NCBI RefSeq assembly: GCF_002240565.1
Contig: NZ_MZMO01000001.1
Location: forward strand, 1,426,001 to 1,490,000
Reading direction: 5' to 3'
Origin: Clavibacter michiganensis subsp. insidiosus
Lineage (GTDB): Bacteria > Actinomycetota > Actinomycetes > Actinomycetales > Microbacteriaceae
Length of the DNA stretch: 64,000 bases
The notes below the pieces were generated by a model that saw nothing but the letters and a program-made list of their open reading frames with translations, was not told the DNA's origin and ran no database searches. Position numbers and translations under genes: made by a program. Shown here piece after piece: positions 1 to 64,000 of this stretch. The first letter of the stretch is position 1, and each line of letters begins with the position of its first letter.

Positions 1-1672
<1,672 letters not shown>

Positions 1673-1792
1673 GAAAAAACTTTGCTTGCGTCCACTATGT
1701 GGTTCCCGATATACGGTCGGGTATCAATTGAACAACCAGCTTGACTGGTCGATTCATCACAGATTTCATGCTCTTCGGGGTGTGTGTGAGGT
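1673..1792 (+). other. 23S-5S internal transcribed spacer
   Basis: Spacer of about 120 bases between the two rRNA genes, more AT-rich than the surrounding chromosome. It has a small inverted repeat around 1708-1726 (cccgatatacggtcggg), probably part of the precursor processing structure. No tRNA is seen in it. Confidence 0.7.
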
Positions 1793-1910
1793 GTTTCGGC
1801 GGCCATAGCGAGAGGGAAACGCCCGGTTACATTCCGAACCCGGAAGCTAAGACTCTCAGCGCCGATGGTACTGCAGGGGGGACCCTGTGGGAGAGTAGGA
1901 CACCGCCGGA
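1793..1910 (+). rRNA. 5S ribosomal RNA
   Basis: A 5S gene of about 118 nt with the usual order: a GGCGGCCATAGCG 5' stem, the CCCGGTTACATTCCGAACCCGGAAG loop B/C core, and a 3' stem ending ACCGCCGGAC. It is the last gene of the rRNA operon and is followed 20 bases later by a strong terminator. End positions are estimated from the terminal stem. Confidence 0.95.
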
Positions 1911-1932
1911 CTTAACTTGAGATTGATCGGGG

Positions 1933-1964
1933 AGGCCCGTCGCACATCGTGCGGCGGGCCTTTT
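1933..1964 (+). terminator. Rho-independent terminator of the rRNA operon
   Basis: A GC-rich hairpin (GGCCCGTCGCAC pairing with GTGCGGCGGGCC around an ATC loop) is followed directly by TTTT, about 20 bases after the 5S gene. This is the clearest intrinsic terminator in the window. Confidence 0.93.
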
Positions 1965-2318
1965 CGCGTTAACCGGCGAAGCGCCGTCACCGTCTGCGCA
2001 TGGCGCCGACCGGCGTCGTTGTGGCCGCGCCGGGCATCCGTGTCGCGACCTCGCTCGCCGCCCGTGAGCGCTCGCGCGACGCGGGCTCTGGATGCGACCC
2101 GCGAGCTCGGGACGAACGTCGCACGGAGGGGGACGGCTCGGATCCCGTGGTCACGGCACGTCGTGAACGTCCTGGGGCCTGGGCATCTCGGACGTCCCCG
2201 CGATCTGCGTCCGCGCGCGGTCGCGGTGCCACCGGTTAGCCTGGTACCTGACTTCCGCAGCACCCACAACACCACAGACATCATCAGGCCGTCAGGCCGT
2301 CAGGCCGACAGGAGCACA
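1965..2318. other. Intergenic region upstream of the housekeeping block
   Basis: About 350 bases without a convincing gene. Open frames run through it because of high GC, but none has family features or a ribosome site. It should carry the promoter of the block that follows; TTAGCCT near 2233 is a weak -10 candidate. Just before the ribosome site is a short tandem repeat of GTCAGGCC-like 8-mers at about 2283-2306. Confidence 0.5.
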
Positions 2319-4019
2319 GTGAGCGACTCATCCGATCGAGACAGCCGGCCCGAGGGCCAGGACCGCGGATCGTCGCACTCGCCGCGCGACCGGGATGGTG
2401 CGAAGCCGCCGTACGAGCGCGGGTCCTCCGGGGCTCCTCGCGGCCCGCGCGACGGCGGCCGTGCATCGGGTGCTCGTGGCGCCGGCGGTGAGCGGTCCGC
2501 GCGTGATGGCGAGCGCAAGCCGTGGTCGCGTGATGGCGGTCCGGGCGCGGCTCGTCCGTCGCGGGACGGGGAGCGCAAGCCATGGTCGAAGGACGGTGGC
2601 GGGGCTGCTCGTCCGCAGCGTGATGGGGAGCGCAAGCCGTGGTCGCGTGATGGCGCTTCGGGTGCCGCCCGTCCCTCGCGTGATGGTGAGCGCAAGCCGT
2701 GGTCCCGCGACGGCGGCGCCGGTGTGGCGCGTCCCGCTCGGGACGGGGAGCGCAAGCCGTGGTCGAAGGACGGTGGCGGCGCTTCGCGTCCGCAGCGTGA
2801 TGGCGAGCGGAAGCCCTGGTCGCGTGATGGCGGTTCGGGCGCGGCGCGTCCGGCCCGTGACGGCGAGCGCAAGCCGTGGTCGAAGGACGGGGGTCGCGAT
2901 TCAGGGGGCCGGGATGCCGGTCGAGGCGGTGCGCGGCCCCCGCGGGACGGCGACAAGCTCTGGACCCGAGACGGTCGACCTGCGCGGAACGACCGCGACG
3001 CGCCCCGCTACGAGGAGGCCCTGACCGAGGAGCAGCTGCGCGCGCGTGAGCTGCGCTCCGTGCGTCCCCGTCACGAGGATCCCGAGATCCCCGAGGACGT
3101 CAAGCCGGGCGATCTCGACCGCGTCGCCCGCAACGAGCTGAAGACGCTGAGCAAGGACAACGCCGAGGGCGTCGCCCAGCACCTGGTGATGGCGGCCCGT
3201 CTGATCGAGGAGGACCCGGAGCTCGCGCACCGGCACGCCACGTCAGCGGCACGCCGTGCGGGTCGCATCGCCGTGGTCCGCGAGTCCCTCGCCATCACGG
3301 CCTACGCCGTCGGCGACTACGCCCTCGCGCTGCGGGAGCTGCGGACCTACCGGCGCATCTCCGGGAAGAACGACCAGCTCGCCCTCATGGTCGACAGTGA
3401 GCGGGGCCAGGGGCGCCCGGACAAGGCGCTGGAGCTGGGGCGCTCCGTGCCGAAGGAGACGCTGCCGGCAGCGGAGCAGGTCGCGCTCGCGATCGCGATG
3501 TCCGGCGCCCGGCTCGACCTGGGGCAGACGGACGCGGCCCTCGACGAGCTGTCCATCGCGCAGCTGAACCGGGATGTCGCGTACTCGTACAGCGCCGACC
3601 TGTTCCACGCCTACGCGGAGGTGCTCGAGGAGCTCGGCCGCTCCGAGGAGGCGGAGGCCTGGCGCCAGCGCGCCGACGCGGCCGAGGCGGCGTTCGCGGA
3701 TCCGGACGAGGGTTGGGACGACATGGTCGAGGTCGTCGAGGAGGAGCTGGACGTCGCGGACCGCGGGGACGACGAGTCCCCAGACCACGACGATCCCGAC
3801 GTGCCGAGCGACGACGAGGATGGCGCGGCGGAGCCCGCGGCCCCCGTCTCCGAGGATCCCGGCGCGGACGGCGCGCCGATCCCGCCGAGCGAGGACGGGG
3901 ACAGCGCGGACATCGCGATCGACGTCGACGACGAGCTCGAGGCTGACGGACGCGGTGGCGCGGACGACGCGGAAGCGGATGCGGTCGACGGCGGGGAGGC
4001 GGACCGCGATGTTCGCTAG
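2319..4019 (+). CDS. Repeat-rich TPR-like protein, function unknown
   Basis: A 566-residue protein. The GTG start at 2319 is chosen because AGGAG lies 5 bases upstream (2310-2314); the frame stays open further upstream without features. It has three parts: a basic, Ser/Arg/Gly-rich N-terminus with seven near-perfect RDGERKPWS repeats (about residues 62-190); a middle alpha-helical part (about 250-420) with repeated A/L/Y patterns typical of tetratricopeptide repeats; and a very acidic Asp/Glu-rich tail (about 430-566). No signal peptide or membrane segment is seen. The gene overlaps the HAD phosphatase by 11 bases, so the two are probably co-translated. TPR proteins usually scaffold complexes. 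The charged repeats could bind RNA or DNA, which is inference. The specific function is not recognised. Confidence 0.85.
   Translation: MSDSSDRDSRPEGQDRGSSHSPRDRDGAKPPYERGSSGAPRGPRDGGRASGARGAGGERSARDGERKPWSRDGGPGAARPSRDGERKPWSKDGGGAARPQRDGERKPWSRDGASGAARPSRDGERKPWSRDGGAGVARPARDGERKPWSKDGGGASRPQRDGERKPWSRDGGSGAARPARDGERKPWSKDGGRDSGGRDAGRGGARPPRDGDKLWTRDGRPARNDRDAPRYEEALTEEQLRARELRSVRPRHEDPEIPEDVKPGDLDRVARNELKTLSKDNAEGVAQHLVMAARLIEEDPELAHRHATSAARRAGRIAVVRESLAITAYAVGDYALALRELRTYRRISGKNDQLALMVDSERGQGRPDKALELGRSVPKETLPAAEQVALAIAMSGARLDLGQTDAALDELSIAQLNRDVAYSYSADLFHAYAEVLEELGRSEEAEAWRQRADAAEAAFADPDEGWDDMVEVVEEELDVADRGDDESPDHDDPDVPSDDEDGAAEPAAPVSEDPGADGAPIPPSEDGDSADIAIDVDDELEADGRGGADDAEADAVDGGEADRDVR
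2502..2893 (+). repeat. Coding tandem repeat, seven 57-60 bp units
   Basis: Seven in-frame copies of a 19-20 residue unit beginning RDGERKPWS(R/K)DGG, joined by short Gly/Ala/Arg/Pro linkers. The units alternate loosely between an SRDG and an SKDG type, and third-base identity between units is high, which suggests recent expansion by unequal exchange. Confidence 0.9.
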
Positions 4020-5049
4020 GGCGGCCAAGGGGAGCGCCCCGCTGGACGGCGTCGACGTGATCCTCGCGGATCTCGACGGCGTCGTGTACGCGGGGCCCGA
4101 CAGCATCCCGCACGCCGTCGACGCGCTGAACCGCGCGGCCGGCGACGGGATCCGTCTGGGCTACATCACCAACAACGCGTCGCGCACCGACGCGTCCGTG
4201 GCCGAGCACCTGAGCTCGCTCGGGCTGACGGTCGCGCCCGAGGACGTCGTGACGTCGCCGCAGGCCGCGCTGCGCCTGCTCGCGGACCGCGTGCCCGCGG
4301 GATCCACCGTGCTCGTCGTCGGCGGTGAGGGCCTCGTGCACGAACTCGAGAAGGCCGGCTACGTCGTCACGCGCTCGACCGAGGACGAGCCGGCGGCGGT
4401 CGTGCAGGGCTTCGCGCCGGAGGTGGGCTGGACCCAGCTCGCCGAGGCCGCGTTCGCGCTGGCCGACCCGGACGTGGTGTGGGTCGCGACCAACACCGAC
4501 TGGACCATCCCCGTCGCCCGCGGCATCGCGCCCGGCAACGGGACGCTCGTCTCCGCCGTGCACACGGCGGTCGGGCGGCTGCCCGTCGTCGCGGGGAAGC
4601 CGGAGACGCCGATCTTCGACGTGGCCCGCGAGCGCTTCGGCGCTCAGCGGCCCGTGTTTCTCGGCGACCGGCTCGACACCGACATCCTCGGGGCGACGCG
4701 CGCCGGCATGGCGTCCGTGCACGTGCTCACCGGGATCGACCGGGCGAAGCAGCTCCTCGCGGCGGAGGAGGACCAGCGGCCGACCTTCATCCTCGAGCAC
4801 CTCGGGCAGCTGCACGAGCCGTATCCCGAGACGCGGTTCTCGCAGGAGGGCCGCGTCGCCACGGTCGGCAAGTCGTCCGTGCGCATCGCGGGCGACCGCG
4901 TCGAGGTCGTGAAGGACGGCGGATCCACGATCGACACGCTGCGCGCCGCCTGCGCCGTCATCTGGAACTCGGGCCGGCCGATCTACGGGCTGGACGTCGA
5001 GGAGTCCCTCTACGTCGCGGCCGGTGCCGCCGGCGCGGGCCGGGCATAG
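4009..5049 (+). CDS. HAD-superfamily phosphatase, NagD/class IIA type
   Basis: A 346-residue cytosolic phosphatase of the HAD IIA branch. Motif I is DLDGVVY (catalytic Asp at about residues 21 and 23), motif II is TNNAS (about 54-58), the motif III Lys lies in AGKPETP (about 195), and motif IV is LGDRLDTD (about 217-224). The cap between motifs II and III is of C2 type. Family members hydrolyse phosphoglycolate, pyridoxal phosphate or nucleotide phosphates; the substrate cannot be read from sequence. The ATG start overlaps the end of the preceding gene by 11 bases. A C-terminal extension of about 80 residues after the HAD core is as seen in actinobacterial members. Confidence 0.93.
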   Translation: MFARAAKGSAPLDGVDVILADLDGVVYAGPDSIPHAVDALNRAAGDGIRLGYITNNASRTDASVAEHLSSLGLTVAPEDVVTSPQAALRLLADRVPAGSTVLVVGGEGLVHELEKAGYVVTRSTEDEPAAVVQGFAPEVGWTQLAEAAFALADPDVVWVATNTDWTIPVARGIAPGNGTLVSAVHTAVGRLPVVAGKPETPIFDVARERFGAQRPVFLGDRLDTDILGATRAGMASVHVLTGIDRAKQLLAAEEDQRPTFILEHLGQLHEPYPETRFSQEGRVATVGKSSVRIAGDRVEVVKDGGSTIDTLRAACAVIWNSGRPIYGLDVEESLYVAAGAAGAGRA

Positions 5050-5058
5050 CGTGACGGC

Positions 5059-5241
5059 GTGAGCGACGAGCCCGAGGATCGCGAGGACCGCGACGACCGC
5101 GACGTCGCCGAGGAGCTGGTCTCCCGGCTGCAGCTGATCGAGGAGCAGCCGCTCGGCGACCGCGCCGCCGCCTTCGCTCTGCTGCACGACGAGCTGCGGA
5201 CGCGGCTCGAGGGCGGAGACGGGGCCGCGACGCGTGGCTGA
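5059..5241 (+). CDS. Small conserved acidic protein upstream of tlyA
   Basis: A 60-residue protein, GTG start 9 bases after the phosphatase stop and overlapping tlyA by 8 bases. It is rich in Asp, Glu and Arg at the N-terminus, followed by an amphipathic helix (EELVSRLQLIEEQPLGDRA). Small proteins of this kind lie between the HAD phosphatase and tlyA in many actinobacteria, so it is likely real. No function is recognised. Confidence 0.75.
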   Translation: MSDEPEDREDRDDRDVAEELVSRLQLIEEQPLGDRAAAFALLHDELRTRLEGGDGAATRG

Positions 5242-6094
5242 CGCCGGCGGCGGATCCGACGCCGCGCCCGGTGAGGCGCTCGGCGGCGACCTGCGGCTCG
5301 ACGCCGCCCTGCCCGCACTCGGCCTCGCGCGCTCCCGCACGCACGCCGCCCGGCTGATCGCTGACGGCCTCGTCACGGTCGACGGGCGCGGGGTCGTCAA
5401 GGCGTCGTTCCGTGTCGTGCCGGGATCCGTCGTCGAGGTCGCCGGGACCGACGCCTACGTGAGCCGCGGCGCCCACAAGCTCATCGGGGCGCTCGACGCC
5501 TTCTCGGATGTCGAGGTCGCCGGGCGCCTGGCGCTCGACGTCGGCGCGTCCACCGGCGGCTTCACGCAGGTGCTGCTCGAGCGGGGCGCCCGGCGCGTCG
5601 TGGCGCTCGACGTGGGTCACGGGCAGCTGGATCCGCTCATCCGCGAGGACCCGCGGGTCGACGTCGTCGAGGGATTCAACGTGCGCGACCTGACGCCGGA
5701 GTCGCTCGCCGGCGTGACGCCCGACGAGCTCGCGGGGGAGCGGCCCGCGCTCGTGGTCGGCGACCTCTCCTTCATCTCGCTGGGCCTCGTGCTGCCCGCC
5801 ATCGCGCGCACCGTCGCGGACGGGGCGGACGTCGTGCTGTTGATCAAGCCGCAGTTCGAGGTGGGCCGCACGGGGATCCGCGAGGGCATCGTGCACGACC
5901 CGGGCCTTCGCGACGACGCCGTGATGCGCGTGCTCTGGGCCGCGTGGGACCTCGGGCTCGGCACGGCCGGCCTCGTCCCCTCCCCGATCGTCGGCGGGGC
6001 CGGGAACCACGAGTACCTCGCCTGGTTCAGCGGTCGCGCGGGCGGCAATCCGACACAATGGAGATCGACGTCGAACGAGATCACAGGAGCGTGA
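5234..6094 (+). CDS. tlyA: TlyA-family rRNA 2'-O-methyltransferase
   Basis: A 286-residue SAM-dependent methyltransferase. The N-terminal S4 RNA-binding domain (about residues 18-80, with LGLARSRTHAARLIADG) is followed by an FtsJ-like Rossmann domain whose SAM loop is LDVGASTGGF (about 99-108); KPQFE lies near 205. In mycobacteria TlyA methylates C1409 of 16S and C1920 of 23S rRNA and sets capreomycin sensitivity. The equivalent of C1920 is present in the 23S gene of this window. GTG start, overlapping the small gene before it and followed by a GTGA overlap or near-overlap with nadK. Confidence 0.95.
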   Translation: MADAGGGSDAAPGEALGGDLRLDAALPALGLARSRTHAARLIADGLVTVDGRGVVKASFRVVPGSVVEVAGTDAYVSRGAHKLIGALDAFSDVEVAGRLALDVGASTGGFTQVLLERGARRVVALDVGHGQLDPLIREDPRVDVVEGFNVRDLTPESLAGVTPDELAGERPALVVGDLSFISLGLVLPAIARTVADGADVVLLIKPQFEVGRTGIREGIVHDPGLRDDAVMRVLWAAWDLGLGTAGLVPSPIVGGAGNHEYLAWFSGRAGGNPTQWRSTSNEITGA

Positions 6095-7017
6095 GCGAAG
6101 TGGCTGGACCCGCGAGGCACATCCTGGTCGTGTCCCACACGGGACGGCGCGACTCCATCGACGCGGCGCTCAGCGTGTGCGCGCAGCTGGCCGAGGCGGA
6201 CGTGCACCTGGTGCTCACGGCCGACGAGAAGGCCGACATCCTGCCCTTCGCGCCCGAGATGCAGGGCGTGGCCGTGCTGGGGGAGGACGTGCAGACGGCG
6301 GACCTCGAGATCGTCATCGTCCTCGGCGGCGACGGCACGATCCTGCGCTCGGCCGAGATCGTTCGCGGCACGTCGGTGCCGCTGCTCGGCGTGAACCTCG
6401 GGCACGTGGGCTTCCTGGCCGAGAGCGAGCGGGAGGACCTCACGGCCACGGTGCGCCGCGTGCTCGACCGCGACTACACCGTCGAGGAGCGCATGACGCT
6501 CGACGTCACGCTCAAGGTCGACGCCGACATCGTCTACCGCACCTGGGCGCTCAACGAGGCGACCGTCGAGAAGGCGAGCCGCGAGCGCATGCTCGAGGTG
6601 GTGGTCGAGATCGACGGGCGGCCGCTCGCGTCCTACGGCTGCGACGGCATGGTCGTCTCGACGCCCACGGGATCCACCGCGTACGCGTTCTCGGCCGGCG
6701 GCCCCATCGTGTGGCCGAGCCTCGAGGCCATGCTCGTGGTGCCGCTCAGCCCGCACACGCTCTTCGCCCGCTCGCTCGTCGTGGGCCCGGAGTCCACGGT
6801 CGCCGTCGAGGTGCTCCGCCGCACGTCCGGATCCGGCGTGCTCTGGTGCGACGGACGCCGCACGCGCGACATGCCGCCCGGCGCGCGCGTCGAGACCCGC
6901 CGGTCGGCCATCCCCGTGCGCCTCGCGCGCCTCAAGCAGTCGCCGTTCACCGACCGCCTCGTGAACAAGTTCGAGCTGCCGGTCACCGGCTGGAGGGGGC
7001 CGGTCGATCGTGATTGA
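6091..7017 (+). CDS. nadK: NAD kinase
   Basis: Phosphorylates NAD to NADP. About 308 residues with the family motifs GGDGT (about 79-83), NLGHVGFLAE, and the second-domain signature PTGSTAYAFSAGGP (about 191-204). The start is uncertain: GTG 6091 forms a GTGA overlap with the tlyA stop, but the AGGAG at 6085-6089 is better spaced for GTG 6100, and an upstream ATG exists at 6058. The protein core begins at ARHILVVSHTGRRDS, which fits 6091 or 6100. Overlaps recN by 8 bases. Confidence 0.95.
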   Translation: MSEVAGPARHILVVSHTGRRDSIDAALSVCAQLAEADVHLVLTADEKADILPFAPEMQGVAVLGEDVQTADLEIVIVLGGDGTILRSAEIVRGTSVPLLGVNLGHVGFLAESEREDLTATVRRVLDRDYTVEERMTLDVTLKVDADIVYRTWALNEATVEKASRERMLEVVVEIDGRPLASYGCDGMVVSTPTGSTAYAFSAGGPIVWPSLEAMLVVPLSPHTLFARSLVVGPESTVAVEVLRRTSGSGVLWCDGRRTRDMPPGARVETRRSAIPVRLARLKQSPFTDRLVNKFELPVTGWRGPVDRD

Positions 7018-8725
7018 GGAGATCACCATCCGCGACCTCGGGGTGATCGGCCAGGCCACGCTGCCGCTCGGGCCCGGCTTCACGGCCGTCACCGGCGAGA
7101 CCGGCGCGGGCAAGACCATGGTCGTCACCGCACTCGGGCTGCTGCTCGGCGCGCGCGCCGACTCGGGCGCCGTGCGGCAGGGGAGCGAGCGCGCGGTCGT
7201 CGAGGGGCGCTGGATCATCGCGGCCGACGGCCCCGTGCCCGAGCGGGTGCGCGACGCCGGGGGAGACGTGGACCCGTTCGGCGACGGCACGCGCGGCGAG
7301 CTCATCGTCACGCGCCAGCTCTCGTCCGAGGGCCGCAGCCGCGCGTCGGTCGGCGGCCGCGGTGCGCCGGCGGCGCTGCTCACGGAGATCGGCGAGCAGC
7401 TCGTCGTGGTGCACGGGCAGTCCGACCAGATGCGGCTGCGGTCGTCCACCGCGCAGCGGCAGGCCCTCGACCGGTTCGCCGGATCCGCGCTCGCGCCCGT
7501 CCTCGGCGAGTACCAGGAGGTGTTCCGCCGCTGGCAGTCCGCCCGCGCCGAGCTCGACCGCCTCGTCACCGAGCAGGACGCCCGCACGCGCGAGGCCGAG
7601 GAGCTGCGCGCGGCCATCGACGCGATCGAGGCCGTCGCGCCCCAGCCCGGCGAGGACGAGGAGCTGCGCGAGCGCATCGACCGCCTCACGAACCTCGAGG
7701 ACCTGCGCGCCGCCGCGTCGGCCGCCCACGAGCTCATGTCGTCCGAGGACGCGTCCGGCGAGATGGCCGACGCCGCGTCCGTGCTCGACACCGCGCACCG
7801 CCGCCTCGACCGGGTCGCCGCGCACGATCCGGGCCTCGCGGAGATCATCGAGTCGCTCGACAGCGCGCGGATCCTCGTGGCCGAGATCGCCGTCCAGCTC
7901 TCCGGCTACCTCGCGGGGCTCGACGCGGACGGCGCCCGCGAGCTCGAGACGCTGCAGGACCGCCGCGCCGAGCTCGCCGCCCTCACGCGCGCGCACGGCC
8001 CCACGGTCGAGGACGCGCTCGCGTTCCTCGACACCGGCAGCGCGCGGCTGCTGGAGCTCGACGGCGACACCGACCGGATCGACCTGCTGCGCGTCGAGGT
8101 GGAGCGCGACGAGCGGCTCGTCGGCGAGCTGGCCGCGCGCGTCACGGCGGTCCGCGAGGAGGCCGGAGCGCGGCTCGCCGCGGCCGTCACGACCGAGCTC
8201 GGCGCCCTGGCCATGGCCGACGCGTCGCTCGACGTGCGGGTGTCCCCGCGGGAGGAGCCCGCGCTGTCGGGCGCCGACCGGGTCGAGATCCTGCTGCGCC
8301 CGCATGCCGGCGCCGAGGCGCGCCCGCTCGGGCGCGGGGCGTCCGGCGGCGAGCTGTCGCGCGTGATGCTCGCCATCGAGGTCGTGGTGGCCGGCGACGA
8401 CCCCGTGCCCACCTTCGTGTTCGACGAGGTCGACGCGGGCGTCGGCGGCGCGGCGGCGATCGAGATCGGACGCCGGCTGGCCCGGCTCGCCGAGCGCGCC
8501 CAGGTCATCGTGGTCACGCACCTCGCGCAGGTCGCCGCGTTCTCGACCAACCACCTGCGCGTCGTCAAGGGCGGCGACGGGCAGGTCACCGCGTCGAGCG
8601 TCACGCAGCTCGAGGGCGACGCGCGGATCCAGGAGATGGCGCGCCTGCTCTCCGGCCTGCCCGACAGCGAGAGCGGCCTGGCGCACGCGCGCGAGCTCGT
8701 CGAGACCGCGGCCTCGCTGCGCTGA
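7010..8725 (+). CDS. recN: DNA repair ATPase RecN
   Basis: An SMC-like ATPase of 571 residues that acts early in double-strand break repair. The N-terminal half-ATPase carries Walker A GETGAGKT (about 28-35). A central coiled-coil part (about 160-370) is rich in Glu, Arg and Ala. The C-terminal half has the signature [11 protein letters not shown] and Walker [13 protein letters not shown] (about 469-480). GTG start inside the end of nadK. The order tlyA-nadK-recN is common in actinobacteria. Confidence 0.97.
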
Positions 8726-8784
8726 GCCGACGACCCGCGGCCGGCGCGGCGCGGCGTGGCTGTCGCGACGCCCCGATTCCCACG

Positions 8785-8790
8785 TAGGAT
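8785..8790 (+). promoter_or_regulatory. Probable -10 element (TAGGAT) for pyrG
   Basis: TAGGAT ends 8 bases before the GTG start of pyrG, so transcription would begin at or within a base or two of the start codon, giving a leaderless or nearly leaderless message, a common actinobacterial arrangement. No clear -35 is visible. A purine run GGAAG at 8791-8795 could instead act as a ribosome site. Confidence 0.45.
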
Positions 8791-8798
8791 GGAAGCCC

Positions 8799-10537
<1,739 letters not shown>

Positions 10538-10541
<4 letters not shown>

Positions 10542-11239
10542 CCGACGCGGCCACCGGATCCCCGGCGGGCGGGCTGCACGACGACCCGGTCACGTACGAC
10601 ATCACGTCGAGCGAGACCGTGTTCGCGGGCAAGATCTGGGACGTGAAGCGGGAGACGTTCCGGTACGGCGACGGCGAGATCACGCGCGAGTTCGTCGACC
10701 ACACGGGCGCCGTCGCGGTGCTCGCGATCGACGACGAGGACCGCGTGCTCCTCATCAAGCAGTACCGGCACCCCGTGCGCATGCGCGAGTGGGAGATCCC
10801 GGCCGGGCTCCTCGACATCACGGGCGAGCCGCCGCTCGAGGCCGTGCAGCGCGAGCTCGCCGAGGAGGCCGACCTGGTCGCCGCCGAGTGGAGCGTGCTC
10901 GCGGAGTACTACACGACGCCCGGCGGCAGCGACGAGGCGATCCGCGTGTACCTCGCGCGCGGGCTGACCCCCACGGCGGAGGCGTTCGCGCGCACCGACG
11001 AGGAGGCCGACATCGAGGTGCGCTGGGTGGACCTCGACGAGGTCGTCACCGCGGTGCTCGAGCGGCGGATCCAGAACCCGTCGACCGTGATCGCGGTGCT
11101 GCAGGCGCACGTCGCCCGGTCGCGCGGCTGGGCGACGCTGGGGCCCGCGGACGCCCCGTGGCCGCGCCACCCGAAGCTGCGCGACGGCGACGGCGACGGC
11201 GACCGCGGCCGCGACGGCGGGGGCGCGTCCGCCTCGTGA
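10538..11239 (+). CDS. NUDIX hydrolase, ADP-ribose pyrophosphatase type
   Basis: A 233-residue enzyme with an N-terminal beta domain and a Nudix box around residues 90-112 (E-x7-REL-x-EE, in [18 protein letters not shown]). The box has ADL where most members have TGL. Surroundings such as [11 protein letters not shown] and [11 protein letters not shown] fit ADP-ribose pyrophosphatases. The C-terminus is a low-complexity Asp/Gly/Arg tail. GTG overlaps the pyrG stop, and its end overlaps xerD by 4 bases. The same pyrG-NUDIX-xerD order is known in actinobacteria. Confidence 0.92.
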
Positions 11240-12222
11240 CCGACGCGGCCGACGGACTCGGGGGAGCGGCGCCCGACGCCGCCCCCGAGGTCCCGGTCGC
11301 GCTGCGGCGCGCCGTCGACCGCTGGCTCCGGCACGTCGAGGTGGAGCGCGGCCTCTCCCGCAACACCATCCAGGCGTACCGCCGCGACCTCGCGCGCTAC
11401 GCGGCGCACCTCGCGGCCGAGGGCGTCGTGGATCCGGCCGGCGCCCGCCCCGCGCACATCGCCGGCTTCGCGCAGCGCGTCCGCGACCCCGAGCACGGCG
11501 GCCTCGCGGCGTCGTCGCTCGCGCGCATGCTCTCCAGCGTCCGGAGCTTCCACCGGTTCCTCGTGGAGGAGGGCATCGTCGACGTCGACGTGTCCGCCGA
11601 GCAGAAGCCGCCCAAGCTGCCGAGCCGCCTCCCGAAGGCCGTCTCCATCGAGACGATGGGGCGGATCCTCGACGCGACCGACGGCGACGAGCCGCTCCGC
11701 GTGCGCGACAAGGCCCTGCTCGAGCTGCTGTACGCGACGGGCGCGCGCGTGAGCGAGATCACGGCGCTCACGGTCGACGACGTGCTGGGGCCCGACGGCG
11801 CCGCGGCCGAGATCGTGCGCGTGCTCGGCAAGGGCGGCAAGCAGCGGATCGTGCCCGTGGGATCCTTCGCTCGGCGCGCCGTGGACGCCTACCTCGTGCG
11901 CGTCCGCCCGGTCCTCGCGGCCCGCGGCACCGCGACGCCCGCGCTGTTCCTGGGCCTGCGCGGCCACGCTCTCTCCCGGCAGAACGCGTGGCTCGTGATC
12001 AAGGCGGCCGCCGAGCGCGCCGGCGTCACGGAGGAGATCTCGCCGCACACCTTCCGGCACTCGTTCGCGACGCACCTCATCGCGGGCGGCGCCGACGTGC
12101 GCGTGGTGCAGGAGCTGCTCGGCCACTCGTCGGTGGCGACCACGCAGATCTACACGCGCGTGACCGTCGACACCCTGCGCGACGTCTACACGACCGCGCA
12201 CCCGCGTGCCCGCCGGGCGTGA
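11236..12222 (+). CDS. xerD: Tyrosine recombinase XerD
   Basis: A 328-residue site-specific recombinase that resolves chromosome dimers at dif. The SAM-like core-binding domain (about 20-110) is followed by a catalytic domain with Arg in TGARVSEI (about 171), Lys in GKGGKQR, His/Arg in HTFRHSFATH (about 271-274), His in LLGHSS (about 297) and the Tyr nucleophile in TQIYTRV (about 306). Chromosomal context (pyrG, parA, scpAB) supports the housekeeping XerD rather than a phage integrase. Confidence 0.95.
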   Translation: MTDAADGLGGAAPDAAPEVPVALRRAVDRWLRHVEVERGLSRNTIQAYRRDLARYAAHLAAEGVVDPAGARPAHIAGFAQRVRDPEHGGLAASSLARMLSSVRSFHRFLVEEGIVDVDVSAEQKPPKLPSRLPKAVSIETMGRILDATDGDEPLRVRDKALLELLYATGARVSEITALTVDDVLGPDGAAAEIVRVLGKGGKQRIVPVGSFARRAVDAYLVRVRPVLAARGTATPALFLGLRGHALSRQNAWLVIKAAAERAGVTEEISPHTFRHSFATHLIAGGADVRVVQELLGHSSVATTQIYTRVTVDTLRDVYTTAHPRARRA

Positions 12223-12236
12223 GCGACCCTCCCCGG

Positions 12237-12242
12237 TACACT
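12237..12242 (+). promoter_or_regulatory. Possible -10 element (TACACT) before the parA-scp genes
   Basis: TACACT lies in the 71-base gap between xerD and the ParA-like gene, about 52 bases before the GTG start. The -35 side is not convincing. It may give the downstream genes their own promoter. Confidence 0.3.
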
Positions 12243-12293
12243 CGCAGGATCCGGCGGGATCCCGCGTCGGACGAGCGGCAGAGAGAGATCCAC

Positions 12294-13178
12294 GTGACGC
12301 GCAAGCCAGATGTGACCGAGCTCCCGGGAATGGACGTCCCCGTGCTCGGACCCACCGGTCGGGAGCTGCGCGAGTTCGCCGAGCCCGAGCCCCTCCAGGG
12401 CCACGGACCGGCCAAGATCATCTCCCTCTGCAACCAGAAGGGCGGCGTCGGCAAGACGACCACCGCCATCAACCTCGGCGCATCGCTCGCGAGCTACGGC
12501 CGCCGCGTGCTGGCGGTCGACTTCGACCCGCAGGGCGCGCTCTCCGCGGGGCTCGGCGTGCAGACGCACGACGCCGTCACCATCTACGACCTGCTGCTCG
12601 GCACCGTGAAGGACCCGCGCGAGGCGATCCAGACCACGGGCTTCGAGGGCCTCGACGTCATCCCCGCGAACATCGACCTGTCGGCCGCGGAGGTGCACCT
12701 CGTCAACGAGGTCGCGCGCGAGCAGATCCTCGCCAGCGTGCTGCGCAAGGTCAGCGCCGACTACGACGTCATCCTCATCGACTGCCAGCCATCGCTCGGC
12801 CTCCTCACCGTCAACGCGCTCACCGCGAGCCACGGCGTGCTCATCCCGCTGGAGTGCGAGTTCTTCGCGCTCCGCGGCGTCGCGCTGCTGGTGGAGACGA
12901 TCGAGAAGGTCAAGGACCGGCTGAACCCGGGGCTCGCGCTCGACGGGATCCTCGCGACCATGTACGACTCGCGTACGCTGCACTCGCGCGAGGTGCTGCA
13001 GCGCGTGGTCGAGGCGTTCGACGACAGCGTGCTCGAGACCGTCATCGGCCGCACCGTGAAGTTCCCGGACGCGTCGGTGGCGGGCAAGCCCATCATCCAG
13101 TTCGCGCCCGAGCACCCGGCCGCGCTCGCGTACCGCAAGGTGGCGCGGGAGCTCATCGCGCGTGGCGCCGTCGCGTAG
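12294..13178 (+). CDS. ParA/Soj-family ATPase linked to scpAB
   Basis: A 294-residue ParA-type ATPase with a deviant Walker A, KGGVGKTT (about 49-56), DFDPQGALS, and LIDCQPSLG as Walker B. The N-terminal 40 residues are variable. The neighbouring scpA and scpB suggest a role in chromosome organisation with condensin, but no parB follows, so it is probably not the origin-proximal segregation ParA. GTG start with a GAGAGAG purine run upstream. Its end overlaps scpA by 17 bases. Confidence 0.92.
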   Translation: MTRKPDVTELPGMDVPVLGPTGRELREFAEPEPLQGHGPAKIISLCNQKGGVGKTTTAINLGASLASYGRRVLAVDFDPQGALSAGLGVQTHDAVTIYDLLLGTVKDPREAIQTTGFEGLDVIPANIDLSAAEVHLVNEVAREQILASVLRKVSADYDVILIDCQPSLGLLTVNALTASHGVLIPLECEFFALRGVALLVETIEKVKDRLNPGLALDGILATMYDSRTLHSREVLQRVVEAFDDSVLETVIGRTVKFPDASVAGKPIIQFAPEHPAALAYRKVARELIARGAVA

Positions 13179-14022
13179 GGGCGCACCCCGGGCCGAGCCG
13201 GAGCTCGCGGCTGACGCCTCCGTCGTCCGGGCGGATCCGGAGCGCGCCTTCCGCGTCAGCATCGGCAACTTCGAGGGCCCGTTCGACCTGCTGCTGTCGC
13301 TCATCGGCAGCCACGAGATGGACATCACCGAGGTGAGCCTCAGCCTCGTGACCAACGAGTTCATCGCGCACATCCGCGGACTCGACGGGCCCGAGGACCT
13401 CGACGAGGCGAGCTCGTTCCTCGTGGTCGCGGCGACGCTGCTCGATCTGAAGCTCGTCGGGCTCCTGCCGCAGGGCGAGCTCGTGGACGCCGAGGACGTC
13501 GCGCTGCTCGAGGCGCGCGACCTGCTCTTCGCGCGGCTGCTGCAGTACCGCGCGTTCAAGCAGGCGGCGAGCTGGTTCCAGGAGCGGCTGGCCGCGGAGT
13601 CCGGACGCGCGTTCCGGGACGTGCCGCTGGAGGAGCGGTTCCGGGCGCAGGTGCCCGAGCTCGTCTGGACCACGTCGCCCGCCGACCTCGCGGCCATCGC
13701 GCTCATCGCGCTCGCGCCGCGCGAGATCCCGACCGTGGGGCTCGACCACCTGCACGCGCCGCTCGTGAGCATCCGCGAGCAGGCCGCCGTCGTCGTCGCG
13801 CGGCTCCGGAGCGGGGTGCCGGTCACGTTCCGGGAGCTCGTCGCGGACGCGGGGCTCACGGGCGTGGTCATCGCGCGCTTCCTCGCGGTGCTCGAGCTGT
13901 ACCGCGTCGCCGCGATCGAGTTCGACCAGCCGGAGGCGCTCGGGGAGCTCACGCTCACGTGGACCGCCGAGAGCTGGACCGACGACGCGCTCGCGAGCCT
14001 GGGGGCCGGCTATGGCAGCTGA
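13162..14022 (+). CDS. scpA: Segregation and condensation protein A
   Basis: The kleisin subunit of the bacterial SMC complex, 286 residues. The signature NFEGPFDLLLSLI (about 35-47) and the MDITEVSL segment mark the N-terminal SMC-binding domain; the C-terminal winged helix (about 210-280) ends in ELTLTWTAE. GTG start inside the ParA-like gene; overlaps scpB by 11 bases, so translation is coupled. Confidence 0.96.
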   Translation: MAPSRRGAPRAEPELAADASVVRADPERAFRVSIGNFEGPFDLLLSLIGSHEMDITEVSLSLVTNEFIAHIRGLDGPEDLDEASSFLVVAATLLDLKLVGLLPQGELVDAEDVALLEARDLLFARLLQYRAFKQAASWFQERLAAESGRAFRDVPLEERFRAQVPELVWTTSPADLAAIALIALAPREIPTVGLDHLHAPLVSIREQAAVVVARLRSGVPVTFRELVADAGLTGVVIARFLAVLELYRVAAIEFDQPEALGELTLTWTAESWTDDALASLGAGYGS

Positions 14023-14623
14023 GCCGCAGGATCCCGCGGGTGACGCCGCCGCGCCCGAATCCGACGCCCCGCTCGACCTCGACCGCGCGCTCGAGGCGCT
14101 GCTCATGGTCGCCGACGAGCCGCAGAGCGTGACGACGCTCGCGACCGCGACCTCCACGCCCGTGAAGGAGGTGCGCCGCGCGATCCAGCGGCTCGTCGAC
14201 GACTTCGACGGCAAGACCGGGGGAGTGCGCCGCGGCTTCGAGCTGCGCGAGGTCGGCGGCGGCTGGCGCGTGTACGTGCGGCCCGAGTACGACACCGTGA
14301 TCCGCGACCACGTGCTCACGCAGAACCCCACGCGCCTCTCGCAGGCGGCCCTCGAGACGCTCGCGGTGATCACGTACAAGCAGCCGATCAGCCGCAGCCA
14401 GGTCGCCGCGATCCGCGCCGTCAACGTCGACTCGGTGGTGCGGACGCTGCTCGCGCGGGGCCTCGTGACCGAGGCCTTCACCGACGGCGAGACCGGCGCG
14501 ATCCATTACGGTACGACAGACCACCTGCTCACGCAGCTCGGCATCAACTCGCTCGACGAGCTCCCCCCGATCTCCCCGTTGCTCCCCGACGGGGCGGAAG
14601 GCTTCCATGACCCCCTCCTCTGA
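14012..14623 (+). CDS. scpB: Segregation and condensation protein B
   Basis: A 203-residue partner of ScpA and SMC. Two winged-helix domains are visible: LEALLMVADEPQSVTTLA at the start and LSQAALETLAVITYKQPISR (about 109-128) in the second, the most conserved ScpB segment. The end overlaps the pseudouridine synthase gene by 17 bases. Confidence 0.96.
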   Translation: MAAEPQDPAGDAAAPESDAPLDLDRALEALLMVADEPQSVTTLATATSTPVKEVRRAIQRLVDDFDGKTGGVRRGFELREVGGGWRVYVRPEYDTVIRDHVLTQNPTRLSQAALETLAVITYKQPISRSQVAAIRAVNVDSVVRTLLARGLVTEAFTDGETGAIHYGTTDHLLTQLGINSLDELPPISPLLPDGAEGFHDPLL

Positions 14624-15467
14624 GAATGCGCACGCCGGGAACCCGGACGAGCCCGTCGCGGGCATCCGCCTGCAGAAGGTGATGGCCGCCGCCGGCGTCG
14701 CCAGCCGCCGCGTCTGCGAGGACATGATCGCCGCGGGCCGCGTCACCGTGAACGGCGAGACCGTCACCGAGCCCGGCCGCCGCATCGACCCCGACGTCGA
14801 CGAGGTCGCGGTCGACGACCAGGCCGTGCAGCTCGACACCTCCAAGCGCTACCTCATGCTCAACAAGCCCGTGGGCATCTACTCCTCGCTGCGCGACGAG
14901 CGCGGCCGGCCCGACCTCCGCGAGTTCACCGAGGAGTTCGAGGAGCGCCTGTTCAACGTCGGCCGCCTCGACGCGGAGACGAGCGGCCTGCTGATCCTCA
15001 CCAATGACGGCGACCTCGCGCACGTGCTCGCGCACCCGTCCTTCGGCGTGCTGAAGACCTACATCGCGAAGGTCACCGGACGCGTCTCGCCGCAGACGAT
15101 CCAGCGCCTCACGCAGGGCGTGGACCTCGAGGACGGGCCGATCCAGGCGGATCGCGCGCGCATCCTCTCGGGCGGCGGCGACCAGACGCTCGTGGAGATC
15201 ACGCTGCACTCGGGCCGCAACCGCATCGTGCGCCGCATGCTCGACGAGGTCGGCCACCCGGTCGAGGAGCTCGTGCGCCGCCAGTTCGGGCCGCTGCACC
15301 TCGGATCCCTCGGCGTCGGCCGCGTGCGCGACCTCACCTCCGACGAGCTCGGCCAGCTCCTCACCATCGCGCGCGAGGCCCGCGCGCAGGCCGGACCCGC
15401 GACGCCGCAGGGCGCGAGCGCGGACGCCGAGGCGCAGGGGGACGTGGACCGCGAGGACGGCGAGTGA
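14607..15467 (+). CDS. rRNA pseudouridine synthase, RsuA/RluB family
   Basis: A 286-residue enzyme with an N-terminal S4 domain (RLQKVMAAAGVASRR, about 23-80) and a RsuA-type catalytic domain with Asp in GRLDAETSGLL (about 121). GRNRIVRRM near 205 matches the RNA-contacting motif. In the scpA-scpB-rluB cluster this family member usually makes the 23S helix 89 pseudouridine (RluB); that assignment is inferred. The C-terminal Ala/Asp tail is disordered. Confidence 0.93.
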   Translation: MTPSSENAHAGNPDEPVAGIRLQKVMAAAGVASRRVCEDMIAAGRVTVNGETVTEPGRRIDPDVDEVAVDDQAVQLDTSKRYLMLNKPVGIYSSLRDERGRPDLREFTEEFEERLFNVGRLDAETSGLLILTNDGDLAHVLAHPSFGVLKTYIAKVTGRVSPQTIQRLTQGVDLEDGPIQADRARILSGGGDQTLVEITLHSGRNRIVRRMLDEVGHPVEELVRRQFGPLHLGSLGVGRVRDLTSDELGQLLTIAREARAQAGPATPQGASADAEAQGDVDREDGE

Positions 15468-16582
15468 GCGAGGCCGCGGGCGCGGCCGCCGCGACCGGCA
15501 CGCGCGTGCAGGGCACCGTCCGCATCGTCGGCACGGGCCTGCTCGGCACGAGCATCGCGCTCGGCCTCCGTGCGCGCGGCGTCGACGTGGTGCTGGCCGA
15601 CGCGTCGCCGACCACGCTCCGCCTCGCGGCCGACATGGGTGCGGGCCGCATCGCCGACATCTCGCCGGCGCCCGATCGGCCGTCGCTCGTCGTCGTCTGC
15701 GTGCCGCCGGACGTGACCGCGCGCGTGGTCGCCGCCGAGCTCGCGGCGCACCCTGGCGCGCTCGTCACCGACGTCGCGAGCGTGAAGGCCGCGCCGCTCG
15801 CGGAGCTCGCCGCGATGGGCGCCGACCTCTCCCGATACCTGGGCTCGCACCCGCTCGCCGGGCGCGAGCGCGGCGGCCCCGTCTCCGCGACGGGCGACCT
15901 GTTCCTCGGTCGGCCCTGGGTCATCGCGGGCCACGACGGCATCACGTACGCCGCGGGCGCGCCCGTCGAGCAGCTGATCCTCGACCTCGGCGCGGTGCCG
16001 ATCGAGATGACCGCGGAGGAGCACGACGCATCGGTGGCGCTCGTCTCGCACGTGCCGCAGGTCGTCGCGAGCCTCCTGGCGTCGCGGCTCGCCGACGGCG
16101 ACCCGGCGGCGCTCGGCCTCTCCGGGCAGGGCCTCCGCGACACCACGCGCATCGCGTCGAGCGACGCGGCGCTGTGGGTGCAGATCCTCGGCGCCAACGC
16201 GGCCCGCATCGTGCCCATACTCAAGGCGCTCCGCACGGACCTCGACGAGGTCATCGACGCGCTCGACGACGTCGACGCGAGGGGGGCGAGGCTGCGGGTC
16301 GCCGAGCGGATCCACGCGGGCAACGCGGGCGTCGCGCGCATCCCCGGCAAGCACGGGCAGGACCGCCGCTTCGCCGCCGTGACCGTGATGATCGACGACC
16401 GCCCCGGCCAGCTGGCCGCGCTCATCTCCGACGTCGGCGCCGCCGATGTCAGCATCGAGGACCTGCGCCTCGAGCACTCCCAGGGCGCGCAGGTGGGTCT
16501 CGTGGAGATCGCCGTGCTGCCCGAGGCCCGCGACCGCCTGGTCGCGCGGCTCGACGAACGTGACTGGAGGATCGCCGGATGA
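15464..16582 (+). CDS. tyrA: Prephenate dehydrogenase with ACT domain
   Basis: Oxidises prephenate to 4-hydroxyphenylpyruvate for tyrosine synthesis. 372 residues: the NAD-binding loop GTGLLGTS (about 23-30), [12 protein letters not shown] in the substrate region, and a C-terminal ACT domain from about residue 303 ([17 protein letters not shown]) that probably senses an aromatic amino acid. GTG overlaps the previous stop; the end forms an ATGA overlap with cmk. Confidence 0.93.
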
Positions 16583-17322
16583 CCGGAGACGCTGTGAACG
16601 CACCCGACCCCGTGGAGAGGGATCCCCTCCAGGACGCCCTGCTGGTCGACGCCACGCTCAACCGCACGGTCGTCGCCGTCGACGGCCCCGCCGGCAGCGG
16701 CAAGTCGAGCGTGAGCCGCGCCGCCGCGCGCGCCCTCGGCTTCGACTACCAGGACACGGGCGCCGCCTACCGCGCGCTCAGCTGGTTCGCGCTGGAGAGC
16801 GGCGTCGACACCGAGGATCCCGCGACCGTCACGAGCCTCATCGAGGGCTTCGACTACGACATCGCGATCGACCCGTCCGAGACCCGGGTCTCCGTGCGCG
16901 GCACCGACGTCACCGAGGCGATCCGCGAGCCGCGCGTGTCCGCCGTCGTGAGCCGCGTTGCCCGCGTGCCCGAGGTGCGGCACTACATGGTGGAGCTGTT
17001 CCGCTCGCTCATGGCGTCGAGCGACAAGCCCGGCATCGTGGTCGAGGGCCGCGACATCACCACGGTCGTGGCGCCCGACGCCCAGGTCCGCATTCTGCTC
17101 ACGGCCTCCCCGGAAGCTAGGATGAGCAGGCGTTCCGCGGAGACGTCGACCCAGTCGGCAGCCGCGGTCGGCGAATCACTCGCCTCTCGGGATCGGGCCG
17201 ACTCGCAGGTCGTCGATTTCATGAACGCCGCAGATGGTGTGACCACCATCGACTCCACGGACATCGACTTCGACCAGACCGTCCAGGCGGTGGTCGATCT
17301 CGTTCACGCACGAACAGATTGA
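16579..17322 (+). CDS. cmk: Cytidylate kinase
   Basis: Phosphorylates CMP and dCMP. 247 residues with P-loop GPAGSGKSS (about 36-44), [11 protein letters not shown] (a variant of the usual DTGAMYRA), GRDITTVV (about 158) and a lid region SRRSAE. The chromosomal pair cmk-der is widely conserved. The last quarter has lower GC3 than the neighbouring genes. Confidence 0.95.
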
Positions 17323-17361
17323 GGCGCGACCCGGCGACGGGCCGACACGCCAGAGGACAAC

Positions 17362-18870
17362 ATGGCTGATCACGACGACGACTTCCCCGGGCTCGACAGC
17401 GGGCTCCACGAGCGCCTGTCGAGCATCGACGAGGAGCTCGCCGCCCAGCGCGCGCAGACGCTCCGCGCCGGGCTCGAGGACTACGAGCTGGACGACGAGG
17501 ACCTCGAGGTCCTCGAGTCCGCCACGGACGACCCCGACCAGGTCACCTACCTGCCGGCGCTCCCGGTGCTCGCGGTCGTCGGCCGCCCGAACGTCGGCAA
17601 GTCGGCGCTCATCAACCGCATCCTCGGCCGCCGCGAGGCCGTCGTGGAGGACACCCCCGGCGTCACGCGCGACCGCGTCTCCTACAAGGCCGAGTACGGC
17701 GGACGCTGGTTCACGCTCGTCGACACCGGCGGCTGGGAGCCCGACGCGAAGGGCATCAACGCGTCCGTCGCCATGCAGGCCGAGATCGCGATGGATCTCG
17801 CCGACGCCGTGCTCTTCGTCGTCGACGCCAACGTGGGCGCCACGAGCACGGACGAGCACGTCGTCCGCCTGCTCCGCAAGACCAAGAAGACGGTGATCCT
17901 CGCGGCCAACAAGGTCGACGACGCGCGCCAGGAGCCGAACGCCGCGTCGCTGTGGTCGCTCGGCCTCGGCGAGCCGCACCCCGTCTCCGCGCTGCACGGC
18001 CGCGGTGTGGCCGACCTGCTGGATCTCGTGCTGAAGACCCTGCCGCTCGTCTCCAAGGTCGCCAAGGAGGAGGTCGGCGGACCCCGCCGCGTCGCCATCC
18101 TCGGCCGCCCGAACGTCGGCAAGTCGAGCCTGCTCAACAAGGCCGCGGGCGAGGAGCGCGTGGTCGTCAACGAGCTCGCCGGCACCACGCGCGACCCGGT
18201 CGACGAGCAGGTCGAGATCGCCGGCAAGGTGTGGCGCTTCGTCGACACCGCCGGCATCCGCCGCCGCATGCACCTCGCCCAGGGCGCCGACTTCTACGCG
18301 TCGCTCCGCACGAGCGCCGCGCTGGAGAAGGCGGAGGTCGCGGTCGTCATGATCGACGTCTCCGAGGTCATCAGCGAGCAGGACATCCGCATCATCGAGC
18401 TGGTGCTCGAGTCGGGCCGCGCGCTCGTGCTGGCGTTCAACAAGTGGGACCTCCTCGACGACGAGCGCCGCCGCTACCTCGAGCGCGAGATCGAGACCGA
18501 CCTCGCGCACGTGTCGTGGGCGCCCCGCGTCAACATCTCGGCGCGCACCGGCCGCCACATGGAGAAGCTCGTCCCGGCGCTCGAGACCGCGCTGGAGTCG
18601 TGGGACACCCGCATCGCGACGGGCAAGTTCAACGCGTTCCTCGCCGAGCTCACCGCGGCGCACCCGCACCCCGTGCGCGGCGGCAAGCAGCCGCGCATCC
18701 TGTTCGGCACGCAGGCCTCGAGCCGGCCGCCGACATTCGTGCTCTTCACGACCGGGTACCTCGACCCGCAGTACCGCCGCTACATCCAGCGTCGCCTGCG
18801 CGAGATCTACGGCTTCGAGGGCAGCCCGATCATCGTCAACATGCGCGTGCGGGAGAAGCGGAAGCGCTAG
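17362..18870 (+). CDS. der: Ribosome biogenesis GTPase Der
   Basis: A double-GTPase of 502 residues needed for 50S assembly. G1 motifs are [12 protein letters not shown] (about 74) and [12 protein letters not shown] (about 248); the C-terminal KH-like domain ends in a basic MRVREKRKR tail. The N-terminal 65 residues form an acidic extension typical of actinobacteria. The last gene of the plus-strand block, followed by a strong hairpin. Confidence 0.97.
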
Positions 18871-18898
18871 CTGGCTCCCGCGGGCCTCGGCTCGCAGC

Positions 18899-18944
18899 AC
18901 GACGGACGGCGTCGCCCCCTCTCGGGGTCGGCGCCGTCCGTCGT
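18899..18944. terminator. Bidirectional terminator hairpin
   Basis: ACGACGGACGGCG pairs with CGCCGTCCGTCGT, with an inner CCCC/GGGG stem. It lies between the converging der and acyl-CoA-dehydrogenase-like genes. There is no T run, as is usual for actinobacterial terminators. Confidence 0.75.
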
Positions 18945-18958
18945 CGCCCGGGCGCGGA

Positions 18959-20296
18959 TCACGTGTACCAGGTCGGCTCCGGGATCTCGCCGAGCAGCAC
19001 GTGCCGGCCCACCTCGCGGCGCTTGTAGGGGATCGGGTCGTGCAGCGTGTGCGTGCGCAGGTTGCGCCAGAAGATGTCGAGCCCGGCCTTCGAGGACGAG
19101 GCGCGGGCACCCGTGAGCTCGAGGATCCGCGTGCCGACCTCGAGCCCGTCCTCCGCGATGCGCGCCTTGGCCGCCGCGACCCGCACCGCGATCTCGCCGC
19201 GCTTCCGCTCCGTCAGCTTCTCGCGCGGCGCGTGCAGCACGGCGCTGATCTGGGCGCCCACCCGATCCAGCAGCGCCTCCGACGCCCACAGCTTCGACTG
19301 CAGCTGCCCGTAGCCCTCGAGCACGTACCACTCGTCGGTCGCGCGCTCCTTGTCGTCGCCGCCGTACGGCCAGGCGCGCGTGGTGCTGCGCGTGTACGCG
19401 GCGCCCGTCTCGAGCGCGCCCTCCGCGATCCCCTGGTAGAAGTTCGCGAACACGAGCTGGATCGCCGGCACGTTGAGCGTGCCGTAGACGAGCGGCTGGA
19501 ACACCTTGTCGACGAACCCGGCCGCGTCGGCCCACGGCACCCGCACGTCGCGGATCTCGACCGAGCCCGACTCCGTGAGCCGCTGCCCGAGGCTGTCCCA
19601 GTCGTGGCCGAAGACGATGCCCGGCTGGTCGGTCGGAACGATCGCGAAGACGTGGGTGTCGGTGCCCTCGAGCACGCCCTCCAGCACCGTGAGGTCGGAG
19701 ACGACGCCGCCCGTCGAGAACGACTTCCGGCCGGAGAAGATCAGGTCGTCGCCGTCCTCGCGGATGACGAGGTCGGAGTCGCGCGGGTTCACGGCGCCGC
19801 CGAAGAGGAGGTTGCCTGTCGTGGCGAACTCCTCCACGCCCGCGATCTGCGCATCCGTGCCGACGAGCCGCGCCGCCCACGCCCAGAGGTAGTGGTAGCC
19901 GAGGAGCTGGCCGATGGATCCGTCGCCGCGGGCGACCGCGCGGATCACCTTGTACGCGGTCTCCCACGTCTGCCCGCCGCCGCCGTGCTCCGCGGGCCCG
20001 AGCAGCGTGACGAGGCCGGCGTGCTTGAGCAGCGCGACCTCCTGGTGCGGGCTCGCGCCGGCGCGGTCGCGCTCGACCTGGTCGACGGCGAGGATGTCGG
20101 CGACCTCGCGGGCGCGGGCGATCCACGCGGCCGGCGTCGTAGGGCGGGGCGCGTTCTTCCAGCGGTCGACGGGGGCGTCGCCGAGGGGAGCGGGGCGCGG
20201 GCGGTCTGTCTTCGCGGGTGCGTCCGCGTTCGCGGTGCCGTGGGCGGGCGTGGGGGAGCCGGATGCGGGTCGGGGCTCGCGGTCGATCAGGGTCAT
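18959..20296 (-). CDS. Acyl-CoA dehydrogenase-like flavin monooxygenase (DszC/SfnB type)
   Basis: A 445-residue member of the acyl-CoA dehydrogenase fold. LLKHAGLVTLLGPAEHGGGG, GDGSIGQLLGYHY and FSGRKSFSTGG correspond to the N-terminal and flavin-binding parts; the C-terminus, TRILELTGARASSSKAGLD followed by LRTHTLHDPIPYK, matches the DszC/SfnB monooxygenase subgroup rather than true acyl-CoA dehydrogenases. Members use FMNH2 to oxidise sulfur or other heteroatoms. The start is ATG 20296 with a GAGAGGA ribosome site; the first 60 residues are low complexity. No flavin reductase gene is adjacent. A related enzyme lies at 41528-42766. Confidence 0.85.
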   Translation of the reverse strand: MTLIDREPRPASGSPTPAHGTANADAPAKTDRPRPAPLGDAPVDRWKNAPRPTTPAAWIARAREVADILAVDQVERDRAGASPHQEVALLKHAGLVTLLGPAEHGGGGQTWETAYKVIRAVARGDGSIGQLLGYHYLWAWAARLVGTDAQIAGVEEFATTGNLLFGGAVNPRDSDLVIREDGDDLIFSGRKSFSTGGVVSDLTVLEGVLEGTDTHVFAIVPTDQPGIVFGHDWDSLGQRLTESGSVEIRDVRVPWADAAGFVDKVFQPLVYGTLNVPAIQLVFANFYQGIAEGALETGAAYTRSTTRAWPYGGDDKERATDEWYVLEGYGQLQSKLWASEALLDRVGAQISAVLHAPREKLTERKRGEIAVRVAAAKARIAEDGLEVGTRILELTGARASSSKAGLDIFWRNLRTHTLHDPIPYKRREVGRHVLLGEIPEPTWYT

Positions 20297-20559
20297 GTCC
20301 TGTCCTCTCGTGAAGGGGCGCGACCGGTGCCGCGCCTCGCGGTGGGGCCACGGTAGGGGCGGGCCAGCGGCGGTCGCGAGGGGTGTGACGCGGGGTTGCG
20401 GGGTGTGACGACGCGGGGCGTCACGGGGTGTCATGCGGGGGAGCGGTCGCCTGTCCGTCTGGCGTCCCGTCATGCGTTCGCGGGCGGCTCGCGGCGTCAC
20501 GTCGTACCCTGATCCGGGCGCATCCGACGCCCGCTCACGAGACACGGAGGATCGCACCG

Positions 20560-21099
20560 GTGGACCAGCTGCTCAGCCGTCTCGATCGGATCGCCGCCGG
20601 GCGCCAGGCGGGCCACGTCATGGCCGAGGACATGCGCGACCACCCGTGTACGACGCGGGCGTTCCGATGGATCCGGTGGATCCTCATCGCCGAGACCGCC
20701 GTCGGCGCGACCGCCGTGGCCATCGCCCTGACCCTCGCGTCCGACGGCATCGCGATCGCGCCCGCGGTCTGGTTCCGCTCCTTCGTGGTGCTCGCGATGA
20801 CCCTCACGCTCTACTACTTCGCCTGGCGTGCCTCGGCCGGCTACTGGTGGGCGTACTCGCGCCTGCGCCTGTTCAGCCAGATCTTCCCCATCGTGACCCT
20901 GGTGATCGCCGCGATCCCGGGCCTCTACCCGCTCTGGATGGTCATCGAGCAGATCGTCTTCTCGCTGCTGCTCATCGGGGTGGCGGACATCCTGCGGAGC
21001 GACCACATGCGGGACGCGTTCCCGAAACCGGGGCGGGTGGCTGCTGGTGGCGCGCCGGACCCCGCGGCTCCGGGTCGCCCAGGCGGTGCGCCGGCCTGA
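20560..21099 (+). CDS. Membrane protein of unknown function
   Basis: A 179-residue protein, GTG start with ACGGAGG 9 bases upstream (20544-20550). After about 45 soluble residues there are four hydrophobic segments (about 45-66, 72-92, 105-125 and 128-147), then a Pro/Ala/Gly-rich tail. No family is recognised. It is the last gene before tRNA-Pro and the accessory region. Confidence 0.75.
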   Translation: MDQLLSRLDRIAAGRQAGHVMAEDMRDHPCTTRAFRWIRWILIAETAVGATAVAIALTLASDGIAIAPAVWFRSFVVLAMTLTLYYFAWRASAGYWWAYSRLRLFSQIFPIVTLVIAAIPGLYPLWMVIEQIVFSLLLIGVADILRSDHMRDAFPKPGRVAAGGAPDPAAPGRPGGAPA

Positions 21100-21140
21100 T
21101 CCGGGGCTCCGCGCGTGCCGGAGCAGTGCCGCCGATGCGG

Positions 21141-21146
21141 TAGGCT
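21141..21146 (+). promoter_or_regulatory. Possible -10 element (TAGGCT) of tRNA-Pro
   Basis: TAGGCT ends 26 bases before the tRNA. A -35 partner is not clear. Position and match to TANNNT are the only support. Confidence 0.35.
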
Positions 21147-21172
21147 CTACGAGTTGCCCAGCGATGGGACAG

Positions 21173-21246
<74 letters not shown>

Positions 21247-21251
21247 CGGAT

Positions 21252-21290
21252 ATGCCTCGGAAGGGCCTTTGAGTCCTTCCGAGGCATTTT
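21252..21290 (+). terminator. Terminator after tRNA-Pro
   Basis: ATGCCTCGGAAGG pairs with CCTTCCGAGGCAT, followed by TTTTAATT. A strong intrinsic terminator six bases after the tRNA; the AT-rich island starts immediately beyond it. Confidence 0.92.
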
Positions 21291-21432
21291 AATTGTAGGA
21301 GCCACTTGACGATGTCAAATGTTGCGTTGGTATCGAGTCATTCTCAATGCGTTAGGTCCAAGCTACCGCGTCCATGCAGCACAAAATGCGTTTCTTAACA
21401 TTAGTGCACGGGTTTACAATTCCTAATGTTAT

Positions 21433-22290
21433 TCAGTGGTCTGTTTCTAGAGCTTGGCGATGACTGGTGAGTGCGAGAAGCAGTCCCTCGACATCGGATA
21501 CGTGTTCCGCATCTAGGCGAATCAGGCCTCTACTTTGAGTGGTTTTTCTGGCCGCATTCCAGGTTGAATGGCTCATCCGCCCAGTAATACAAACCGTAAT
21601 GTCGCGATCTGGTACAAGGGAGCCCCATGTTTTATCTAAGTCTCTCGGTGGCTTTGACTTCTCGGAGGGTATCCACGTGACTTGTGCCGCATCGACGCCG
21701 AGTATCTCACATAAGTGCTCCATGTAACGCGCATCAACCTGGCCTCCCACAAAGTGGACTCGTCTCGTGGCGTAGTAGGAGTGTATCGTTTGAGACTTTT
21801 CCGCTTCTAGCTCGAGATTCGGAGAGAAACATGCTTCTAGCGTCGTGGGCGGCCCAGGGACGATTCTGACTGCGGGTTCTGGGGGGCTATCCCAGCTTGT
21901 CATACTCGTGGCCACACCAACTACATCTGATGCAGCTGTGGAAGAAATATCCATTTGGAGCGCGAGCGAGTAGCTTGCGTCGCCGGTGTAAAGTGGATCG
22001 AATTGACACTCTGCCGGCTCGGTGGATGACGGTTGGACGCGCCCGAGTAATGTATTCAGTGCAGACTGGTACTCTCGAACTAGTGGCATTCCCTGCGTGT
22101 CAAGATCCCTTTCCGGATAGCCGTGATGAGCAAATGTCTCGTAAACGAGTTGATGACATTCGACGCCAATGCGAACCCGCTGATCAGATGCCCACTCGAC
22201 TACATTATTCCAAAAGACGTGAGTCCATGATATAGCTCCCTCCTCGGTAATGTCCGGTCTAGTGAGTAGAGGGTCGAGTAGCAATATCAC
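21433..22290 (-). CDS. Unknown protein with DUF2325-like C-terminal domain, partner of ATPase
   Basis: A 285-residue protein. ATG at 22290 overlaps the TGA of the upstream ATPase gene (ATGA), so the two are translationally coupled. The N-terminal part (1-95: ILLLDPLLTRPD, NNVVEWASDQRVRIG) is not recognised. The C-terminal part (about 178-262) has the layout of a DUF2325-like Rossmann domain: VHFVGGQ, an aromatic VTWIP strand, DKTW, DITVCITGRMSH and GLIRL; this match is by eye and tentative. Base composition is AT-rich like its partner. In such ATPase-plus-partner operons the second gene is often the toxic effector, which is inference here. Confidence 0.75.
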   Translation of the reverse strand: MILLLDPLLTRPDITEEGAISWTHVFWNNVVEWASDQRVRIGVECHQLVYETFAHHGYPERDLDTQGMPLVREYQSALNTLLGRVQPSSTEPAECQFDPLYTGDASYSLALQMDISSTAASDVVGVATSMTSWDSPPEPAVRIVPGPPTTLEACFSPNLELEAEKSQTIHSYYATRRVHFVGGQVDARYMEHLCEILGVDAAQVTWIPSEKSKPPRDLDKTWGSLVPDRDITVCITGRMSHSTWNAARKTTQSRGLIRLDAEHVSDVEGLLLALTSHRQALETDH

Positions 22291-24002
22291 GATTCTTTTT
22301 TCTGGTATCGTGCGGTTACTGCTTTTACGAGCTCGCGCGCATCCTGATTCTGTGTATCGAAGAATCCTTTGGGCCAGGAGGAAAAATCTCCCATGGAGTT
22401 CAATTCCAACTTACGAAGATTTGTTACGCCCTTGGCTTGCTCTGAGAAGAAGACCGCAACATTTGCGGGTCTTACCTTGTCCTCAGCAACGCGCAATCGT
22501 ATGCGGGTAATCATGTATTCGCTGTGCGTCTCTATGATGACTCGTACGCCTGGTCTTGCAAATAAGAAAAAATCGGCGAGACGACTTTGAACGGCCGGGT
22601 GAAGGTGTAACTCCGGCTGCTCAATGCAAACTACTGTGTCGCGATCAGCTGCAAGGACGACTGCTAAGACAGGAAGCAATTGACTCGCGCCCACTCCCAC
22701 AGTCGTCAGATCACGAGATATGCCATTTACCTCGAGCCGGAGGCCCCTGCCTAGCTTCCCTTGGTCCTCGACAGCAACGGCGTCGCCTACACCCAGGTAT
22801 TCCGTCCAAAGGCTGATAGCAGCCGGCAGTGACATCTGCTGTCGACGTCGATTCCAATCGTAAAAGGTCACGACTTTGTTCAGTTCTCGTGCTAGAAGGT
22901 CCGCCGTATACTCGCCTTTGGTGCCCGTAGGCAGGTTGCGATTTCTAGCCCCCGATGCCGAGACAACTTGTGGTTCTTCTCTTAATGGCCCCAAGTAGCG
23001 AACTGACTCACGTATACGCTTTAGTCCATCTTCGGCGACGCCAAGGCCGACAAGTGCGTATTTAATGTCCTGAGAAGTGCCAGACGGGGAACGCCCGACA
23101 AGGGTACCGCGAGTAGATATTGCCCCGTATCTAGATACTGGTATTGGCTGCCATCCCTCTTCCTCGGCGGCGTCAGCGAAGAGCTCAAAAAGGCTATTTA
23201 ATGTTGCCATTTGATGCGGGTCCGCGACTCTCTGCCGAGGCGAGCCGCGAAGAAAGAGGCTATTATAAAGTTCGACGATGTCGGTTGGAAGGGAATCTTC
23301 ATGAGAGCGCCACCACGGTTGAAGCTCCTCATATAGCTGGAATAGGCGTTCACTATCTTGCGAGATTGCTCGAGAGTTGTACGTCCGCTTCAGCGCCCGC
23401 AGAACTATGTCGCGTTTCTGCCGAACAATTAGCGCCTCTGGGTAGAGGCCCTGGAAGCTCAGATACGTGCGTGAAGGTGCTGCATGTCCTGAGATCTCCT
23501 TAACCCTAAGAATAGTGTTTCCGAAGCGATGCTCGGGGTTAACTTCGGCTTTCGCTACCGCAGTGACGCGGGAACTAGTTGCAGAAAGCACCTGTTCCCC
23601 ATCAACTGCGGCGTCGAAATCGGCGATTTCAAGAGTCTGCGCCCCGGCGACTAGACGAATACTGAATGCCCACTCGGAAGAAGCTCGTTGATTTGTTGTC
23701 GGGGAGACCAGGGTGTACGACAATGTGAGGCTGTCAGTGCCGGAGCGGATAACATCGATCGGGTCGCCGAGTCTTACAAGTGGCCCATTCAAAATGATTT
23801 CGTCGTCACTACTTTGTGCAAGTAGTAGCAGGCTTTGAATTAGACTGGACTTACCTGAACTATTGGCCCCTGTCAGAACCACCAAATTACTGAGCGGAAG
23901 TGACGCATACTCAATAGATTTGAAGTTCTCTATCGACCATTCCGCTGGTTTTGCCCGATTGCGCGGACCATAATACAGCGCGCCCGCGTTAAGTTGTGCC
24001 AT
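22287..24002 (-). CDS. AAA ATPase with DUF3696 C-terminus (OLD/PARIS-like layout)
   Basis: A 571-residue SMC/ABC-type ATPase. SIENFKSIEYASLPLSNL leads into Walker A GANSSGKSS (about 45-53). The signature region TVGVGASQLLPVL comes before Walker B VVCIEQPELHLHP (about 457-469) and an H-loop ETHSEYM (about 491-497). The C-terminus LELNSMGDFSSWPKGFFD is characteristic of DUF3696 proteins. The middle part (about 150-400) is divergent and helical. ATPases of this layout are common in phage-defence operons. First gene of a coupled two-gene operon; the ATG at 24002 lies in AT-rich DNA. Confidence 0.88.
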   Translation of the reverse strand: MAQLNAGALYYGPRNRAKPAEWSIENFKSIEYASLPLSNLVVLTGANSSGKSSLIQSLLLLAQSSDDEIILNGPLVRLGDPIDVIRSGTDSLTLSYTLVSPTTNQRASSEWAFSIRLVAGAQTLEIADFDAAVDGEQVLSATSSRVTAVAKAEVNPEHRFGNTILRVKEISGHAAPSRTYLSFQGLYPEALIVRQKRDIVLRALKRTYNSRAISQDSERLFQLYEELQPWWRSHEDSLPTDIVELYNSLFLRGSPRQRVADPHQMATLNSLFELFADAAEEEGWQPIPVSRYGAISTRGTLVGRSPSGTSQDIKYALVGLGVAEDGLKRIRESVRYLGPLREEPQVVSASGARNRNLPTGTKGEYTADLLARELNKVVTFYDWNRRRQQMSLPAAISLWTEYLGVGDAVAVEDQGKLGRGLRLEVNGISRDLTTVGVGASQLLPVLAVVLAADRDTVVCIEQPELHLHPAVQSRLADFFLFARPGVRVIIETHSEYMITRIRLRVAEDKVRPANVAVFFSEQAKGVTNLRKLELNSMGDFSSWPKGFFDTQNQDARELVKAVTARYQKKES

Positions 24003-24497
24003 TTATCTCGTGCCCCTCGTCCTGGTGCTTGGTTCGTCTTAATGGGGTAAATTTATATCGCGCCACACCCGGTACCGGCGTCTTGACCAGCTTCGTCGGC
24101 ACATCCAGTTCGCCAACGGCAAATGGGTGCTGGCGTTGAAGCGCGCGTGCCGTCATTATCTATCAGCCAGCGCGGCGTCGTTGGCCCCCAAAAGGGGTTT
24201 CTGCACATCAAGTAGGGATAGGGAGCAAGAGTCCTCAGGCGAACTCCATGGCGCCAAGCGCTAACCTAGCGTCTCCAAACACCGAGCAGACCAACGCCGA
24301 ACGCGCCTCGTCAAGAACAGGCGGAGGGGCCAGTGCGGGGAGGTTAGCGCTGGCATGAGCGAAGAGCGCCCCCTGCCGGACACAGCGCATACGGTGCACC
24401 CGGTGTTCGCTTGCCCCCACCACAGCCGGACCATCCGTGTCCATATTGAGGGAAAGAGAGTCGACTCGCCCTTCGACCTTGATGTCAATAGCAAGAG
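24003..24497. other. Gene-poor junction zone with decayed sequence
   Basis: About 495 bases with no intact gene. Composition changes from AT-rich to GC-rich around 24050-24240. One short plus-strand frame after 24040 reads like a protein fragment (RLDQLRRHIQFANGKWVLAL) that I cannot assign. The promoter of the ATPase operon must lie near 24003-24060. Confidence 0.5.
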
Positions 24498-24809
24498 GAC
24501 ATCGCCTTCACCCGGCAGCGCATCGCGGTCTTCATCGACGGGTGCTTCTGGCGCAGCTGCCCGGATCACCTGCACCTGCCGAAGGCCAACGCCGACTACC
24601 GGATCCCGAAGCTCGCGCGGAACGTCGAGCGTGACGCCGAGGTGACTGCCCTCCTCCGAGGCCTCGAATGGACCGTGCTGCTGTTCTGGGAGCACGAGCC
24701 CGCGCGGGAGGTGGCGGACAGGATCATCGCCGCGGTCGAGAGGGCGCGATCGTCGGCATCGACGGCGAGGGATCCGCACGACGCCGGTCGGGGCAGCGGA
24801 TCCCAGTAG
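24498..24809 (+). pseudogene. Vsr very-short-patch repair endonuclease, 5'-truncated remnant
   Basis: The frame 24498-24809 encodes about 103 residues matching the C-terminal two thirds of Vsr: DIAFTRQRIAVFIDGCFW, RSCPDH, PKLARNVERD, and EWTVLLFWEHEP near the end. The frame is closed by TAG at 24489-24491 just upstream, so the first 45-60 residues of the family are missing and there is no start. The usual His after FW is Arg. Vsr corrects T:G mismatches made by Dcm-type methylases. No cytosine methylase remains nearby, so this is probably debris of a lost restriction-modification locus. Confidence 0.8.
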
Positions 24810-24938
24810 TCCCGCGCCCCTTTCACCCCCAAGCGAGGGCTTACGCCCGCGAGAGCGCGCCCATAGCCTCAGGAGTCGTCACTAGCCGGCTTGATCTGCC
24901 GCTTACCCCTTCGCCGCGGCACGCACCCGAGGAGCTCC

Positions 24939-26258
24939 ATGCCCGACGTCCCCTCCGCCGCTCCTGCCGGCTGGTTCCCCGATGGATCCGGGCAGCTCCG
25001 CTACTGGGACGGCGCCGCGTGGACGCAGCACGTCGCGCCGATGGTGCAGCCCGCCGCAGCGCCGGCGCCCGCTCCGAGCGCAGCGGCGACGGCGGCCGTG
25101 GCGGCCTCGCAGCAGGCCGACGCAGTCCGGAACGCGCAGGCCGCTGAGGCCGCCCACGACAAGGCGATGCGTGCCGCCCAGGCAGCGCAGGCGAAGGCCG
25201 TGCGCGCCGCGGAGGCAGAGCAGCAGCGCGCCGCGAAGGTCGCGCAGCGTGAGGCGGCCATGCAGGCGAAGGCGGCGGAGCGTGAGGCGGCAGCTCGGGA
25301 GAAGGGCGCCCGCGCGGCGGCGGCGACCGTCGCGATGCCGGTACCGCAGCGGCAGCGAGCCATCGCCGCGCCGGTCGCCCCTGCAGCGCCTGCCGCGGTG
25401 CTCACCGACACTCGTCCCGGGATCCACCCTGCGGCGACCTGGATCGTCGCGGCCGTGGCCGCGCTCGTCATCCTCATCAGCGCGGCGGGCGGCGGCTTCC
25501 GCGGCATGTTCGTGTCCGTCGGCCTGGTCGCCCTCGCGGCCGCCTTGTACACCGTCGTCTTCGGGCGTCGCGGGTTCGTCCCGGCTCTGACGTCACGCCC
25601 GCGCGGCACCGCGACCGCGGTCGGCGCGGTCCTGCTGCTGATCATCGGCGCGGCGCTACCCGCAGGCGCATCGGGGTCCGCTCCCGCCCCGGCGTTGGCC
25701 GCCACCGCGAGTGCGTCGCCCAGCCCCACCCCGACCCCCACCGCGTCGCCGACCCCCGTTGTCCACGTCGTCGAGGACGTCAACGCTAAGAGCGCCTCCG
25801 ACGCCCGGACGCTCCTCCGCGAGGCCGGCTACGTCGTGCAGTACGTGCTCGAAACGGGCGAGGCGACGAGCCTCACCGCCGGCATGACCGTGAAGTCGCA
25901 GAGCCCGGTCGCGGGATCGCGCGTCGACGCCGGATCCACCGTGACGCTCGTGCTGCTGGCGCCCGCGCTGACTCCGACGCCCGAGCCGACGGTCGCTCCG
26001 ACGGTCGCTCCGACGGTCGCTCCGGCGCCCGTCCAGCAGCCGGCGGCTCCTGCTCCGGCGCCCGTCGCGCCCGCTCCGGCTCCGGCGGCCCCGGCCCCTG
26101 CGCCCGAGCCGGCGCAGCAGACCGGGCTGATCAACCCCGGCGGATACTGCTCGCCTGCATCCGTGGGCAGCGTCGCCCAGGCGGCGAACGGCCGCAGCTA
26201 CCGGTGCGGCGGGAAGGGCGCCGACCGCAACGGCGACTACCACTGGAACACGATGTGA
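24939..26258 (+). CDS. DUF2510-PASTA envelope protein
   Basis: A 439-residue protein. The start ATG 24939 is chosen by GAGGAG at about 24929. Order: DUF2510 module PAGWFPDGSGQLRYWDG (about 9-30); an Ala/Gln/Lys/Glu-rich coiled coil (about 55-125); two or three hydrophobic segments (about 167-187, 190-206 and 222-240); a PASTA-like domain (about 268-330, with DARTLLREAGYVVQ and GSRVDAGSTVTLVLL); a Pro/Ala/Thr repeat linker; and a C-terminal PGGYCSP/YRCGGKG module with two Cys. The PASTA part probably faces the cell wall. Function unknown; envelope sensing or anchoring is inferred. Converges on the helicase gene with 7 bases between them. Confidence 0.82.
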   Translation: MPDVPSAAPAGWFPDGSGQLRYWDGAAWTQHVAPMVQPAAAPAPAPSAAATAAVAASQQADAVRNAQAAEAAHDKAMRAAQAAQAKAVRAAEAEQQRAAKVAQREAAMQAKAAEREAAAREKGARAAAATVAMPVPQRQRAIAAPVAPAAPAAVLTDTRPGIHPAATWIVAAVAALVILISAAGGGFRGMFVSVGLVALAAALYTVVFGRRGFVPALTSRPRGTATAVGAVLLLIIGAALPAGASGSAPAPALAATASASPSPTPTPTASPTPVVHVVEDVNAKSASDARTLLREAGYVVQYVLETGEATSLTAGMTVKSQSPVAGSRVDAGSTVTLVLLAPALTPTPEPTVAPTVAPTVAPAPVQQPAAPAPAPVAPAPAPAAPAPAPEPAQQTGLINPGGYCSPASVGSVAQAANGRSYRCGGKGADRNGDYHWNTM

Positions 26259-26265
26259 CGCGATC

Positions 26266-29200
26266 TCAGTCGGCGCCGCCTCCGCGCCGCCGGGCAGGGA
26301 TCGCGGCGGCCACCTGGCTGCAGTAGGGGTGCTGGCGCCACGACGCCAGGTCTCCGACCACATACAGCCTCCGGCGAGCGCGGCTCACCGCGACGTTGAG
26401 CAGGTTGACGTTCTCCGCTGCCCAGGCTCGTGCGCCGGGTTTGTCGGGATCGCCACCGAGTACGAGCAGCACGACCTCCGCCTCGCGTCCCTGGGCGGTG
26501 TGGATGGTCCCCGCCGTCAGCCCCGGGTAGTCGTGCTTGAGGGAATCGAGACGATCCACGACCGAACGGAAGGGCGAGATGGCGATGATCTCCTCCGCAC
26601 CGACTCCGAGCCCGAGCAGGTAGTCGATCGCGCTCCGAGTGCGCTCCAGCTGCCCGGGCTGGAGGTGGCTGCCGGGAGTCGTCGCTGGCTCATCGGCCCA
26701 GTGGCTGGGGGTGATGCGAGGACCGTCGGGTCCGTCGAACCGGTCCGGAGGCGTCGCGTCTGACCTGTCGGGCACCGCGTGGAACATCAGCCCCGCGTAC
26801 GCCATGCGGTTGCAGATCGTGAACATCGGATCGTCGCACCTGCGGTGGACGCGCAGCGGTGCGCTCACCCACACGGTCTCGTCGCCCTGCGGCAGGGATG
26901 TGCCGAAGCGGGCCACCCGATCCGCGAGGGTCTGCACCGACGCGCGAGGCGGGATCCACGTGGGCGTCACGCCGTGCGCCAGCGCCAGCGCACCGATGGT
27001 CTTCTGGGGGACGGAGATGATCGGCGGGAGCTGGAGGGGATCGCCGACCGCGACGACGCGTCGGGCCCGCCAGATCGAAGCCACGGCGTGCTGCGGTGCG
27101 GCCTGGCCGGCTTCGTCGATGAGCAGCCAACCCAGCGCCTCGCGTCCGAGCGAGCCGAACATGCGACCCGATGACGCGAACGTGGTGGAGATCGCGGGGA
27201 CCACGAGGAAGAAGAGCTGCCACGCCGCCTTCAGCTTCTCGCCCTCGAGGTCGGCCGGAGAACTGCCGGCGACGACCTGGCATGCGGCGCGCAGACCACG
27301 GAGCATGGTCGCCGCCGCGTTGGCGAGGAAGTCGCGATGCAGATCCAGGGCCGCGAGGAAGAGATCGGACCGCGCCGCGTCGAGCGTCGCGTCGAGCCAG
27401 GGTGCGACCATCTCCCTCTCCTGATCTGTCCGCCCCGCCCCGGGGCGGGGCCCGGTGAGGCGGGCGTCGTCCTGCTCGCACTCCCTCGTGGTCACCGCCA
27501 CACGGCGGCGGACCGCGGAGAGCTCCTGGCGGGCGGCCCCCACCTCCTGCGCGGCACGTGCCTGAGCGAGGCGGTCGGCTTCGGATCGTCGTCGCTCCAC
27601 GTCGTCGAGGGCCGCCGCCTGGTCGCGGGCGACCTCCAATGGGCGGAGCGCCAGGCGCCAGTCGCGGATCGCGCGTCCGAGGGTGAACAAGGTCTCCCAG
27701 AGACCCGGCTTGACGAGGACGTGATCCTGGATCCGGCCCGCCGCGCGTTCGAGCTCGGCGGCGGCGTCCGCTCGCGCGACGGCATGAGCCGCGGCCTCGG
27801 CGTCCACCTGGGTCGCCCAGGTCTCCAGGCGCACCACTGTGCCCGCGATCTCGTGCTCCTCCTCCCTCAGGTGCGGGAGCCGGCGGCGTCGGGCATCCGC
27901 CTCGCTCCGTTCGCGGATCAGCTCGTCGACCCTTCGCTCGGCGTCCTGGAACGCACGCCGAGCGTCAGCCCACGGGCGGAACGGCTCGGATCCGTCCTTC
28001 CACCGGGTGAGAAGCTCCTGCATGCCCCTGACGGGCGCACGTCGATCCGCCGCGCGCCCGTCGCTCTGCTCTCCGAACCAGAAGGAGGAGAAGAACGTGC
28101 TGCGGTTCTCCTTCCGCCCGAGCCTCGCCGCGACGAGTCCCCACGCACCAGCCTCGTCGCCGTCGGAGGACGAAGGGGAGGCGCCGGCCCTCCTCATCAC
28201 CAGGGATGCGAGCTCACCGAAGTAGTCCGCCGATGCCTGCCACCTCTCGTCGATCGCGTCGCGTCCGGGGATCTGCGAGGAGATGTTCTCCACCGCGGAG
28301 TTGTTGGACGACGCCACGACCATCTCGAAGCCCGTGAGCTCGGGGCGGAGCTGCGGCACGGACATCCTGTGGCCCTGAGCTCCGTTCCACTGGTGGACGA
28401 CGGAGGTGAACGCGTCCTCGGGCCTCGCCAGGGCGGACAGACGGCGGGCGCGCTCGGTGATGTTGCCGGCGAGGATGTCGCGCAGCATCGTCGTCTTGCC
28501 GGTCCCTGGCGGGCCGTTCACCCCCATGAGGCCGGCTGTCGGGGTCAGGTCGTGCAGCGCGTGGTCGACGGCGAACTGCTGGCTGGTCGCGAGCGGATGC
28601 GACGGCTTCGTGGGCCATCTGCCCTTCGGGAGCCGCGCGATCCCCGCGCCTGCTTCCATGGCGTCGATGTCCGCGACCACGTCGATGCGCCGATCCTCCG
28701 CGACGTCCCCGTCGCCGGTGAGGTAGGCCGAGAGCGCGGCTCCCACGTCGCTCCTGGCGACCTGCTCGGACACCGAGGTGAGGTCCTCGAGGTGGAAGCT
28801 GTTGAGGAAGTCGATCTCGGGCGCGCCCTCCGCCGTCCGGAGGGACATCGGAACGCTCTGGATCCGGATGACGTCGGTCGCGAGCTCGGTGTCGCCGACC
28901 AGCCCGGCCGAGGCATGAGCGAGTCGGAGCAGTCCGGACAGGGCATCACCGTCGAGCGGCTCGAGGCCCGCGTCCCGCGCGTCCGCGCGCGCACCCTCGT
29001 GCTCATCGACCGCTTCGGCCCAGGCCTCCGCCGCACGGCCGAAGTCGTCGATCCACTCGCGGCTCGTCGTGGATGAGCTCGAGAGGTGACCGACCGCCCA
29101 TGAGGCGGAGGACAGGATCGCGGAATCGGGGACGTACCTCCCGCCGTCGTCGACGAGCAGGCCGGCCGCTGCCGTGGTGCCTCCCCGGCGTTCCTGGTAA

Positions 29201-29490
29201 GCGTCACGATCCTCGGGGAACAGGGCATGCAGTCGAGCGAAGGTCGCCTCGAGGGGATACGCGCCGAGGTACACGGTGTGCCGCCACACGCGCTTGGCGC
29301 CGTAGCGCGGAGGAGGTGTGGGCAGGGTCTCCCACGGCAGAGGGTCACCGGGTCGCCATGCCGAGACCCGGGCCTCGGAGGCATCGCTCCGGGCGGTCAC
29401 CGGGGGGACCGCCTGCGGATTCAGCAGCTCCAGCAGCAGCCAGAAGCGCAGGGTGCGGAGCTGATGGTCCAGGGTGCGTCGCTCGTCCAT
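26266..29490 (-). CDS. Large SF1 helicase/ATPase (UPF1/Dna2-like)
   Basis: A 1074-residue protein. A unique N-terminal region (1-310) is followed by a superfamily 1 motor: Walker A NGPPGTGKTT (about 330), a long coiled-coil insertion (about 510-690, rich in Glu/Arg/Ala), Walker B LLIDEAGQAAPQ (about 790), GDPLQLPPI, TIHTAQGREAEVV (motif V) and NVAVSRARRRLYVVGD (motif VI, about 1031). Such helicases handle DNA or RNA; large stand-alone versions are often found in defence islands. The accessory surroundings fit that, but no nuclease domain or partner gene is visible. GC-rich like the backbone. Confidence 0.88.
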   Translation of the reverse strand: MDERRTLDHQLRTLRFWLLLELLNPQAVPPVTARSDASEARVSAWRPGDPLPWETLPTPPPRYGAKRVWRHTVYLGAYPLEATFARLHALFPEDRDAYQERRGGTTAAAGLLVDDGGRYVPDSAILSSASWAVGHLSSSSTTSREWIDDFGRAAEAWAEAVDEHEGARADARDAGLEPLDGDALSGLLRLAHASAGLVGDTELATDVIRIQSVPMSLRTAEGAPEIDFLNSFHLEDLTSVSEQVARSDVGAALSAYLTGDGDVAEDRRIDVVADIDAMEAGAGIARLPKGRWPTKPSHPLATSQQFAVDHALHDLTPTAGLMGVNGPPGTGKTTMLRDILAGNITERARRLSALARPEDAFTSVVHQWNGAQGHRMSVPQLRPELTGFEMVVASSNNSAVENISSQIPGRDAIDERWQASADYFGELASLVMRRAGASPSSSDGDEAGAWGLVAARLGRKENRSTFFSSFWFGEQSDGRAADRRAPVRGMQELLTRWKDGSEPFRPWADARRAFQDAERRVDELIRERSEADARRRRLPHLREEEHEIAGTVVRLETWATQVDAEAAAHAVARADAAAELERAAGRIQDHVLVKPGLWETLFTLGRAIRDWRLALRPLEVARDQAAALDDVERRRSEADRLAQARAAQEVGAARQELSAVRRRVAVTTRECEQDDARLTGPRPGAGRTDQEREMVAPWLDATLDAARSDLFLAALDLHRDFLANAAATMLRGLRAACQVVAGSSPADLEGEKLKAAWQLFFLVVPAISTTFASSGRMFGSLGREALGWLLIDEAGQAAPQHAVASIWRARRVVAVGDPLQLPPIISVPQKTIGALALAHGVTPTWIPPRASVQTLADRVARFGTSLPQGDETVWVSAPLRVHRRCDDPMFTICNRMAYAGLMFHAVPDRSDATPPDRFDGPDGPRITPSHWADEPATTPGSHLQPGQLERTRSAIDYLLGLGVGAEEIIAISPFRSVVDRLDSLKHDYPGLTAGTIHTAQGREAEVVLLVLGGDPDKPGARAWAAENVNLLNVAVSRARRRLYVVGDLASWRQHPYCSQVAAAIPARRRGGGAD

Positions 29491-29613
29491 TCGGACATGA
29501 TCAGGGATGGTCGCGGGCTCAGGGGCGCTGTACCCCGAGGGCTCCGTGTGTGGTAAGGGCGATGAAGTGGTCGTGCCGGACCGCGTGCTGATGCGCCGCC
29601 CGCCCGCCCACCC

Positions 29614-30105
29614 TCACCGCACCATCCGCACCGTGACCATCTCCGCCCCCTGGTACATCTGCCGGCTGACCCCGCCATCGCGCGCGAACCCGTTCCGGCG
29701 GTAGAACGCCTCCGCGCGCGGGTTGTCGTCGGCGGCCCAGAGGTAGGCGGGGGAGTCGCCGACGGCCGCGTCGAACAGGGCCTGGCCGGCGCCGGTGCCG
29801 TGAGCGGAGGCGACCACGTTGATCGCGTAGAGCTGGAACGGCCGCGGCGGATCCTCGTCGCGCGCCGGCCCGGCGAGGGCGAAGCCGACGATGCGGTCGC
29901 CGTCGAGGGCGACGAAGACCGGAGCCCCGGCGGAGTCGCTGAGCGAGCCCCGCCACTGCTCGGCGCGCGCCGCGACGTCGAGCCCCTCGAGGTACGCGGC
30001 CGACAGCAGGTGCGCGTACGTCTCCTGCCAGGTGCGGATGTGGACCTCGGGGATCCCGTCGGCGTCGTCGGGCACGGCGGGGCGGACGGTCGCGGGAGCG
30101 GTCAT
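29614..30105 (-). CDS. GNAT-family N-acetyltransferase
   Basis: A 163-residue acetyltransferase; start ATG 30105. TVRPAVPDDADGIPEVH is the typical first strand and helix. INVVASAHGTGAGQALFDAA (about 95-114) is motif A with the acetyl-CoA pyrophosphate loop, and NPRAEAFYRRNGF (about 127-139) is motif B. The substrate is unknown. TATCGT about 10 bases upstream of the start could be its -10. Confidence 0.9.
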   Translation of the reverse strand: MTAPATVRPAVPDDADGIPEVHIRTWQETYAHLLSAAYLEGLDVAARAEQWRGSLSDSAGAPVFVALDGDRIVGFALAGPARDEDPPRPFQLYAINVVASAHGTGAGQALFDAAVGDSPAYLWAADDNPRAEAFYRRNGFARDGGVSRQMYQGAEMVTVRMVR

Positions 30106-30151
30106 CCCGCCACGATACGGGCGCGCGACCGCGATGGTCGCGTCGCAGCTG

Positions 30152-31195
30152 TCACACGGCCCGCAGCACCCGCTTCGGTGGATCGAAGGGGTTGTCCGCG
30201 CCCTCGCGTGCGCCGAGGAGCTTCCTGACCTCTGAGCGCGTGAGCTCCGAGTCGTGGAGCCGACTGCCGATGGAGGGCGCGAGCCGCGGGATCTCCGGCG
30301 GGAGCTCATCGCTGCCCGGCTCGCGCGTCTTCCATCCGCGGCTGCTGAGCTGCCGGTAGAAGCGGGCGCGTTCCTCGGGGGTCGCGCGTCCGAGGCGATG
30401 AGCGCGTTCGAACACCGCCTGCATCGACACGCCCCATTCGGCCTTGAGATCGGCGAGCTTGCCGAGCGTCAGGTTCGTCAGCTCCGGCCGGATCATCGTC
30501 TCCGGCATCAGGAACTCCGCCGCGAAGTCGTCAGCCTGCGCCTCCGCGTCGGGATCGACATGCGATGCGTGCATCACCAGGTGCCCGAGCTCGTGCGCGA
30601 GCGTGAGCCGACGACGATCCGTCGGGGCCGCGGAGTTGACGATGATGACGGCGTGGTCGCCGGCCCACTGGGACATGCCGTCGATGCGGTGCGTGCCGAG
30701 GTCATCGTCGAGCACGATCACGCCGGCCGACTCGATCCACCGCGTCAGATCACGGACCGGCCCGAGAGGCATGCGCCACGCCGCACGTAGCATCGCGGCG
30801 GCCTCGGCCGGCGAGCGATCATCGGGGTCGACGTGGATGACGTGGTTCTGCGGCCGCAGCGGGACCCGCTCGAGCAGGTACGTCGTCTGCATGCGCGCCG
30901 CGTTCAACCGCGCTTCGACGCGCTTCCAGTCCGACGGCTTCGCGGTCTTCTGCCGGCGCATGTGGGCGTCGGCGGCGATGGCGCCGTGCATGCGGAACTC
31001 GTGGCGCAGGAAGTCCGCCGTCACCCCGAGGGCGGCGCTGAGCCTCTCCGTCATCGCGTCGTCGGGATCCCGCAGGCCGTTCTCGTACCGCGAGAGCGCG
31101 GCCTGCGTGATGCCGAGGTCGCTCGCGAGCTCCTCCTGGGTGATGCCCGCCGCGCGCCGGAGGACGAGGATCACATCTCCGACGTCGCGGCTCAT
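30152..31195 (-). CDS. XRE-family regulator with ImmA/IrrE metallopeptidase domain
   Basis: A 347-residue two-domain protein. The N-terminal helix-turn-helix (about 5-60: GITQEELASDLGITQAALSR) is followed by a ImmA/IrrE peptidase domain with zinc motif HELGHLVMH (about 199-207) and ADDFAAEFLMP with the third ligand Glu. Proteins of this type sense stress or DNA damage and cleave or repress a partner. ATG overlaps the end of the upstream gene (ATGA), so the pair is co-translated. Similar to short-ImmA regulators of mobile elements and toxin-antitoxin loci. Confidence 0.9.
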   Translation of the reverse strand: MSRDVGDVILVLRRAAGITQEELASDLGITQAALSRYENGLRDPDDAMTERLSAALGVTADFLRHEFRMHGAIAADAHMRRQKTAKPSDWKRVEARLNAARMQTTYLLERVPLRPQNHVIHVDPDDRSPAEAAAMLRAAWRMPLGPVRDLTRWIESAGVIVLDDDLGTHRIDGMSQWAGDHAVIIVNSAAPTDRRRLTLAHELGHLVMHASHVDPDAEAQADDFAAEFLMPETMIRPELTNLTLGKLADLKAEWGVSMQAVFERAHRLGRATPEERARFYRQLSSRGWKTREPGSDELPPEIPRLAPSIGSRLHDSELTRSEVRKLLGAREGADNPFDPPKRVLRAV

Positions 31196-31809
31196 GACGC
31201 GGTCCCGTCCGCGGCGGTGTCGTCGTCGAGGACGCTGCGCAGGTCGAGTTCCGGCATCTCGGGGGAGACCGGCTCCCAGGTGAAGCCGCGAGACGATGCG
31301 GCCTCGCGCCGCAGACGAACGGCCCAGACGGGGGAGTCCGTGCCGTCGCGGTAGGACAGCACCGCGTCGCCCACGGACCGCATCTCGGCGTCCCAGTAGT
31401 AGCCGAGGGCGAGGGACACGGACTCCAGGCCGTCGAGCGTGAGGGTCGTGCCGCCCCAGAACGCCCGAGAGGCCTCGGTGGGGTAGGCGGAGATCCGGTC
31501 GTCGAGGTGGTGGCGCTTGATGCGGAGGAGGTACATCGTCCCGCTGCACAGCTCGCGGACGGGCTCGCGGTCACGGATGGTGACCCCCTCCATCCCGTCG
31601 ACCTCGCGGATGAGCCGCGCCCAGATGCGCTCGTGGAGGAAGTCCGCCGTGAAGCGTGCGGTGAAGCCGGGGAACCAACCGACCTGCCACGCCCGGAACT
31701 CGGCGAAGTCATCTCGAGCGCCGTCGACCGCGTTGATGAAGGACTGCACGAACGGGTCACCGAGGTCCGCGAGCACGCGATCGCGATCGGGGACAGGGGC
31801 GGGATTCAT
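31192..31809 (-). CDS. Unknown protein paired with XRE-ImmA regulator
   Basis: A 205-residue soluble protein, no recognised domain. Notable segments are FINAVDGARDDFAEFRAWQVGWFPGF (about 24-49, quoted in part: ARDDFAEFRAW), LLRIKRHHLDDRISAYPTEA and VWAVRLRREAA. Starts the two-gene operon with the XRE-ImmA gene and has what looks like a leaderless promoter. It could be the toxin or substrate of its partner, as in related pairs; this is inference. Confidence 0.75.
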   Translation of the reverse strand: MNPAPVPDRDRVLADLGDPFVQSFINAVDGARDDFAEFRAWQVGWFPGFTARFTADFLHERIWARLIREVDGMEGVTIRDREPVRELCSGTMYLLRIKRHHLDDRISAYPTEASRAFWGGTTLTLDGLESVSLALGYYWDAEMRSVGDAVLSYRDGTDSPVWAVRLRREAASSRGFTWEPVSPEMPELDLRSVLDDDTAADGTAS

Positions 31810-31812
31810 GCC

Positions 31813-31824
31813 GGTAAATATACC
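31813..31824 (-). promoter_or_regulatory. -10 element TATATT inside a palindrome, XRE operon
   Basis: On the minus strand TATATT (31822-31817) ends 7 bases before the ATG at 31809, fitting a leaderless transcript. The same bases form an inverted repeat, GGTA-N4-TACC, on 31813-31824. The overlap suggests an operator for the XRE protein of the operon. Confidence 0.5.
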
Positions 31825-31996
31825 ACCGTCTCGATCCGCAGTGCGGTCCGCGCCCGCGCGCGCGAACAGTACCGCGGCCCCGATCGGGCGTGCGGCCGGG
31901 GGAGGGCCCCTCGCTAGGGTGGTCGCGCAACCCGGTGTGGTCCGTGAGACCCCGGGTGTCGACCGAAGCCTCATTCCCCTCCCAGCGAAGGACGCG

Positions 31997-34123
31997 ATGA
32001 GTACTCGCACACCCATGCCCGCTTCCCCCGACGGCACCGTCGCCCCCGCCGATCCGGCGCCCATCATCGACGGCGCGCCGCCCGGCCGTCCCCGCCTCAA
32101 CAAGCCCGTGTTCCTCGGGTCCTCCCTCGGCATCGTCGCCATCGTCGCCTGGGCCTCCCTCGCCCCGACCGCCGCGGCCGACGCGATCGGCGCCGCCGTC
32201 GCGTGGGTGTCGGAGAGCTTCGGCTGGTACTACATCGCCGTCGTCACGCTCGTGGTGGGGTTCGTGGTCGTCGTCGCGGCCTCCCGCGCCGGCCGCACGC
32301 GCCTCGGGCCCGACGACTCCCGCCCCGCGTTCACCTACTTCACCTGGTCGGCCATGCTGTTCGCCGCCGGCATCGGCATCGACCTGATGTTCTTCTCCGT
32401 CTCGGAGCCCATCACCCAGTACCTCGCCCCGCCGACCGGCGACGGGTCCACCGTCGAGGCCGCTCGGCAGGCCATGGTCTACACGCTGTTCCACTACGGC
32501 CTCACCGGCTGGGCGCTCTACGCGCTCATGGGCATGGCGTTCGGCTACTTCGCGTACCGCCACAACCTGCCGCTGAGCATCCGCTCCGCCCTGCACCCGA
32601 TCTTCGGCGCGCGCATCCACGGCTGGATCGGCCACCTCGTCGACATCGCCGCCGTCCTCGGCACGATCTTCGGCATCGCGACCACGCTCGGCATCGGCGT
32701 CGCCCAGCTGAACTACGGCATCGACTTCATGTTCGGGATCCCCGAAAACCTCGCCGTGCAGGCCGGCCTCATCGCGCTGTCGGTGATCATGGCGGCGGTC
32801 TCGGTGCTCACCGGGGTCGAGAAGGGGATCCGGCGCCTGTCGGAGCTCAACGTGCTGTGCTCCATCGCGCTCATGCTCTTCGTGCTGTTCGCGGGTCGCA
32901 CCAGCTTCCTCATGGACGCCGTCGTGCAGAACGTCGGCGACGTCCTCAGCCGGTTCCCCGCGATGACGCTCGAGACCTTCGCCTACGACCGCCCCGACGC
33001 GTGGCTCAGCAGCTGGACCCTCTTCTTCTGGGCCTGGTGGATCGCGTGGGCGCCGTTCGTCGGCCTGTTCCTCGCCCGCATCTCCCGCGGCCGCACCATC
33101 CGCGAATTCGTCATCGGCACGATGGTGGTGCCGTTCGCGTTCATCCTGCTGTGGATCTCGATCTTCGGGAACAGCGCCCTCGACCTCGTCATGGGCGGCG
33201 ATAGCGCGTTCGGCGACGTCGCGATGAACACCCCGGAGCGCGCGTTCTACTCGCTGCTCGCCGAGTACCCGGGGGTGCCGCTCACGGCCGCCGTCGCGAC
33301 CTTCACGGGGCTCCTCTTCTACGTGACCTCCGCCGACTCCGGCGCGCTCGTGATGGCGAACCTCACCTCGCACCTGCCCGACGCCGACACCGACGGACCC
33401 AAGTGGCTGCGCCTGTTCTGGGCCGTCGCCACCGGCGCGCTCACGCTCGTGATGCTCGCGGTGGGCGGCGTGCCGACCCTGCAGAGCGCGACCGTGGTGA
33501 TGGGCCTGCCGTTCTCTGTGGTGCTGCTGCTCATCATGCTCGGGCTCTACAAGGCCCTGAAGGTGGAGGGATCGCTCGCGGCCAGCTACCGGTCGAGCCT
33601 GCCTGGCCTCCTCTCGGGCCGCTCGGGCGACACCGGCCACGGACGCAGCTGGCGCCAGCGGCTCTCCCGCTCCATGACGTACCCCGACCGCGAGCGCGCC
33701 CAGCGCTTCACCGAGGAGGTGGCGCTCCCCGCGCTCACCGAGGTGCACGACGAGCTCATCGTGCAGGGCGCGACCGTGCGGCTCGTCGAGGGCGAGAACT
33801 CCGAGTACGGGATCCGCGAGCTCGACCTCGAGGTGTCGATGGGCGAGGAGCGCGACTTCCGGTACGCGATCCGCCCGGTGCGGTACGACATCCCCACGTG
33901 CGCGCCGCACGCGGCCGCCGGATCCGAGGAGCACTACTTCCGCCTCGAGGTGTTCTCCCTCGAGGGCAGCCGCGGCTACGACGTCCTCGACTACACGCCC
34001 GAGCAGGTGATCGCCGACGTGCTCGACCACTACGAGACGCACCTCGAGTTCCTGCACCTCAACCGCGACGACCCGGGGAACACCGTCGTCGTCGCCCCCG
34101 CCGAACCCGAGAGGACCGCATGA
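31997..34123 (+). CDS. betT: BCCT-family choline/betaine transporter
   Basis: A 708-residue secondary transporter, probably importing choline. Twelve membrane segments span about residues 35-555; the BCCT signature is in FFWAWWIAWAPFVGLFLARI (about 342-361), and the substrate-site region has GIGIDLMFFSV. The long cytosolic C-terminus (about 150 residues, with EEHYFRLEVFSLEG) is as in E. coli BetT, where it responds to osmotic strength. First gene of an operon with the aldehyde dehydrogenase and GMC oxidoreductase, which supports choline as substrate. AGCGAAGGA lies upstream of the ATG. Confidence 0.93.
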   Translation: MSTRTPMPASPDGTVAPADPAPIIDGAPPGRPRLNKPVFLGSSLGIVAIVAWASLAPTAAADAIGAAVAWVSESFGWYYIAVVTLVVGFVVVVAASRAGRTRLGPDDSRPAFTYFTWSAMLFAAGIGIDLMFFSVSEPITQYLAPPTGDGSTVEAARQAMVYTLFHYGLTGWALYALMGMAFGYFAYRHNLPLSIRSALHPIFGARIHGWIGHLVDIAAVLGTIFGIATTLGIGVAQLNYGIDFMFGIPENLAVQAGLIALSVIMAAVSVLTGVEKGIRRLSELNVLCSIALMLFVLFAGRTSFLMDAVVQNVGDVLSRFPAMTLETFAYDRPDAWLSSWTLFFWAWWIAWAPFVGLFLARISRGRTIREFVIGTMVVPFAFILLWISIFGNSALDLVMGGDSAFGDVAMNTPERAFYSLLAEYPGVPLTAAVATFTGLLFYVTSADSGALVMANLTSHLPDADTDGPKWLRLFWAVATGALTLVMLAVGGVPTLQSATVVMGLPFSVVLLLIMLGLYKALKVEGSLAASYRSSLPGLLSGRSGDTGHGRSWRQRLSRSMTYPDRERAQRFTEEVALPALTEVHDELIVQGATVRLVEGENSEYGIRELDLEVSMGEERDFRYAIRPVRYDIPTCAPHAAAGSEEHYFRLEVFSLEGSRGYDVLDYTPEQVIADVLDHYETHLEFLHLNRDDPGNTVVVAPAEPERTA

Positions 34124-35619
34124 CCATGCACGAGCACACGAACGGGGCATCCGCCTCCCTCTTCATCGACGGCAGCTGGCAGTCGGCCGCGGACGGCGCC
34201 ACGCGCGAGATCCGCTGTCCCGCCGACGGATCCCTCGTCGGGCACGTCTCCGAGGCCGGCACCGTCGACGTCGAGCGCGCCATCGCGAGCGCCCGCGCCG
34301 CGTTCGACGGCGGCGCCTGGTCGCGCACGCCCGCACCCGAGCGCGGCGACCTCCTCCTCCGGGTGGCCGACGGCCTCGTGGAGCGGAAGGCCGCGTTCGC
34401 CCGCGCCGAGACGCTCGACACCGGCAAGCGCCTGGTGGAGAGCGAGATCGACATGGACGACATCGCCGCCTGCTTCCGCTACTTCGGCAAGCTCGCCGGC
34501 CAGGACGCCGGCCGCGTCGTCGACGCCGGCGACCCCGACGTGGTGAGCCGCATCGTCCACGAGCCCGTGGGCGTGTGCGGCCTCATCGCGCCGTGGAACT
34601 ACCCGCTGCTGCAGGCCGCGTGGAAGATCGCGCCGGCGCTCGCCGCGGGCAACGCGTTCGTCCTCAAGCCCAGCGAGCTGACGCCGCACACCTCGATCCT
34701 CATGATGCGGCTGCTCGCCGACGTGGGGCTGCCCGCGGGCGTCGCCAACCTGGTGCTGGGCGCGGGGGCCGTCGCGGGCGCGCCCCTCTCGAGCCACCCC
34801 GACGTCGACATGGTCTCGTTCACGGGCGGCCTCGCCACGGGCCGCACCATCGCGGCGGCCGCGGCGGCCACCGTGAAGAAGGTCGCGCTCGAGCTCGGCG
34901 GCAAGAACCCCAACGTGGTGTTCGCCGACGCCGACTTCGACGCCGCCGTCGACAACGCCCTCAACGCCGCCTTCGTGCACTCCGGCCAGGTGTGCTCGGC
35001 GGGCGCGCGGCTCGTGGTCGAGGAGCCCATCGCCGAGCGCTTCGTGGACGAGCTCGTGCGCCGGGCCGAGGGGATCCGCCTCGGCGGCCCGTTCGACCCC
35101 GACGCCGAGACCGGCCCGCTCATCTCGGCCGCGCACCGCGACAAGGTTCACGCGTACGTGGAGAAGGGGATCGCCGAGGGCGCGCGCCTGCGCACGGGTG
35201 GCGCGTTCGGCGCGGGCGACCTCGAGGCCGGGTTCTACTACCTGCCGACCGTGCTCGACCGGGTCGAGCGCGGCATGTCCGTGGTGGTCGACGAGGCCTT
35301 CGGGCCGGTGGTCACGGTCGAGACGTTCCGCACGGAGGAGGAGGCGGTCGCCATCGCGAACGACACCGACTACGGGCTCGCGGGCGCGGTGTGGTCCCAA
35401 AACGCCGGCAAGGCGCAGCGGGTCGCGCAGGCGCTCCGCCACGGCACCATCTGGATCAACGACTTCCACCCCTACCTGCCCCAGGCGGAGTGGGGCGGCT
35501 TCGGGCAGTCCGGCGTCGGCCGCGAGCTCGGCCCGACCGGCCTCGCCGAGTACCAGGAGGCCAAGCACATCTACCAGAACACGCGCCCGCAGGTGACCGG
35601 ATGGTTCCGGGCGCGATGA
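34120..35619 (+). CDS. betB: Betaine-aldehyde dehydrogenase
   Basis: A 499-residue NAD(P)-dependent aldehyde dehydrogenase that oxidises betaine aldehyde to glycine betaine. The general-base Glu lies in ELGGKNPNVVF (about 258), the catalytic Cys in SGQVCSAGAR (about 291), and the C-terminal PQAEWGGFGQSGVGRELG is typical of BetB. ATG overlaps the betT stop (ATGA); an alternative ATG is two codons further. Its TGA overlaps an ATG two bases into the next gene's leader. Confidence 0.93.
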   Translation: MTMHEHTNGASASLFIDGSWQSAADGATREIRCPADGSLVGHVSEAGTVDVERAIASARAAFDGGAWSRTPAPERGDLLLRVADGLVERKAAFARAETLDTGKRLVESEIDMDDIAACFRYFGKLAGQDAGRVVDAGDPDVVSRIVHEPVGVCGLIAPWNYPLLQAAWKIAPALAAGNAFVLKPSELTPHTSILMMRLLADVGLPAGVANLVLGAGAVAGAPLSSHPDVDMVSFTGGLATGRTIAAAAAATVKKVALELGGKNPNVVFADADFDAAVDNALNAAFVHSGQVCSAGARLVVEEPIAERFVDELVRRAEGIRLGGPFDPDAETGPLISAAHRDKVHAYVEKGIAEGARLRTGGAFGAGDLEAGFYYLPTVLDRVERGMSVVVDEAFGPVVTVETFRTEEEAVAIANDTDYGLAGAVWSQNAGKAQRVAQALRHGTIWINDFHPYLPQAEWGGFGQSGVGRELGPTGLAEYQEAKHIYQNTRPQVTGWFRAR

Positions 35620-35639
35620 GCGACAGCAGAGGAGACGAC

Positions 35640-37214
35640 ATGACCGGCACCGAGTACGACTACGTGGTCGTCGGCGGGGGATCCGCGGGCGCGGCCGTCG
35701 CCGCCCGCCTCAGCGAGGACCCCGACGCGCAGGTGGCCCTCATCGAGGCCGGCCCGCACGACAGGGACCTCGACGTGGTCCTCCGCCTCGATCGGTGGAT
35801 GGAGCTGCTCGAGTCCGGCTACGACTGGGACTACCCCATCGAGGAGCAGGAGAACGGCAACTCCTTCATGCGGCACGCGCGCGCCAAGGTGCTCGGCGGC
35901 TGCTCCAGCCACAACTCGTGCATCGCGTTCTGGGCGCCGCGCGAGGACCTCGACGGCTGGGCGACGACGCATGGCGCCACCGGCTGGGACGCCGACAGCA
36001 CCTACCCGCTGTACCAGCGGCTGGAGACGAACGAGGATCCGGAGCCGCACCACGGCCACGACGGCCCGGTGCACCTGATGAACGTGCCGCCGCGCGACCC
36101 GTCCGGCGTCGCGCTCCTCGACGCGTGCGAGCAGGCGGGGATCCCGCGCACGCGCTTCAACACCGGCGAGACCGTGCGGAACGGGGCCGGCTTCTTCCAG
36201 ATCAACCGGCAGGCGGACGGCACGCGCGCGTCGTCGTCGGTCTCGTACCTGCATCCGCTCGCCGACCGCGCGAACCTCACGGTGCTGACCGACCTCACGG
36301 CGCGCGCGCTCGAGTTCGACGACGACGACCGCTGCACGGGCGTGCAGGTCGTCGACAACGCGTTCGCGAAGACCCGCACCGTCCGGGCCCGCCGCGAGGT
36401 GATCCTCTCTGCCGGCGCCATCGACTCGCCCAAGCTGCTGATGCTCTCGGGCATCGGCCCGGCCGCGCACCTCGCCGACCTCGGCATCCCGGTGCGCGTC
36501 GACTCGCCCGGCGTGGGCGAGCACCTTCAGGACCACCCCGAGGGCGTGATCCAGTGGGAGGCCAAGCAGCCCATGCCGACGGAGAGCACGCAGTGGTGGG
36601 AGATCGGGATCTTCGCCACCACCGAGGAGGGGCTCGACCGGCCGGACCTCATGTTCCACTACGGGTCGGTGCCGTTCGACATGCACACGGTGCGCCAGGG
36701 CTACCCGACGACGGAGAACGGCTTCTGCCTCACGCCGAACGTCACGCACGCGCGCTCGCGCGGCACGGTGCGGCTCCGCAGCCGCGACCACCGCGACAAG
36801 CCGCTCGTGGACCCGCGCTACCTCACCGACCCGCACGACATGCGCGTGCTCATCGCCGGGATCCGCCTCGCGCGCGAGATCGTGGCGCAGCCCGCGATGG
36901 CCGAATGGGCGGGCCGGGAGCTGTACCCGGGCGTCGAGGCGCAGACCGACGAGGAGCTCGCGGACTACATCTCCCGCACGCACAACACCGTGTACCACCC
37001 GGCGGGCACAGTGCGGATGGGCGCGGTCGACGACGCGATGTCGCCGCTGGATCCCGAGCTGCGCGTCAAGGGAGTCACCGGCCTCCGGGTCGCCGACGCG
37101 TCCGTGATGCCGGAGCTCACGACCGTGAACCCGAACATCACGACGATGATGATCGGCGAGCGCTGCGCCGACCTGGTGAAGCGGGCGCGGGCCGAGGAGC
37201 TCGTCGCGGGCTGA
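35640..37214 (+). CDS. betA: GMC oxidoreductase, choline dehydrogenase type
   Basis: A 524-residue FAD enzyme of the glucose-methanol-choline family. The dinucleotide loop GGGSAGAAVAARLSE lies at about 11-25; the family signatures are GGCSSHNSCIAFWAP and the SAGAIDSPKLLMLSGIG segment; catalytic His is in YHPAGTVRMG (about 449) and Asn in TVNPNITTMM (about 500). Context with betT and betB indicates oxidation of choline to betaine aldehyde. Start ATG 35640 has AGAGGAG at 35627-35633; an in-frame ATG at 35616 overlaps the betB stop. No betI regulator is present. Confidence 0.92.
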   Translation: MTGTEYDYVVVGGGSAGAAVAARLSEDPDAQVALIEAGPHDRDLDVVLRLDRWMELLESGYDWDYPIEEQENGNSFMRHARAKVLGGCSSHNSCIAFWAPREDLDGWATTHGATGWDADSTYPLYQRLETNEDPEPHHGHDGPVHLMNVPPRDPSGVALLDACEQAGIPRTRFNTGETVRNGAGFFQINRQADGTRASSSVSYLHPLADRANLTVLTDLTARALEFDDDDRCTGVQVVDNAFAKTRTVRARREVILSAGAIDSPKLLMLSGIGPAAHLADLGIPVRVDSPGVGEHLQDHPEGVIQWEAKQPMPTESTQWWEIGIFATTEEGLDRPDLMFHYGSVPFDMHTVRQGYPTTENGFCLTPNVTHARSRGTVRLRSRDHRDKPLVDPRYLTDPHDMRVLIAGIRLAREIVAQPAMAEWAGRELYPGVEAQTDEELADYISRTHNTVYHPAGTVRMGAVDDAMSPLDPELRVKGVTGLRVADASVMPELTTVNPNITTMMIGERCADLVKRARAEELVAG

Positions 37215-37220
37215 TCACGA

Positions 37221-37258
37221 CGGGCGGGTCGTCGGGATGGTGCCCGACGACCCGCCCG
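37221..37258. terminator. Bidirectional terminator after the bet operon
   Basis: A perfect 16-base stem (CGGGCGGGTCGTCGGG with CCCGACGACCCGCCCG) and 6-base loop, placed between the converging betA and MFS genes. Confidence 0.85.
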
Positions 37259-37268
37259 CCGACGTGTC

Positions 37269-38744
37269 CTACCGGACGGTCGCGCGCTCGCGCTCCCGGC
37301 CGTCCGCACCCGCGACCGCGGATCCGGCGACGGCGACCGCGGGGTGCACGGGGTCCGCGTCCGCGTCGTCCGCGGAGTCCGCCGTCGCCCGCCGCGCCGC
37401 GATCGCGTCCCGCGCCGGGTCCTTCGCGGCGAGCGCCGCCGCGATCGTCAGCACCGCGTAGAGGCCGATGTAGGCGCAGAGGATCCAGGGGGATCCGCCG
37501 CCCCACTGCAGGAACAGCACCGCGAGCAGCGGCGTGAGGCCGACGGAGAAGATGCTGCCGACCTGGTAGCCGAGCGAGACGCCGCTGTAGCGGACGCCCG
37601 TGGGGAACTGCTCGGCGAACCACGCGGCCTGCGGCCCGTAGATGGAGTCGTGGAAGACGTTCATGCCGAGCGCGAAGACGAGCGGCAGGAGCAGCAGCGG
37701 GCCGGAGTCGAGGTACGCGAAGAACGGCCAGATGAGGATCCCGATGCCGGCGGCGCTCGCGATGGTGAGGCGGCGGCGGCCGACCCGGTCGGAGATCCAG
37801 CCCCACAGGGGAGTGGTGAGCACGCTCAGCGCCGACACGATGAGCACCGCCGTGAGCGCGCTGCCCGAGTCGCCGCGCTTCTGGGCGAGGTAGGAGAGCG
37901 TGTAGACGGTGAGGATCGAGTAGAGCGCGGGCTGCACGAGGCGGAGGCCGGCGGTGATGAGCACGGCGCGCGGGTGCTTCCGCAGCACGACGCCGAGCGG
38001 GAAGCGCTCCACCTCGCCCGCGTCCTTGATGTCACGGAACTCGGCGGCGTCCTCCACGCGCAAGCGGATCACGAGGCCCACGGCCACGAGCACGGCGCTG
38101 AGGAGGAACGGCAGCCGCCAGCCCCACGCGAGGAACTGCTCCTCGCCGAGCGCGAAGCGGGTCGCCGCGAAGACGCCGGTCGCGAGGAGCATGCCGCCCG
38201 CGGATCCCATCTGCGTGAACGCGCCGAAGAGGCCCCGGCGGTGGGCGGGGGCGTGCTCGACGGACAGCAGCGCGGATCCGCCCCACTCGGCGCCCGCCGC
38301 GATGCCCTGCACGAGCCGCAGGAAGACGAGGCCGACGACGCTCGCGAGGCCGATGGTGGCGTAGGTCGGCAGGACGCCGATGAGGGTCGACGCGATCCCC
38401 ATCAGCACGAGCGAGTAGACGAGCATGCGCTTGCGGCCGATGCGGTCGCCGAGGTGCCCGGCGACGATCCCGCCGATGGGCCGCGCGAGGAATCCGACGC
38501 CGTACGCCGCGAACGACGCGAGCAGCCCGACCGCGGGCGTCTGGTTCGGGAAGAACTGGCTGCCGAACACGAGTGCGGACGCCGTGGCGTAGAGGTAGAA
38601 GTCGTAGTACTCGACGGTGGTGCCGATGAACGACGCGCCGAGGACGCGGCGCCGGCGGCGGGAGACGTCGGCGGGCTGCTCGCGATCAGCGGGCGAGGCG
38701 GGCGTGGTCGGTGCGGCGGATGCGGCGGGCGGTGCGGTGGTCAT
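37269..38744 (-). CDS. MFS transporter, metabolite:H+ symporter family
   Basis: A 491-residue protein with 12 predicted membrane segments. GTTVEYYDFYLYATAS opens TM1, and the loop 2-3 motif is GHLGDRIGRKRML; both mark the metabolite:H+ symporter branch (ShiA, ProP, KgtP relatives). QGIAAGAEWGGSALL is the family TM4/5 motif. The substrate is unknown; next to the betaine operon, a compatible solute or carboxylate would fit. The hydrophilic C-terminal tail is Ala/Asp-rich. Start ATG 38744. Confidence 0.92.
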   Translation of the reverse strand: MTTAPPAASAAPTTPASPADREQPADVSRRRRRVLGASFIGTTVEYYDFYLYATASALVFGSQFFPNQTPAVGLLASFAAYGVGFLARPIGGIVAGHLGDRIGRKRMLVYSLVLMGIASTLIGVLPTYATIGLASVVGLVFLRLVQGIAAGAEWGGSALLSVEHAPAHRRGLFGAFTQMGSAGGMLLATGVFAATRFALGEEQFLAWGWRLPFLLSAVLVAVGLVIRLRVEDAAEFRDIKDAGEVERFPLGVVLRKHPRAVLITAGLRLVQPALYSILTVYTLSYLAQKRGDSGSALTAVLIVSALSVLTTPLWGWISDRVGRRRLTIASAAGIGILIWPFFAYLDSGPLLLLPLVFALGMNVFHDSIYGPQAAWFAEQFPTGVRYSGVSLGYQVGSIFSVGLTPLLAVLFLQWGGGSPWILCAYIGLYAVLTIAAALAAKDPARDAIAARRATADSADDADADPVHPAVAVAGSAVAGADGRERERATVR

Positions 38745-38896
38745 GGGGTCTCCAGCGGTGCGGCTGCGGTGCAGGGAGCGGTCCGGGCGGGGATCCGCTC
38801 GGGTGACGCCCACCGTGGCCCGTGATCCCCCGGTCGGGGAAGGGCCGGGGTCACGGCGCGTAACGCGCAGGGCTGCGCCGTGTCCTGCGCGACGAG

Positions 38897-38924
38897 CGGC
38901 GGGCGGGCCGAAGCCCGCCCGCCG
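38897..38924. terminator. Terminator hairpin downstream of the protease gene
   Basis: A 12-base perfect stem CGGCGGGCGGGC/GCCCGCCCGCCG with a CGAA loop, about 38 bases after the stop of the minus-strand protease gene. Confidence 0.75.
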
Positions 38925-38961
38925 TCCGGTGGGGACCGCCGACGTCCGCGCCGGTCGTGCG

Positions 38962-39897
38962 TCAGTACGTCGTGTTCGACACCAGGTCGTACGTGTCGTG
39001 CTGCTCCTGCCGCCAGATCGGGCCGATCACGTGCGTGTAGTCCTGGAACCGGTTGGACTCGTCGGCGATCTGCGGTCCGTTCGCGTCGTCGCCGGCGAAG
39101 ATCGGGCCGCCCGAGATGCCCTCGTTCATGTCGCACGCGATGGAGATCATCGTGTCGACGAACGGGGCGGACATGTCGCGGCATCGATCGAGGTGCTCAC
39201 CGTCGAAGCGCAGCGCGGCGGGGTAGCCGTATACGGACGCCTCCTCCGAGTTGGACTGATCGAAGAGGACCGGCGAGGCGCCGACGACGCTCTCGATGTC
39301 CTCGCCCGCGGAGTCCTCGCTCACGGCGAGGAACCCCGAGTCGTCCACCCGGTCGTTGCCGGTCGCCCAGCTCGACGGCACCGCCCCGCCCACGACGGGC
39401 CACGCTCCGAAGGACGATTCCCCCGAGTCGTAACCGGGGTAGAAGACCGTGTTCGTGGAGAACACCTGATGCGAGGTGAGGCAGTGCCCCGCGGTCGCGA
39501 TGGTCGAGCGGTTGGCCGACTCGACGACGTTGGCCGAGCAGGCGTAGCCCGAGCCGCCCTGCGTGTAGAAGATCCGGCCGATGTGCGGGACCGGCGCGAC
39601 CTGCTCCGCCCTGCTGATCGGGGAGGCCGCGTCCGACGCGTCGAGCGCCGACATGGGCTTTCCGCTGTCGACGTCGATGGCTGCGGCCCGGCGCTCGGGC
39701 GTCCAGTAGTCGACGGCGTGCGCCGCGTCGGCGGCGGAGACCGTGAAGGAGGACTCCGACGCGGCCGGGGCGACGGCGTCGGAGGGTGTGGTCGTCGCCC
39801 ACGCGGAGGGCGCGACGCCCAGCAGCGCGGCGGTGAGGCAGATGGAGGAGACGACGGCGGTGCGCCGTCTCGTGAAGCGGGCAGGGCGATGGGTCAT
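38962..39897 (-). CDS. Secreted trypsin-like serine protease
   Basis: A 311-residue exported S1/V8-like peptidase. The signal peptide is RRRTAVVSSICLTAALLGV ending at AWA (about residue 35), followed by a propeptide-like stretch. The catalytic His lies in TIATAGHCL (about 130), a candidate Asp in NDRVDDSGFLAV, and the Ser in NEGISGGPIF (about 258), where the usual GDSGGP is replaced by GISGGP. Two Cys pairs are visible. Clavibacter species are rich in secreted serine proteases, but this sequence is closer to V8/streptogrisin-type enzymes than to what I recall of the Chp/Pat-1 group. Start ATG 39897. Confidence 0.85.
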   Translation of the reverse strand: MTHRPARFTRRRTAVVSSICLTAALLGVAPSAWATTTPSDAVAPAASESSFTVSAADAAHAVDYWTPERRAAAIDVDSGKPMSALDASDAASPISRAEQVAPVPHIGRIFYTQGGSGYACSANVVESANRSTIATAGHCLTSHQVFSTNTVFYPGYDSGESSFGAWPVVGGAVPSSWATGNDRVDDSGFLAVSEDSAGEDIESVVGASPVLFDQSNSEEASVYGYPAALRFDGEHLDRCRDMSAPFVDTMISIACDMNEGISGGPIFAGDDANGPQIADESNRFQDYTHVIGPIWRQEQHDTYDLVSNTTY

Positions 39898-40160
39898 GGT
39901 GCGCCTTCCTGGAGGTGCCACGTCGTGGCGTCGGGTCGCCGTCGCTCGACGGCGAGGAGGTGGGGCCATGTGCGGTGCGGAGGGAGCGGATGATCACCAG
40001 CGGCCCCCGACGCGGTGGGCTGACGGTAACGGGCCGACGCATCCGCCTGCGCATCGCCTGCACAGCCTCTGGCGATGCCCGGCGTGTGACGGTCCGCTAC
40101 GGCGTCGCCGACCGCATTTCCCCACCCGTGCGACGCTGGGGGTCCGACGAGAGGATCCCC
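39898..40160. other. Divergent promoter region, protease / flavin monooxygenase
   Basis: 263 bases between diverging genes, holding both promoters. GAGAGGA at about 40150 is the ribosome site of the plus-strand gene. I see no convincing -10/-35 pair or operator. Confidence 0.5.
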
Positions 40161-41531
40161 ATGCCCGACGCCCGGCCCCCGCTCCGCTTCGCCGCCTTCG
40201 TGATGAACACGGCCAGCCACATCCAGCACGGCCTGTGGCGGCACCCGGACGCGCGGCAGCACGAGTTCGACGACGTCGAGCTGTGGGTGGACCTCGCGAG
40301 GACCCTCGAGCGCGGCCGCTTCGACGCCATGTTCTTCGCCGACGTCGTCGGGCTCTACGGTCCGGGCGACGGCGCCTACGACGTCAACGCGCGCGAGGGC
40401 CTCCAGTTCCCCAGCAACGACCCGTCCGTGCTGATCTCCGCGCTCGCCGTGAGCACCGAGCACCTCGGCTTCGCGTTCACGAGCTCGGTGCTGCAGGCGC
40501 ACCCGTTCGACTTCGCGCGCAAGGTCTCGACGCTCGACCACATCACGAAGGGGCGCATCGCCTGGAACGTCGTCACGAGCGCGCTCGACGGCGCCGCCCG
40601 CAACTTCGGGCACGACGGCCTCGAGGACCACGACGCCCGCTACGCCTGGGCCGACGAGTACCTCGACGTCGTCTACAAGCTGTGGGAGGGGTCGTGGGAC
40701 GACGACGCGCTCCAGCGCGACAAGGAGCGCGGCGTGTTCTCGGACGCGTCGAAGATCCACCGCATCGACCACGAAGGACCGCGCTACAAGGTCGCCGGGC
40801 CGCACCTGTCGTCACCGTCGCCGCAGCGCACGCCCGTGCTCTTCCAGGCCGGATCCTCGCCCGTCGGCCGCCGCTTCGCCGCCCGGAACGCGGAGGCGCA
40901 GTTCATCCTGTCGTCGACGCCCGAGAAGACCCGCGCGCTCATCGAGGACACCCGGACGCTCGCCGTGGACGCCGGCCGCCGGGCCGACGACCTCTCCTTC
41001 TGGCTCGGGCTCTCCTTCATCACGGGCAGCACGGAGGAGGAGGCGAAGCGCAACGAGGCCGAGATCGACGAGCACCTCAGCGCCGACGGCTTCCTCCTGC
41101 ACTCCAACCTCGGCTTCGACCCGAAGACGGGCGAGCAGCTGGATCCGGCCACCCCGCTGTCGCAGGTCGAGACGCAGGCCGGGCAGAGCCACCTCGACTG
41201 GCTGCGCGAGGCGTCGCCCGACCGCGAGCCGACCATCGCCGACCTCGCCCGGCTCTCCGCGAAGCTGCGCGGCCGCGTCGTGGGCACGCCGGAGCAGATC
41301 GCCGACGTGCTCGCGGGATGGCGGGAGGCGGGCGTCGACGGGATCAACGTCATCAACTGGACCCTGCCCGGCAGCTACGAGGACTTCGTCGACCACGTCA
41401 CGCCCGTGCTCCAGGAGCGCGGCCTGCAGCAGAAGGAGTACGAGCCGGGGACGCTGCGGCACAAGCTGACCGGGCGCGACCGTCTGCCGGAGTCGCACCC
41501 GGCGGCGGCGTACCGGGTCGCGTTCTCGTGA
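40161..41531 (+). CDS. LLM-class flavin monooxygenase, NtaA/SnaA/DszA family
   Basis: A 456-residue FMNH2-dependent monooxygenase. FAAFVMNTASHIQHGLWRHP is the family N-terminus; FDAMFFADVVGLY, GRIAWNVVTSALDGAARNFG and PVLFQAGSSPVGRRFAARNA are the NtaA/SnaA/DszA signatures. Known substrates of the group are sulfones, nitrilotriacetate and similar. Coupled by a 4-base overlap to a DszC-like gene, so the two may act one after the other on an organosulfur compound. Start ATG 40161 with GAGAGGA upstream. Confidence 0.9.
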   Translation: MPDARPPLRFAAFVMNTASHIQHGLWRHPDARQHEFDDVELWVDLARTLERGRFDAMFFADVVGLYGPGDGAYDVNAREGLQFPSNDPSVLISALAVSTEHLGFAFTSSVLQAHPFDFARKVSTLDHITKGRIAWNVVTSALDGAARNFGHDGLEDHDARYAWADEYLDVVYKLWEGSWDDDALQRDKERGVFSDASKIHRIDHEGPRYKVAGPHLSSPSPQRTPVLFQAGSSPVGRRFAARNAEAQFILSSTPEKTRALIEDTRTLAVDAGRRADDLSFWLGLSFITGSTEEEAKRNEAEIDEHLSADGFLLHSNLGFDPKTGEQLDPATPLSQVETQAGQSHLDWLREASPDREPTIADLARLSAKLRGRVVGTPEQIADVLAGWREAGVDGINVINWTLPGSYEDFVDHVTPVLQERGLQQKEYEPGTLRHKLTGRDRLPESHPAAAYRVAFS

Positions 41532-42766
41532 CGGGGGCCGCGACGGGCACGTCGACCGCCGACCTTCGAGCCGAGTTCCTCCCGCTGTTCGACCGGATCC
41601 GCGACGGCGCCGTCGCCCGCGAGCGCGACCGGGAGCTCGCCCACGACGCCGTGGCGCTCCTCCGCGAAGCCCGCTTCGGGGCGATCCGGCTGCCCGTCGC
41701 GGACGGCGGGCGCGGCGCATCGCTGGCCCAGCTCGTCGAGCTCGTGGTCGAGCTGTCGGCCGCCGACGCGAACGTCGGGCACCTGCTGCGCGGCCACTTC
41801 GGCTACGTGGAGCTGGTGCTGCGCCGGCCGCCCGGGCCCGCGCGCGAGGAGTGGATCCGCCGCATCGCGTCCGGCACCATCGTCGGCAACGCCACGAGCG
41901 AGCAGACCGGCAACACGCTCGCCGACATCTCCACGACGCTCCAGGAGCGCGACGGCCGCTGGCTCCTCGACGGCACCAAGTACTACTCCACCGGCACGCT
42001 CTACTCCGACTGGATCTACCTCGCGGCCGGACGCGAGGCCGCCGACGGCGTCGAGCGGGTGACGCTCGCGATCCCCACCGACGCGCCGGGCGTCACCGCC
42101 GTCGACGACTGGGACGCGTTCGGGCAGACGCTCACGGCGAGCGGCACGACGACGTTCGCGGGCGTGGAGGTGGATCCGGCGACCGTCACCGCCTACCGCG
42201 AGGCGCCGCTGAGCCACATCCAGGCCTTCTACCAGCTGCACCTCGTGGCGGTGCTGGCGGGGATCGCGCAGGAGGTGGAGCGCGACGCGGTCGGCTACGT
42301 CCGGACGCGCACGCGCACCTACATCCACGCGAACGCCGCCCTGCCGCAGGACGACCCGCAGGTGCTCGACGTCGTCGGCCGGATCTCCACGGCCGCCTTC
42401 ACGGTGCGCGCCGCGACGCTCACGGCCGCGGCCCTGCTCGACGAGGCCGTCGCGACCGCGCCTCCGGGCGACGCCCTCGACCGGCCGACGCTCGACGCGG
42501 CGGAGAACGCCGTCTACCAGGCGCAGGTGCACGCGGTCGACCAGGTTCCCGCCGCCGCGACGCTGCTGTTCGAGGTCGGGGGAGCGTCCGCGACGTTCCG
42601 CGAGCGCGCGCTCGACCGGCACTGGCGGAACGCCCGCGTCGTCGCGAGCCACAACCCGGCGATCTACAAGGCCCGGGCGATCGGCGACCACGCGGTCGCC
42701 GGCCGTGGCCCGGTCGACGCGTGGGCGGCCTACGAGAAGGTGGGCGCGACGGCGTTCCCGCGCTGA
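41528..42766 (+). CDS. Acyl-CoA dehydrogenase-like monooxygenase (DszC/SfnB type)
   Basis: A 412-residue flavoprotein related to the enzyme at 18959-20296. LLREARFGAIRLPVADGG, SAADANVGHLLRGHFGYVE, LDGTKYYSTGTLYSDW, and near the C-terminus DRHWRNARVVASHNPAIYK match the DszC/SfnB group. GTG overlaps the stop of the LLM monooxygenase. The likely role is oxidation of a sulfur compound with externally supplied FMNH2, by inference from pairing. AT-rich foreign DNA begins a few bases after its stop. Confidence 0.87.
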   Translation: MTGAATGTSTADLRAEFLPLFDRIRDGAVARERDRELAHDAVALLREARFGAIRLPVADGGRGASLAQLVELVVELSAADANVGHLLRGHFGYVELVLRRPPGPAREEWIRRIASGTIVGNATSEQTGNTLADISTTLQERDGRWLLDGTKYYSTGTLYSDWIYLAAGREAADGVERVTLAIPTDAPGVTAVDDWDAFGQTLTASGTTTFAGVEVDPATVTAYREAPLSHIQAFYQLHLVAVLAGIAQEVERDAVGYVRTRTRTYIHANAALPQDDPQVLDVVGRISTAAFTVRAATLTAAALLDEAVATAPPGDALDRPTLDAAENAVYQAQVHAVDQVPAAATLLFEVGGASATFRERALDRHWRNARVVASHNPAIYKARAIGDHAVAGRGPVDAWAAYEKVGATAFPR

Positions 42767-43610
42767 CGACCTTTACTCACTGCGGCCGTATCAACCTGCA
42801 GGCCCCAGCCATGATGAATGCTCGTCTTTGCTACATGATGCGCAACGATACTCAGTGCCGGATCACAAGTTTTGGCCTGGAATACAATCACATATGGCGT
42901 CGACGTTGATACTCGGATTGCTGTGCCAGCGGGTGCCGATGGATGCTCGCTGTCTCCATACCGATACCTTGTCTCGGCCTCCAAACCAAAAGCGAAGACT
43001 GGAATGAGTCAGCCATCGACCTGTTGCCCATATTGCAAGACTGCTTTGCACTCGTTGGACTCGGCGCTCGTACTTTGTAGCCTTTCGTTCCCAAGCTTTG
43101 TCGTAGTTGATACCCTCGGCTCTCTGAGCGTGCATCCGTCGATGCAATACATTCCACTCCTGCTGTAGGACGAAGTGCCAGTTGAAAAGCCATTGCTTCG
43201 CCCAGCGACTGCGTCGAGGTTGCAGGAGCATGAGGTCAACAGATTCCTGGGTTGCCCAATTGATTGAGTGCATATCGTAGGCCTGCGGAGTGAGTGCATT
43301 CGGCGGGACTAAACGCATGAACGGGATAGGAGGGCCATCAGAAGAATACTCGTCTCCTATACCAAAAACGTATTGCAGCTTTTCCTTGGCCCAGCCCCTG
43401 CGGGCCGCGAGTCCACTGTCGCTTCTCGAAAATGCCCTTTGTAGCGCCGGGCCTAGTACGGCGCCGATAACCCCGGACAGGGCGCCGACCAAAATTATTA
43501 AGGATAACGGCTGGTCCGCTGATTCTTCCACTGGAGCTCCTCTAGGCCGTCATGTGCTCTATTGCAATGAGTAGCACAGGGAAAGCGAGTTGACTAGGGC
43601 CCAGTTTGGG
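42767..43610. other. AT-rich insertion with one gene
   Basis: Composition drops abruptly right after the monooxygenase stop and returns to high GC at about 43600. One minus-strand gene fills it. No repeats, tRNA or mobility gene are visible at either edge. Confidence 0.7.
42863..43531 (-). CDS. Membrane-anchored unknown protein
   Basis: A 222-residue protein. The GTG start at 43531 is supported by AGAGGAG ending 5 bases upstream. One N-terminal hydrophobic segment (LSLIILVGALSGVIGAVLGP, about 9-28) is followed by a basic, Trp- and Arg-rich soluble part (RRSRWAKQWLFNWHFVLQQ) probably in the cytoplasm. No recognised domain. The AT-rich codon use differs strongly from both neighbours, so it was probably acquired. 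Single-pass membrane proteins in such isolated inserts can be defence or bacteriocin-related; nothing in the sequence proves this. Confidence 0.7.
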   Translation of the reverse strand: MEESADQPLSLIILVGALSGVIGAVLGPALQRAFSRSDSGLAARRGWAKEKLQYVFGIGDEYSSDGPPIPFMRLVPPNALTPQAYDMHSINWATQESVDLMLLQPRRSRWAKQWLFNWHFVLQQEWNVLHRRMHAQRAEGINYDKAWERKATKYERRVQRVQSSLAIWATGRWLTHSSLRFWFGGRDKVSVWRQRASIGTRWHSNPSINVDAICDCIPGQNL

Positions 43611-43662
43611 ATGATGGAACTGCACCGAGGGTCGGGGCGGGTGGATTGACGACGCTAAAGAC

Positions 43663-43668
43663 TAGAAT
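43663..43668 (+). promoter_or_regulatory. Probable -10 element (TAGAAT)
   Basis: TAGAAT precedes a GTG at 43675 by 6 bases and the preferred ATG at 43723 by 54 bases. TTGACG at 43646-43651 is only 11 bases away, too close for a standard -35. Confidence 0.4.
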
Positions 43669-43722
43669 CTCGTCGTGCGAAGTGCCGATACAGGAAGCGG
43701 AAACCGCGGGACGAGGGGATCC

Positions 43723-44856
43723 ATGACGACGCACGCGCCCGGCCGACCGCAGCTGGACACGACGCCGCTGACCGGCCGCATCGACCGCGACGAACTCCGC
43801 CGGTCCCGCCGCGAGTTCAGCGCGCGCTTCCCCGTGCTCGTCTCGCCGCTGTTCCTGCTCGGCCGCGTCGCCCTGGGCATCCTCGCCGTGCTCGCGATCC
43901 CGCTCGGCGGGGTCCTGCTGCTCGCCGGCGGCCTCGGCGCGATCGTCACGGACGACCCGGAGACCCGCGGCGACGCCCTCGGCATGGCCATCTTCGCGAT
44001 CCCGCTCTTCGGGACCGGCGTCTTCTTCGCGTGGCGCCTGATCCGCACGCGCCGCCGCCGCAGCTCGGTCCGCTCCCACTACCGCCTCACCCGCTTCGGC
44101 CGCGTCAACGGCCTCAGCTACACGCCCGGGCCGGTCTCGGACGGGCACATGGGATCCGCCGGGCGCGGCATGTTCGTCACCCGCGTCATGCGGCCCCGCA
44201 CCGCGCGTCCCGTCGAGTTCGGCAACCACGAGCTGGAGCAGGGGTCGCGGTTCGACGGCATCACCCAGTACGGCGGCTACGCGATGAGCGGCCTCCGCCG
44301 CGAGCTGCCGCACATCCAGGTCATCTCGAACCGCACGCGCCTCCCCCGGGAGATGGCGCCGACCATCGACGTCGCCCGCGACCAGCGCCTCGAGCTCGAG
44401 GGCGACTTCGACCGCCACTACGAGCTGTACTGCGCGGCCGGCAGCGAGCGCGACGCCCTCTACCTCTTCACGCCCGACGTCCTCGCCCTGCTCATCGACC
44501 GGGTGCGGGGCCTCGACGTCGACGTCGTCGGCGACCGGCTGCTGCTCACCTCGTACGACGACGTCGTGACGCGCGATCCCGAGCGCCGGCGCGACGTGAT
44601 CGAGGCGACGACCGCGCTCGTCGCGAAGGTCGACCGGTGGGAGCGCTGGCGCGCCGATCCGATCGCGCGGCCGGAGGATCCGTCGGCGCTCGATGCGGTG
44701 CTCCACGCGGTGGGCCTGCCCGACGCGGGGCGCGCGTCCCGTCCGCGGCCGGTGCGGCGGCTCCGGATGACGCCGACGCTCGGCGGCGTCATCGCGGTCG
44801 GCCTGCCGCTGCTGCTGTTCGTCGTGGGGTGGATTGCCGTGCTCGTGTCCCCGTGA
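43723..44856 (+). CDS. Membrane protein of unknown function
   Basis: A 377-residue protein. Two membrane segments near the N-terminus (about 42-70 and 85-105) and one at the C-terminus (about 352-374) flank a large soluble domain with GNHELEQGSRFDGIT, GYAMSGLRRELPHIQVIS, HYELYCAAGSERDALYLFTPD and DVVGDRLLLTSY. It resembles other actinobacterial proteins of unknown function with this pattern. The start is ATG 43723 (GAGGGG upstream); an in-frame GTG at 43675 would add 16 residues and fit a leaderless message. Confidence 0.8.
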   Translation: MTTHAPGRPQLDTTPLTGRIDRDELRRSRREFSARFPVLVSPLFLLGRVALGILAVLAIPLGGVLLLAGGLGAIVTDDPETRGDALGMAIFAIPLFGTGVFFAWRLIRTRRRRSSVRSHYRLTRFGRVNGLSYTPGPVSDGHMGSAGRGMFVTRVMRPRTARPVEFGNHELEQGSRFDGITQYGGYAMSGLRRELPHIQVISNRTRLPREMAPTIDVARDQRLELEGDFDRHYELYCAAGSERDALYLFTPDVLALLIDRVRGLDVDVVGDRLLLTSYDDVVTRDPERRRDVIEATTALVAKVDRWERWRADPIARPEDPSALDAVLHAVGLPDAGRASRPRPVRRLRMTPTLGGVIAVGLPLLLFVVGWIAVLVSP

Positions 44857-44900
44857 CGGCGTGGAGGGGCCGCGCATGCGCCCCGCGTCAGACTGGGCGC

Positions 44901-45374
44901 ATGACCCCGAGCCCCGCGACCCGCCCCACCGCCGACCGCCGCATCGCCCCGGACGGCGGCCGCCGCTCGATCCCGCGCACGCTCGGCCGCATCCTGCTCG
45001 GCCTCGTGCTGATCATGGCCGGCACCGGGCACCTCACGGTCGCGCGCGAGTCGTTCCAGGCGCAGGTGCCGACGTGGCTGCCGATGGATCCCGACTTCGT
45101 GGTGGTCGCGTCGGGCGTCGTGGAGATCGTGCTCGGCCTCTCGCTCGTGCTCCTCGATCGCTGGCGCGTCTGGGTCGGCCTCGTGGTCGCGGCGTTCTTC
45201 GTCGCGATCTTCCCCGGCAACATCTCGCAGCTCGTCACCCGCACGCCGGCGTTCGGCCTGGAGACCGACGCCGCGCGCGCCATCCGCCTCGTCTTCCAGC
45301 CGCTCCTCGTGATCTGGGCGCTCTGGGCGACGGGCGCCTGGTCCGCGTGGCGGAACAGGCGCGCCCGCCGCTGA
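44901..45374 (+). CDS. DoxX-like membrane protein
   Basis: A 157-residue protein with four membrane segments (about 25-42, 67-85, 89-107 and 129-147). RILLGLVLIMAGTGHLT and the GVVEIVLGLSLVLL segment match the DoxX/DoxD-like group of small membrane proteins. ATG start with little upstream ribosome-site signal. Function unknown. Confidence 0.78.
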   Translation: MTPSPATRPTADRRIAPDGGRRSIPRTLGRILLGLVLIMAGTGHLTVARESFQAQVPTWLPMDPDFVVVASGVVEIVLGLSLVLLDRWRVWVGLVVAAFFVAIFPGNISQLVTRTPAFGLETDAARAIRLVFQPLLVIWALWATGAWSAWRNRRARR

Positions 45375-45425
45375 CCGGGGTCGAGCGGCGGGCGCGGGCG
45401 CTCCGACGGGAGCGGCGTCGGGTGC

Positions 45426-45665
45426 CTACAGGCTGAGCCGGACGCGGTGGACGGCGCGCTGCGCGGCGGCCGTGCGGTGCCCGATGCCGAACCAGGCGAT
45501 GGCGCCGAAGATCGGGAAGACCACGGCCGCCACGACCCAGAGGTCGCGCGCGAGACCGGCGAGCGCGCGGTCGCGGACGATCTGCAGCACCGCCGCCACG
45601 ACGAGCGCGACGTGGGCGATGGCGATCGGGGCGGCGACGGCCCCGGCGATGAGTGCATCGGACAT
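45426..45665 (-). CDS. Small membrane protein with PLDc_N-like segment
   Basis: A 79-residue protein with two hydrophobic helices (about 5-28 and 42-60). VFPIFGAIAWFGIGHR is the typical end of the phospholipase D N-terminal-like (PLDc_N) module, which often occurs alone in small actinobacterial proteins. No catalytic part. ATG 45665. Confidence 0.75.
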   Translation of the reverse strand: MSDALIAGAVAAPIAIAHVALVVAAVLQIVRDRALAGLARDLWVVAAVVFPIFGAIAWFGIGHRTAAAQRAVHRVRLSL

Positions 45666-45700
45666 GGTGGTGCCTCCTGTCGTGTGCGCGTCCGTCGAAC

Positions 45701-46838
45701 CTACGCGCGTGCCACCCCGACACGCGAGAGGAGGGCGGCCGTCGCGGCCTTCACGCCCGTCTCGATCGTGCCCCCATGGTGGGCGCGAACTGCGGCGTGT
45801 GGTTGCCGGGCGGCGGGGTCGCGCCGCCGAACGGCGACGCCTCGACGCCGCCGAACGCCCAGGAGACCGTCGGCACGCCGATCGCCTCGCCCAGGATCCC
45901 GAAGTCCTCGCTGCCCATGATGGGCGGCGACTCCTTGACCATGTCCTCGCCGAGCTGCGTGGTGAGCGCCGCCACCACGCCGCGCGTCGCCTCCGGATCG
46001 TTCCGGTTCAGCGGGAACGACACGATCTCCTCGATCTCGGGCTCCGAGGCCCCGCTCGCGGCGGCCTCGGCCCGGATGATCCGCCGCACGGACGCCAGCA
46101 CGCGCTCGCGCACGGCCGGGTCGAACGTGCGGATGCTGAGGCCCAGCGTCGCGTGCTCGGGGATGATGCTCTCCTTCGTGCCCGCCTGGAACGTGCCGAC
46201 GGTCACGACGGCGGCCTGCGGACCGATCTCGCGCGCGACCACCGTCTGCAGGCGCAGCACGATGGCGCTGGCGGCGACGATCGGGTCGATGGAGTTCTGC
46301 GGCGGCGACCCGTGGGCGCCGCGGCCCTTCACGGTCACGCGCCACGAGTCGCTCATGCTCATGAACGCGCCCTCGCGCGTCGCGACCACGCCGACGGGGA
46401 GCGGGACGACGTGCTGGCCGAGGATCACCTCGGGGCGCGGCGCGCGATCCCCGAGGCCGTCGGCGAGCATCGCGCGGGAGCCCTCGCCGGTCTCCTCGCC
46501 GGGCTGGAACACGAAGACGATCGTGCCGGCCCACGCGTCGCGGTTCGCGGCGAGCGCCTGCGCGGTCGTGAGCGCGGCGGCGACGTGGAAGTCGTGGCCG
46601 CAGCCGTGCGTGGTCGGCACCTCCGTGCCCGACGGGTCGATGCCCGTGTCGCGGCTGGCGTGCGCGAGGCCCGTCTCCTCGAGGATGGGGAGGCCGTCGG
46701 TGTCGGCGCGGAACGCGACCACCGGGCCGTCGTCGTTGCGGAGGATCCCGACGACGCCGGTGCCGCCGCAGCGGCTCGTCTCGGCGCCGATCGCCTCCAG
46801 GTACGCCTCGATCGAGCGGGCGTCGGCCGAGCGGGCGT
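45701..46838 (-). pseudogene. M20D-family amidohydrolase/peptidase, damaged at both ends
   Basis: The body matches M20D aminoacylases/amidohydrolases: GGTGVVGIL, FRADTDGLPI, HGCGHDFHVAA (metal ligands), QPGEETGEGS, RGAHGSPPQNSIDP and MGSEDFG. Two defects are visible. At the 5' side family similarity starts only at IEAYLEAIGAE, immediately after the stop of the sensor kinase gene; the usual first 40 or so residues are absent and the frame has no start except an ATG at 46902 within the kinase gene. At the 3' side the frame ends early after QFAPTMG; a one-base gain in the G run (C run 45771-45775 on the plus strand) restores GGTIETGVKAATAALL down to 45701, the normal family C-terminus. Either a true pseudogene or partly a sequencing error. 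Confidence 0.75.
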
Positions 46839-48169
46839 CACTCCGCGGGCTGCTCCGCCGGCAGGCGCAGCGCGACGCGGGCGCCGCCGCCCGGTGCCGC
46901 ATCCACGGTCGCGGATCCGCCGTGCGCCTCCGCGACCTCGCGCACGATGGCGAGGCCGAGCCCGGATCCGCCCGAGTCGCGGTCGCGCCCCTCGTCGAGG
47001 CGCACGAAGCGGTCGAGGACGCGCTCGCGTTCGGCCGCGGGGATCCCGCGCCCGTCGTCGTCGACCGTGAGCACGACGCCGTCGGAGCCCGCCGTCGTGG
47101 ACACGGTCACGGTCGTCGCCGCGTGCCGGGCGGCGTTCTCCACGAGGTCGCGGACGGCGAGCGCGAGGAGCCGGGCGTCGCCGGAGACGCGGCAGGCGGT
47201 GGTCCCCGATCCGTCGACCCGAACATCTGCCCGCCCGCGCAGCCGCGCGACCTCCTCGAGCGCGACGTCGTCGAGGTCCACGGGGCGGCGGTCGAGCGCC
47301 GCGCCGTGGTCGAGGCGGCTGAGCACGAGGAGCGCGTCGACGAGGTCCTGCTGCCGCCCGCCCTCGGCGAGCACGACGTCGGCGAGCTCGGCGAGGCTCG
47401 TCCGGTCGGGGTGGATGCGGGCGAGCTCGGCGGGCTGCCGCACGGTCGCGAGCGGGGAGCGGAGCTCGTGCGACGCGTCGGAGACGAAGCGCCGCTGTGC
47501 CGTGCGGGCCGCCTCGAGGTGGGCGAGCATGCCGTTGAGGGTGCGCGCGAGCCGGTCGACCTCGTCACCCGTCCCGGGCTCGTCGATGCGCGCGTCGCCC
47601 GCCGCGGAGCCGATGGCCTGGGCGTCGCGGCGGATCCGCTCCACCGGTCGCAGCGCACGACCCACGACGATCCACGCCAGCAGCGCCACGAGCGCGACGA
47701 CGACGGGCACGGCCACGAGGAGCAACCGCACGACCGCCGCGACCGCCTCGTCGGCCTCCTCGAGGGACGCCGCGACGACGACGGTCACGCCGCCCGCGTC
47801 CTCGACCTCGCCCGCGACCACGAGCCGCCGCTCCCCGTCGACGACGACGTCGTCGGCCCGGTCGTCGACGTACAGGGGCGGGCCGTCGGCGTCATCGCCG
47901 TGCGCGATCACGCGGCCGTCGCCGTCGAGCACCTGCACGAGGTCGTCGTCGCCGAGGCCCGTCACCGCCTGCGGACCGCCCGCGGCGACCGCATCGGCGA
48001 CGGTCTCGAGCGTGCGCCCGGCGGCCTCGCGCACGCCGTCCTCGAGCGAGGCCCGCAGCACCACCGCGAACGCGACCGCCCCGAGCGCCCCGAGCACGAG
48101 CGCGATGAGGGCGACCGCGGTCGTCGCCCGCACGCGGAGCGAGCGGCGTCGCCGGCCCGGCTCACGCAT
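46838..48169 (-). CDS. Two-component sensor histidine kinase
   Basis: A 443-residue HK of the OmpR-partner type. TM1 (about 14-36), an extracytoplasmic sensor (about 37-145), TM2 (about 147-170), HAMP (about 170-225), phospho-acceptor His in SDASHELRSP (about 231), N box LVENAARHA, G1 DDDGRGIP and G2 GGSGLGLAIV. The sensed signal is unknown. Overlaps the response-regulator DNA-binding part upstream by 8 bases, as normal RR-HK pairs do, but its receiver partner is missing (see the ThrE chimera). Confidence 0.93.
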   Translation of the reverse strand: MREPGRRRRSLRVRATTAVALIALVLGALGAVAFAVVLRASLEDGVREAAGRTLETVADAVAAGGPQAVTGLGDDDLVQVLDGDGRVIAHGDDADGPPLYVDDRADDVVVDGERRLVVAGEVEDAGGVTVVVAASLEEADEAVAAVVRLLLVAVPVVVALVALLAWIVVGRALRPVERIRRDAQAIGSAAGDARIDEPGTGDEVDRLARTLNGMLAHLEAARTAQRRFVSDASHELRSPLATVRQPAELARIHPDRTSLAELADVVLAEGGRQQDLVDALLVLSRLDHGAALDRRPVDLDDVALEEVARLRGRADVRVDGSGTTACRVSGDARLLALAVRDLVENAARHAATTVTVSTTAGSDGVVLTVDDDGRGIPAAERERVLDRFVRLDEGRDRDSGGSGLGLAIVREVAEAHGGSATVDAAPGGGARVALRLPAEQPAE

Positions 48170-49766
48170 CGGATCCGCCCAGTCGGTACCCCGCGCCGCG
48201 CACCGTCTCGATGGTCGCGGTGCCGTACGGCCGGTCGAGCTTCCGGCGCAGGTGCGCCACGTACACCTCGACGATGGACGGGTCGCCCTCGAAGTCGTCG
48301 TCCCGGACGTCCTGGACCACCTCGCGCTTGGACACGACGCGGCCGGCGTTCCGCGCGAGGAACTCCAGCACCGCGAACTCGCGGCTCGTCAGGTCGATCT
48401 CCTCGCCGGCACGGGACGCGCGGCGGGGGCCCGGGTCGACGACGAGGTCGCCGATGCGGTGCGCCACCGGCCGGACGCGCGCCGCGACCACCGTGCCGAG
48501 CGCGCCGAGCAGCGTCGCGACCAGGAACGTCGCCGCGAGCAGCGGGACGCCGGCCGCCTTGAGGATCCAGAGCGACACCGTGCCGACGAGCGCCATGCCG
48601 ATCGCGACGGGCATCACGCGCGCGTTGGCGCCCTGCGTGATCCCGGTGGCGCCGGCCGCGAAGAACGTCGTGATCAGCAGCATCCAGAGAGGCAGCGCCC
48701 GCAGGGTGATGTCGGTGGGATCCACCTCGATGTCGACGACGGCGGTGAGCGCGAGGCCGCCCGGGATGCCGACGGCGATGCCCGCGACGATGAGCACGAT
48801 GATCATGGCCCGCGACAGCGCCATGGCCCGGAACCCGGAGATGGCGTCCTGCGCCCACGTGACGATGGTGACGTGGGGGAGGATCAGCACCACCACGGCC
48901 GCGACCATCGCCGCGGCGCTCCCCGCGGGCATGACGCCCGACCAGATCGCGAGCGTGCCGAGCGCGGCGACGGCGGCCGACTGCACGGCGACCACGAAGA
49001 ACGGCGGGATGCCGCGGCGCGAGAGCTGCCGGCCGAGCACCATGGCGCCGATCATCAGCAGGAACGCCCCGACGGCTCCCGGCAGGGATCCGCCCGCCTG
49101 CAGCGAGACGGAGACGCCGAACAGGCCCATGGCGGCGTCGGTGATCCACGACGGCCAGCGCGGCGGCGACCTGAGCACCTCGACGAGGCCCTCGACGGCG
49201 CTCGTCATGTCGCGGTCGTCGTGGAGGAGCTCGTCGACGATCTGGTAGACGAGCGACAGCCGGTGCAGGTCGCTGCCCTCGGCGGTGACGACGCGCAGCT
49301 TCACGAGCGGCGGACCCTCGAGCGGCGCGTACTGGATGGTGATGGCCGTGCCCGTGATGTCGAGCTCCAGCGGCGCGAGGTTCCACTTCGTGCTCACGGC
49401 GACGATCGCGATCTCCACCGCGCGCACGTCCGCGCCGGACGCGAGCATCACCTCGCCGAGGTCGAGGCAGAAGTCGACGATCTGGCGCGGGGAGTACAGG
49501 TCGCCGAGGCGGCCGTGCGCGGGCTCGGTCCCCTCGTAGATGGTGCCGCGGAGGCGGGCGCGGACGTCGCGCATCTCCTGCGGGTTGACGCGGCGGCGGC
49601 GCTGGCGCGGCGGACGCGCGGCTCCGGGATCCCGGCGGGGGCGCCGCGGGTCGCCGGGCGGCGGGGTGGTGCTCAGCGCGATCAGCGCTCCGTTCGGTGG
49701 CCGGCCCGCGTCGAGCGGGGGCGGATGGTGGATCGTCCCCACCCTAGGCTCCCCTCCGGGGGACAC
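48162..49766 (-). CDS. Chimera: ThrE-type exporter fused to OmpR-type DNA-binding domain
   Basis: One uninterrupted frame of up to 534 residues joins two unrelated families. Residues about 65-425 are a threonine/serine exporter: a cytosolic ThrE N-domain (FCLDLGEVMLASGADVRAVE) and then about eight membrane segments, stopping at TLLGALGTVVAARVR, where a normal ThrE has two more segments. From about 427 the sequence is the winged-helix output domain of an OmpR-type response regulator (HRIGDLVVDPGPRR, IDLTSREFAVLEFLARN, VEVYVAHLRRKLD, ETVRGAGYRLG), and the receiver domain is absent. The downstream HK overlap is preserved. The start is uncertain (GTG 49766, GTG 49742 or ATG 49574). With eight segments and N-in topology the winged helix would be cytosolic. 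Probably a deletion/recombination scar; a working membrane-bound regulator is possible. Confidence 0.85.
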   Translation of the reverse strand: MSPGGEPRVGTIHHPPPLDAGRPPNGALIALSTTPPPGDPRRPRRDPGAARPPRQRRRRVNPQEMRDVRARLRGTIYEGTEPAHGRLGDLYSPRQIVDFCLDLGEVMLASGADVRAVEIAIVAVSTKWNLAPLELDITGTAITIQYAPLEGPPLVKLRVVTAEGSDLHRLSLVYQIVDELLHDDRDMTSAVEGLVEVLRSPPRWPSWITDAAMGLFGVSVSLQAGGSLPGAVGAFLLMIGAMVLGRQLSRRGIPPFFVVAVQSAAVAALGTLAIWSGVMPAGSAAAMVAAVVVLILPHVTIVTWAQDAISGFRAMALSRAMIIVLIVAGIAVGIPGGLALTAVVDIEVDPTDITLRALPLWMLLITTFFAAGATGITQGANARVMPVAIGMALVGTVSLWILKAAGVPLLAATFLVATLLGALGTVVAARVRPVAHRIGDLVVDPGPRRASRAGEEIDLTSREFAVLEFLARNAGRVVSKREVVQDVRDDDFEGDPSIVEVYVAHLRRKLDRPYGTATIETVRGAGYRLGGSDA

Positions 49767-49769
49767 GCC

Positions 49770-49805
49770 CGCGCGGCGCCCGACCCGGAGATCGGACGCC
49801 GCGCG
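49770..49805. terminator. Terminator hairpin after the first secreted hydrolase
   Basis: CGCGCGGCGCCCGA pairs with TCGGACGCCGCGCG (one bulge). It lies just after the stop of the minus-strand hydrolase at 49824. A near-identical hairpin follows the second hydrolase gene at 50865-50900. Confidence 0.7.
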
Positions 49806-49823
49806 GTGGGGGAGCGGAGGGGA

Positions 49824-50717
49824 TCAGCCCTTGGGGCAGGAGCTGAGCGACACGCTGATGGGGCCGCCGACCTTCGGGGCCGGGCAGATGAACTTCGCAT
49901 AGGCGCTGTTGCCGTCGAGGTAGCGCTTGAGGAACGCCGTGACCGCGTTGCGGATCGCGGCGACCGGCGCGTGCTCGCCGGCGGAGTGATCGAGGCCCTT
50001 CAGCTCCAGGTACTGCTTCGGGGTGCCGGCGGGGATGGAGTCGTACGCGGGCTTGCCGAAGTCCTTCGGACGGGCGACTTCGTCCTTCTGGCCGGTGATG
50101 ACCAGCGTGGGGGTCGTGAGCTTCGGGTACGTCGCGTACAGCGCGTGCGGGTCGCTCGCGGGCGGGACGTCGAAGGGCATGAGCCCGATCGCGGCCTTGA
50201 TGGACGGGCGCGACTGCGCCGCCTGCATCGTGCCGCCGCCGCCGAACGAGTAGCCGATGAGGCCGACGTCCTTCGCGGAGACCTCGGACCTCACGGCGCT
50301 CTGGCCAGTGAGGTAGTCCGTCGCGGCGAGGATCTCGGTGGCGCGCTGGGCGGGTAGGTCGCCCGTGTCGAGGGTGTCGATGACGAACGCGACGAAGCCC
50401 TGCGAGGCGACGAGCTGGCCGAGCTCCTTCTCGTCGGCGTTGGTGTTCGTGAAGCCGGGCGTGATGACGACGGCACCGAGGACGGGCTTGCCGGTGTCCT
50501 GCGGCGTGTAGATGACGCCGCCGCCGAACGCCTTCACGGCCGTCTTCGGGACGACCGTGGTGCGCACCGCGAAGGGCGCGTGGTGGTGCACGACGACCGG
50601 CTGGGGGGCCGGGGCATGGGCCTGGGCTGCGGCGGGGGCCGCGAGGGTCGCGACCAGGGCGAGCGCGGCGACCGCCGCGGGGCGGCGGAGCGAGGAGGGC
50701 ATGACGGACATGGGCAT
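49824..50717 (-). CDS. Secreted cutinase/polyester-hydrolase-like enzyme, copy 1
   Basis: About 297 residues, exported. Signal peptide LRRPAAVAALALVATLAAP ends at AQA. Alpha/beta hydrolase fold with GGVIYTPQD, VVITPGF (oxyanion region), nucleophile elbow GYSFGGGGTM, Asp in GQKDEVARP and His in GLDHSAGE. A C-terminal Cys pair (FICPAP and SSCPKG) probably forms a disulfide. The layout matches actinobacterial cutinases/PET-hydrolase relatives and chlorophyllase-like lipases; activity on plant cutin is plausible for a plant-associated host but unproven. Start ATG 50717 or 50711, both after GAGAG. Paralogue of the next gene. Confidence 0.85.
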   Translation of the reverse strand: MPMSVMPSSLRRPAAVAALALVATLAAPAAAQAHAPAPQPVVVHHHAPFAVRTTVVPKTAVKAFGGGVIYTPQDTGKPVLGAVVITPGFTNTNADEKELGQLVASQGFVAFVIDTLDTGDLPAQRATEILAATDYLTGQSAVRSEVSAKDVGLIGYSFGGGGTMQAAQSRPSIKAAIGLMPFDVPPASDPHALYATYPKLTTPTLVITGQKDEVARPKDFGKPAYDSIPAGTPKQYLELKGLDHSAGEHAPVAAIRNAVTAFLKRYLDGNSAYAKFICPAPKVGGPISVSLSSCPKG

Positions 50718-50864
50718 CTCTCTGTTCGACGAGAGCCCGCGGCGATCGCCGCGGACAGGGTGTGGCAGAACGCTAGGGGCACGCGACCCCGACCGCCGTC
50801 CCGTCATCCCCAGCCGCGCCGACCTGGGGATGATCTGCCCGCGGCGCGCGCTCGGTCGTCTGCG

Positions 50865-50900
50865 CGCGCGGCGCCCGACCGGGTGGTCGGACGCCGCGCG
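50865..50900. terminator. Terminator hairpin after the second secreted hydrolase
   Basis: CGCGCGGCGCCCGACC pairs with GGTCGGACGCCGCGCG (one bulge) just after the stop of the gene at 50916. Same sequence as the hairpin at 49770-49805, so the duplicated unit includes the terminator. Confidence 0.75.
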
Positions 50901-50915
50901 GGACGAGCGGACGTG

Positions 50916-51827
50916 TCAGCTCGTGGGGCAGGAGCTGGTCGAGGCGCTGATGGGGCCGCCGACCTTCGGCGCCGGGCAGATCTGCTTCGCGGCGGCGGTG
51001 TCGCCGTCGAGGTACCGCTCGAGGAACGCGGTGATGGCGGCCCGGATCGTGGCGACCGGCTTCCCCATCCCGGCCGCGTGGCCGAGCCCCGTGAGCTGGA
51101 GGTACTGCTTCGGGGTGCCGGCCGGGATCGAGTCGTAGGCGGGCTTGCCGAACTTCGCCGGGATCGCGGTCGCGTCCTCCTGTCCGATGATGATGAGCGT
51201 CGGCACCGTCAGCTCCGGGTACGCGGGGTGGACCGCCTTCGGGTCGCCGGCGGGCGGGTAGTCGTACGGCATGAGGGTCAGGGCGGCCTTGATCGACGGG
51301 CGACGCTGCGCGGCCTGGAGCGTCCCGCCGCCGCCCATGGAGTAGCCGAGGAGGGCGACGCGGTCGGGGGAGACCTCGCCCGTCACGGCGCTCCTGCCGG
51401 TGAGGTAGTCGGCGGCGGCGAGCATCTCGGTGGCGCGCTGGTCGGGGAGGTCGGCGCGGTCGCGCGTGTCGATGGTGAAGACGACGAAGCCCTCCGCGGC
51501 GAGCTCGGTGCCGTAGGCGGCCATGTCCGACTTCCTGCCGTGGAACCCGGGGGTGACGACGACCGATCCGAGGACCTTCCGCCCGGTGTCGCGCGGGGCG
51601 TAGATCGTGCCGCCGCCGAAGCCCGGATCCGCCGTGGCGGGGACGACGATCTGGTCGACGTCGGACGGCTGGTGGTGGGAAGAGGCGGCGGGGCGCGTCA
51701 CCGGGTGGTGGACGGGCTCCGCCGCCTGGGCGGCCGTGGGCACGGCGAGGGTGGCGACGAGGGTCAGGGCGGCGATCGCCGCGGCGCGGGAGCGGAAGGA
51801 GGGGAAGGAGGGGGGTGTTGCGGGCAT
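50916..51827 (-). CDS. Secreted cutinase/polyester-hydrolase-like enzyme, copy 2
   Basis: A 303-residue exported paralogue of the gene at 49824-50717, with clear identity over the mature part (FGKPAYDSIPAGTPKQYL is shared exactly). Signal peptide to about residue 36 (AQA). Nucleophile Ser in GYSMGGGGTL, Asp in GQEDATAIP, His in GLGHAAGM, C-terminal Cys pair. Tandem copies with separate terminators suggest each has its own promoter. Differences around the catalytic His (HAAGM against HSAGE) may mean different substrates. Confidence 0.85.
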   Translation of the reverse strand: MPATPPSFPSFRSRAAAIAALTLVATLAVPTAAQAAEPVHHPVTRPAASSHHQPSDVDQIVVPATADPGFGGGTIYAPRDTGRKVLGSVVVTPGFHGRKSDMAAYGTELAAEGFVVFTIDTRDRADLPDQRATEMLAAADYLTGRSAVTGEVSPDRVALLGYSMGGGGTLQAAQRRPSIKAALTLMPYDYPPAGDPKAVHPAYPELTVPTLIIIGQEDATAIPAKFGKPAYDSIPAGTPKQYLQLTGLGHAAGMGKPVATIRAAITAFLERYLDGDTAAAKQICPAPKVGGPISASTSSCPTS

Positions 51828-52050
51828 CAGGCGTCTCTCGGATGGCGTCGGGACGTCCGCGGCGACGGCCGTCGGACGGAAGTGGACGCTACGGAGGACG
51901 ACGCTCCCCCGGATCCCGCCGCCCCCAGCCCCCGCGCGGGGGCGCGACGCATCCCGGTCCGCGCGTGGGCCGCCGTGGGTCCGGTCTCCGGCTCCCCGTC
52001 GCCGCGTCGGATGCCCCGAGCGCGCCCGAGGTCACGGGCCGCGGTCGGAC

Positions 52051-52671
52051 TCAGCCGAGCATCGCCCGCACATCGGCGAGCGAGAGCCGCGCGGCGACCG
52101 CGATGCGGTGCTCGTCGAGCCCGTCGGCGCGGGCGGCGCGCACGCCCGCCTGGAGCTCGGCGACGGCTTGCGCGTACCCGTCCGACAGCTCCGACAGGCG
52201 TGCGGCGTGCGCGTCCCGGGACGGGTCGGGGGCCGGTGGCATCCCACCGAGGTCGATGACCCAGTCCGCGCCCGGGTGCCGGGCCTCGAGCAGGAGGCGA
52301 CGCACCGCCGGCAGGTCCGGCGCCGACCAGTCGAGGTCGCCGAGGTCGGCGACGGGCACCCAGCGCAGCTCGTCGTGGTCGGTGCTGGCGGTCGGCAGCG
52401 GCCCCGTCGGATCCACGAGGTAGCAGGCGAGGTCGATGACGCGATCGCCCACGGGCACCTCGGAGCGGTCGACGAGCGCGCCGACCGTCACGTCGACGCC
52501 CAGCTCCTCGCGGATCTCCCGCGCGAGCGCCGCCTGCGGCGTCTCGCCCGGCTCGACCTTGCCGCCTGGGAACTCCCACGTGCCCGCACCCGGCTTGTGC
52601 GCCGCGCGTCGGCAGGCGAGCGCGCGCCCGTCGCGGATCAGCACCGCCGCCACGACCTCGAGTCCCGCCAT
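52051..52671 (-). CDS. MutT-type NUDIX hydrolase
   Basis: A 206-residue protein. An N-terminal MutT-like domain with a perfect Nudix box, GGKVEPGETPQAALAREI followed by REELGV (about 32-54), preceded by AGTWEFPG; this group removes oxidised nucleotides such as 8-oxo-dGTP. The C-terminal 75 residues form an extra helical domain (DAHAARLSELSDGYAQAVAE) not found in short MutT proteins. Start ATG 52671. Diverges from the HTH gene with 117 bases between. Confidence 0.9.
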   Translation of the reverse strand: MAGLEVVAAVLIRDGRALACRRAAHKPGAGTWEFPGGKVEPGETPQAALAREIREELGVDVTVGALVDRSEVPVGDRVIDLACYLVDPTGPLPTASTDHDELRWVPVADLGDLDWSAPDLPAVRRLLLEARHPGADWVIDLGGMPPAPDPSRDAHAARLSELSDGYAQAVAELQAGVRAARADGLDEHRIAVAARLSLADVRAMLG

Positions 52672-52788
52672 GCCGTGCCTCCTCCCGGGCGCCGTCCGCC
52701 GCCTCGACGCTACCGGCCCGCCCGGGCGCGCCCGACCCGGCCTGTACCGTGGGACATCCGGCATCCGCCGCGACGAGAGGCACCACCC

Positions 52789-53136
52789 GTGAAGATCAGC
52801 CACCAGCGTCACTTCGTGGTCGCGGCCGAGGTGCTGCACCTGCCGAAGGCGGCGGATCAGCTCGGCATCTCGCGCGCGAAGCTCGCCTCCTCCATCCGCG
52901 CGATCGAGGAGCACTACGGCCGTGCCGTGTTCGACCCGCAGAGCACCGAGACGCGCCTGACGAAGACCGGCCGCCTCGCGTACGAGGAGGCCCTCGAGGA
53001 GCTGGCGAAGCCGTCGACCCCGCCCGAGGCGCCGAAGCCGCCGGCCGGCGGGAAGGCGAAGGCCTCCAAGGGCCAGGGCCGCGCGCCCGTCGTCAAGGGC
53101 CAGCCGAAGCCGTACAAGCGCACGCAGGGGCGCTGA
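52789..53136 (+). CDS. Stand-alone LysR-type HTH protein with basic tail
   Basis: A 115-residue protein: one complete LysR-type winged helix (about 1-65; VVAAEVLHLPKAADQLGISRAKLASSI is quoted in part as AADQLGISRAKLASSI, then FDPQSTETRLTKTGRLAYEE), followed directly by a Pro/Lys/Ala/Gly-rich basic tail (GGKAKASKGQGRAP). The LysR effector domain is absent; the frame ends properly in a terminator, so this is not a simple truncation. It probably binds DNA constitutively, perhaps as a small nucleoid-type protein (inference). GTG start with GAGAGG about 12 bases upstream. Confidence 0.82.
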   Translation: MKISHQRHFVVAAEVLHLPKAADQLGISRAKLASSIRAIEEHYGRAVFDPQSTETRLTKTGRLAYEEALEELAKPSTPPEAPKPPAGGKAKASKGQGRAPVVKGQPKPYKRTQGR

Positions 53137-53160
53137 GCCGAGCCGGATCAGCGCCCCTGC
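53124..53160. terminator. Bidirectional terminator overlapping a stop codon
   Basis: GCAGGGGCGCTGA pairs perfectly with TCAGCGCCCCTGC, 11-base loop. The left arm contains the last codons and the TGA of the HTH gene, and the right arm lies 16 bases from the stop of the converging hydrolase. Confidence 0.85.
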
Positions 53161-53175
53161 GCCGGGTGGTGCGTC

Positions 53176-54012
53176 CTACTTCTTGAGGAACTCCAGCACG
53201 GCCTGGTTCCACTCCTCGGGGTGGCTGACCGTGACGCCGTGCGGGGCGTCCTTCACGACGTGCAGCTCCGAGCCGGCGATGGCCTGGTGCGTACGCGCGC
53301 CGGATCCCTCGAACGGCACGGTCGCGTCGCTGTCGCCGTGGATGACGAGCGTCGGCACGGTGACCTTCGTGAGGTCGTCGCGGAAGTCCGTGGTCGCGAA
53401 CGCGGCCATCGACGCGAGCGCCGCGTGCTTCTTCGACTGATGCGCGAGGGCGATGGCCTCCTGGCGCTCGGCCTCGGTGACCTTGAGTACGCCGTTCGCC
53501 GAGTAGAAGCCGGTCGTGAACTCGTCGTAGAAGGAGTCCTCGTCCTTGGTGAGGCCGGCGGTCATCTCGGCGGCCGCGTCCTTGGTGAGCGGGCCGTCCG
53601 GGTTGTCGTCGGTCTTCTCCAGGTACGGCGGCACCGCGGAGGCGAACACGACGCTGTGCAGGCGCGCCTCGCCGCGGGTGCCGATGTAGCGGGCGATCTC
53701 GCCGCCGCCCATCGAGAAGCCGACGAGCGTGACGTCGACGAGGTCGAGCGCGGTGAGCACCGCGTCGAGGTCGGACGCGAAGGTGTCGTAGTCGTAGCCG
53801 GTGAGCGGTTTGTCGCTGCGACCGAAGCCGCGGCGGTCGTACGTGATGACGCGGAAGCCGGCGGCCTCGAACGCGGGCACCTGCTTGCTCCACGACTCGC
53901 CGGACAGCGGCCAGCCGTGGATCAGGACCACGGGGCGTCCCGTGCCCCCGGTGTCGTCGACGTGCAGGTTCGTGTCCTTCAGGAGCCCGTGGTGGGCGGT
54001 GATCTCGGTCAT
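53176..54012 (-). CDS. Alpha/beta hydrolase, non-heme chloroperoxidase type
   Basis: A 278-residue cytosolic hydrolase. Oxyanion motif LIHGWPLSGESW (about 30-41), YDRRGFGRSDKP, nucleophile Ser in GFSMGGGE (about 97-104), Asp in HGDSDATVP (about 225) and His in APHGVTVSHPEE (about 257). This group is annotated as non-heme chloroperoxidases or arylesterases; perhydrolase activity is a side reaction, and the natural substrate is unknown. ATG 54012 with a GGAAGGA ribosome site. Confidence 0.9.
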   Translation of the reverse strand: MTEITAHHGLLKDTNLHVDDTGGTGRPVVLIHGWPLSGESWSKQVPAFEAAGFRVITYDRRGFGRSDKPLTGYDYDTFASDLDAVLTALDLVDVTLVGFSMGGGEIARYIGTRGEARLHSVVFASAVPPYLEKTDDNPDGPLTKDAAAEMTAGLTKDEDSFYDEFTTGFYSANGVLKVTEAERQEAIALAHQSKKHAALASMAAFATTDFRDDLTKVTVPTLVIHGDSDATVPFEGSGARTHQAIAGSELHVVKDAPHGVTVSHPEEWNQAVLEFLKK

Positions 54013-54136
54013 GCGATCGTCCTTCCCTCATTCATGAGTTCGTGCACTACTCAAATGCTTCGGAGCCGTCCGCCGAGCGGTGCGGTCTCCGGATCGCCTG
54101 CGGCGCGCACCGGGGCGCGGGCGGCAGGATGGACCC

Positions 54137-55852
54137 ATGCCCGAAGCCAACTCCTCCTACCGCGCCGCCCGTGACCTCCTTCAGGAGATGCGCACCGACC
54201 GGACAGCCGCCGCGGCGCGCTTCCGGTGGCCGGACGTGGGGGAGTCCTTCAACTGGGCGGTCGACTGGTTCGACGGAATCGCGCGCGGGAACGACCGGGT
54301 GGCGCTGCACGTCGTGGCGGGCGACGGATCCGAGCGCCGCCTCACCTTCGACGAGATGGCGACGCGCTCCGACCGCGTCGCGACCTGGCTCGTCGCCCGC
54401 GGCGTCCGGAAGGGCGACCACGTCATGCTCATGCTCGGCAACCGGGTGGAGCTGTGGGAGACGATGCTCGCGATCATGAAGGCGGGCGCCGTCATCCTGC
54501 CGACCTCGACCGTGCTCGGGTCCGCCGACCTCACGGACCGCGTCGTGCGCGCGGGCGTGCGCCACGTCATCGCCGACCTCGCGCACACCGCCGTCTTCGA
54601 CGACGTGCCGGGGGAGTACGCGCGCATCGCGATCGGCGCGACGGGCGACACGTCGGTGCCCGCGGGCTGGGCCGACTACCGCGACGCCGACGACGCGCCC
54701 GGCGACCGGGTGGGCGTCGCGGTCGCGTCCACGGATCCCGCGCTCGTCTACTTCACGTCCGGCACCACGAGCAAGCCGAAGATGGTCGTGCACACGCACG
54801 TCTCGTATCCGGTCGGCCACCTGACGACCGCCTACTGGCTCGGGCTGCAGCCGGGCGACGTGCACCTCGCCATCAGCTCGCCCGGCTGGGGCAAGCACGC
54901 GTGGAGCTGCTTCTTCGCGCCGTGGATCGCCGAGGCCACCGTCTTCGTGCACGACTACGCGCGCTTCGACGCGCACGCGCTCGTGGAGCAGCTGGACCGG
55001 GCCGAGGTGACGACGTTCTGCGCGCCGCCGACCGTGTGGCGCATGCTCATCCAGGCGGGGATCCGCGAGCGGCCCGGGAGGCTGCGGGAGATCATGTCCG
55101 CCGGCGAGCCGCTCAACCCCGAGGTCATCGCGCGCATCGAGGAGTGGTGGGGCCTCACCATCCGCGACGGCTACGGCCAGACCGAGACCACCGCCATCGT
55201 CGCGAACGCGCCCGGCGACCCCGTCGTGCCGGGCTCGATGGGCCGGGCGCTGCCGGGCGCCGACCTCGTCCTCGTCGATCCCGTGACCGGCGAGCCCGCC
55301 GACGAGGGCGAGATCTGCCTCGACCTCACCACCCGGCCCGTGAACCTCATGGCCGGCTACCTCGGCGACGACGCCCGCACCGCCGAGTCGCTGCGCGACG
55401 GCTTCTTCCACACGGGCGACGTGGCCCGCCGCGACGCCGACGGGTCCATCACCTTCATCGGCCGCACCGACGACATCTTCAAGTCCTCCGACTACAAGGT
55501 CTCGCCGTTCGAGGTCGAGAGCGTGCTCATCGAGCACCCGGCCGTCGCGGAGGCCGCGGTCGTGGGCGCGCCGGACGACGTGCGCCTCAACGTCGCGAAG
55601 GCGTACGTGCACCTCGCCGCCGGGTGGGAGCCCGACGCGGACACCGCGCTCGCCGTGCTCAAGCACGCGCGGGAGAAGAGCCCCGCCTTCATGCGCGTGC
55701 GCCGCGTCGAGTTCGGCGAGCTGCCGAAGACCGCGTCGGGGAAGATCCGCCGGGTCGAGCTGCGGCAGCGCGAGGTCGAGGCGGCGGACGCGGGCGAGCG
55801 GCTCGAGGGGGAGTGGCGCGACGACCAGTTCCCGGGTCTGCGGGCGCGCTGA
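54137..55852 (+). CDS. Acyl-CoA synthetase, AMP-forming (medium-chain type)
   Basis: A 571-residue adenylate-forming ligase. AMP-binding motif YFTSGTTSKPKMV (about 205-217), A5 motif DGYGQTETT (about 346), A7 FFHTGDVARRDADG, A8 FIGRTDDIFKSSDYKVSPFE, and the A10 Lys in LPKTASGKIRR (about 540). The length and FNWAVDWFDG N-terminus match medium-chain (MACS) acyl-CoA synthetases. The exact acid is not known. Single-gene unit; ATG preceded by GGATGG. Confidence 0.92.
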   Translation: MPEANSSYRAARDLLQEMRTDRTAAAARFRWPDVGESFNWAVDWFDGIARGNDRVALHVVAGDGSERRLTFDEMATRSDRVATWLVARGVRKGDHVMLMLGNRVELWETMLAIMKAGAVILPTSTVLGSADLTDRVVRAGVRHVIADLAHTAVFDDVPGEYARIAIGATGDTSVPAGWADYRDADDAPGDRVGVAVASTDPALVYFTSGTTSKPKMVVHTHVSYPVGHLTTAYWLGLQPGDVHLAISSPGWGKHAWSCFFAPWIAEATVFVHDYARFDAHALVEQLDRAEVTTFCAPPTVWRMLIQAGIRERPGRLREIMSAGEPLNPEVIARIEEWWGLTIRDGYGQTETTAIVANAPGDPVVPGSMGRALPGADLVLVDPVTGEPADEGEICLDLTTRPVNLMAGYLGDDARTAESLRDGFFHTGDVARRDADGSITFIGRTDDIFKSSDYKVSPFEVESVLIEHPAVAEAAVVGAPDDVRLNVAKAYVHLAAGWEPDADTALAVLKHAREKSPAFMRVRRVEFGELPKTASGKIRRVELRQREVEAADAGERLEGEWRDDQFPGLRAR

Positions 55853-55907
55853 GCCCGTCGCGCCGCCGGGCCGCCCGGTGGTGATGGGAGCAGGTGTCGG
55901 CGGCCGG

Positions 55908-55913
55908 TAGCAT
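55908..55913 (+). promoter_or_regulatory. -10 element (TAGCAT) placing transcription start at an ATG
   Basis: TAGCAT ends 6 bases before the ATG at 55920, so the message probably begins with that ATG (leaderless). That ATG opens a 16-codon frame, not the main gene. Confidence 0.5.
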
Positions 55914-55919
55914 CCCGTC

Positions 55920-55970
55920 ATGCCCCTCGCCTCCCCGTCCGCCCTCGAGCCGCGGCGGGCCGCCCGGTGA
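55920..55970 (+). CDS. Possible 16-residue leader peptide
   Basis: The frame MPLASPSALEPRRAAR starts at the presumed transcription start and ends with TGA at 55968-55970, which overlaps the GTG start of the PaiB-like gene (GTGA). This is the layout of a leaderless upstream frame that delivers ribosomes to the next gene. The peptide itself has no recognised features except four Arg near its end. Confidence 0.4.
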   Translation: MPLASPSALEPRRAAR

Positions 55971-56635
55971 GGGAGAACCCGTCGTTCGCGCTCGAGGACG
56001 TCGCCGAGATCCGCCGCCTCGTGGACGGGAACCCGTGGGCCACGATCGTCAGCGGCACGGGAGCCGGGCTCGTCGCCTCGCATTACCCGGTGCTGCTGGA
56101 TCCCGACCGCGACGACCTCACGCTCCTCACCCACGTCGGCCGCCCCGACGAGCGGATCCACGAGCTCGGCCAGCGCGACGGCGCCGACGGCGAGGTGCTC
56201 GTCATCGTCCAGGGGCCGCACGGCTACGTGTCGCCCGGCTGGTACGACGCCGACCCCGCCGTGCCCACCTGGAACCACGTCAGCGCGCACCTGACGTGCC
56301 GCGTCGAGATCCTCTCGCCCGAGGAGAACCTGCGGGTGCTCGGGCAGCTGGTCGACCGCTTCGAGGACCGCATGCCCGAGCCGCGCCGCATGGAGGGGAC
56401 GCCCGAGGACGCGGCCTACGCCGCCCGCATCAGCGCCGGCACCGTCGGCCTCCGGCTCGTCGCCACGCGGTTCGTCGCGAAGGCGAAGCTCAGCCAGAAC
56501 AAGTCGGCGCACGTCGTCGAGCGCGTGCTCCACGAGCTGGAGCACGGCGCGGAGTACCCGAACCCGGCGCTCGCCGCGGAGATGCGGCGCGCCCGAGCCC
56601 GGGCCGAGGGCGGCTCCGCCGGGGCCGACGCGTGA
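55967..56635 (+). CDS. PaiB-like FMN-binding protein
   Basis: A 222-residue member of the FMN-binding negative transcriptional regulator family (B. subtilis PaiB). Typical segments are MRENPSFALEDVAEIRRLV, GLVASHYPVLLD, VIVQGPHGYVSPGWYD, PTWNHVSAHLTC and FVAKAKLSQNKS. The fold is a split-barrel flavoprotein; a direct DNA-binding role is not established for most members. The GTG start has no good ribosome site and overlaps the stop of a 16-codon frame. The end overlaps the amidohydrolase by 4 bases. Confidence 0.88.
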   Translation: MRENPSFALEDVAEIRRLVDGNPWATIVSGTGAGLVASHYPVLLDPDRDDLTLLTHVGRPDERIHELGQRDGADGEVLVIVQGPHGYVSPGWYDADPAVPTWNHVSAHLTCRVEILSPEENLRVLGQLVDRFEDRMPEPRRMEGTPEDAAYAARISAGTVGLRLVATRFVAKAKLSQNKSAHVVERVLHELEHGAEYPNPALAAEMRRARARAEGGSAGADA

Positions 56636-58197
56636 GCGGCCTGCTCCTCGCGGGCGGACGCCTGCCCGGATGCGACGCGCCCGTCGACGTGCTCGTGCGT
56701 GACGGCGTCATCGCGTCCGTGGGTCCCGCCGGATCCGCGGACGCGTCCGGCGTCGAGACCCGCGCCCTCGACGGCCGGTTCGTGATCCCGGGCCTCTGGG
56801 ACAACCACGTGCACTTCACGCAGTGGACCAAGGTGTCCCGCCGCCTCGACCTGTCGCGGGCGTCGTCCGCGGAGGAGGCCGTCGCGCTCGTGCGGGACGC
56901 GCTCGCGACCCGCGCGGCCTCCGCCGGATCCGGCCCTGTCACGGGCGCCGGCACCCCCGAGGCGCTGGTCGGCTACGGCTTCCGCGACGCCCTCTGGCCC
57001 GACATCCCGAGCAAGGACCTGCTCGACGCCGTCGCCGGCGACACGCCCGTGCTCCTCGTCAGCGGCGACCTGCACTGCTGCTGGGCGAGCTCGGCCGCGC
57101 TCGCGCCCCACGGCTACGGGGACCACCCCACCGGGCTCCTGCGCGAGGACGACTGCTTCGACTTCATGTACCGCGTGGAGGAGGGCGACGCGTCATCGCT
57201 CGACGCGCAGGCCGTGCAGGTCGCCCGCGAGGCCGCCCGACGCGGCGTGGTCGGCGTCGTCGACCTCGAGATCGACGGGAACGCCGACCGCTGGCGCCGC
57301 CTCGCCGCCCTCGGGCACGACGCGCTCCGCGTGGAGGCCGGCATCTGGCCGCAGGACTTCGACCGGGCGCGTGTCGAGGGCCTGCGGACGGGCGACGTGC
57401 TCGACGGCACCGGTGGGCTCGTGCGCGTGGGACCGTCGAAGGTCGTCACCGACGGATCCCTCAACACCCGTACCGCGTACTGCTTCGACCCGTACCCCGA
57501 CCTCGACGGCCAGGGCGGCGACGCGCACGGCGGCGCGTGCGGCCAGCTCTCCGTGCCGCCGGACGAGCTGCGCGGGCTCATGGAGCGCGCCGCGCGGCAG
57601 GGGCTGCGGCCCGCGATCCACGCCATCGGCGACCACGCGAACCGGCTCGCGCTCGACGCGTTCGCGCACCTCGACCGGGTGCTCGGGGGCGCGCACCGCG
57701 ACGCGGACGGGCTCGCCGGATCCATCGAGCACGCCCAGCTGCTGACGCACGAGGACGTCGCGCGGTTCGCCGCGCTCGGCGTGGTCGCGAGCGTCCAGCC
57801 CGAGCACGCCATGGACGACCGCGACATCGCCGACGTCTACTGGGCCGGGCGCACCGCCCGCGCCTTCGCGCTCGCCGACCTCCGCGCGGCGGGCACGCGC
57901 CTGGCGCTCGGCTCCGACGCGCCCGTCGCGCCGCTGGATCCATGGGCCACCATGAGCGCCGCCGTCGGCCGGTCGCGCGACGGCCGGGAGCCCTGGCACC
58001 CCGAGCAGGCCATCGACCGGGCCGCCGCGCTCGACGCCTCCGTCCGCACGCGCGTGGCGTCGGGGGAGCGGGCCGACCTCGCGGTCGTGGAGCGGGATCC
58101 GCTCGCCGCCTCCACCTCCGCCGACGACCTCCGCGCGATGCGGGTGTCCGCCACGCTCCTCGGCGGCCGCCTCACGCACGACACGCTCGGCGGCTGA
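56632..58197 (+). CDS. Amidohydrolase, YtcJ/NfdA-like
   Basis: A 521-residue metal-dependent hydrolase of the amidohydrolase superfamily. The N-terminal composite domain leads into the metal motif LWDNHVHFTQW (about 44-54); further ligands are in AIHAIGDHAN (about 324) and SIEHAQLLT (about 364), and the final Asp in LGSDAPVAPL (about 427). Members hydrolyse N-substituted formamides and related amides; the substrate is unknown. GTG overlaps the stop of the PaiB-like gene, so the two are one operon. Confidence 0.88.
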   Translation: MSGLLLAGGRLPGCDAPVDVLVRDGVIASVGPAGSADASGVETRALDGRFVIPGLWDNHVHFTQWTKVSRRLDLSRASSAEEAVALVRDALATRAASAGSGPVTGAGTPEALVGYGFRDALWPDIPSKDLLDAVAGDTPVLLVSGDLHCCWASSAALAPHGYGDHPTGLLREDDCFDFMYRVEEGDASSLDAQAVQVAREAARRGVVGVVDLEIDGNADRWRRLAALGHDALRVEAGIWPQDFDRARVEGLRTGDVLDGTGGLVRVGPSKVVTDGSLNTRTAYCFDPYPDLDGQGGDAHGGACGQLSVPPDELRGLMERAARQGLRPAIHAIGDHANRLALDAFAHLDRVLGGAHRDADGLAGSIEHAQLLTHEDVARFAALGVVASVQPEHAMDDRDIADVYWAGRTARAFALADLRAAGTRLALGSDAPVAPLDPWATMSAAVGRSRDGREPWHPEQAIDRAAALDASVRTRVASGERADLAVVERDPLAASTSADDLRAMRVSATLLGGRLTHDTLGG

Positions 58198-58238
58198 CCG
58201 GCAGGAACACCGCGCGGCCGCCGGGCGTTGGGCCCGTC

Positions 58239-59267
58239 ATGAGAGCGATCACCTACACCCGCACGGGTGCCCCCGACGTCCTGCAGCCCGTCGACCGCGA
58301 CGAGGCCGCCCCCGGCCCCGGCGAGGTGCGCGTCCGCGTCGTCGTCTCGGGCGTGAACCCCACCGACTGGAAGTCCCGCGACGGCGGCGCGCCCGGCCAG
58401 GAGCTGCCGTTCCCCGAGGTCGTCCCAAACCAGGATGGCTCCGGGATCGTCGACGCGGTCGGCCCCGACGTCACCGACCTCGCCGTCGGCGACCGCGTCT
58501 GGATCATGCTGGCCGCCCACGGCCGCCCCACCGGCACCGCGCAGGAGAAGACCGTCCTGCCCGTCGACCGCGTCGCGCCGCTGCCCGACGGCCTCTCCTT
58601 CGACCTCGGCGCGAGCCTCGGCGTCCCCGCCGTCACGGCGCACCGCGCGCTCACCGTCTCCGAGGACGGCCCCTCGCGCCTCGCGCCTGGGGCCCTCGCC
58701 GGGAAGCATGTGCTCGTCGCGGGCGGCGCGGGAGCGGTCGGCCACGCGGCCATCCAGCTCGCGCGCTGGGCTGGCGCGACCGTGATCACCACGGTCAGCT
58801 CGCCCGAGAAGGGCGCCCTCGCGACGGCCGCCGGCGCGCACCACGTCGTCGACTACAAGCACGGCGACGCCGTCGCGGAGATCCGGTCGATCGCGCCCGA
58901 CGGCGTCGACCTGGTCGTCGAGGTCGCCCCCGCGCAGAACGCCGAGCTCAACCAGGCGGTCGCGAAGAACCGCGCCTCGGTCGCCGTGTACGCGAACAAC
59001 GGCGGCGACACCGTCACCCTGCCCGTGGTCGACAGCTTCGTGAAGAACCTGCGCTACCAGTTCCTGCTGCTGTACACGGTGGGCCAGGAGGCGCTCGACG
59101 CCGCCCGCGCGGACATCCACCTCGCGCTCATCGACGGCGCGCTCCCGGTGGGCGAGGAGGCGGGCCTGCCCGTCACGCGCTTCCCGCTCGAGCGCACGGC
59201 CGACGCCCACCAGGCCGTCGAGGACGGCGTGACCGGCAAGGTGCTGATCGACGTGACCGGGGCCTGA
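58239..59267 (+). CDS. Zinc-free quinone oxidoreductase-like MDR enzyme
   Basis: A 342-residue NADPH-dependent medium-chain reductase. GVNPTDWKSRDG is typical of the QOR branch, the cofactor loop is VAGGAGAVGHAAIQLAR (about 168-184), and no zinc-ligand set is seen. The reaction is probably reduction of a quinone or enone. ATG start; 41 bases after the amidohydrolase, followed by a strong hairpin. Confidence 0.9.
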   Translation: MRAITYTRTGAPDVLQPVDRDEAAPGPGEVRVRVVVSGVNPTDWKSRDGGAPGQELPFPEVVPNQDGSGIVDAVGPDVTDLAVGDRVWIMLAAHGRPTGTAQEKTVLPVDRVAPLPDGLSFDLGASLGVPAVTAHRALTVSEDGPSRLAPGALAGKHVLVAGGAGAVGHAAIQLARWAGATVITTVSSPEKGALATAAGAHHVVDYKHGDAVAEIRSIAPDGVDLVVEVAPAQNAELNQAVAKNRASVAVYANNGGDTVTLPVVDSFVKNLRYQFLLLYTVGQEALDAARADIHLALIDGALPVGEEAGLPVTRFPLERTADAHQAVEDGVTGKVLIDVTGA

Positions 59268-59284
59268 TCCGCAGGGCCCCTGAC

Positions 59285-59326
59285 GACGGATGGCCGCACC
59301 GCCCTCGGGCGATGCGGCCATCCGTC
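59285..59326. terminator. Bidirectional terminator
   Basis: GACGGATGGCCGCA pairs with TGCGGCCATCCGTC with a 14-base loop, between the converging oxidoreductase and small membrane protein genes. Confidence 0.85.
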
Positions 59327-59353
59327 TGCGGTGGGCCGATGGGCGGACGCGGG

Positions 59354-59650
59354 CTACTCGGTGCCCGCTACCCGGCGCCGCGAGCGCGGCGGCCGCGTCA
59401 GCAGCCGCTGCATCACGAGCGGCGCGAGGGCGCTCGCGTTGAGGCACGTGGAGATCAGGAACGTGATGGCGAGCAGGTTCGTCGGGATGTCCCACGCGTC
59501 GCCCAGGAGGTGCAGCGCGAGCACCCCGAGCGACACGACGAGCAGGAGCCACGACGATCCGCGGAGCCACCGCGGGGTGCGCGCCCCCGCGAGGGCGACG
59601 ACCGCCATGACGGCGGCGTTGGCGATGGCGAGGGCGAGCGGGCCGGTCAT
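59354..59650 (-). CDS. Small membrane protein of unknown function
   Basis: A 98-residue protein with three hydrophobic helices (about 3-22, 29-50 and 56-78) and a basic C-terminus. No recognised family. ATG 59650; the 155 bases upstream hold no other gene. Confidence 0.7.
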   Translation of the reverse strand: MTGPLALAIANAAVMAVVALAGARTPRWLRGSSWLLLVVSLGVLALHLLGDAWDIPTNLLAITFLISTCLNASALAPLVMQRLLTRPPRSRRRVAGTE

Positions 59651-59805
59651 GCCGGCCCTCCGCCCGTGATGCGGTGCTCCCTGGCGTGACCGTGCATGAT
59701 GTCGTCCCCCTTCGACGGGCCGGATGGCCTGCCTCGACTCTTCCGCAGCGGGAGCGTCGGGTGAAGTCGGCGATATCGAGGACACGGCGCCGCCCGGGCG
59801 CGTCG

Positions 59806-60507
59806 TCAGGGCGCGGCACGCACCAGCGGCGTCGACCCGGAGAGGTCGAGCCCCACGTCGACCAGCTCCACGCGGCCCGCGAGCGCGCGGCCGGGGCCAC
59901 GCAGCAGGCCGGGCTTGCCCGCGCCGAACGTCACCGTGACGTCGGCGGGCAGCACGGTCGGATCCGGCACCGCCCCGTCGTCGCAGCCGACGCCGCTCGG
60001 GATGTCGCACGCCACGACGACCGGGCCGCCCGCGTCGCCGACGACCGGGAGGAGCGCGGCGACCACGCGGCGCGCCTCGCCGCGGAGGGCGGGGCTCGCT
60101 GTGGTGCCGATGCCGAGGATCCTGTCGACGACGAGCGCGGACGCCCGGCCGAGCGCCGCCACGCCCACGTCGTCGAGCTCCTCGGACGGCGTGATCGGCA
60201 CGCCCGCAGCGGCCGCCCGCGCGGCGCCGACCTCGTGGACGCGCGACGCCGTGCGGATCACCCGCACCTCGCGGCCGTCCCGCGCGAGCTCGGCCGCCGC
60301 GAGCATCGCGTCGCCGCCGTTGTTCCCCGCGCCGACCAGCACGAGCACGGCCCCGTCGGGCGCCTCGGCGCGGCAGACGCGCGCGAGGCCCGCGGCCGCG
60401 ACGCGCATGAGCTGCGCCCCGGCCGCCAGCAGCGGGGCCTCGGCGGCGCGGATGTCCGCGGCCGCGTAGCCGTCAATCAATTCGCTCGGGTTAAAAGTTT
60501 TCGACAT
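59806..60507 (-). CDS. nnrE: NAD(P)H-hydrate epimerase (YjeF N-domain), rebuilt N-terminus
   Basis: A 233-residue protein that epimerises damaged NAD(P)H hydrates for repair. LVGAGNNGGDAMLAA (about 56-70) is the defining YjeF_N motif; VVDRILGIGTT and VACDIPSGV follow. No dehydratase (YjeF_C) domain is fused or nearby. The first 11 or 12 codons (MSKTFNPSELI) lie in AT-rich DNA continuous with the adjacent insertion, while the family sequence starts at DGYAAADIRAAE; the original start seems to have been replaced. The frame is intact, so the gene may still work. Confidence 0.88.
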   Translation of the reverse strand: MSKTFNPSELIDGYAAADIRAAEAPLLAAGAQLMRVAAAGLARVCRAEAPDGAVLVLVGAGNNGGDAMLAAAELARDGREVRVIRTASRVHEVGAARAAAAGVPITPSEELDDVGVAALGRASALVVDRILGIGTTASPALRGEARRVVAALLPVVGDAGGPVVVACDIPSGVGCDDGAVPDPTVLPADVTVTFGAGKPGLLRGPGRALAGRVELVDVGLDLSGSTPLVRAAP

Positions 60508-60583
60508 CTACCCTTTTCTCCACTTAGGGCTTGTGGATTCCATAAGAAAAGAGTGACTTGCCTACGAGATGCATAAACGCAGG

Positions 60584-60907
60584 TCAGCCCTTACCGTCAA
60601 AAGCCCGCCCAAACGTGAAGCCCAATGCTATAGTCGCAAACGTTCTTAGCATGTCGAAGCTCGCGTCCAAGTTCGCGCCATCAACCGAAGAGTGCCAATA
60701 ATCAACTTGAGCAACTGCTATTGCTGCTACAATGCAAATGAGCGCGAGGATCATCGAGAAATTTAGCTTAATTCTTTCTATCCACCGGCGCTGAACTTTG
60801 TCCGGATCCTGTAGCTTCACGAGATGCTCTTCAGGAGTGCCGTCCGGCGTGTCGAAAGGCACGTCCTCCCTAGCGCTAGCTGGAACGCCGTCTTCTGTTA
60901 GCTCCAT
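60584..60907 (-). CDS. Small membrane protein, candidate toxin of a Panacea pair
   Basis: A 107-residue protein: an acidic N-terminus (about 1-35), a basic amphipathic stretch (QRRWIERIKLNF), one strong membrane helix (FSMILALICIVAAIAVAQV, about 50-68) and a second weaker one (FATIALGFTFGRAF). It starts one base after the end of the Panacea-like frame, so the two are co-transcribed. Panacea-type antitoxins are known to pair with varied toxins, including membrane-active ones; the toxin role here is inferred from position and structure only. Confidence 0.65.
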   Translation of the reverse strand: MELTEDGVPASAREDVPFDTPDGTPEEHLVKLQDPDKVQRRWIERIKLNFSMILALICIVAAIAVAQVDYWHSSVDGANLDASFDMLRTFATIALGFTFGRAFDGKG

Positions 60908-60908
60908 T

Positions 60909-61386
60909 TTACGCTAGATCGAGGTGTCGACGATAAGAGACGTCCTCGAGAATGTCCTCGGGTGATAGAGAAGCATCGTGTCTTTCATGCGCCTTAGTCC
61001 ACGCCGCATCGCTCATGTGAGTGATGCGCGAGAGCTCTACTGCTGACAGATGCTTCCCTTTGCGCCAAACGCTGTCAATAGCGTCCCCGACGAGACGGTG
61101 CTTATCTATCATTGATAGAAAGGGCTTTTCCCCGGGCGTCTTTCGCGTACGTACGAATTCTACCTGCTCCATAGGAGCGAAATTCGTCATATACACTTCT
61201 TACGACGGGTCCATATTTCCACATCATAAATGGCTCACTCAATAAAGAGTCACTACCGGTTCGTTTCGCATACTCGCTAGCGGCGAAGTACAGTAGCTTT
61301 TGTAGCTTCATGGGGGAGACTTCTATGTCTTCCTCGAATGCGCGGCGGAGGATGTTGTTTGTTACTAAAGCGGGCGTAAAAGACAA
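60909..61386 (-). pseudogene. Panacea/DUF4065-type (SocA/GepA-like) protein, split by frameshift
   Basis: Two overlapping minus-strand frames together give one Panacea domain. Frame 1 (61386-61102, 94 residues) has SPMKLQKLLYFAASEYAKR and FMMWKYGPVVRSVYDEFRSYG. Frame 2 (to 60909) continues with SMIDKHRLVGDAIDSVW, LSAVELSRITHMSDAAW and TKAH. Removing one base from the G4A4 tract at 61126-61133 joins them as a single protein of about 158 residues, ending like normal family members. The start is TTG 61386, supported by AGGAGG at 61394-61399. It could be a mutation, a sequencing error or a programmed shift. In known pairs this domain is the antitoxin. Confidence 0.8.
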
Positions 61387-61393
61387 CTAGAGG

Positions 61394-61399
61394 CCTCCT
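61394..61399 (-). promoter_or_regulatory. Strong ribosome site deciding a TTG start
   Basis: AGGAGG on the minus strand, 7 bases before TTG 61386. It fixes the start of the Panacea-like frame, which has no ATG or GTG in a comparable place. Confidence 0.75.
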
Positions 61400-61559
61400 T
61401 TCAGGGTCTGCGGCACTGTTGTTGATTGTAAGTTGTTCATCCGACATTGCTCGCAGTCAAGGCGGCAAGTCACGGGAACCCCAAATGACTGAGGCCCCAA
61501 AACGGGGGGGCTCTCTGGAGTGTGCTCTCCGTTGGGCACGACTGTCCAGGCGGGGTCGC

Positions 61560-62375
61560 TCACGACGGCGCGATCCGCTCCACCAGCAGCTCCGCCCACG
61601 CCCGGTAGACGCGGCCGTAGAGGGTGTCCTCGGGGTTCGGCGCCGTGAACTCGGGGATCCGCCAGGCCGGGAACGGCACGCTCTCGACCCGCTCGTGCCG
61701 CGCGACGACGCGGCGGGTGCTGCGGTTCAGCGCGTCGGCGTGGCGCCCGACGGGGCCGGCGATGAGCGACGGCGTGACGGGCGAGTTCTCGAGCGGCGGG
61801 ACCTCCGTCACGAGCACGAGCGCTCCCGCGGGCATGCGCGACTGCATGCCCGTGATGCACGCGTCGAGCAGCGACTCCCACAGCGGCGTCGGGGTGTGGC
61901 GGATGGCGTCGCCGATGCCGAGCGCGAGGACGGCGACGTCGGTGCTCGCCCAGGCGGGGAACGCGTCGAGGCCCGCGCGCCAGGAGCGCACGGTGAAGTC
62001 GGGGAAGGACTGCACCGACCAGAAGACGCCGCGGCCGGTGCGGACGGCGAGCTTGTGCGCGACCTGCCCGGCGACCCCGAGGTCGTGCGACACGGTCTGG
62101 TAGCCCACCGCGGTGCCCTCGCCCACGACGGCCAGGCCGTAGGGATCCGGCCCCGGCAGCGAGCCCGTGGGGGAGTCGCGCGGGAAGGTGGCGCGCCGCA
62201 TCTCGCGGTAGAGCACGCGGTACTGGATGCGCCCGATCGTCGCCGACCGGAGCGACGCGAGCGGGCCGGTCGAGAGCGCCCGCGAGCCCGCCGCGGGGTG
62301 GGCCTCCGGTGCGCCGTGCGGGTCCGCGGCGTCGCCGCGACCCGGGTCGTCGTCGGAGGGCGGTGCGCCGGTCAT
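61560..62375 (-). CDS. SGNH/GDSL-type hydrolase
   Basis: A 271-residue protein. The segment LPGPDPYGLAVVGEGTAVGYQTVSHD corresponds to block I (quoted in part: LAVVGEGTAVGY), with Gly in place of the usual GDS Ser region partly altered; VAVLALGIGDAIRHTP matches block III with GIGD where GxND is typical. VTEVPPLENSP and RHERVESVPFP follow. The catalytic Ser is not clear, so activity is uncertain. No signal peptide is seen; the N-terminal 35 residues are low complexity. ATG 62375. Confidence 0.72.
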   Translation of the reverse strand: MTGAPPSDDDPGRGDAADPHGAPEAHPAAGSRALSTGPLASLRSATIGRIQYRVLYREMRRATFPRDSPTGSLPGPDPYGLAVVGEGTAVGYQTVSHDLGVAGQVAHKLAVRTGRGVFWSVQSFPDFTVRSWRAGLDAFPAWASTDVAVLALGIGDAIRHTPTPLWESLLDACITGMQSRMPAGALVLVTEVPPLENSPVTPSLIAGPVGRHADALNRSTRRVVARHERVESVPFPAWRIPEFTAPNPEDTLYGRVYRAWAELLVERIAPS

Positions 62376-62490
62376 CGCAGCCCGTCCCGTCCGTCGCGAC
62401 GCCCCCGGAATGGGGACGATCGCAGGATATCCCGCGCGCGGGCACCCCCTCCACCGCGACCGGCGCGGAGGGGGTGCCCGGGACGCCGGA

Positions 62491-63519
62491 TCAGGCCAGG
62501 ATGTCGCGCACCATGGGCGCGACGATCGTGCCGTAGCGCTCGATCCCGCCCATCATCCGCTCGTGCGAGAACGGGCCCGCGCTGTACTTGAGGTCGAAGC
62601 GCGTGGCGCCCACGGCCTTCAGCGTCGCGGCGATCTTGCGGGCGACGGTCTCCGGGGATCCGACATACAGCGAGCCGTGCTCGATCTCCTGCTCGTAGGA
62701 GGCGCGGGCGAGCGGCGGCCAGCCGCGGTCCTTGCCGATGCGGGCGTGCATCACCTGGTAGTCGGGGAAGAAGGCCTCGCGGGCCTCGGCGTCGGTCTCG
62801 CCCACGTAGCCGGGCGAGTGGATCCCGACGGGCAGGCGCGGCTGCTCGAGCTGGTCGAGGGCGCGCGCGAACAGGTCGGCGTAGGGCGCGAAGCGGTGCG
62901 GCTCGCCGCCGATGATCGCGAGCATGAGCGGGAAGCCGTGGCGCGCGGCGCGCACGACCGACTCGGGGCTGCCGCCGACGCCCACCCAGGTCGTGATGCC
63001 GTTGGCCGTCTTCGGGAACACGTCGTGCTCGGTGAGGCCGGCGCGCGTCGAGCCGCTCCAGGTGACGGGCGTCTCCTTCACGAGCTCGGCGAAGAGGCCG
63101 AGCTTATCCTCGAAGAGGCGCTCGTAGTCGCTCAGCTCGTAGCCGAACAGCGGGAACGACTCGGTGAAGGAGCCGCGGCCGAGGATGACCTCCGCGCGCC
63201 CGTTCGAGACCGCGTCGAGGGTCGCGAAGCGCTGGAAGACGCGCACCGGGTCGTCCGAGCTGAGGACCGTGACGGCGGATCCGAGGCGGATGCGCTCCGT
63301 CTTCGCGGCGATGGCGGCGAGCGCGACCTCGGGGGAGGAGATCGCGTAGTCGTCGCGGTGGTGCTCGCCGAGGCCGATGAAGTCGATGCCGACCTGGTCG
63401 GCCAGCACGCCCTCGGCGACGACGTTGCGGATCACCTCGGCGTAGGGCAGCTCGCGGCCGTCCGGTCCGACCGTGACGTCGCCGAACGTGTCCAGTCCGA
63501 GCTCGATCTCCTGCGCCAT
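62491..63519 (-). CDS. LLM-class flavin-dependent oxidoreductase
   Basis: A 342-residue luciferase-like enzyme. ELGLDTFGDVTVGPDGREL is the typical N-terminus, with GIDFIGLGEHHRDDYA, RAEVILGRGSFTESFPLFGY and VGVGGSPESVVRAARHG as subgroup motifs. It probably uses FMN/FMNH2 or F420; the substrate is unknown. Start ATG 63519 is preferred because the family begins there; ATG 63543 would add eight residues. Confidence 0.88.
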   Translation of the reverse strand: MAQEIELGLDTFGDVTVGPDGRELPYAEVIRNVVAEGVLADQVGIDFIGLGEHHRDDYAISSPEVALAAIAAKTERIRLGSAVTVLSSDDPVRVFQRFATLDAVSNGRAEVILGRGSFTESFPLFGYELSDYERLFEDKLGLFAELVKETPVTWSGSTRAGLTEHDVFPKTANGITTWVGVGGSPESVVRAARHGFPLMLAIIGGEPHRFAPYADLFARALDQLEQPRLPVGIHSPGYVGETDAEAREAFFPDYQVMHARIGKDRGWPPLARASYEQEIEHGSLYVGSPETVARKIAATLKAVGATRFDLKYSAGPFSHERMMGGIERYGTIVAPMVRDILA

Positions 63520-63618
63520 GCTGTGCCATGCTTCCCTGTCCATGCGAACGTATGCATCTGGGTCAACTGTAGGGGCGGGGTCGGCATTCCCGCGAATCGG
63601 GCGGGCGGCGCCCGCGGG

Positions 63619-64000
63619 TCAGCCGGCCGCGGGCTCGGCGCGCGCGATCTCGGTGTCCTCGACGCGCGACTCCGGCATCAGCAGGCCCGCGACGACGGTC
63701 GCGAGCGCGCACACGCCGACCGCGAGGAACACGGCGCCGGACGCGGCGATCACCGCGTCCGGATCCCTCTGCCCGCCGGCCGACACGGCGAAGATCGCGT
63801 TGGCGATCGCCCCGAACACGGCCACGCCCACGGCGCTGCCGATCGAGCGCGCGAAGAGGTTCGCGCCCGTGACGACGCCGCGCTCGCCCCAGCCGACGCT
63901 CGACTGCGCGCCGATGAGGCTCGGGGTCGCGACGAGGCCGAGACCCAGGCCCACGACGAAGCAGCCGGCCGCGATCCCGGCGAGCGTGGGGGTGCCGGCG
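63619..64000 (-). CDS. MFS drug exporter (DHA2/14-TM type), 3' part
   Basis: The C-terminal 127 residues of a transporter gene that starts beyond the window end. GLGLGLVATPSLIGAQSSV and RGVVTGANLFARSIGSAVGVA are the last-third motifs of the DHA2 multidrug family; two membrane helices and a short hydrophilic tail (SRVEDTEIARAEPAAG) follow. The start cannot be assigned. Confidence 0.85.
   Translation of the reverse strand, partial: AGTPTLAGIAAGCFVVGLGLGLVATPSLIGAQSSVGWGERGVVTGANLFARSIGSAVGVAVFGAIANAIFAVSAGGQRDPDAVIAASGAVFLAVGVCALATVVAGLLMPESRVEDTEIARAEPAAG

What the first reader, a model, noticed from the sequence alone, without database searches (positions are those of the whole stretch)
48162..49766. 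ThrE exporter fused in frame to a response-regulator DNA-binding domain
About eight ThrE membrane segments run straight into a complete OmpR-type winged helix, with the last part of ThrE and the whole receiver domain missing. The downstream kinase keeps its normal overlap with the regulator part. This is either a deletion scar or a new membrane-bound transcription regulator similar in plan to CadC/ToxR but with a transporter as sensor.
Basis: seen in the sequence. Interest (0 to 1): 0.8.

Follow-up and report, generated by a model that had tools for sequence, protein, structure and literature searches.

The report
Deletion scar fusing two neighbouring genes
In this plant-associated bacterium a deletion of roughly 750 bases has joined the front of an amino-acid exporter gene to the back of the neighbouring regulator gene; the result is most likely a broken remnant, not a new kind of sensor.

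Summary
In detail: the open frame 48162-49766 (-) carries ThrE (residues 98-340; about eight membrane helices) joined at residue 432 to a complete OmpR-type winged helix, with no receiver. Its origin is a deletion. In 17 of 17 other Clavibacter genomes thrE runs past this point. In 5 of the 17 a full-length response regulator follows, in a sixth (G011) it is split between two frames. Those six hold 739-796 bp (one: 1373) between the flanks that meet here; exact homology at the junction is 0-4 bp. No near-identical copy of the lost stretch was found elsewhere in the genome, and no other protein found has both domains. Decay is favoured: a near-invariant Trp is lost, winged helix plus kinase carry 8 private amino-acid changes against 1 silent, and the next gene lost its start through a second deletion of about 0.9 kb. 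Against it, pairwise dN/dS of kinase and winged helix is mostly unremarkable. Verdict: a chimeric pseudogene, probably in Clavibacter insidiosus. A functional regulator is not excluded.

The parts
48162..49766 (-). ThrE / OmpR-winged-helix chimeric open frame (534 codons from GTG; likely start is the ATG at 49574)
48471..49766 (-). ThrE-derived part, codons 1-432, ending at the end of membrane helix 8; lacks the last about 110 residues of ThrE
48470..48471 (-). deletion junction; six relatives hold 739, 754, 759, 774, 796 and 1373 bases here; 0-4 bp exact homology
48162..48470 (-). response-regulator C-terminal winged helix (codons 433-534), receiver lost; private changes N486D and W488R
46838..48169 (-). 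sensor histidine kinase of the same two-component pair (HAMP, HisKA, HATPase_c), now without its regulator's receiver; six private amino-acid changes, one private silent change
46804..46822 (-). second junction: about 0.9 kb present in five relatives between kinase and amidohydrolase is absent
45704..46827 (-). remnant of an amidohydrolase gene: first 35 residues (counted on the L016 protein) missing and a frame change near the C-terminus

Best explanation
A single deletion of about 750 bp removed the end of thrE, the short spacer, and the receiver half of the response-regulator gene behind it. By chance (about one in three) the ends met in frame, giving a chimeric open reading frame. The product is most likely non-functional: a ThrE without its last about 110 residues, and a winged helix without phosphorylation control placed almost directly at the membrane. 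It is one scar in a two-component locus that is decaying in this lineage: a second deletion next door removed the start of an amidohydrolase gene, and a close relative (G011) has the same regulator split between two frames. Shown: deletion relative to relatives, no near copy of the lost segment found elsewhere, neighbouring damage. Inferred: direction (loss, not gain), loss of function, short-homology mechanism.
For: With intact ThrE P0003 (534 aa) as query, matches in 17 of 17 other Clavibacter genomes reach residue 520 or beyond without a stop; in G000 alone the match ends at residue 428. Full-length regulator in 5 of 18 genomes, two overlapping pieces in different frames in G011, no match at E 1e-60 in the other 12, G000 included; kinase in 7 of 18, G000 included. 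In L014 thrE ends at 6487 and the regulator starts at 6545, same strand. 739-796 bp (1373 in G010) lie between the two flanks in 6 of 6 relatives with regulator sequence there. The best of 16 matches of the lost segment (taken from L014) in G000 is 109 bp at 83%, the rest are 67-86% pieces, the strongest beside regulator paralogues (40 of 754 candidates scored). ThrE plus winged helix: 1 of 60 hits, 1 of 46, the window's own each time. The Trp replaced in the window is kept in 26 of 27 other winged helices examined and in 6 of 6 Clavibacter relatives. Private changes in winged helix plus kinase: 8 amino-acid, 1 silent in G000, against 37 and 69 pooled in five relatives with a full regulator (Fisher p 0.0023), and against 1 and 7 in the window's own ThrE part (p 0.0034). 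Neighbour amidohydrolase damaged. PMC5358740 (passages) reports the most pseudogenes in the subspecies it labels Cms and Cmi (table row: 18, 114, 109, 50, 79).
Against: The frame is open with no stop, and the identical protein is recorded on another contig. Pairwise dN/dS of the winged helix is low against five relatives (0.065-0.160) and higher only against G011 (0.355); that of the kinase (0.177-0.267) lies in the range of the other pairs (0.157-0.267), so it shows no relaxation. The private-change counts are small and the test was chosen after seeing the data. G011, whose regulator is also broken, shows no excess (4 and 6, p 0.74). One own paralogue has Arg at the Trp position (L006). The 8 to 1 excess may predate the deletion.
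Confidence: 0.88

Rival explanations
1. Functional membrane-anchored transcription regulator: the truncated transporter senses a solute or membrane state and positions a cytosolic winged helix on DNA, in plan like CadC/ToxR.
For: In frame and open; eight helices put the C-terminus in the cytosol if the N-terminus is cytosolic (helix count; N-in orientation recalled); winged helix profile complete; low pairwise dN/dS of the winged helix against five of six relatives.
Against: No other protein found has both domains and 17 of 17 other Clavibacter genomes have thrE intact there; about five residues between helix 8 (to 431) and the start of the winged-helix match (437) (inference); near-invariant Trp lost; excess private changes; neighbour gene broken.
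Confidence: 0.04
2. Truncated ThrE keeps some export or other activity and the winged helix is a passive tail; the open frame persists because the ThrE part is still selected.
For: The window's ThrE part shows ordinary constraint: 1 private amino-acid change and 7 silent among seven genomes; dN/dS 0.095-0.185 against six relatives.
Against: The constraint may all predate the deletion; the C-terminal part that was lost is present in 17 of 17 other Clavibacter genomes.
Confidence: 0.07
3. Assembly artefact joining two genes.
For: No reads could be examined.
Against: The same protein is recorded on a contig of a different length; the genome is in 3 contigs, 100% complete; two separate deletions at the locus fit decay.
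Confidence: 0.01

Closest known systems
ThrE threonine/serine exporter family (PF06738, NF047720)
   Same: N-terminal domain and eight membrane helices; residues 1-432 are 98% identical to ThrE of Clavibacter sp. VKM Ac-2872 and Ac-2873
   Different: last about 110 residues removed
OmpR/PhoB-type response regulators (PF00072 + PF00486)
   Same: complete C-terminal winged helix, 92-97% identical to the regulator beside thrE in six relatives
   Different: whole receiver domain removed; near-invariant Trp replaced by Arg
CadC/ToxR one-component membrane regulators (recalled, no call)
   Same: OmpR-type winged helix and membrane part in one chain
   Different: order reversed (winged helix C-terminal), eight helices instead of one, almost no linker, not found in other species
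Chimeric pseudogenes made by deletion between neighbouring genes in host-restricted bacteria (recalled as a class)
   Same: separate genes in relatives, neighbouring gene damage, seen in one lineage
   Different: happens to be in frame

Membership tests
Deletion-made chimeric gene or pseudogene | Both parents whole, adjacent and in the same order in relatives | tested here: met
   thrE past the fusion point in 17 of 17 other genomes, full-length regulator beside it in 5 of 17
Deletion-made chimeric gene or pseudogene | Missing middle absent from the rest of the genome | tested here: met
   16 short or 67-86% matches only, the strongest beside regulator paralogues (40 of 754 candidates scored)
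Deletion-made chimeric gene or pseudogene | Relaxed constraint after the event | tested here: inconclusive
   8 private amino-acid against 1 silent change in winged helix plus kinase, but pairwise dN/dS of the kinase not raised; small counts, timing unknown
ToxR/CadC-type membrane regulator | N-terminal winged helix, one membrane helix, extracytoplasmic sensor (definition recalled) | tested here: not met
   winged helix C-terminal after eight helices
OmpR-type response regulator | Receiver domain with phospho-acceptor | tested here: not met
   no PF00072 match in the fusion; present in the relative's regulator
ThrE exporter | Complete membrane domain | tested here: not met
   match to intact ThrE P0003 ends at its residue 428 of 534, in G000 only of 18 genomes
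ThrE exporter | Export of threonine or serine | not testable with these tools
   needs a bench test (referred)

The most novel reading that the evidence does not exclude
The in-frame fusion is expressed and works as a membrane-bound, phosphorylation-independent regulator whose sensor is a truncated amino-acid transporter: a regulator caught at birth by deletion.
Probability: 0.04. Interest if true: 0.75.

Novelty: new member of a known kind. Interest (0 to 1): 0.2.

Why it matters
It explains a striking domain combination as a deletion scar, which keeps it from being read as a new membrane-regulator architecture. It also documents a two-component system and its neighbour decaying side by side in one Clavibacter lineage. 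If the fusion did work, it would show how a transporter can become a transcriptional sensor in one step.

Tried and rejected
Misassembly was considered and set aside. A family of ThrE plus winged-helix proteins was looked for twice: a full-length search (60 hits; only the 7995 candidates sharing most words were scored) and a search on residues 428-534, which admits proteins of 0.55-1.75 times 534 aa (46 hits of 507 candidates). By precomputed Pfam domains only the window's own protein has both. A copy of the lost segment elsewhere in the genome was looked for and not found. An insertion-sequence origin was not tested: none is visible in the 42 bases read at the junction, but no search for elements was made.

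The AlphaFold model is uninformative for the winged helix (block pLDDT 27-64 there), probably because few alignment rows cover it; it was used only for the helix count. The PDB sequence search matched only the winged-helix end in the 60 rows shown of 70. The 18-genome ThrE count was wrong for G009 (shifted by one codon; cause not traced, a stop dropped by the aligner is my guess), which also spoils that table for the other rows, so it was discarded and redone on residues 65-428, where G000 has 1 private amino-acid and 1 silent change. The Trp comparison used 9 of the 10 own paralogous matches (the tenth had no locus). Paper searches: Clavibacter/insidiosus/genome/pseudogene, 6 papers; ThrE/threonine exporter/winged helix/fusion, 1,189 papers holding at least 3 of 4 terms, 12 listed, none of those 12 on this topic by title; at least 2 of Clavibacter, threonine serine exporter, ThrE as whole words, 0 papers. 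Of papers only passages of PMC5358740 were read. The organism name rests on plasmid similarity and recalled host ranges. That G011 is C. sepedonicus is recalled from its chromosome length, not tested.

Full report
What is there. The frame 48162-49766 on the minus strand is open for 534 codons. Pfam finds ThrE at 98-340 and a full OmpR-type winged helix at 454-529, and no receiver. The model has eight membrane-length helices ending at residue 431, counting the two short ones at 281-309 as one. ThrE sequence ends at residue 432, where relatives continue with about 110 more residues. The kinase behind it has HAMP, HisKA and HATPase_c domains and its start overlaps the fusion's stop by 8 nt.

Where it comes from. 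An intact ThrE (P0003, 534 aa) was searched in 18 Clavibacter genomes. In 17 of 17 others the match runs to residue 520 or beyond; in the window's genome it ends at residue 428. (In G006 part of the N-terminal stretch also matches separately, upstream of the usual start.) A full-length regulator matches in 5 of 18 genomes; in G011 it appears as two overlapping pieces in different frames; the other 12, the window's genome included, have no match at E 1e-60 or better. The kinase is in 7 of 18, the window's included. In the six relatives with regulator sequence at the locus, 739, 754, 759, 774, 796 and 1373 bases separate the two flanks that meet in the window. Exact homology at the two break points is 0-4 bp depending on the relative; in G011 the 12 bases before each are alike in 9 of 12 (both read), and BLAST pieces overlap by 18 bases there. 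The missing segment, taken from L014, has no near copy in the genome. So a deletion of about 750 bp fused the two genes.

Is it alive? Three results point to decay. First, Trp 488 of the winged helix is Arg; Trp is kept in 26 of 27 comparison winged helices (18 of 18 from other genera, 8 of 9 own paralogues) and in 6 of 6 Clavibacter relatives. Second, at sites otherwise invariant among seven genomes, winged helix plus kinase of the window have 8 private amino-acid changes and 1 private silent change; five relatives with a full-length regulator have 37 and 69 pooled (p 0.0023); the window's own ThrE part has 1 and 7 (p 0.0034). Third, the next gene, an amidohydrolase, lacks its first 35 residues and changes frame near its C-terminus in the window. 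With the L016 protein as query, 8 of 8 loci of other Clavibacter genomes begin at residue 1 in one frame (4 run to the end or one residue short of it, 4 are cut by the end of the locus); a ninth locus, L123, is the query's own genome. DNA comparison with five relatives shows about 0.9 kb missing between kinase and amidohydrolase. Two deletions thus flank the kinase.

Against decay: the frame has no stop, and the same protein is recorded on another contig. Pairwise dN/dS of the winged helix is 0.065-0.160 against five relatives and 0.355 only against G011; that of the kinase, 0.177-0.267, is no higher than among the other pairs. The private-change tests are small and post hoc, and G011, with its broken regulator, shows no excess (4 and 6, p 0.74). 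These would be expected if the damage is recent, but they do not prove it.

Uniqueness. Of 60 relatives of the whole protein and 46 relatives of its winged-helix part among proteins of similar length, only the window's own record has both ThrE and winged helix. Neither search is exhaustive, but there is no sign of a family of such regulators.

Organism. One of the two smaller contigs matches, over its first 15 kb at 99.4-99.6%, plasmids of Clavibacter from Medicago; the other matches Medicago isolates at 98.6-98.7% over 68% of its first 15 kb. The records are named C. michiganensis; with recall of host ranges this suggests C. insidiosus. PMC5358740 (passages read) reports that the subspecies it labels Cms and Cmi have the most pseudogenes, and takes this as a sign of degenerating genomes; that fits.

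Verdict. An in-frame gene fusion made by deletion, most likely a chimeric pseudogene in a decaying two-component locus. The most novel reading, a working transporter-sensor regulator, is not excluded but has about 4% probability.

Noticed in passing
45704-46827 (-): Amidohydrolase gene lacks its first 35 residues and changes frame near its C-terminus; about 0.9 kb present in five relatives between it and the kinase is missing.
   Followed up: yes
G011:C2:1351931-1352598 (L115, L116): In a close relative the same response regulator is split between two frames while its kinase is 95% identical to the window's.
   Followed up: partly
46838-48470: The regulator-kinase pair next to thrE is patchy: kinase in 7 of 18 Clavibacter genomes; whether this is gain or repeated loss was not worked out.
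   Followed up: no
49824-50807 and 50916-51827 (-): Two adjacent, similar hydrolase-like genes in tandem upstream of thrE; in L011 and L012 the first of them also matches two neighbouring places.
   Followed up: no
G000:C1:3026483-3026782 (L006): An own paralogous winged helix also has Arg at the near-invariant Trp position.
   Followed up: no
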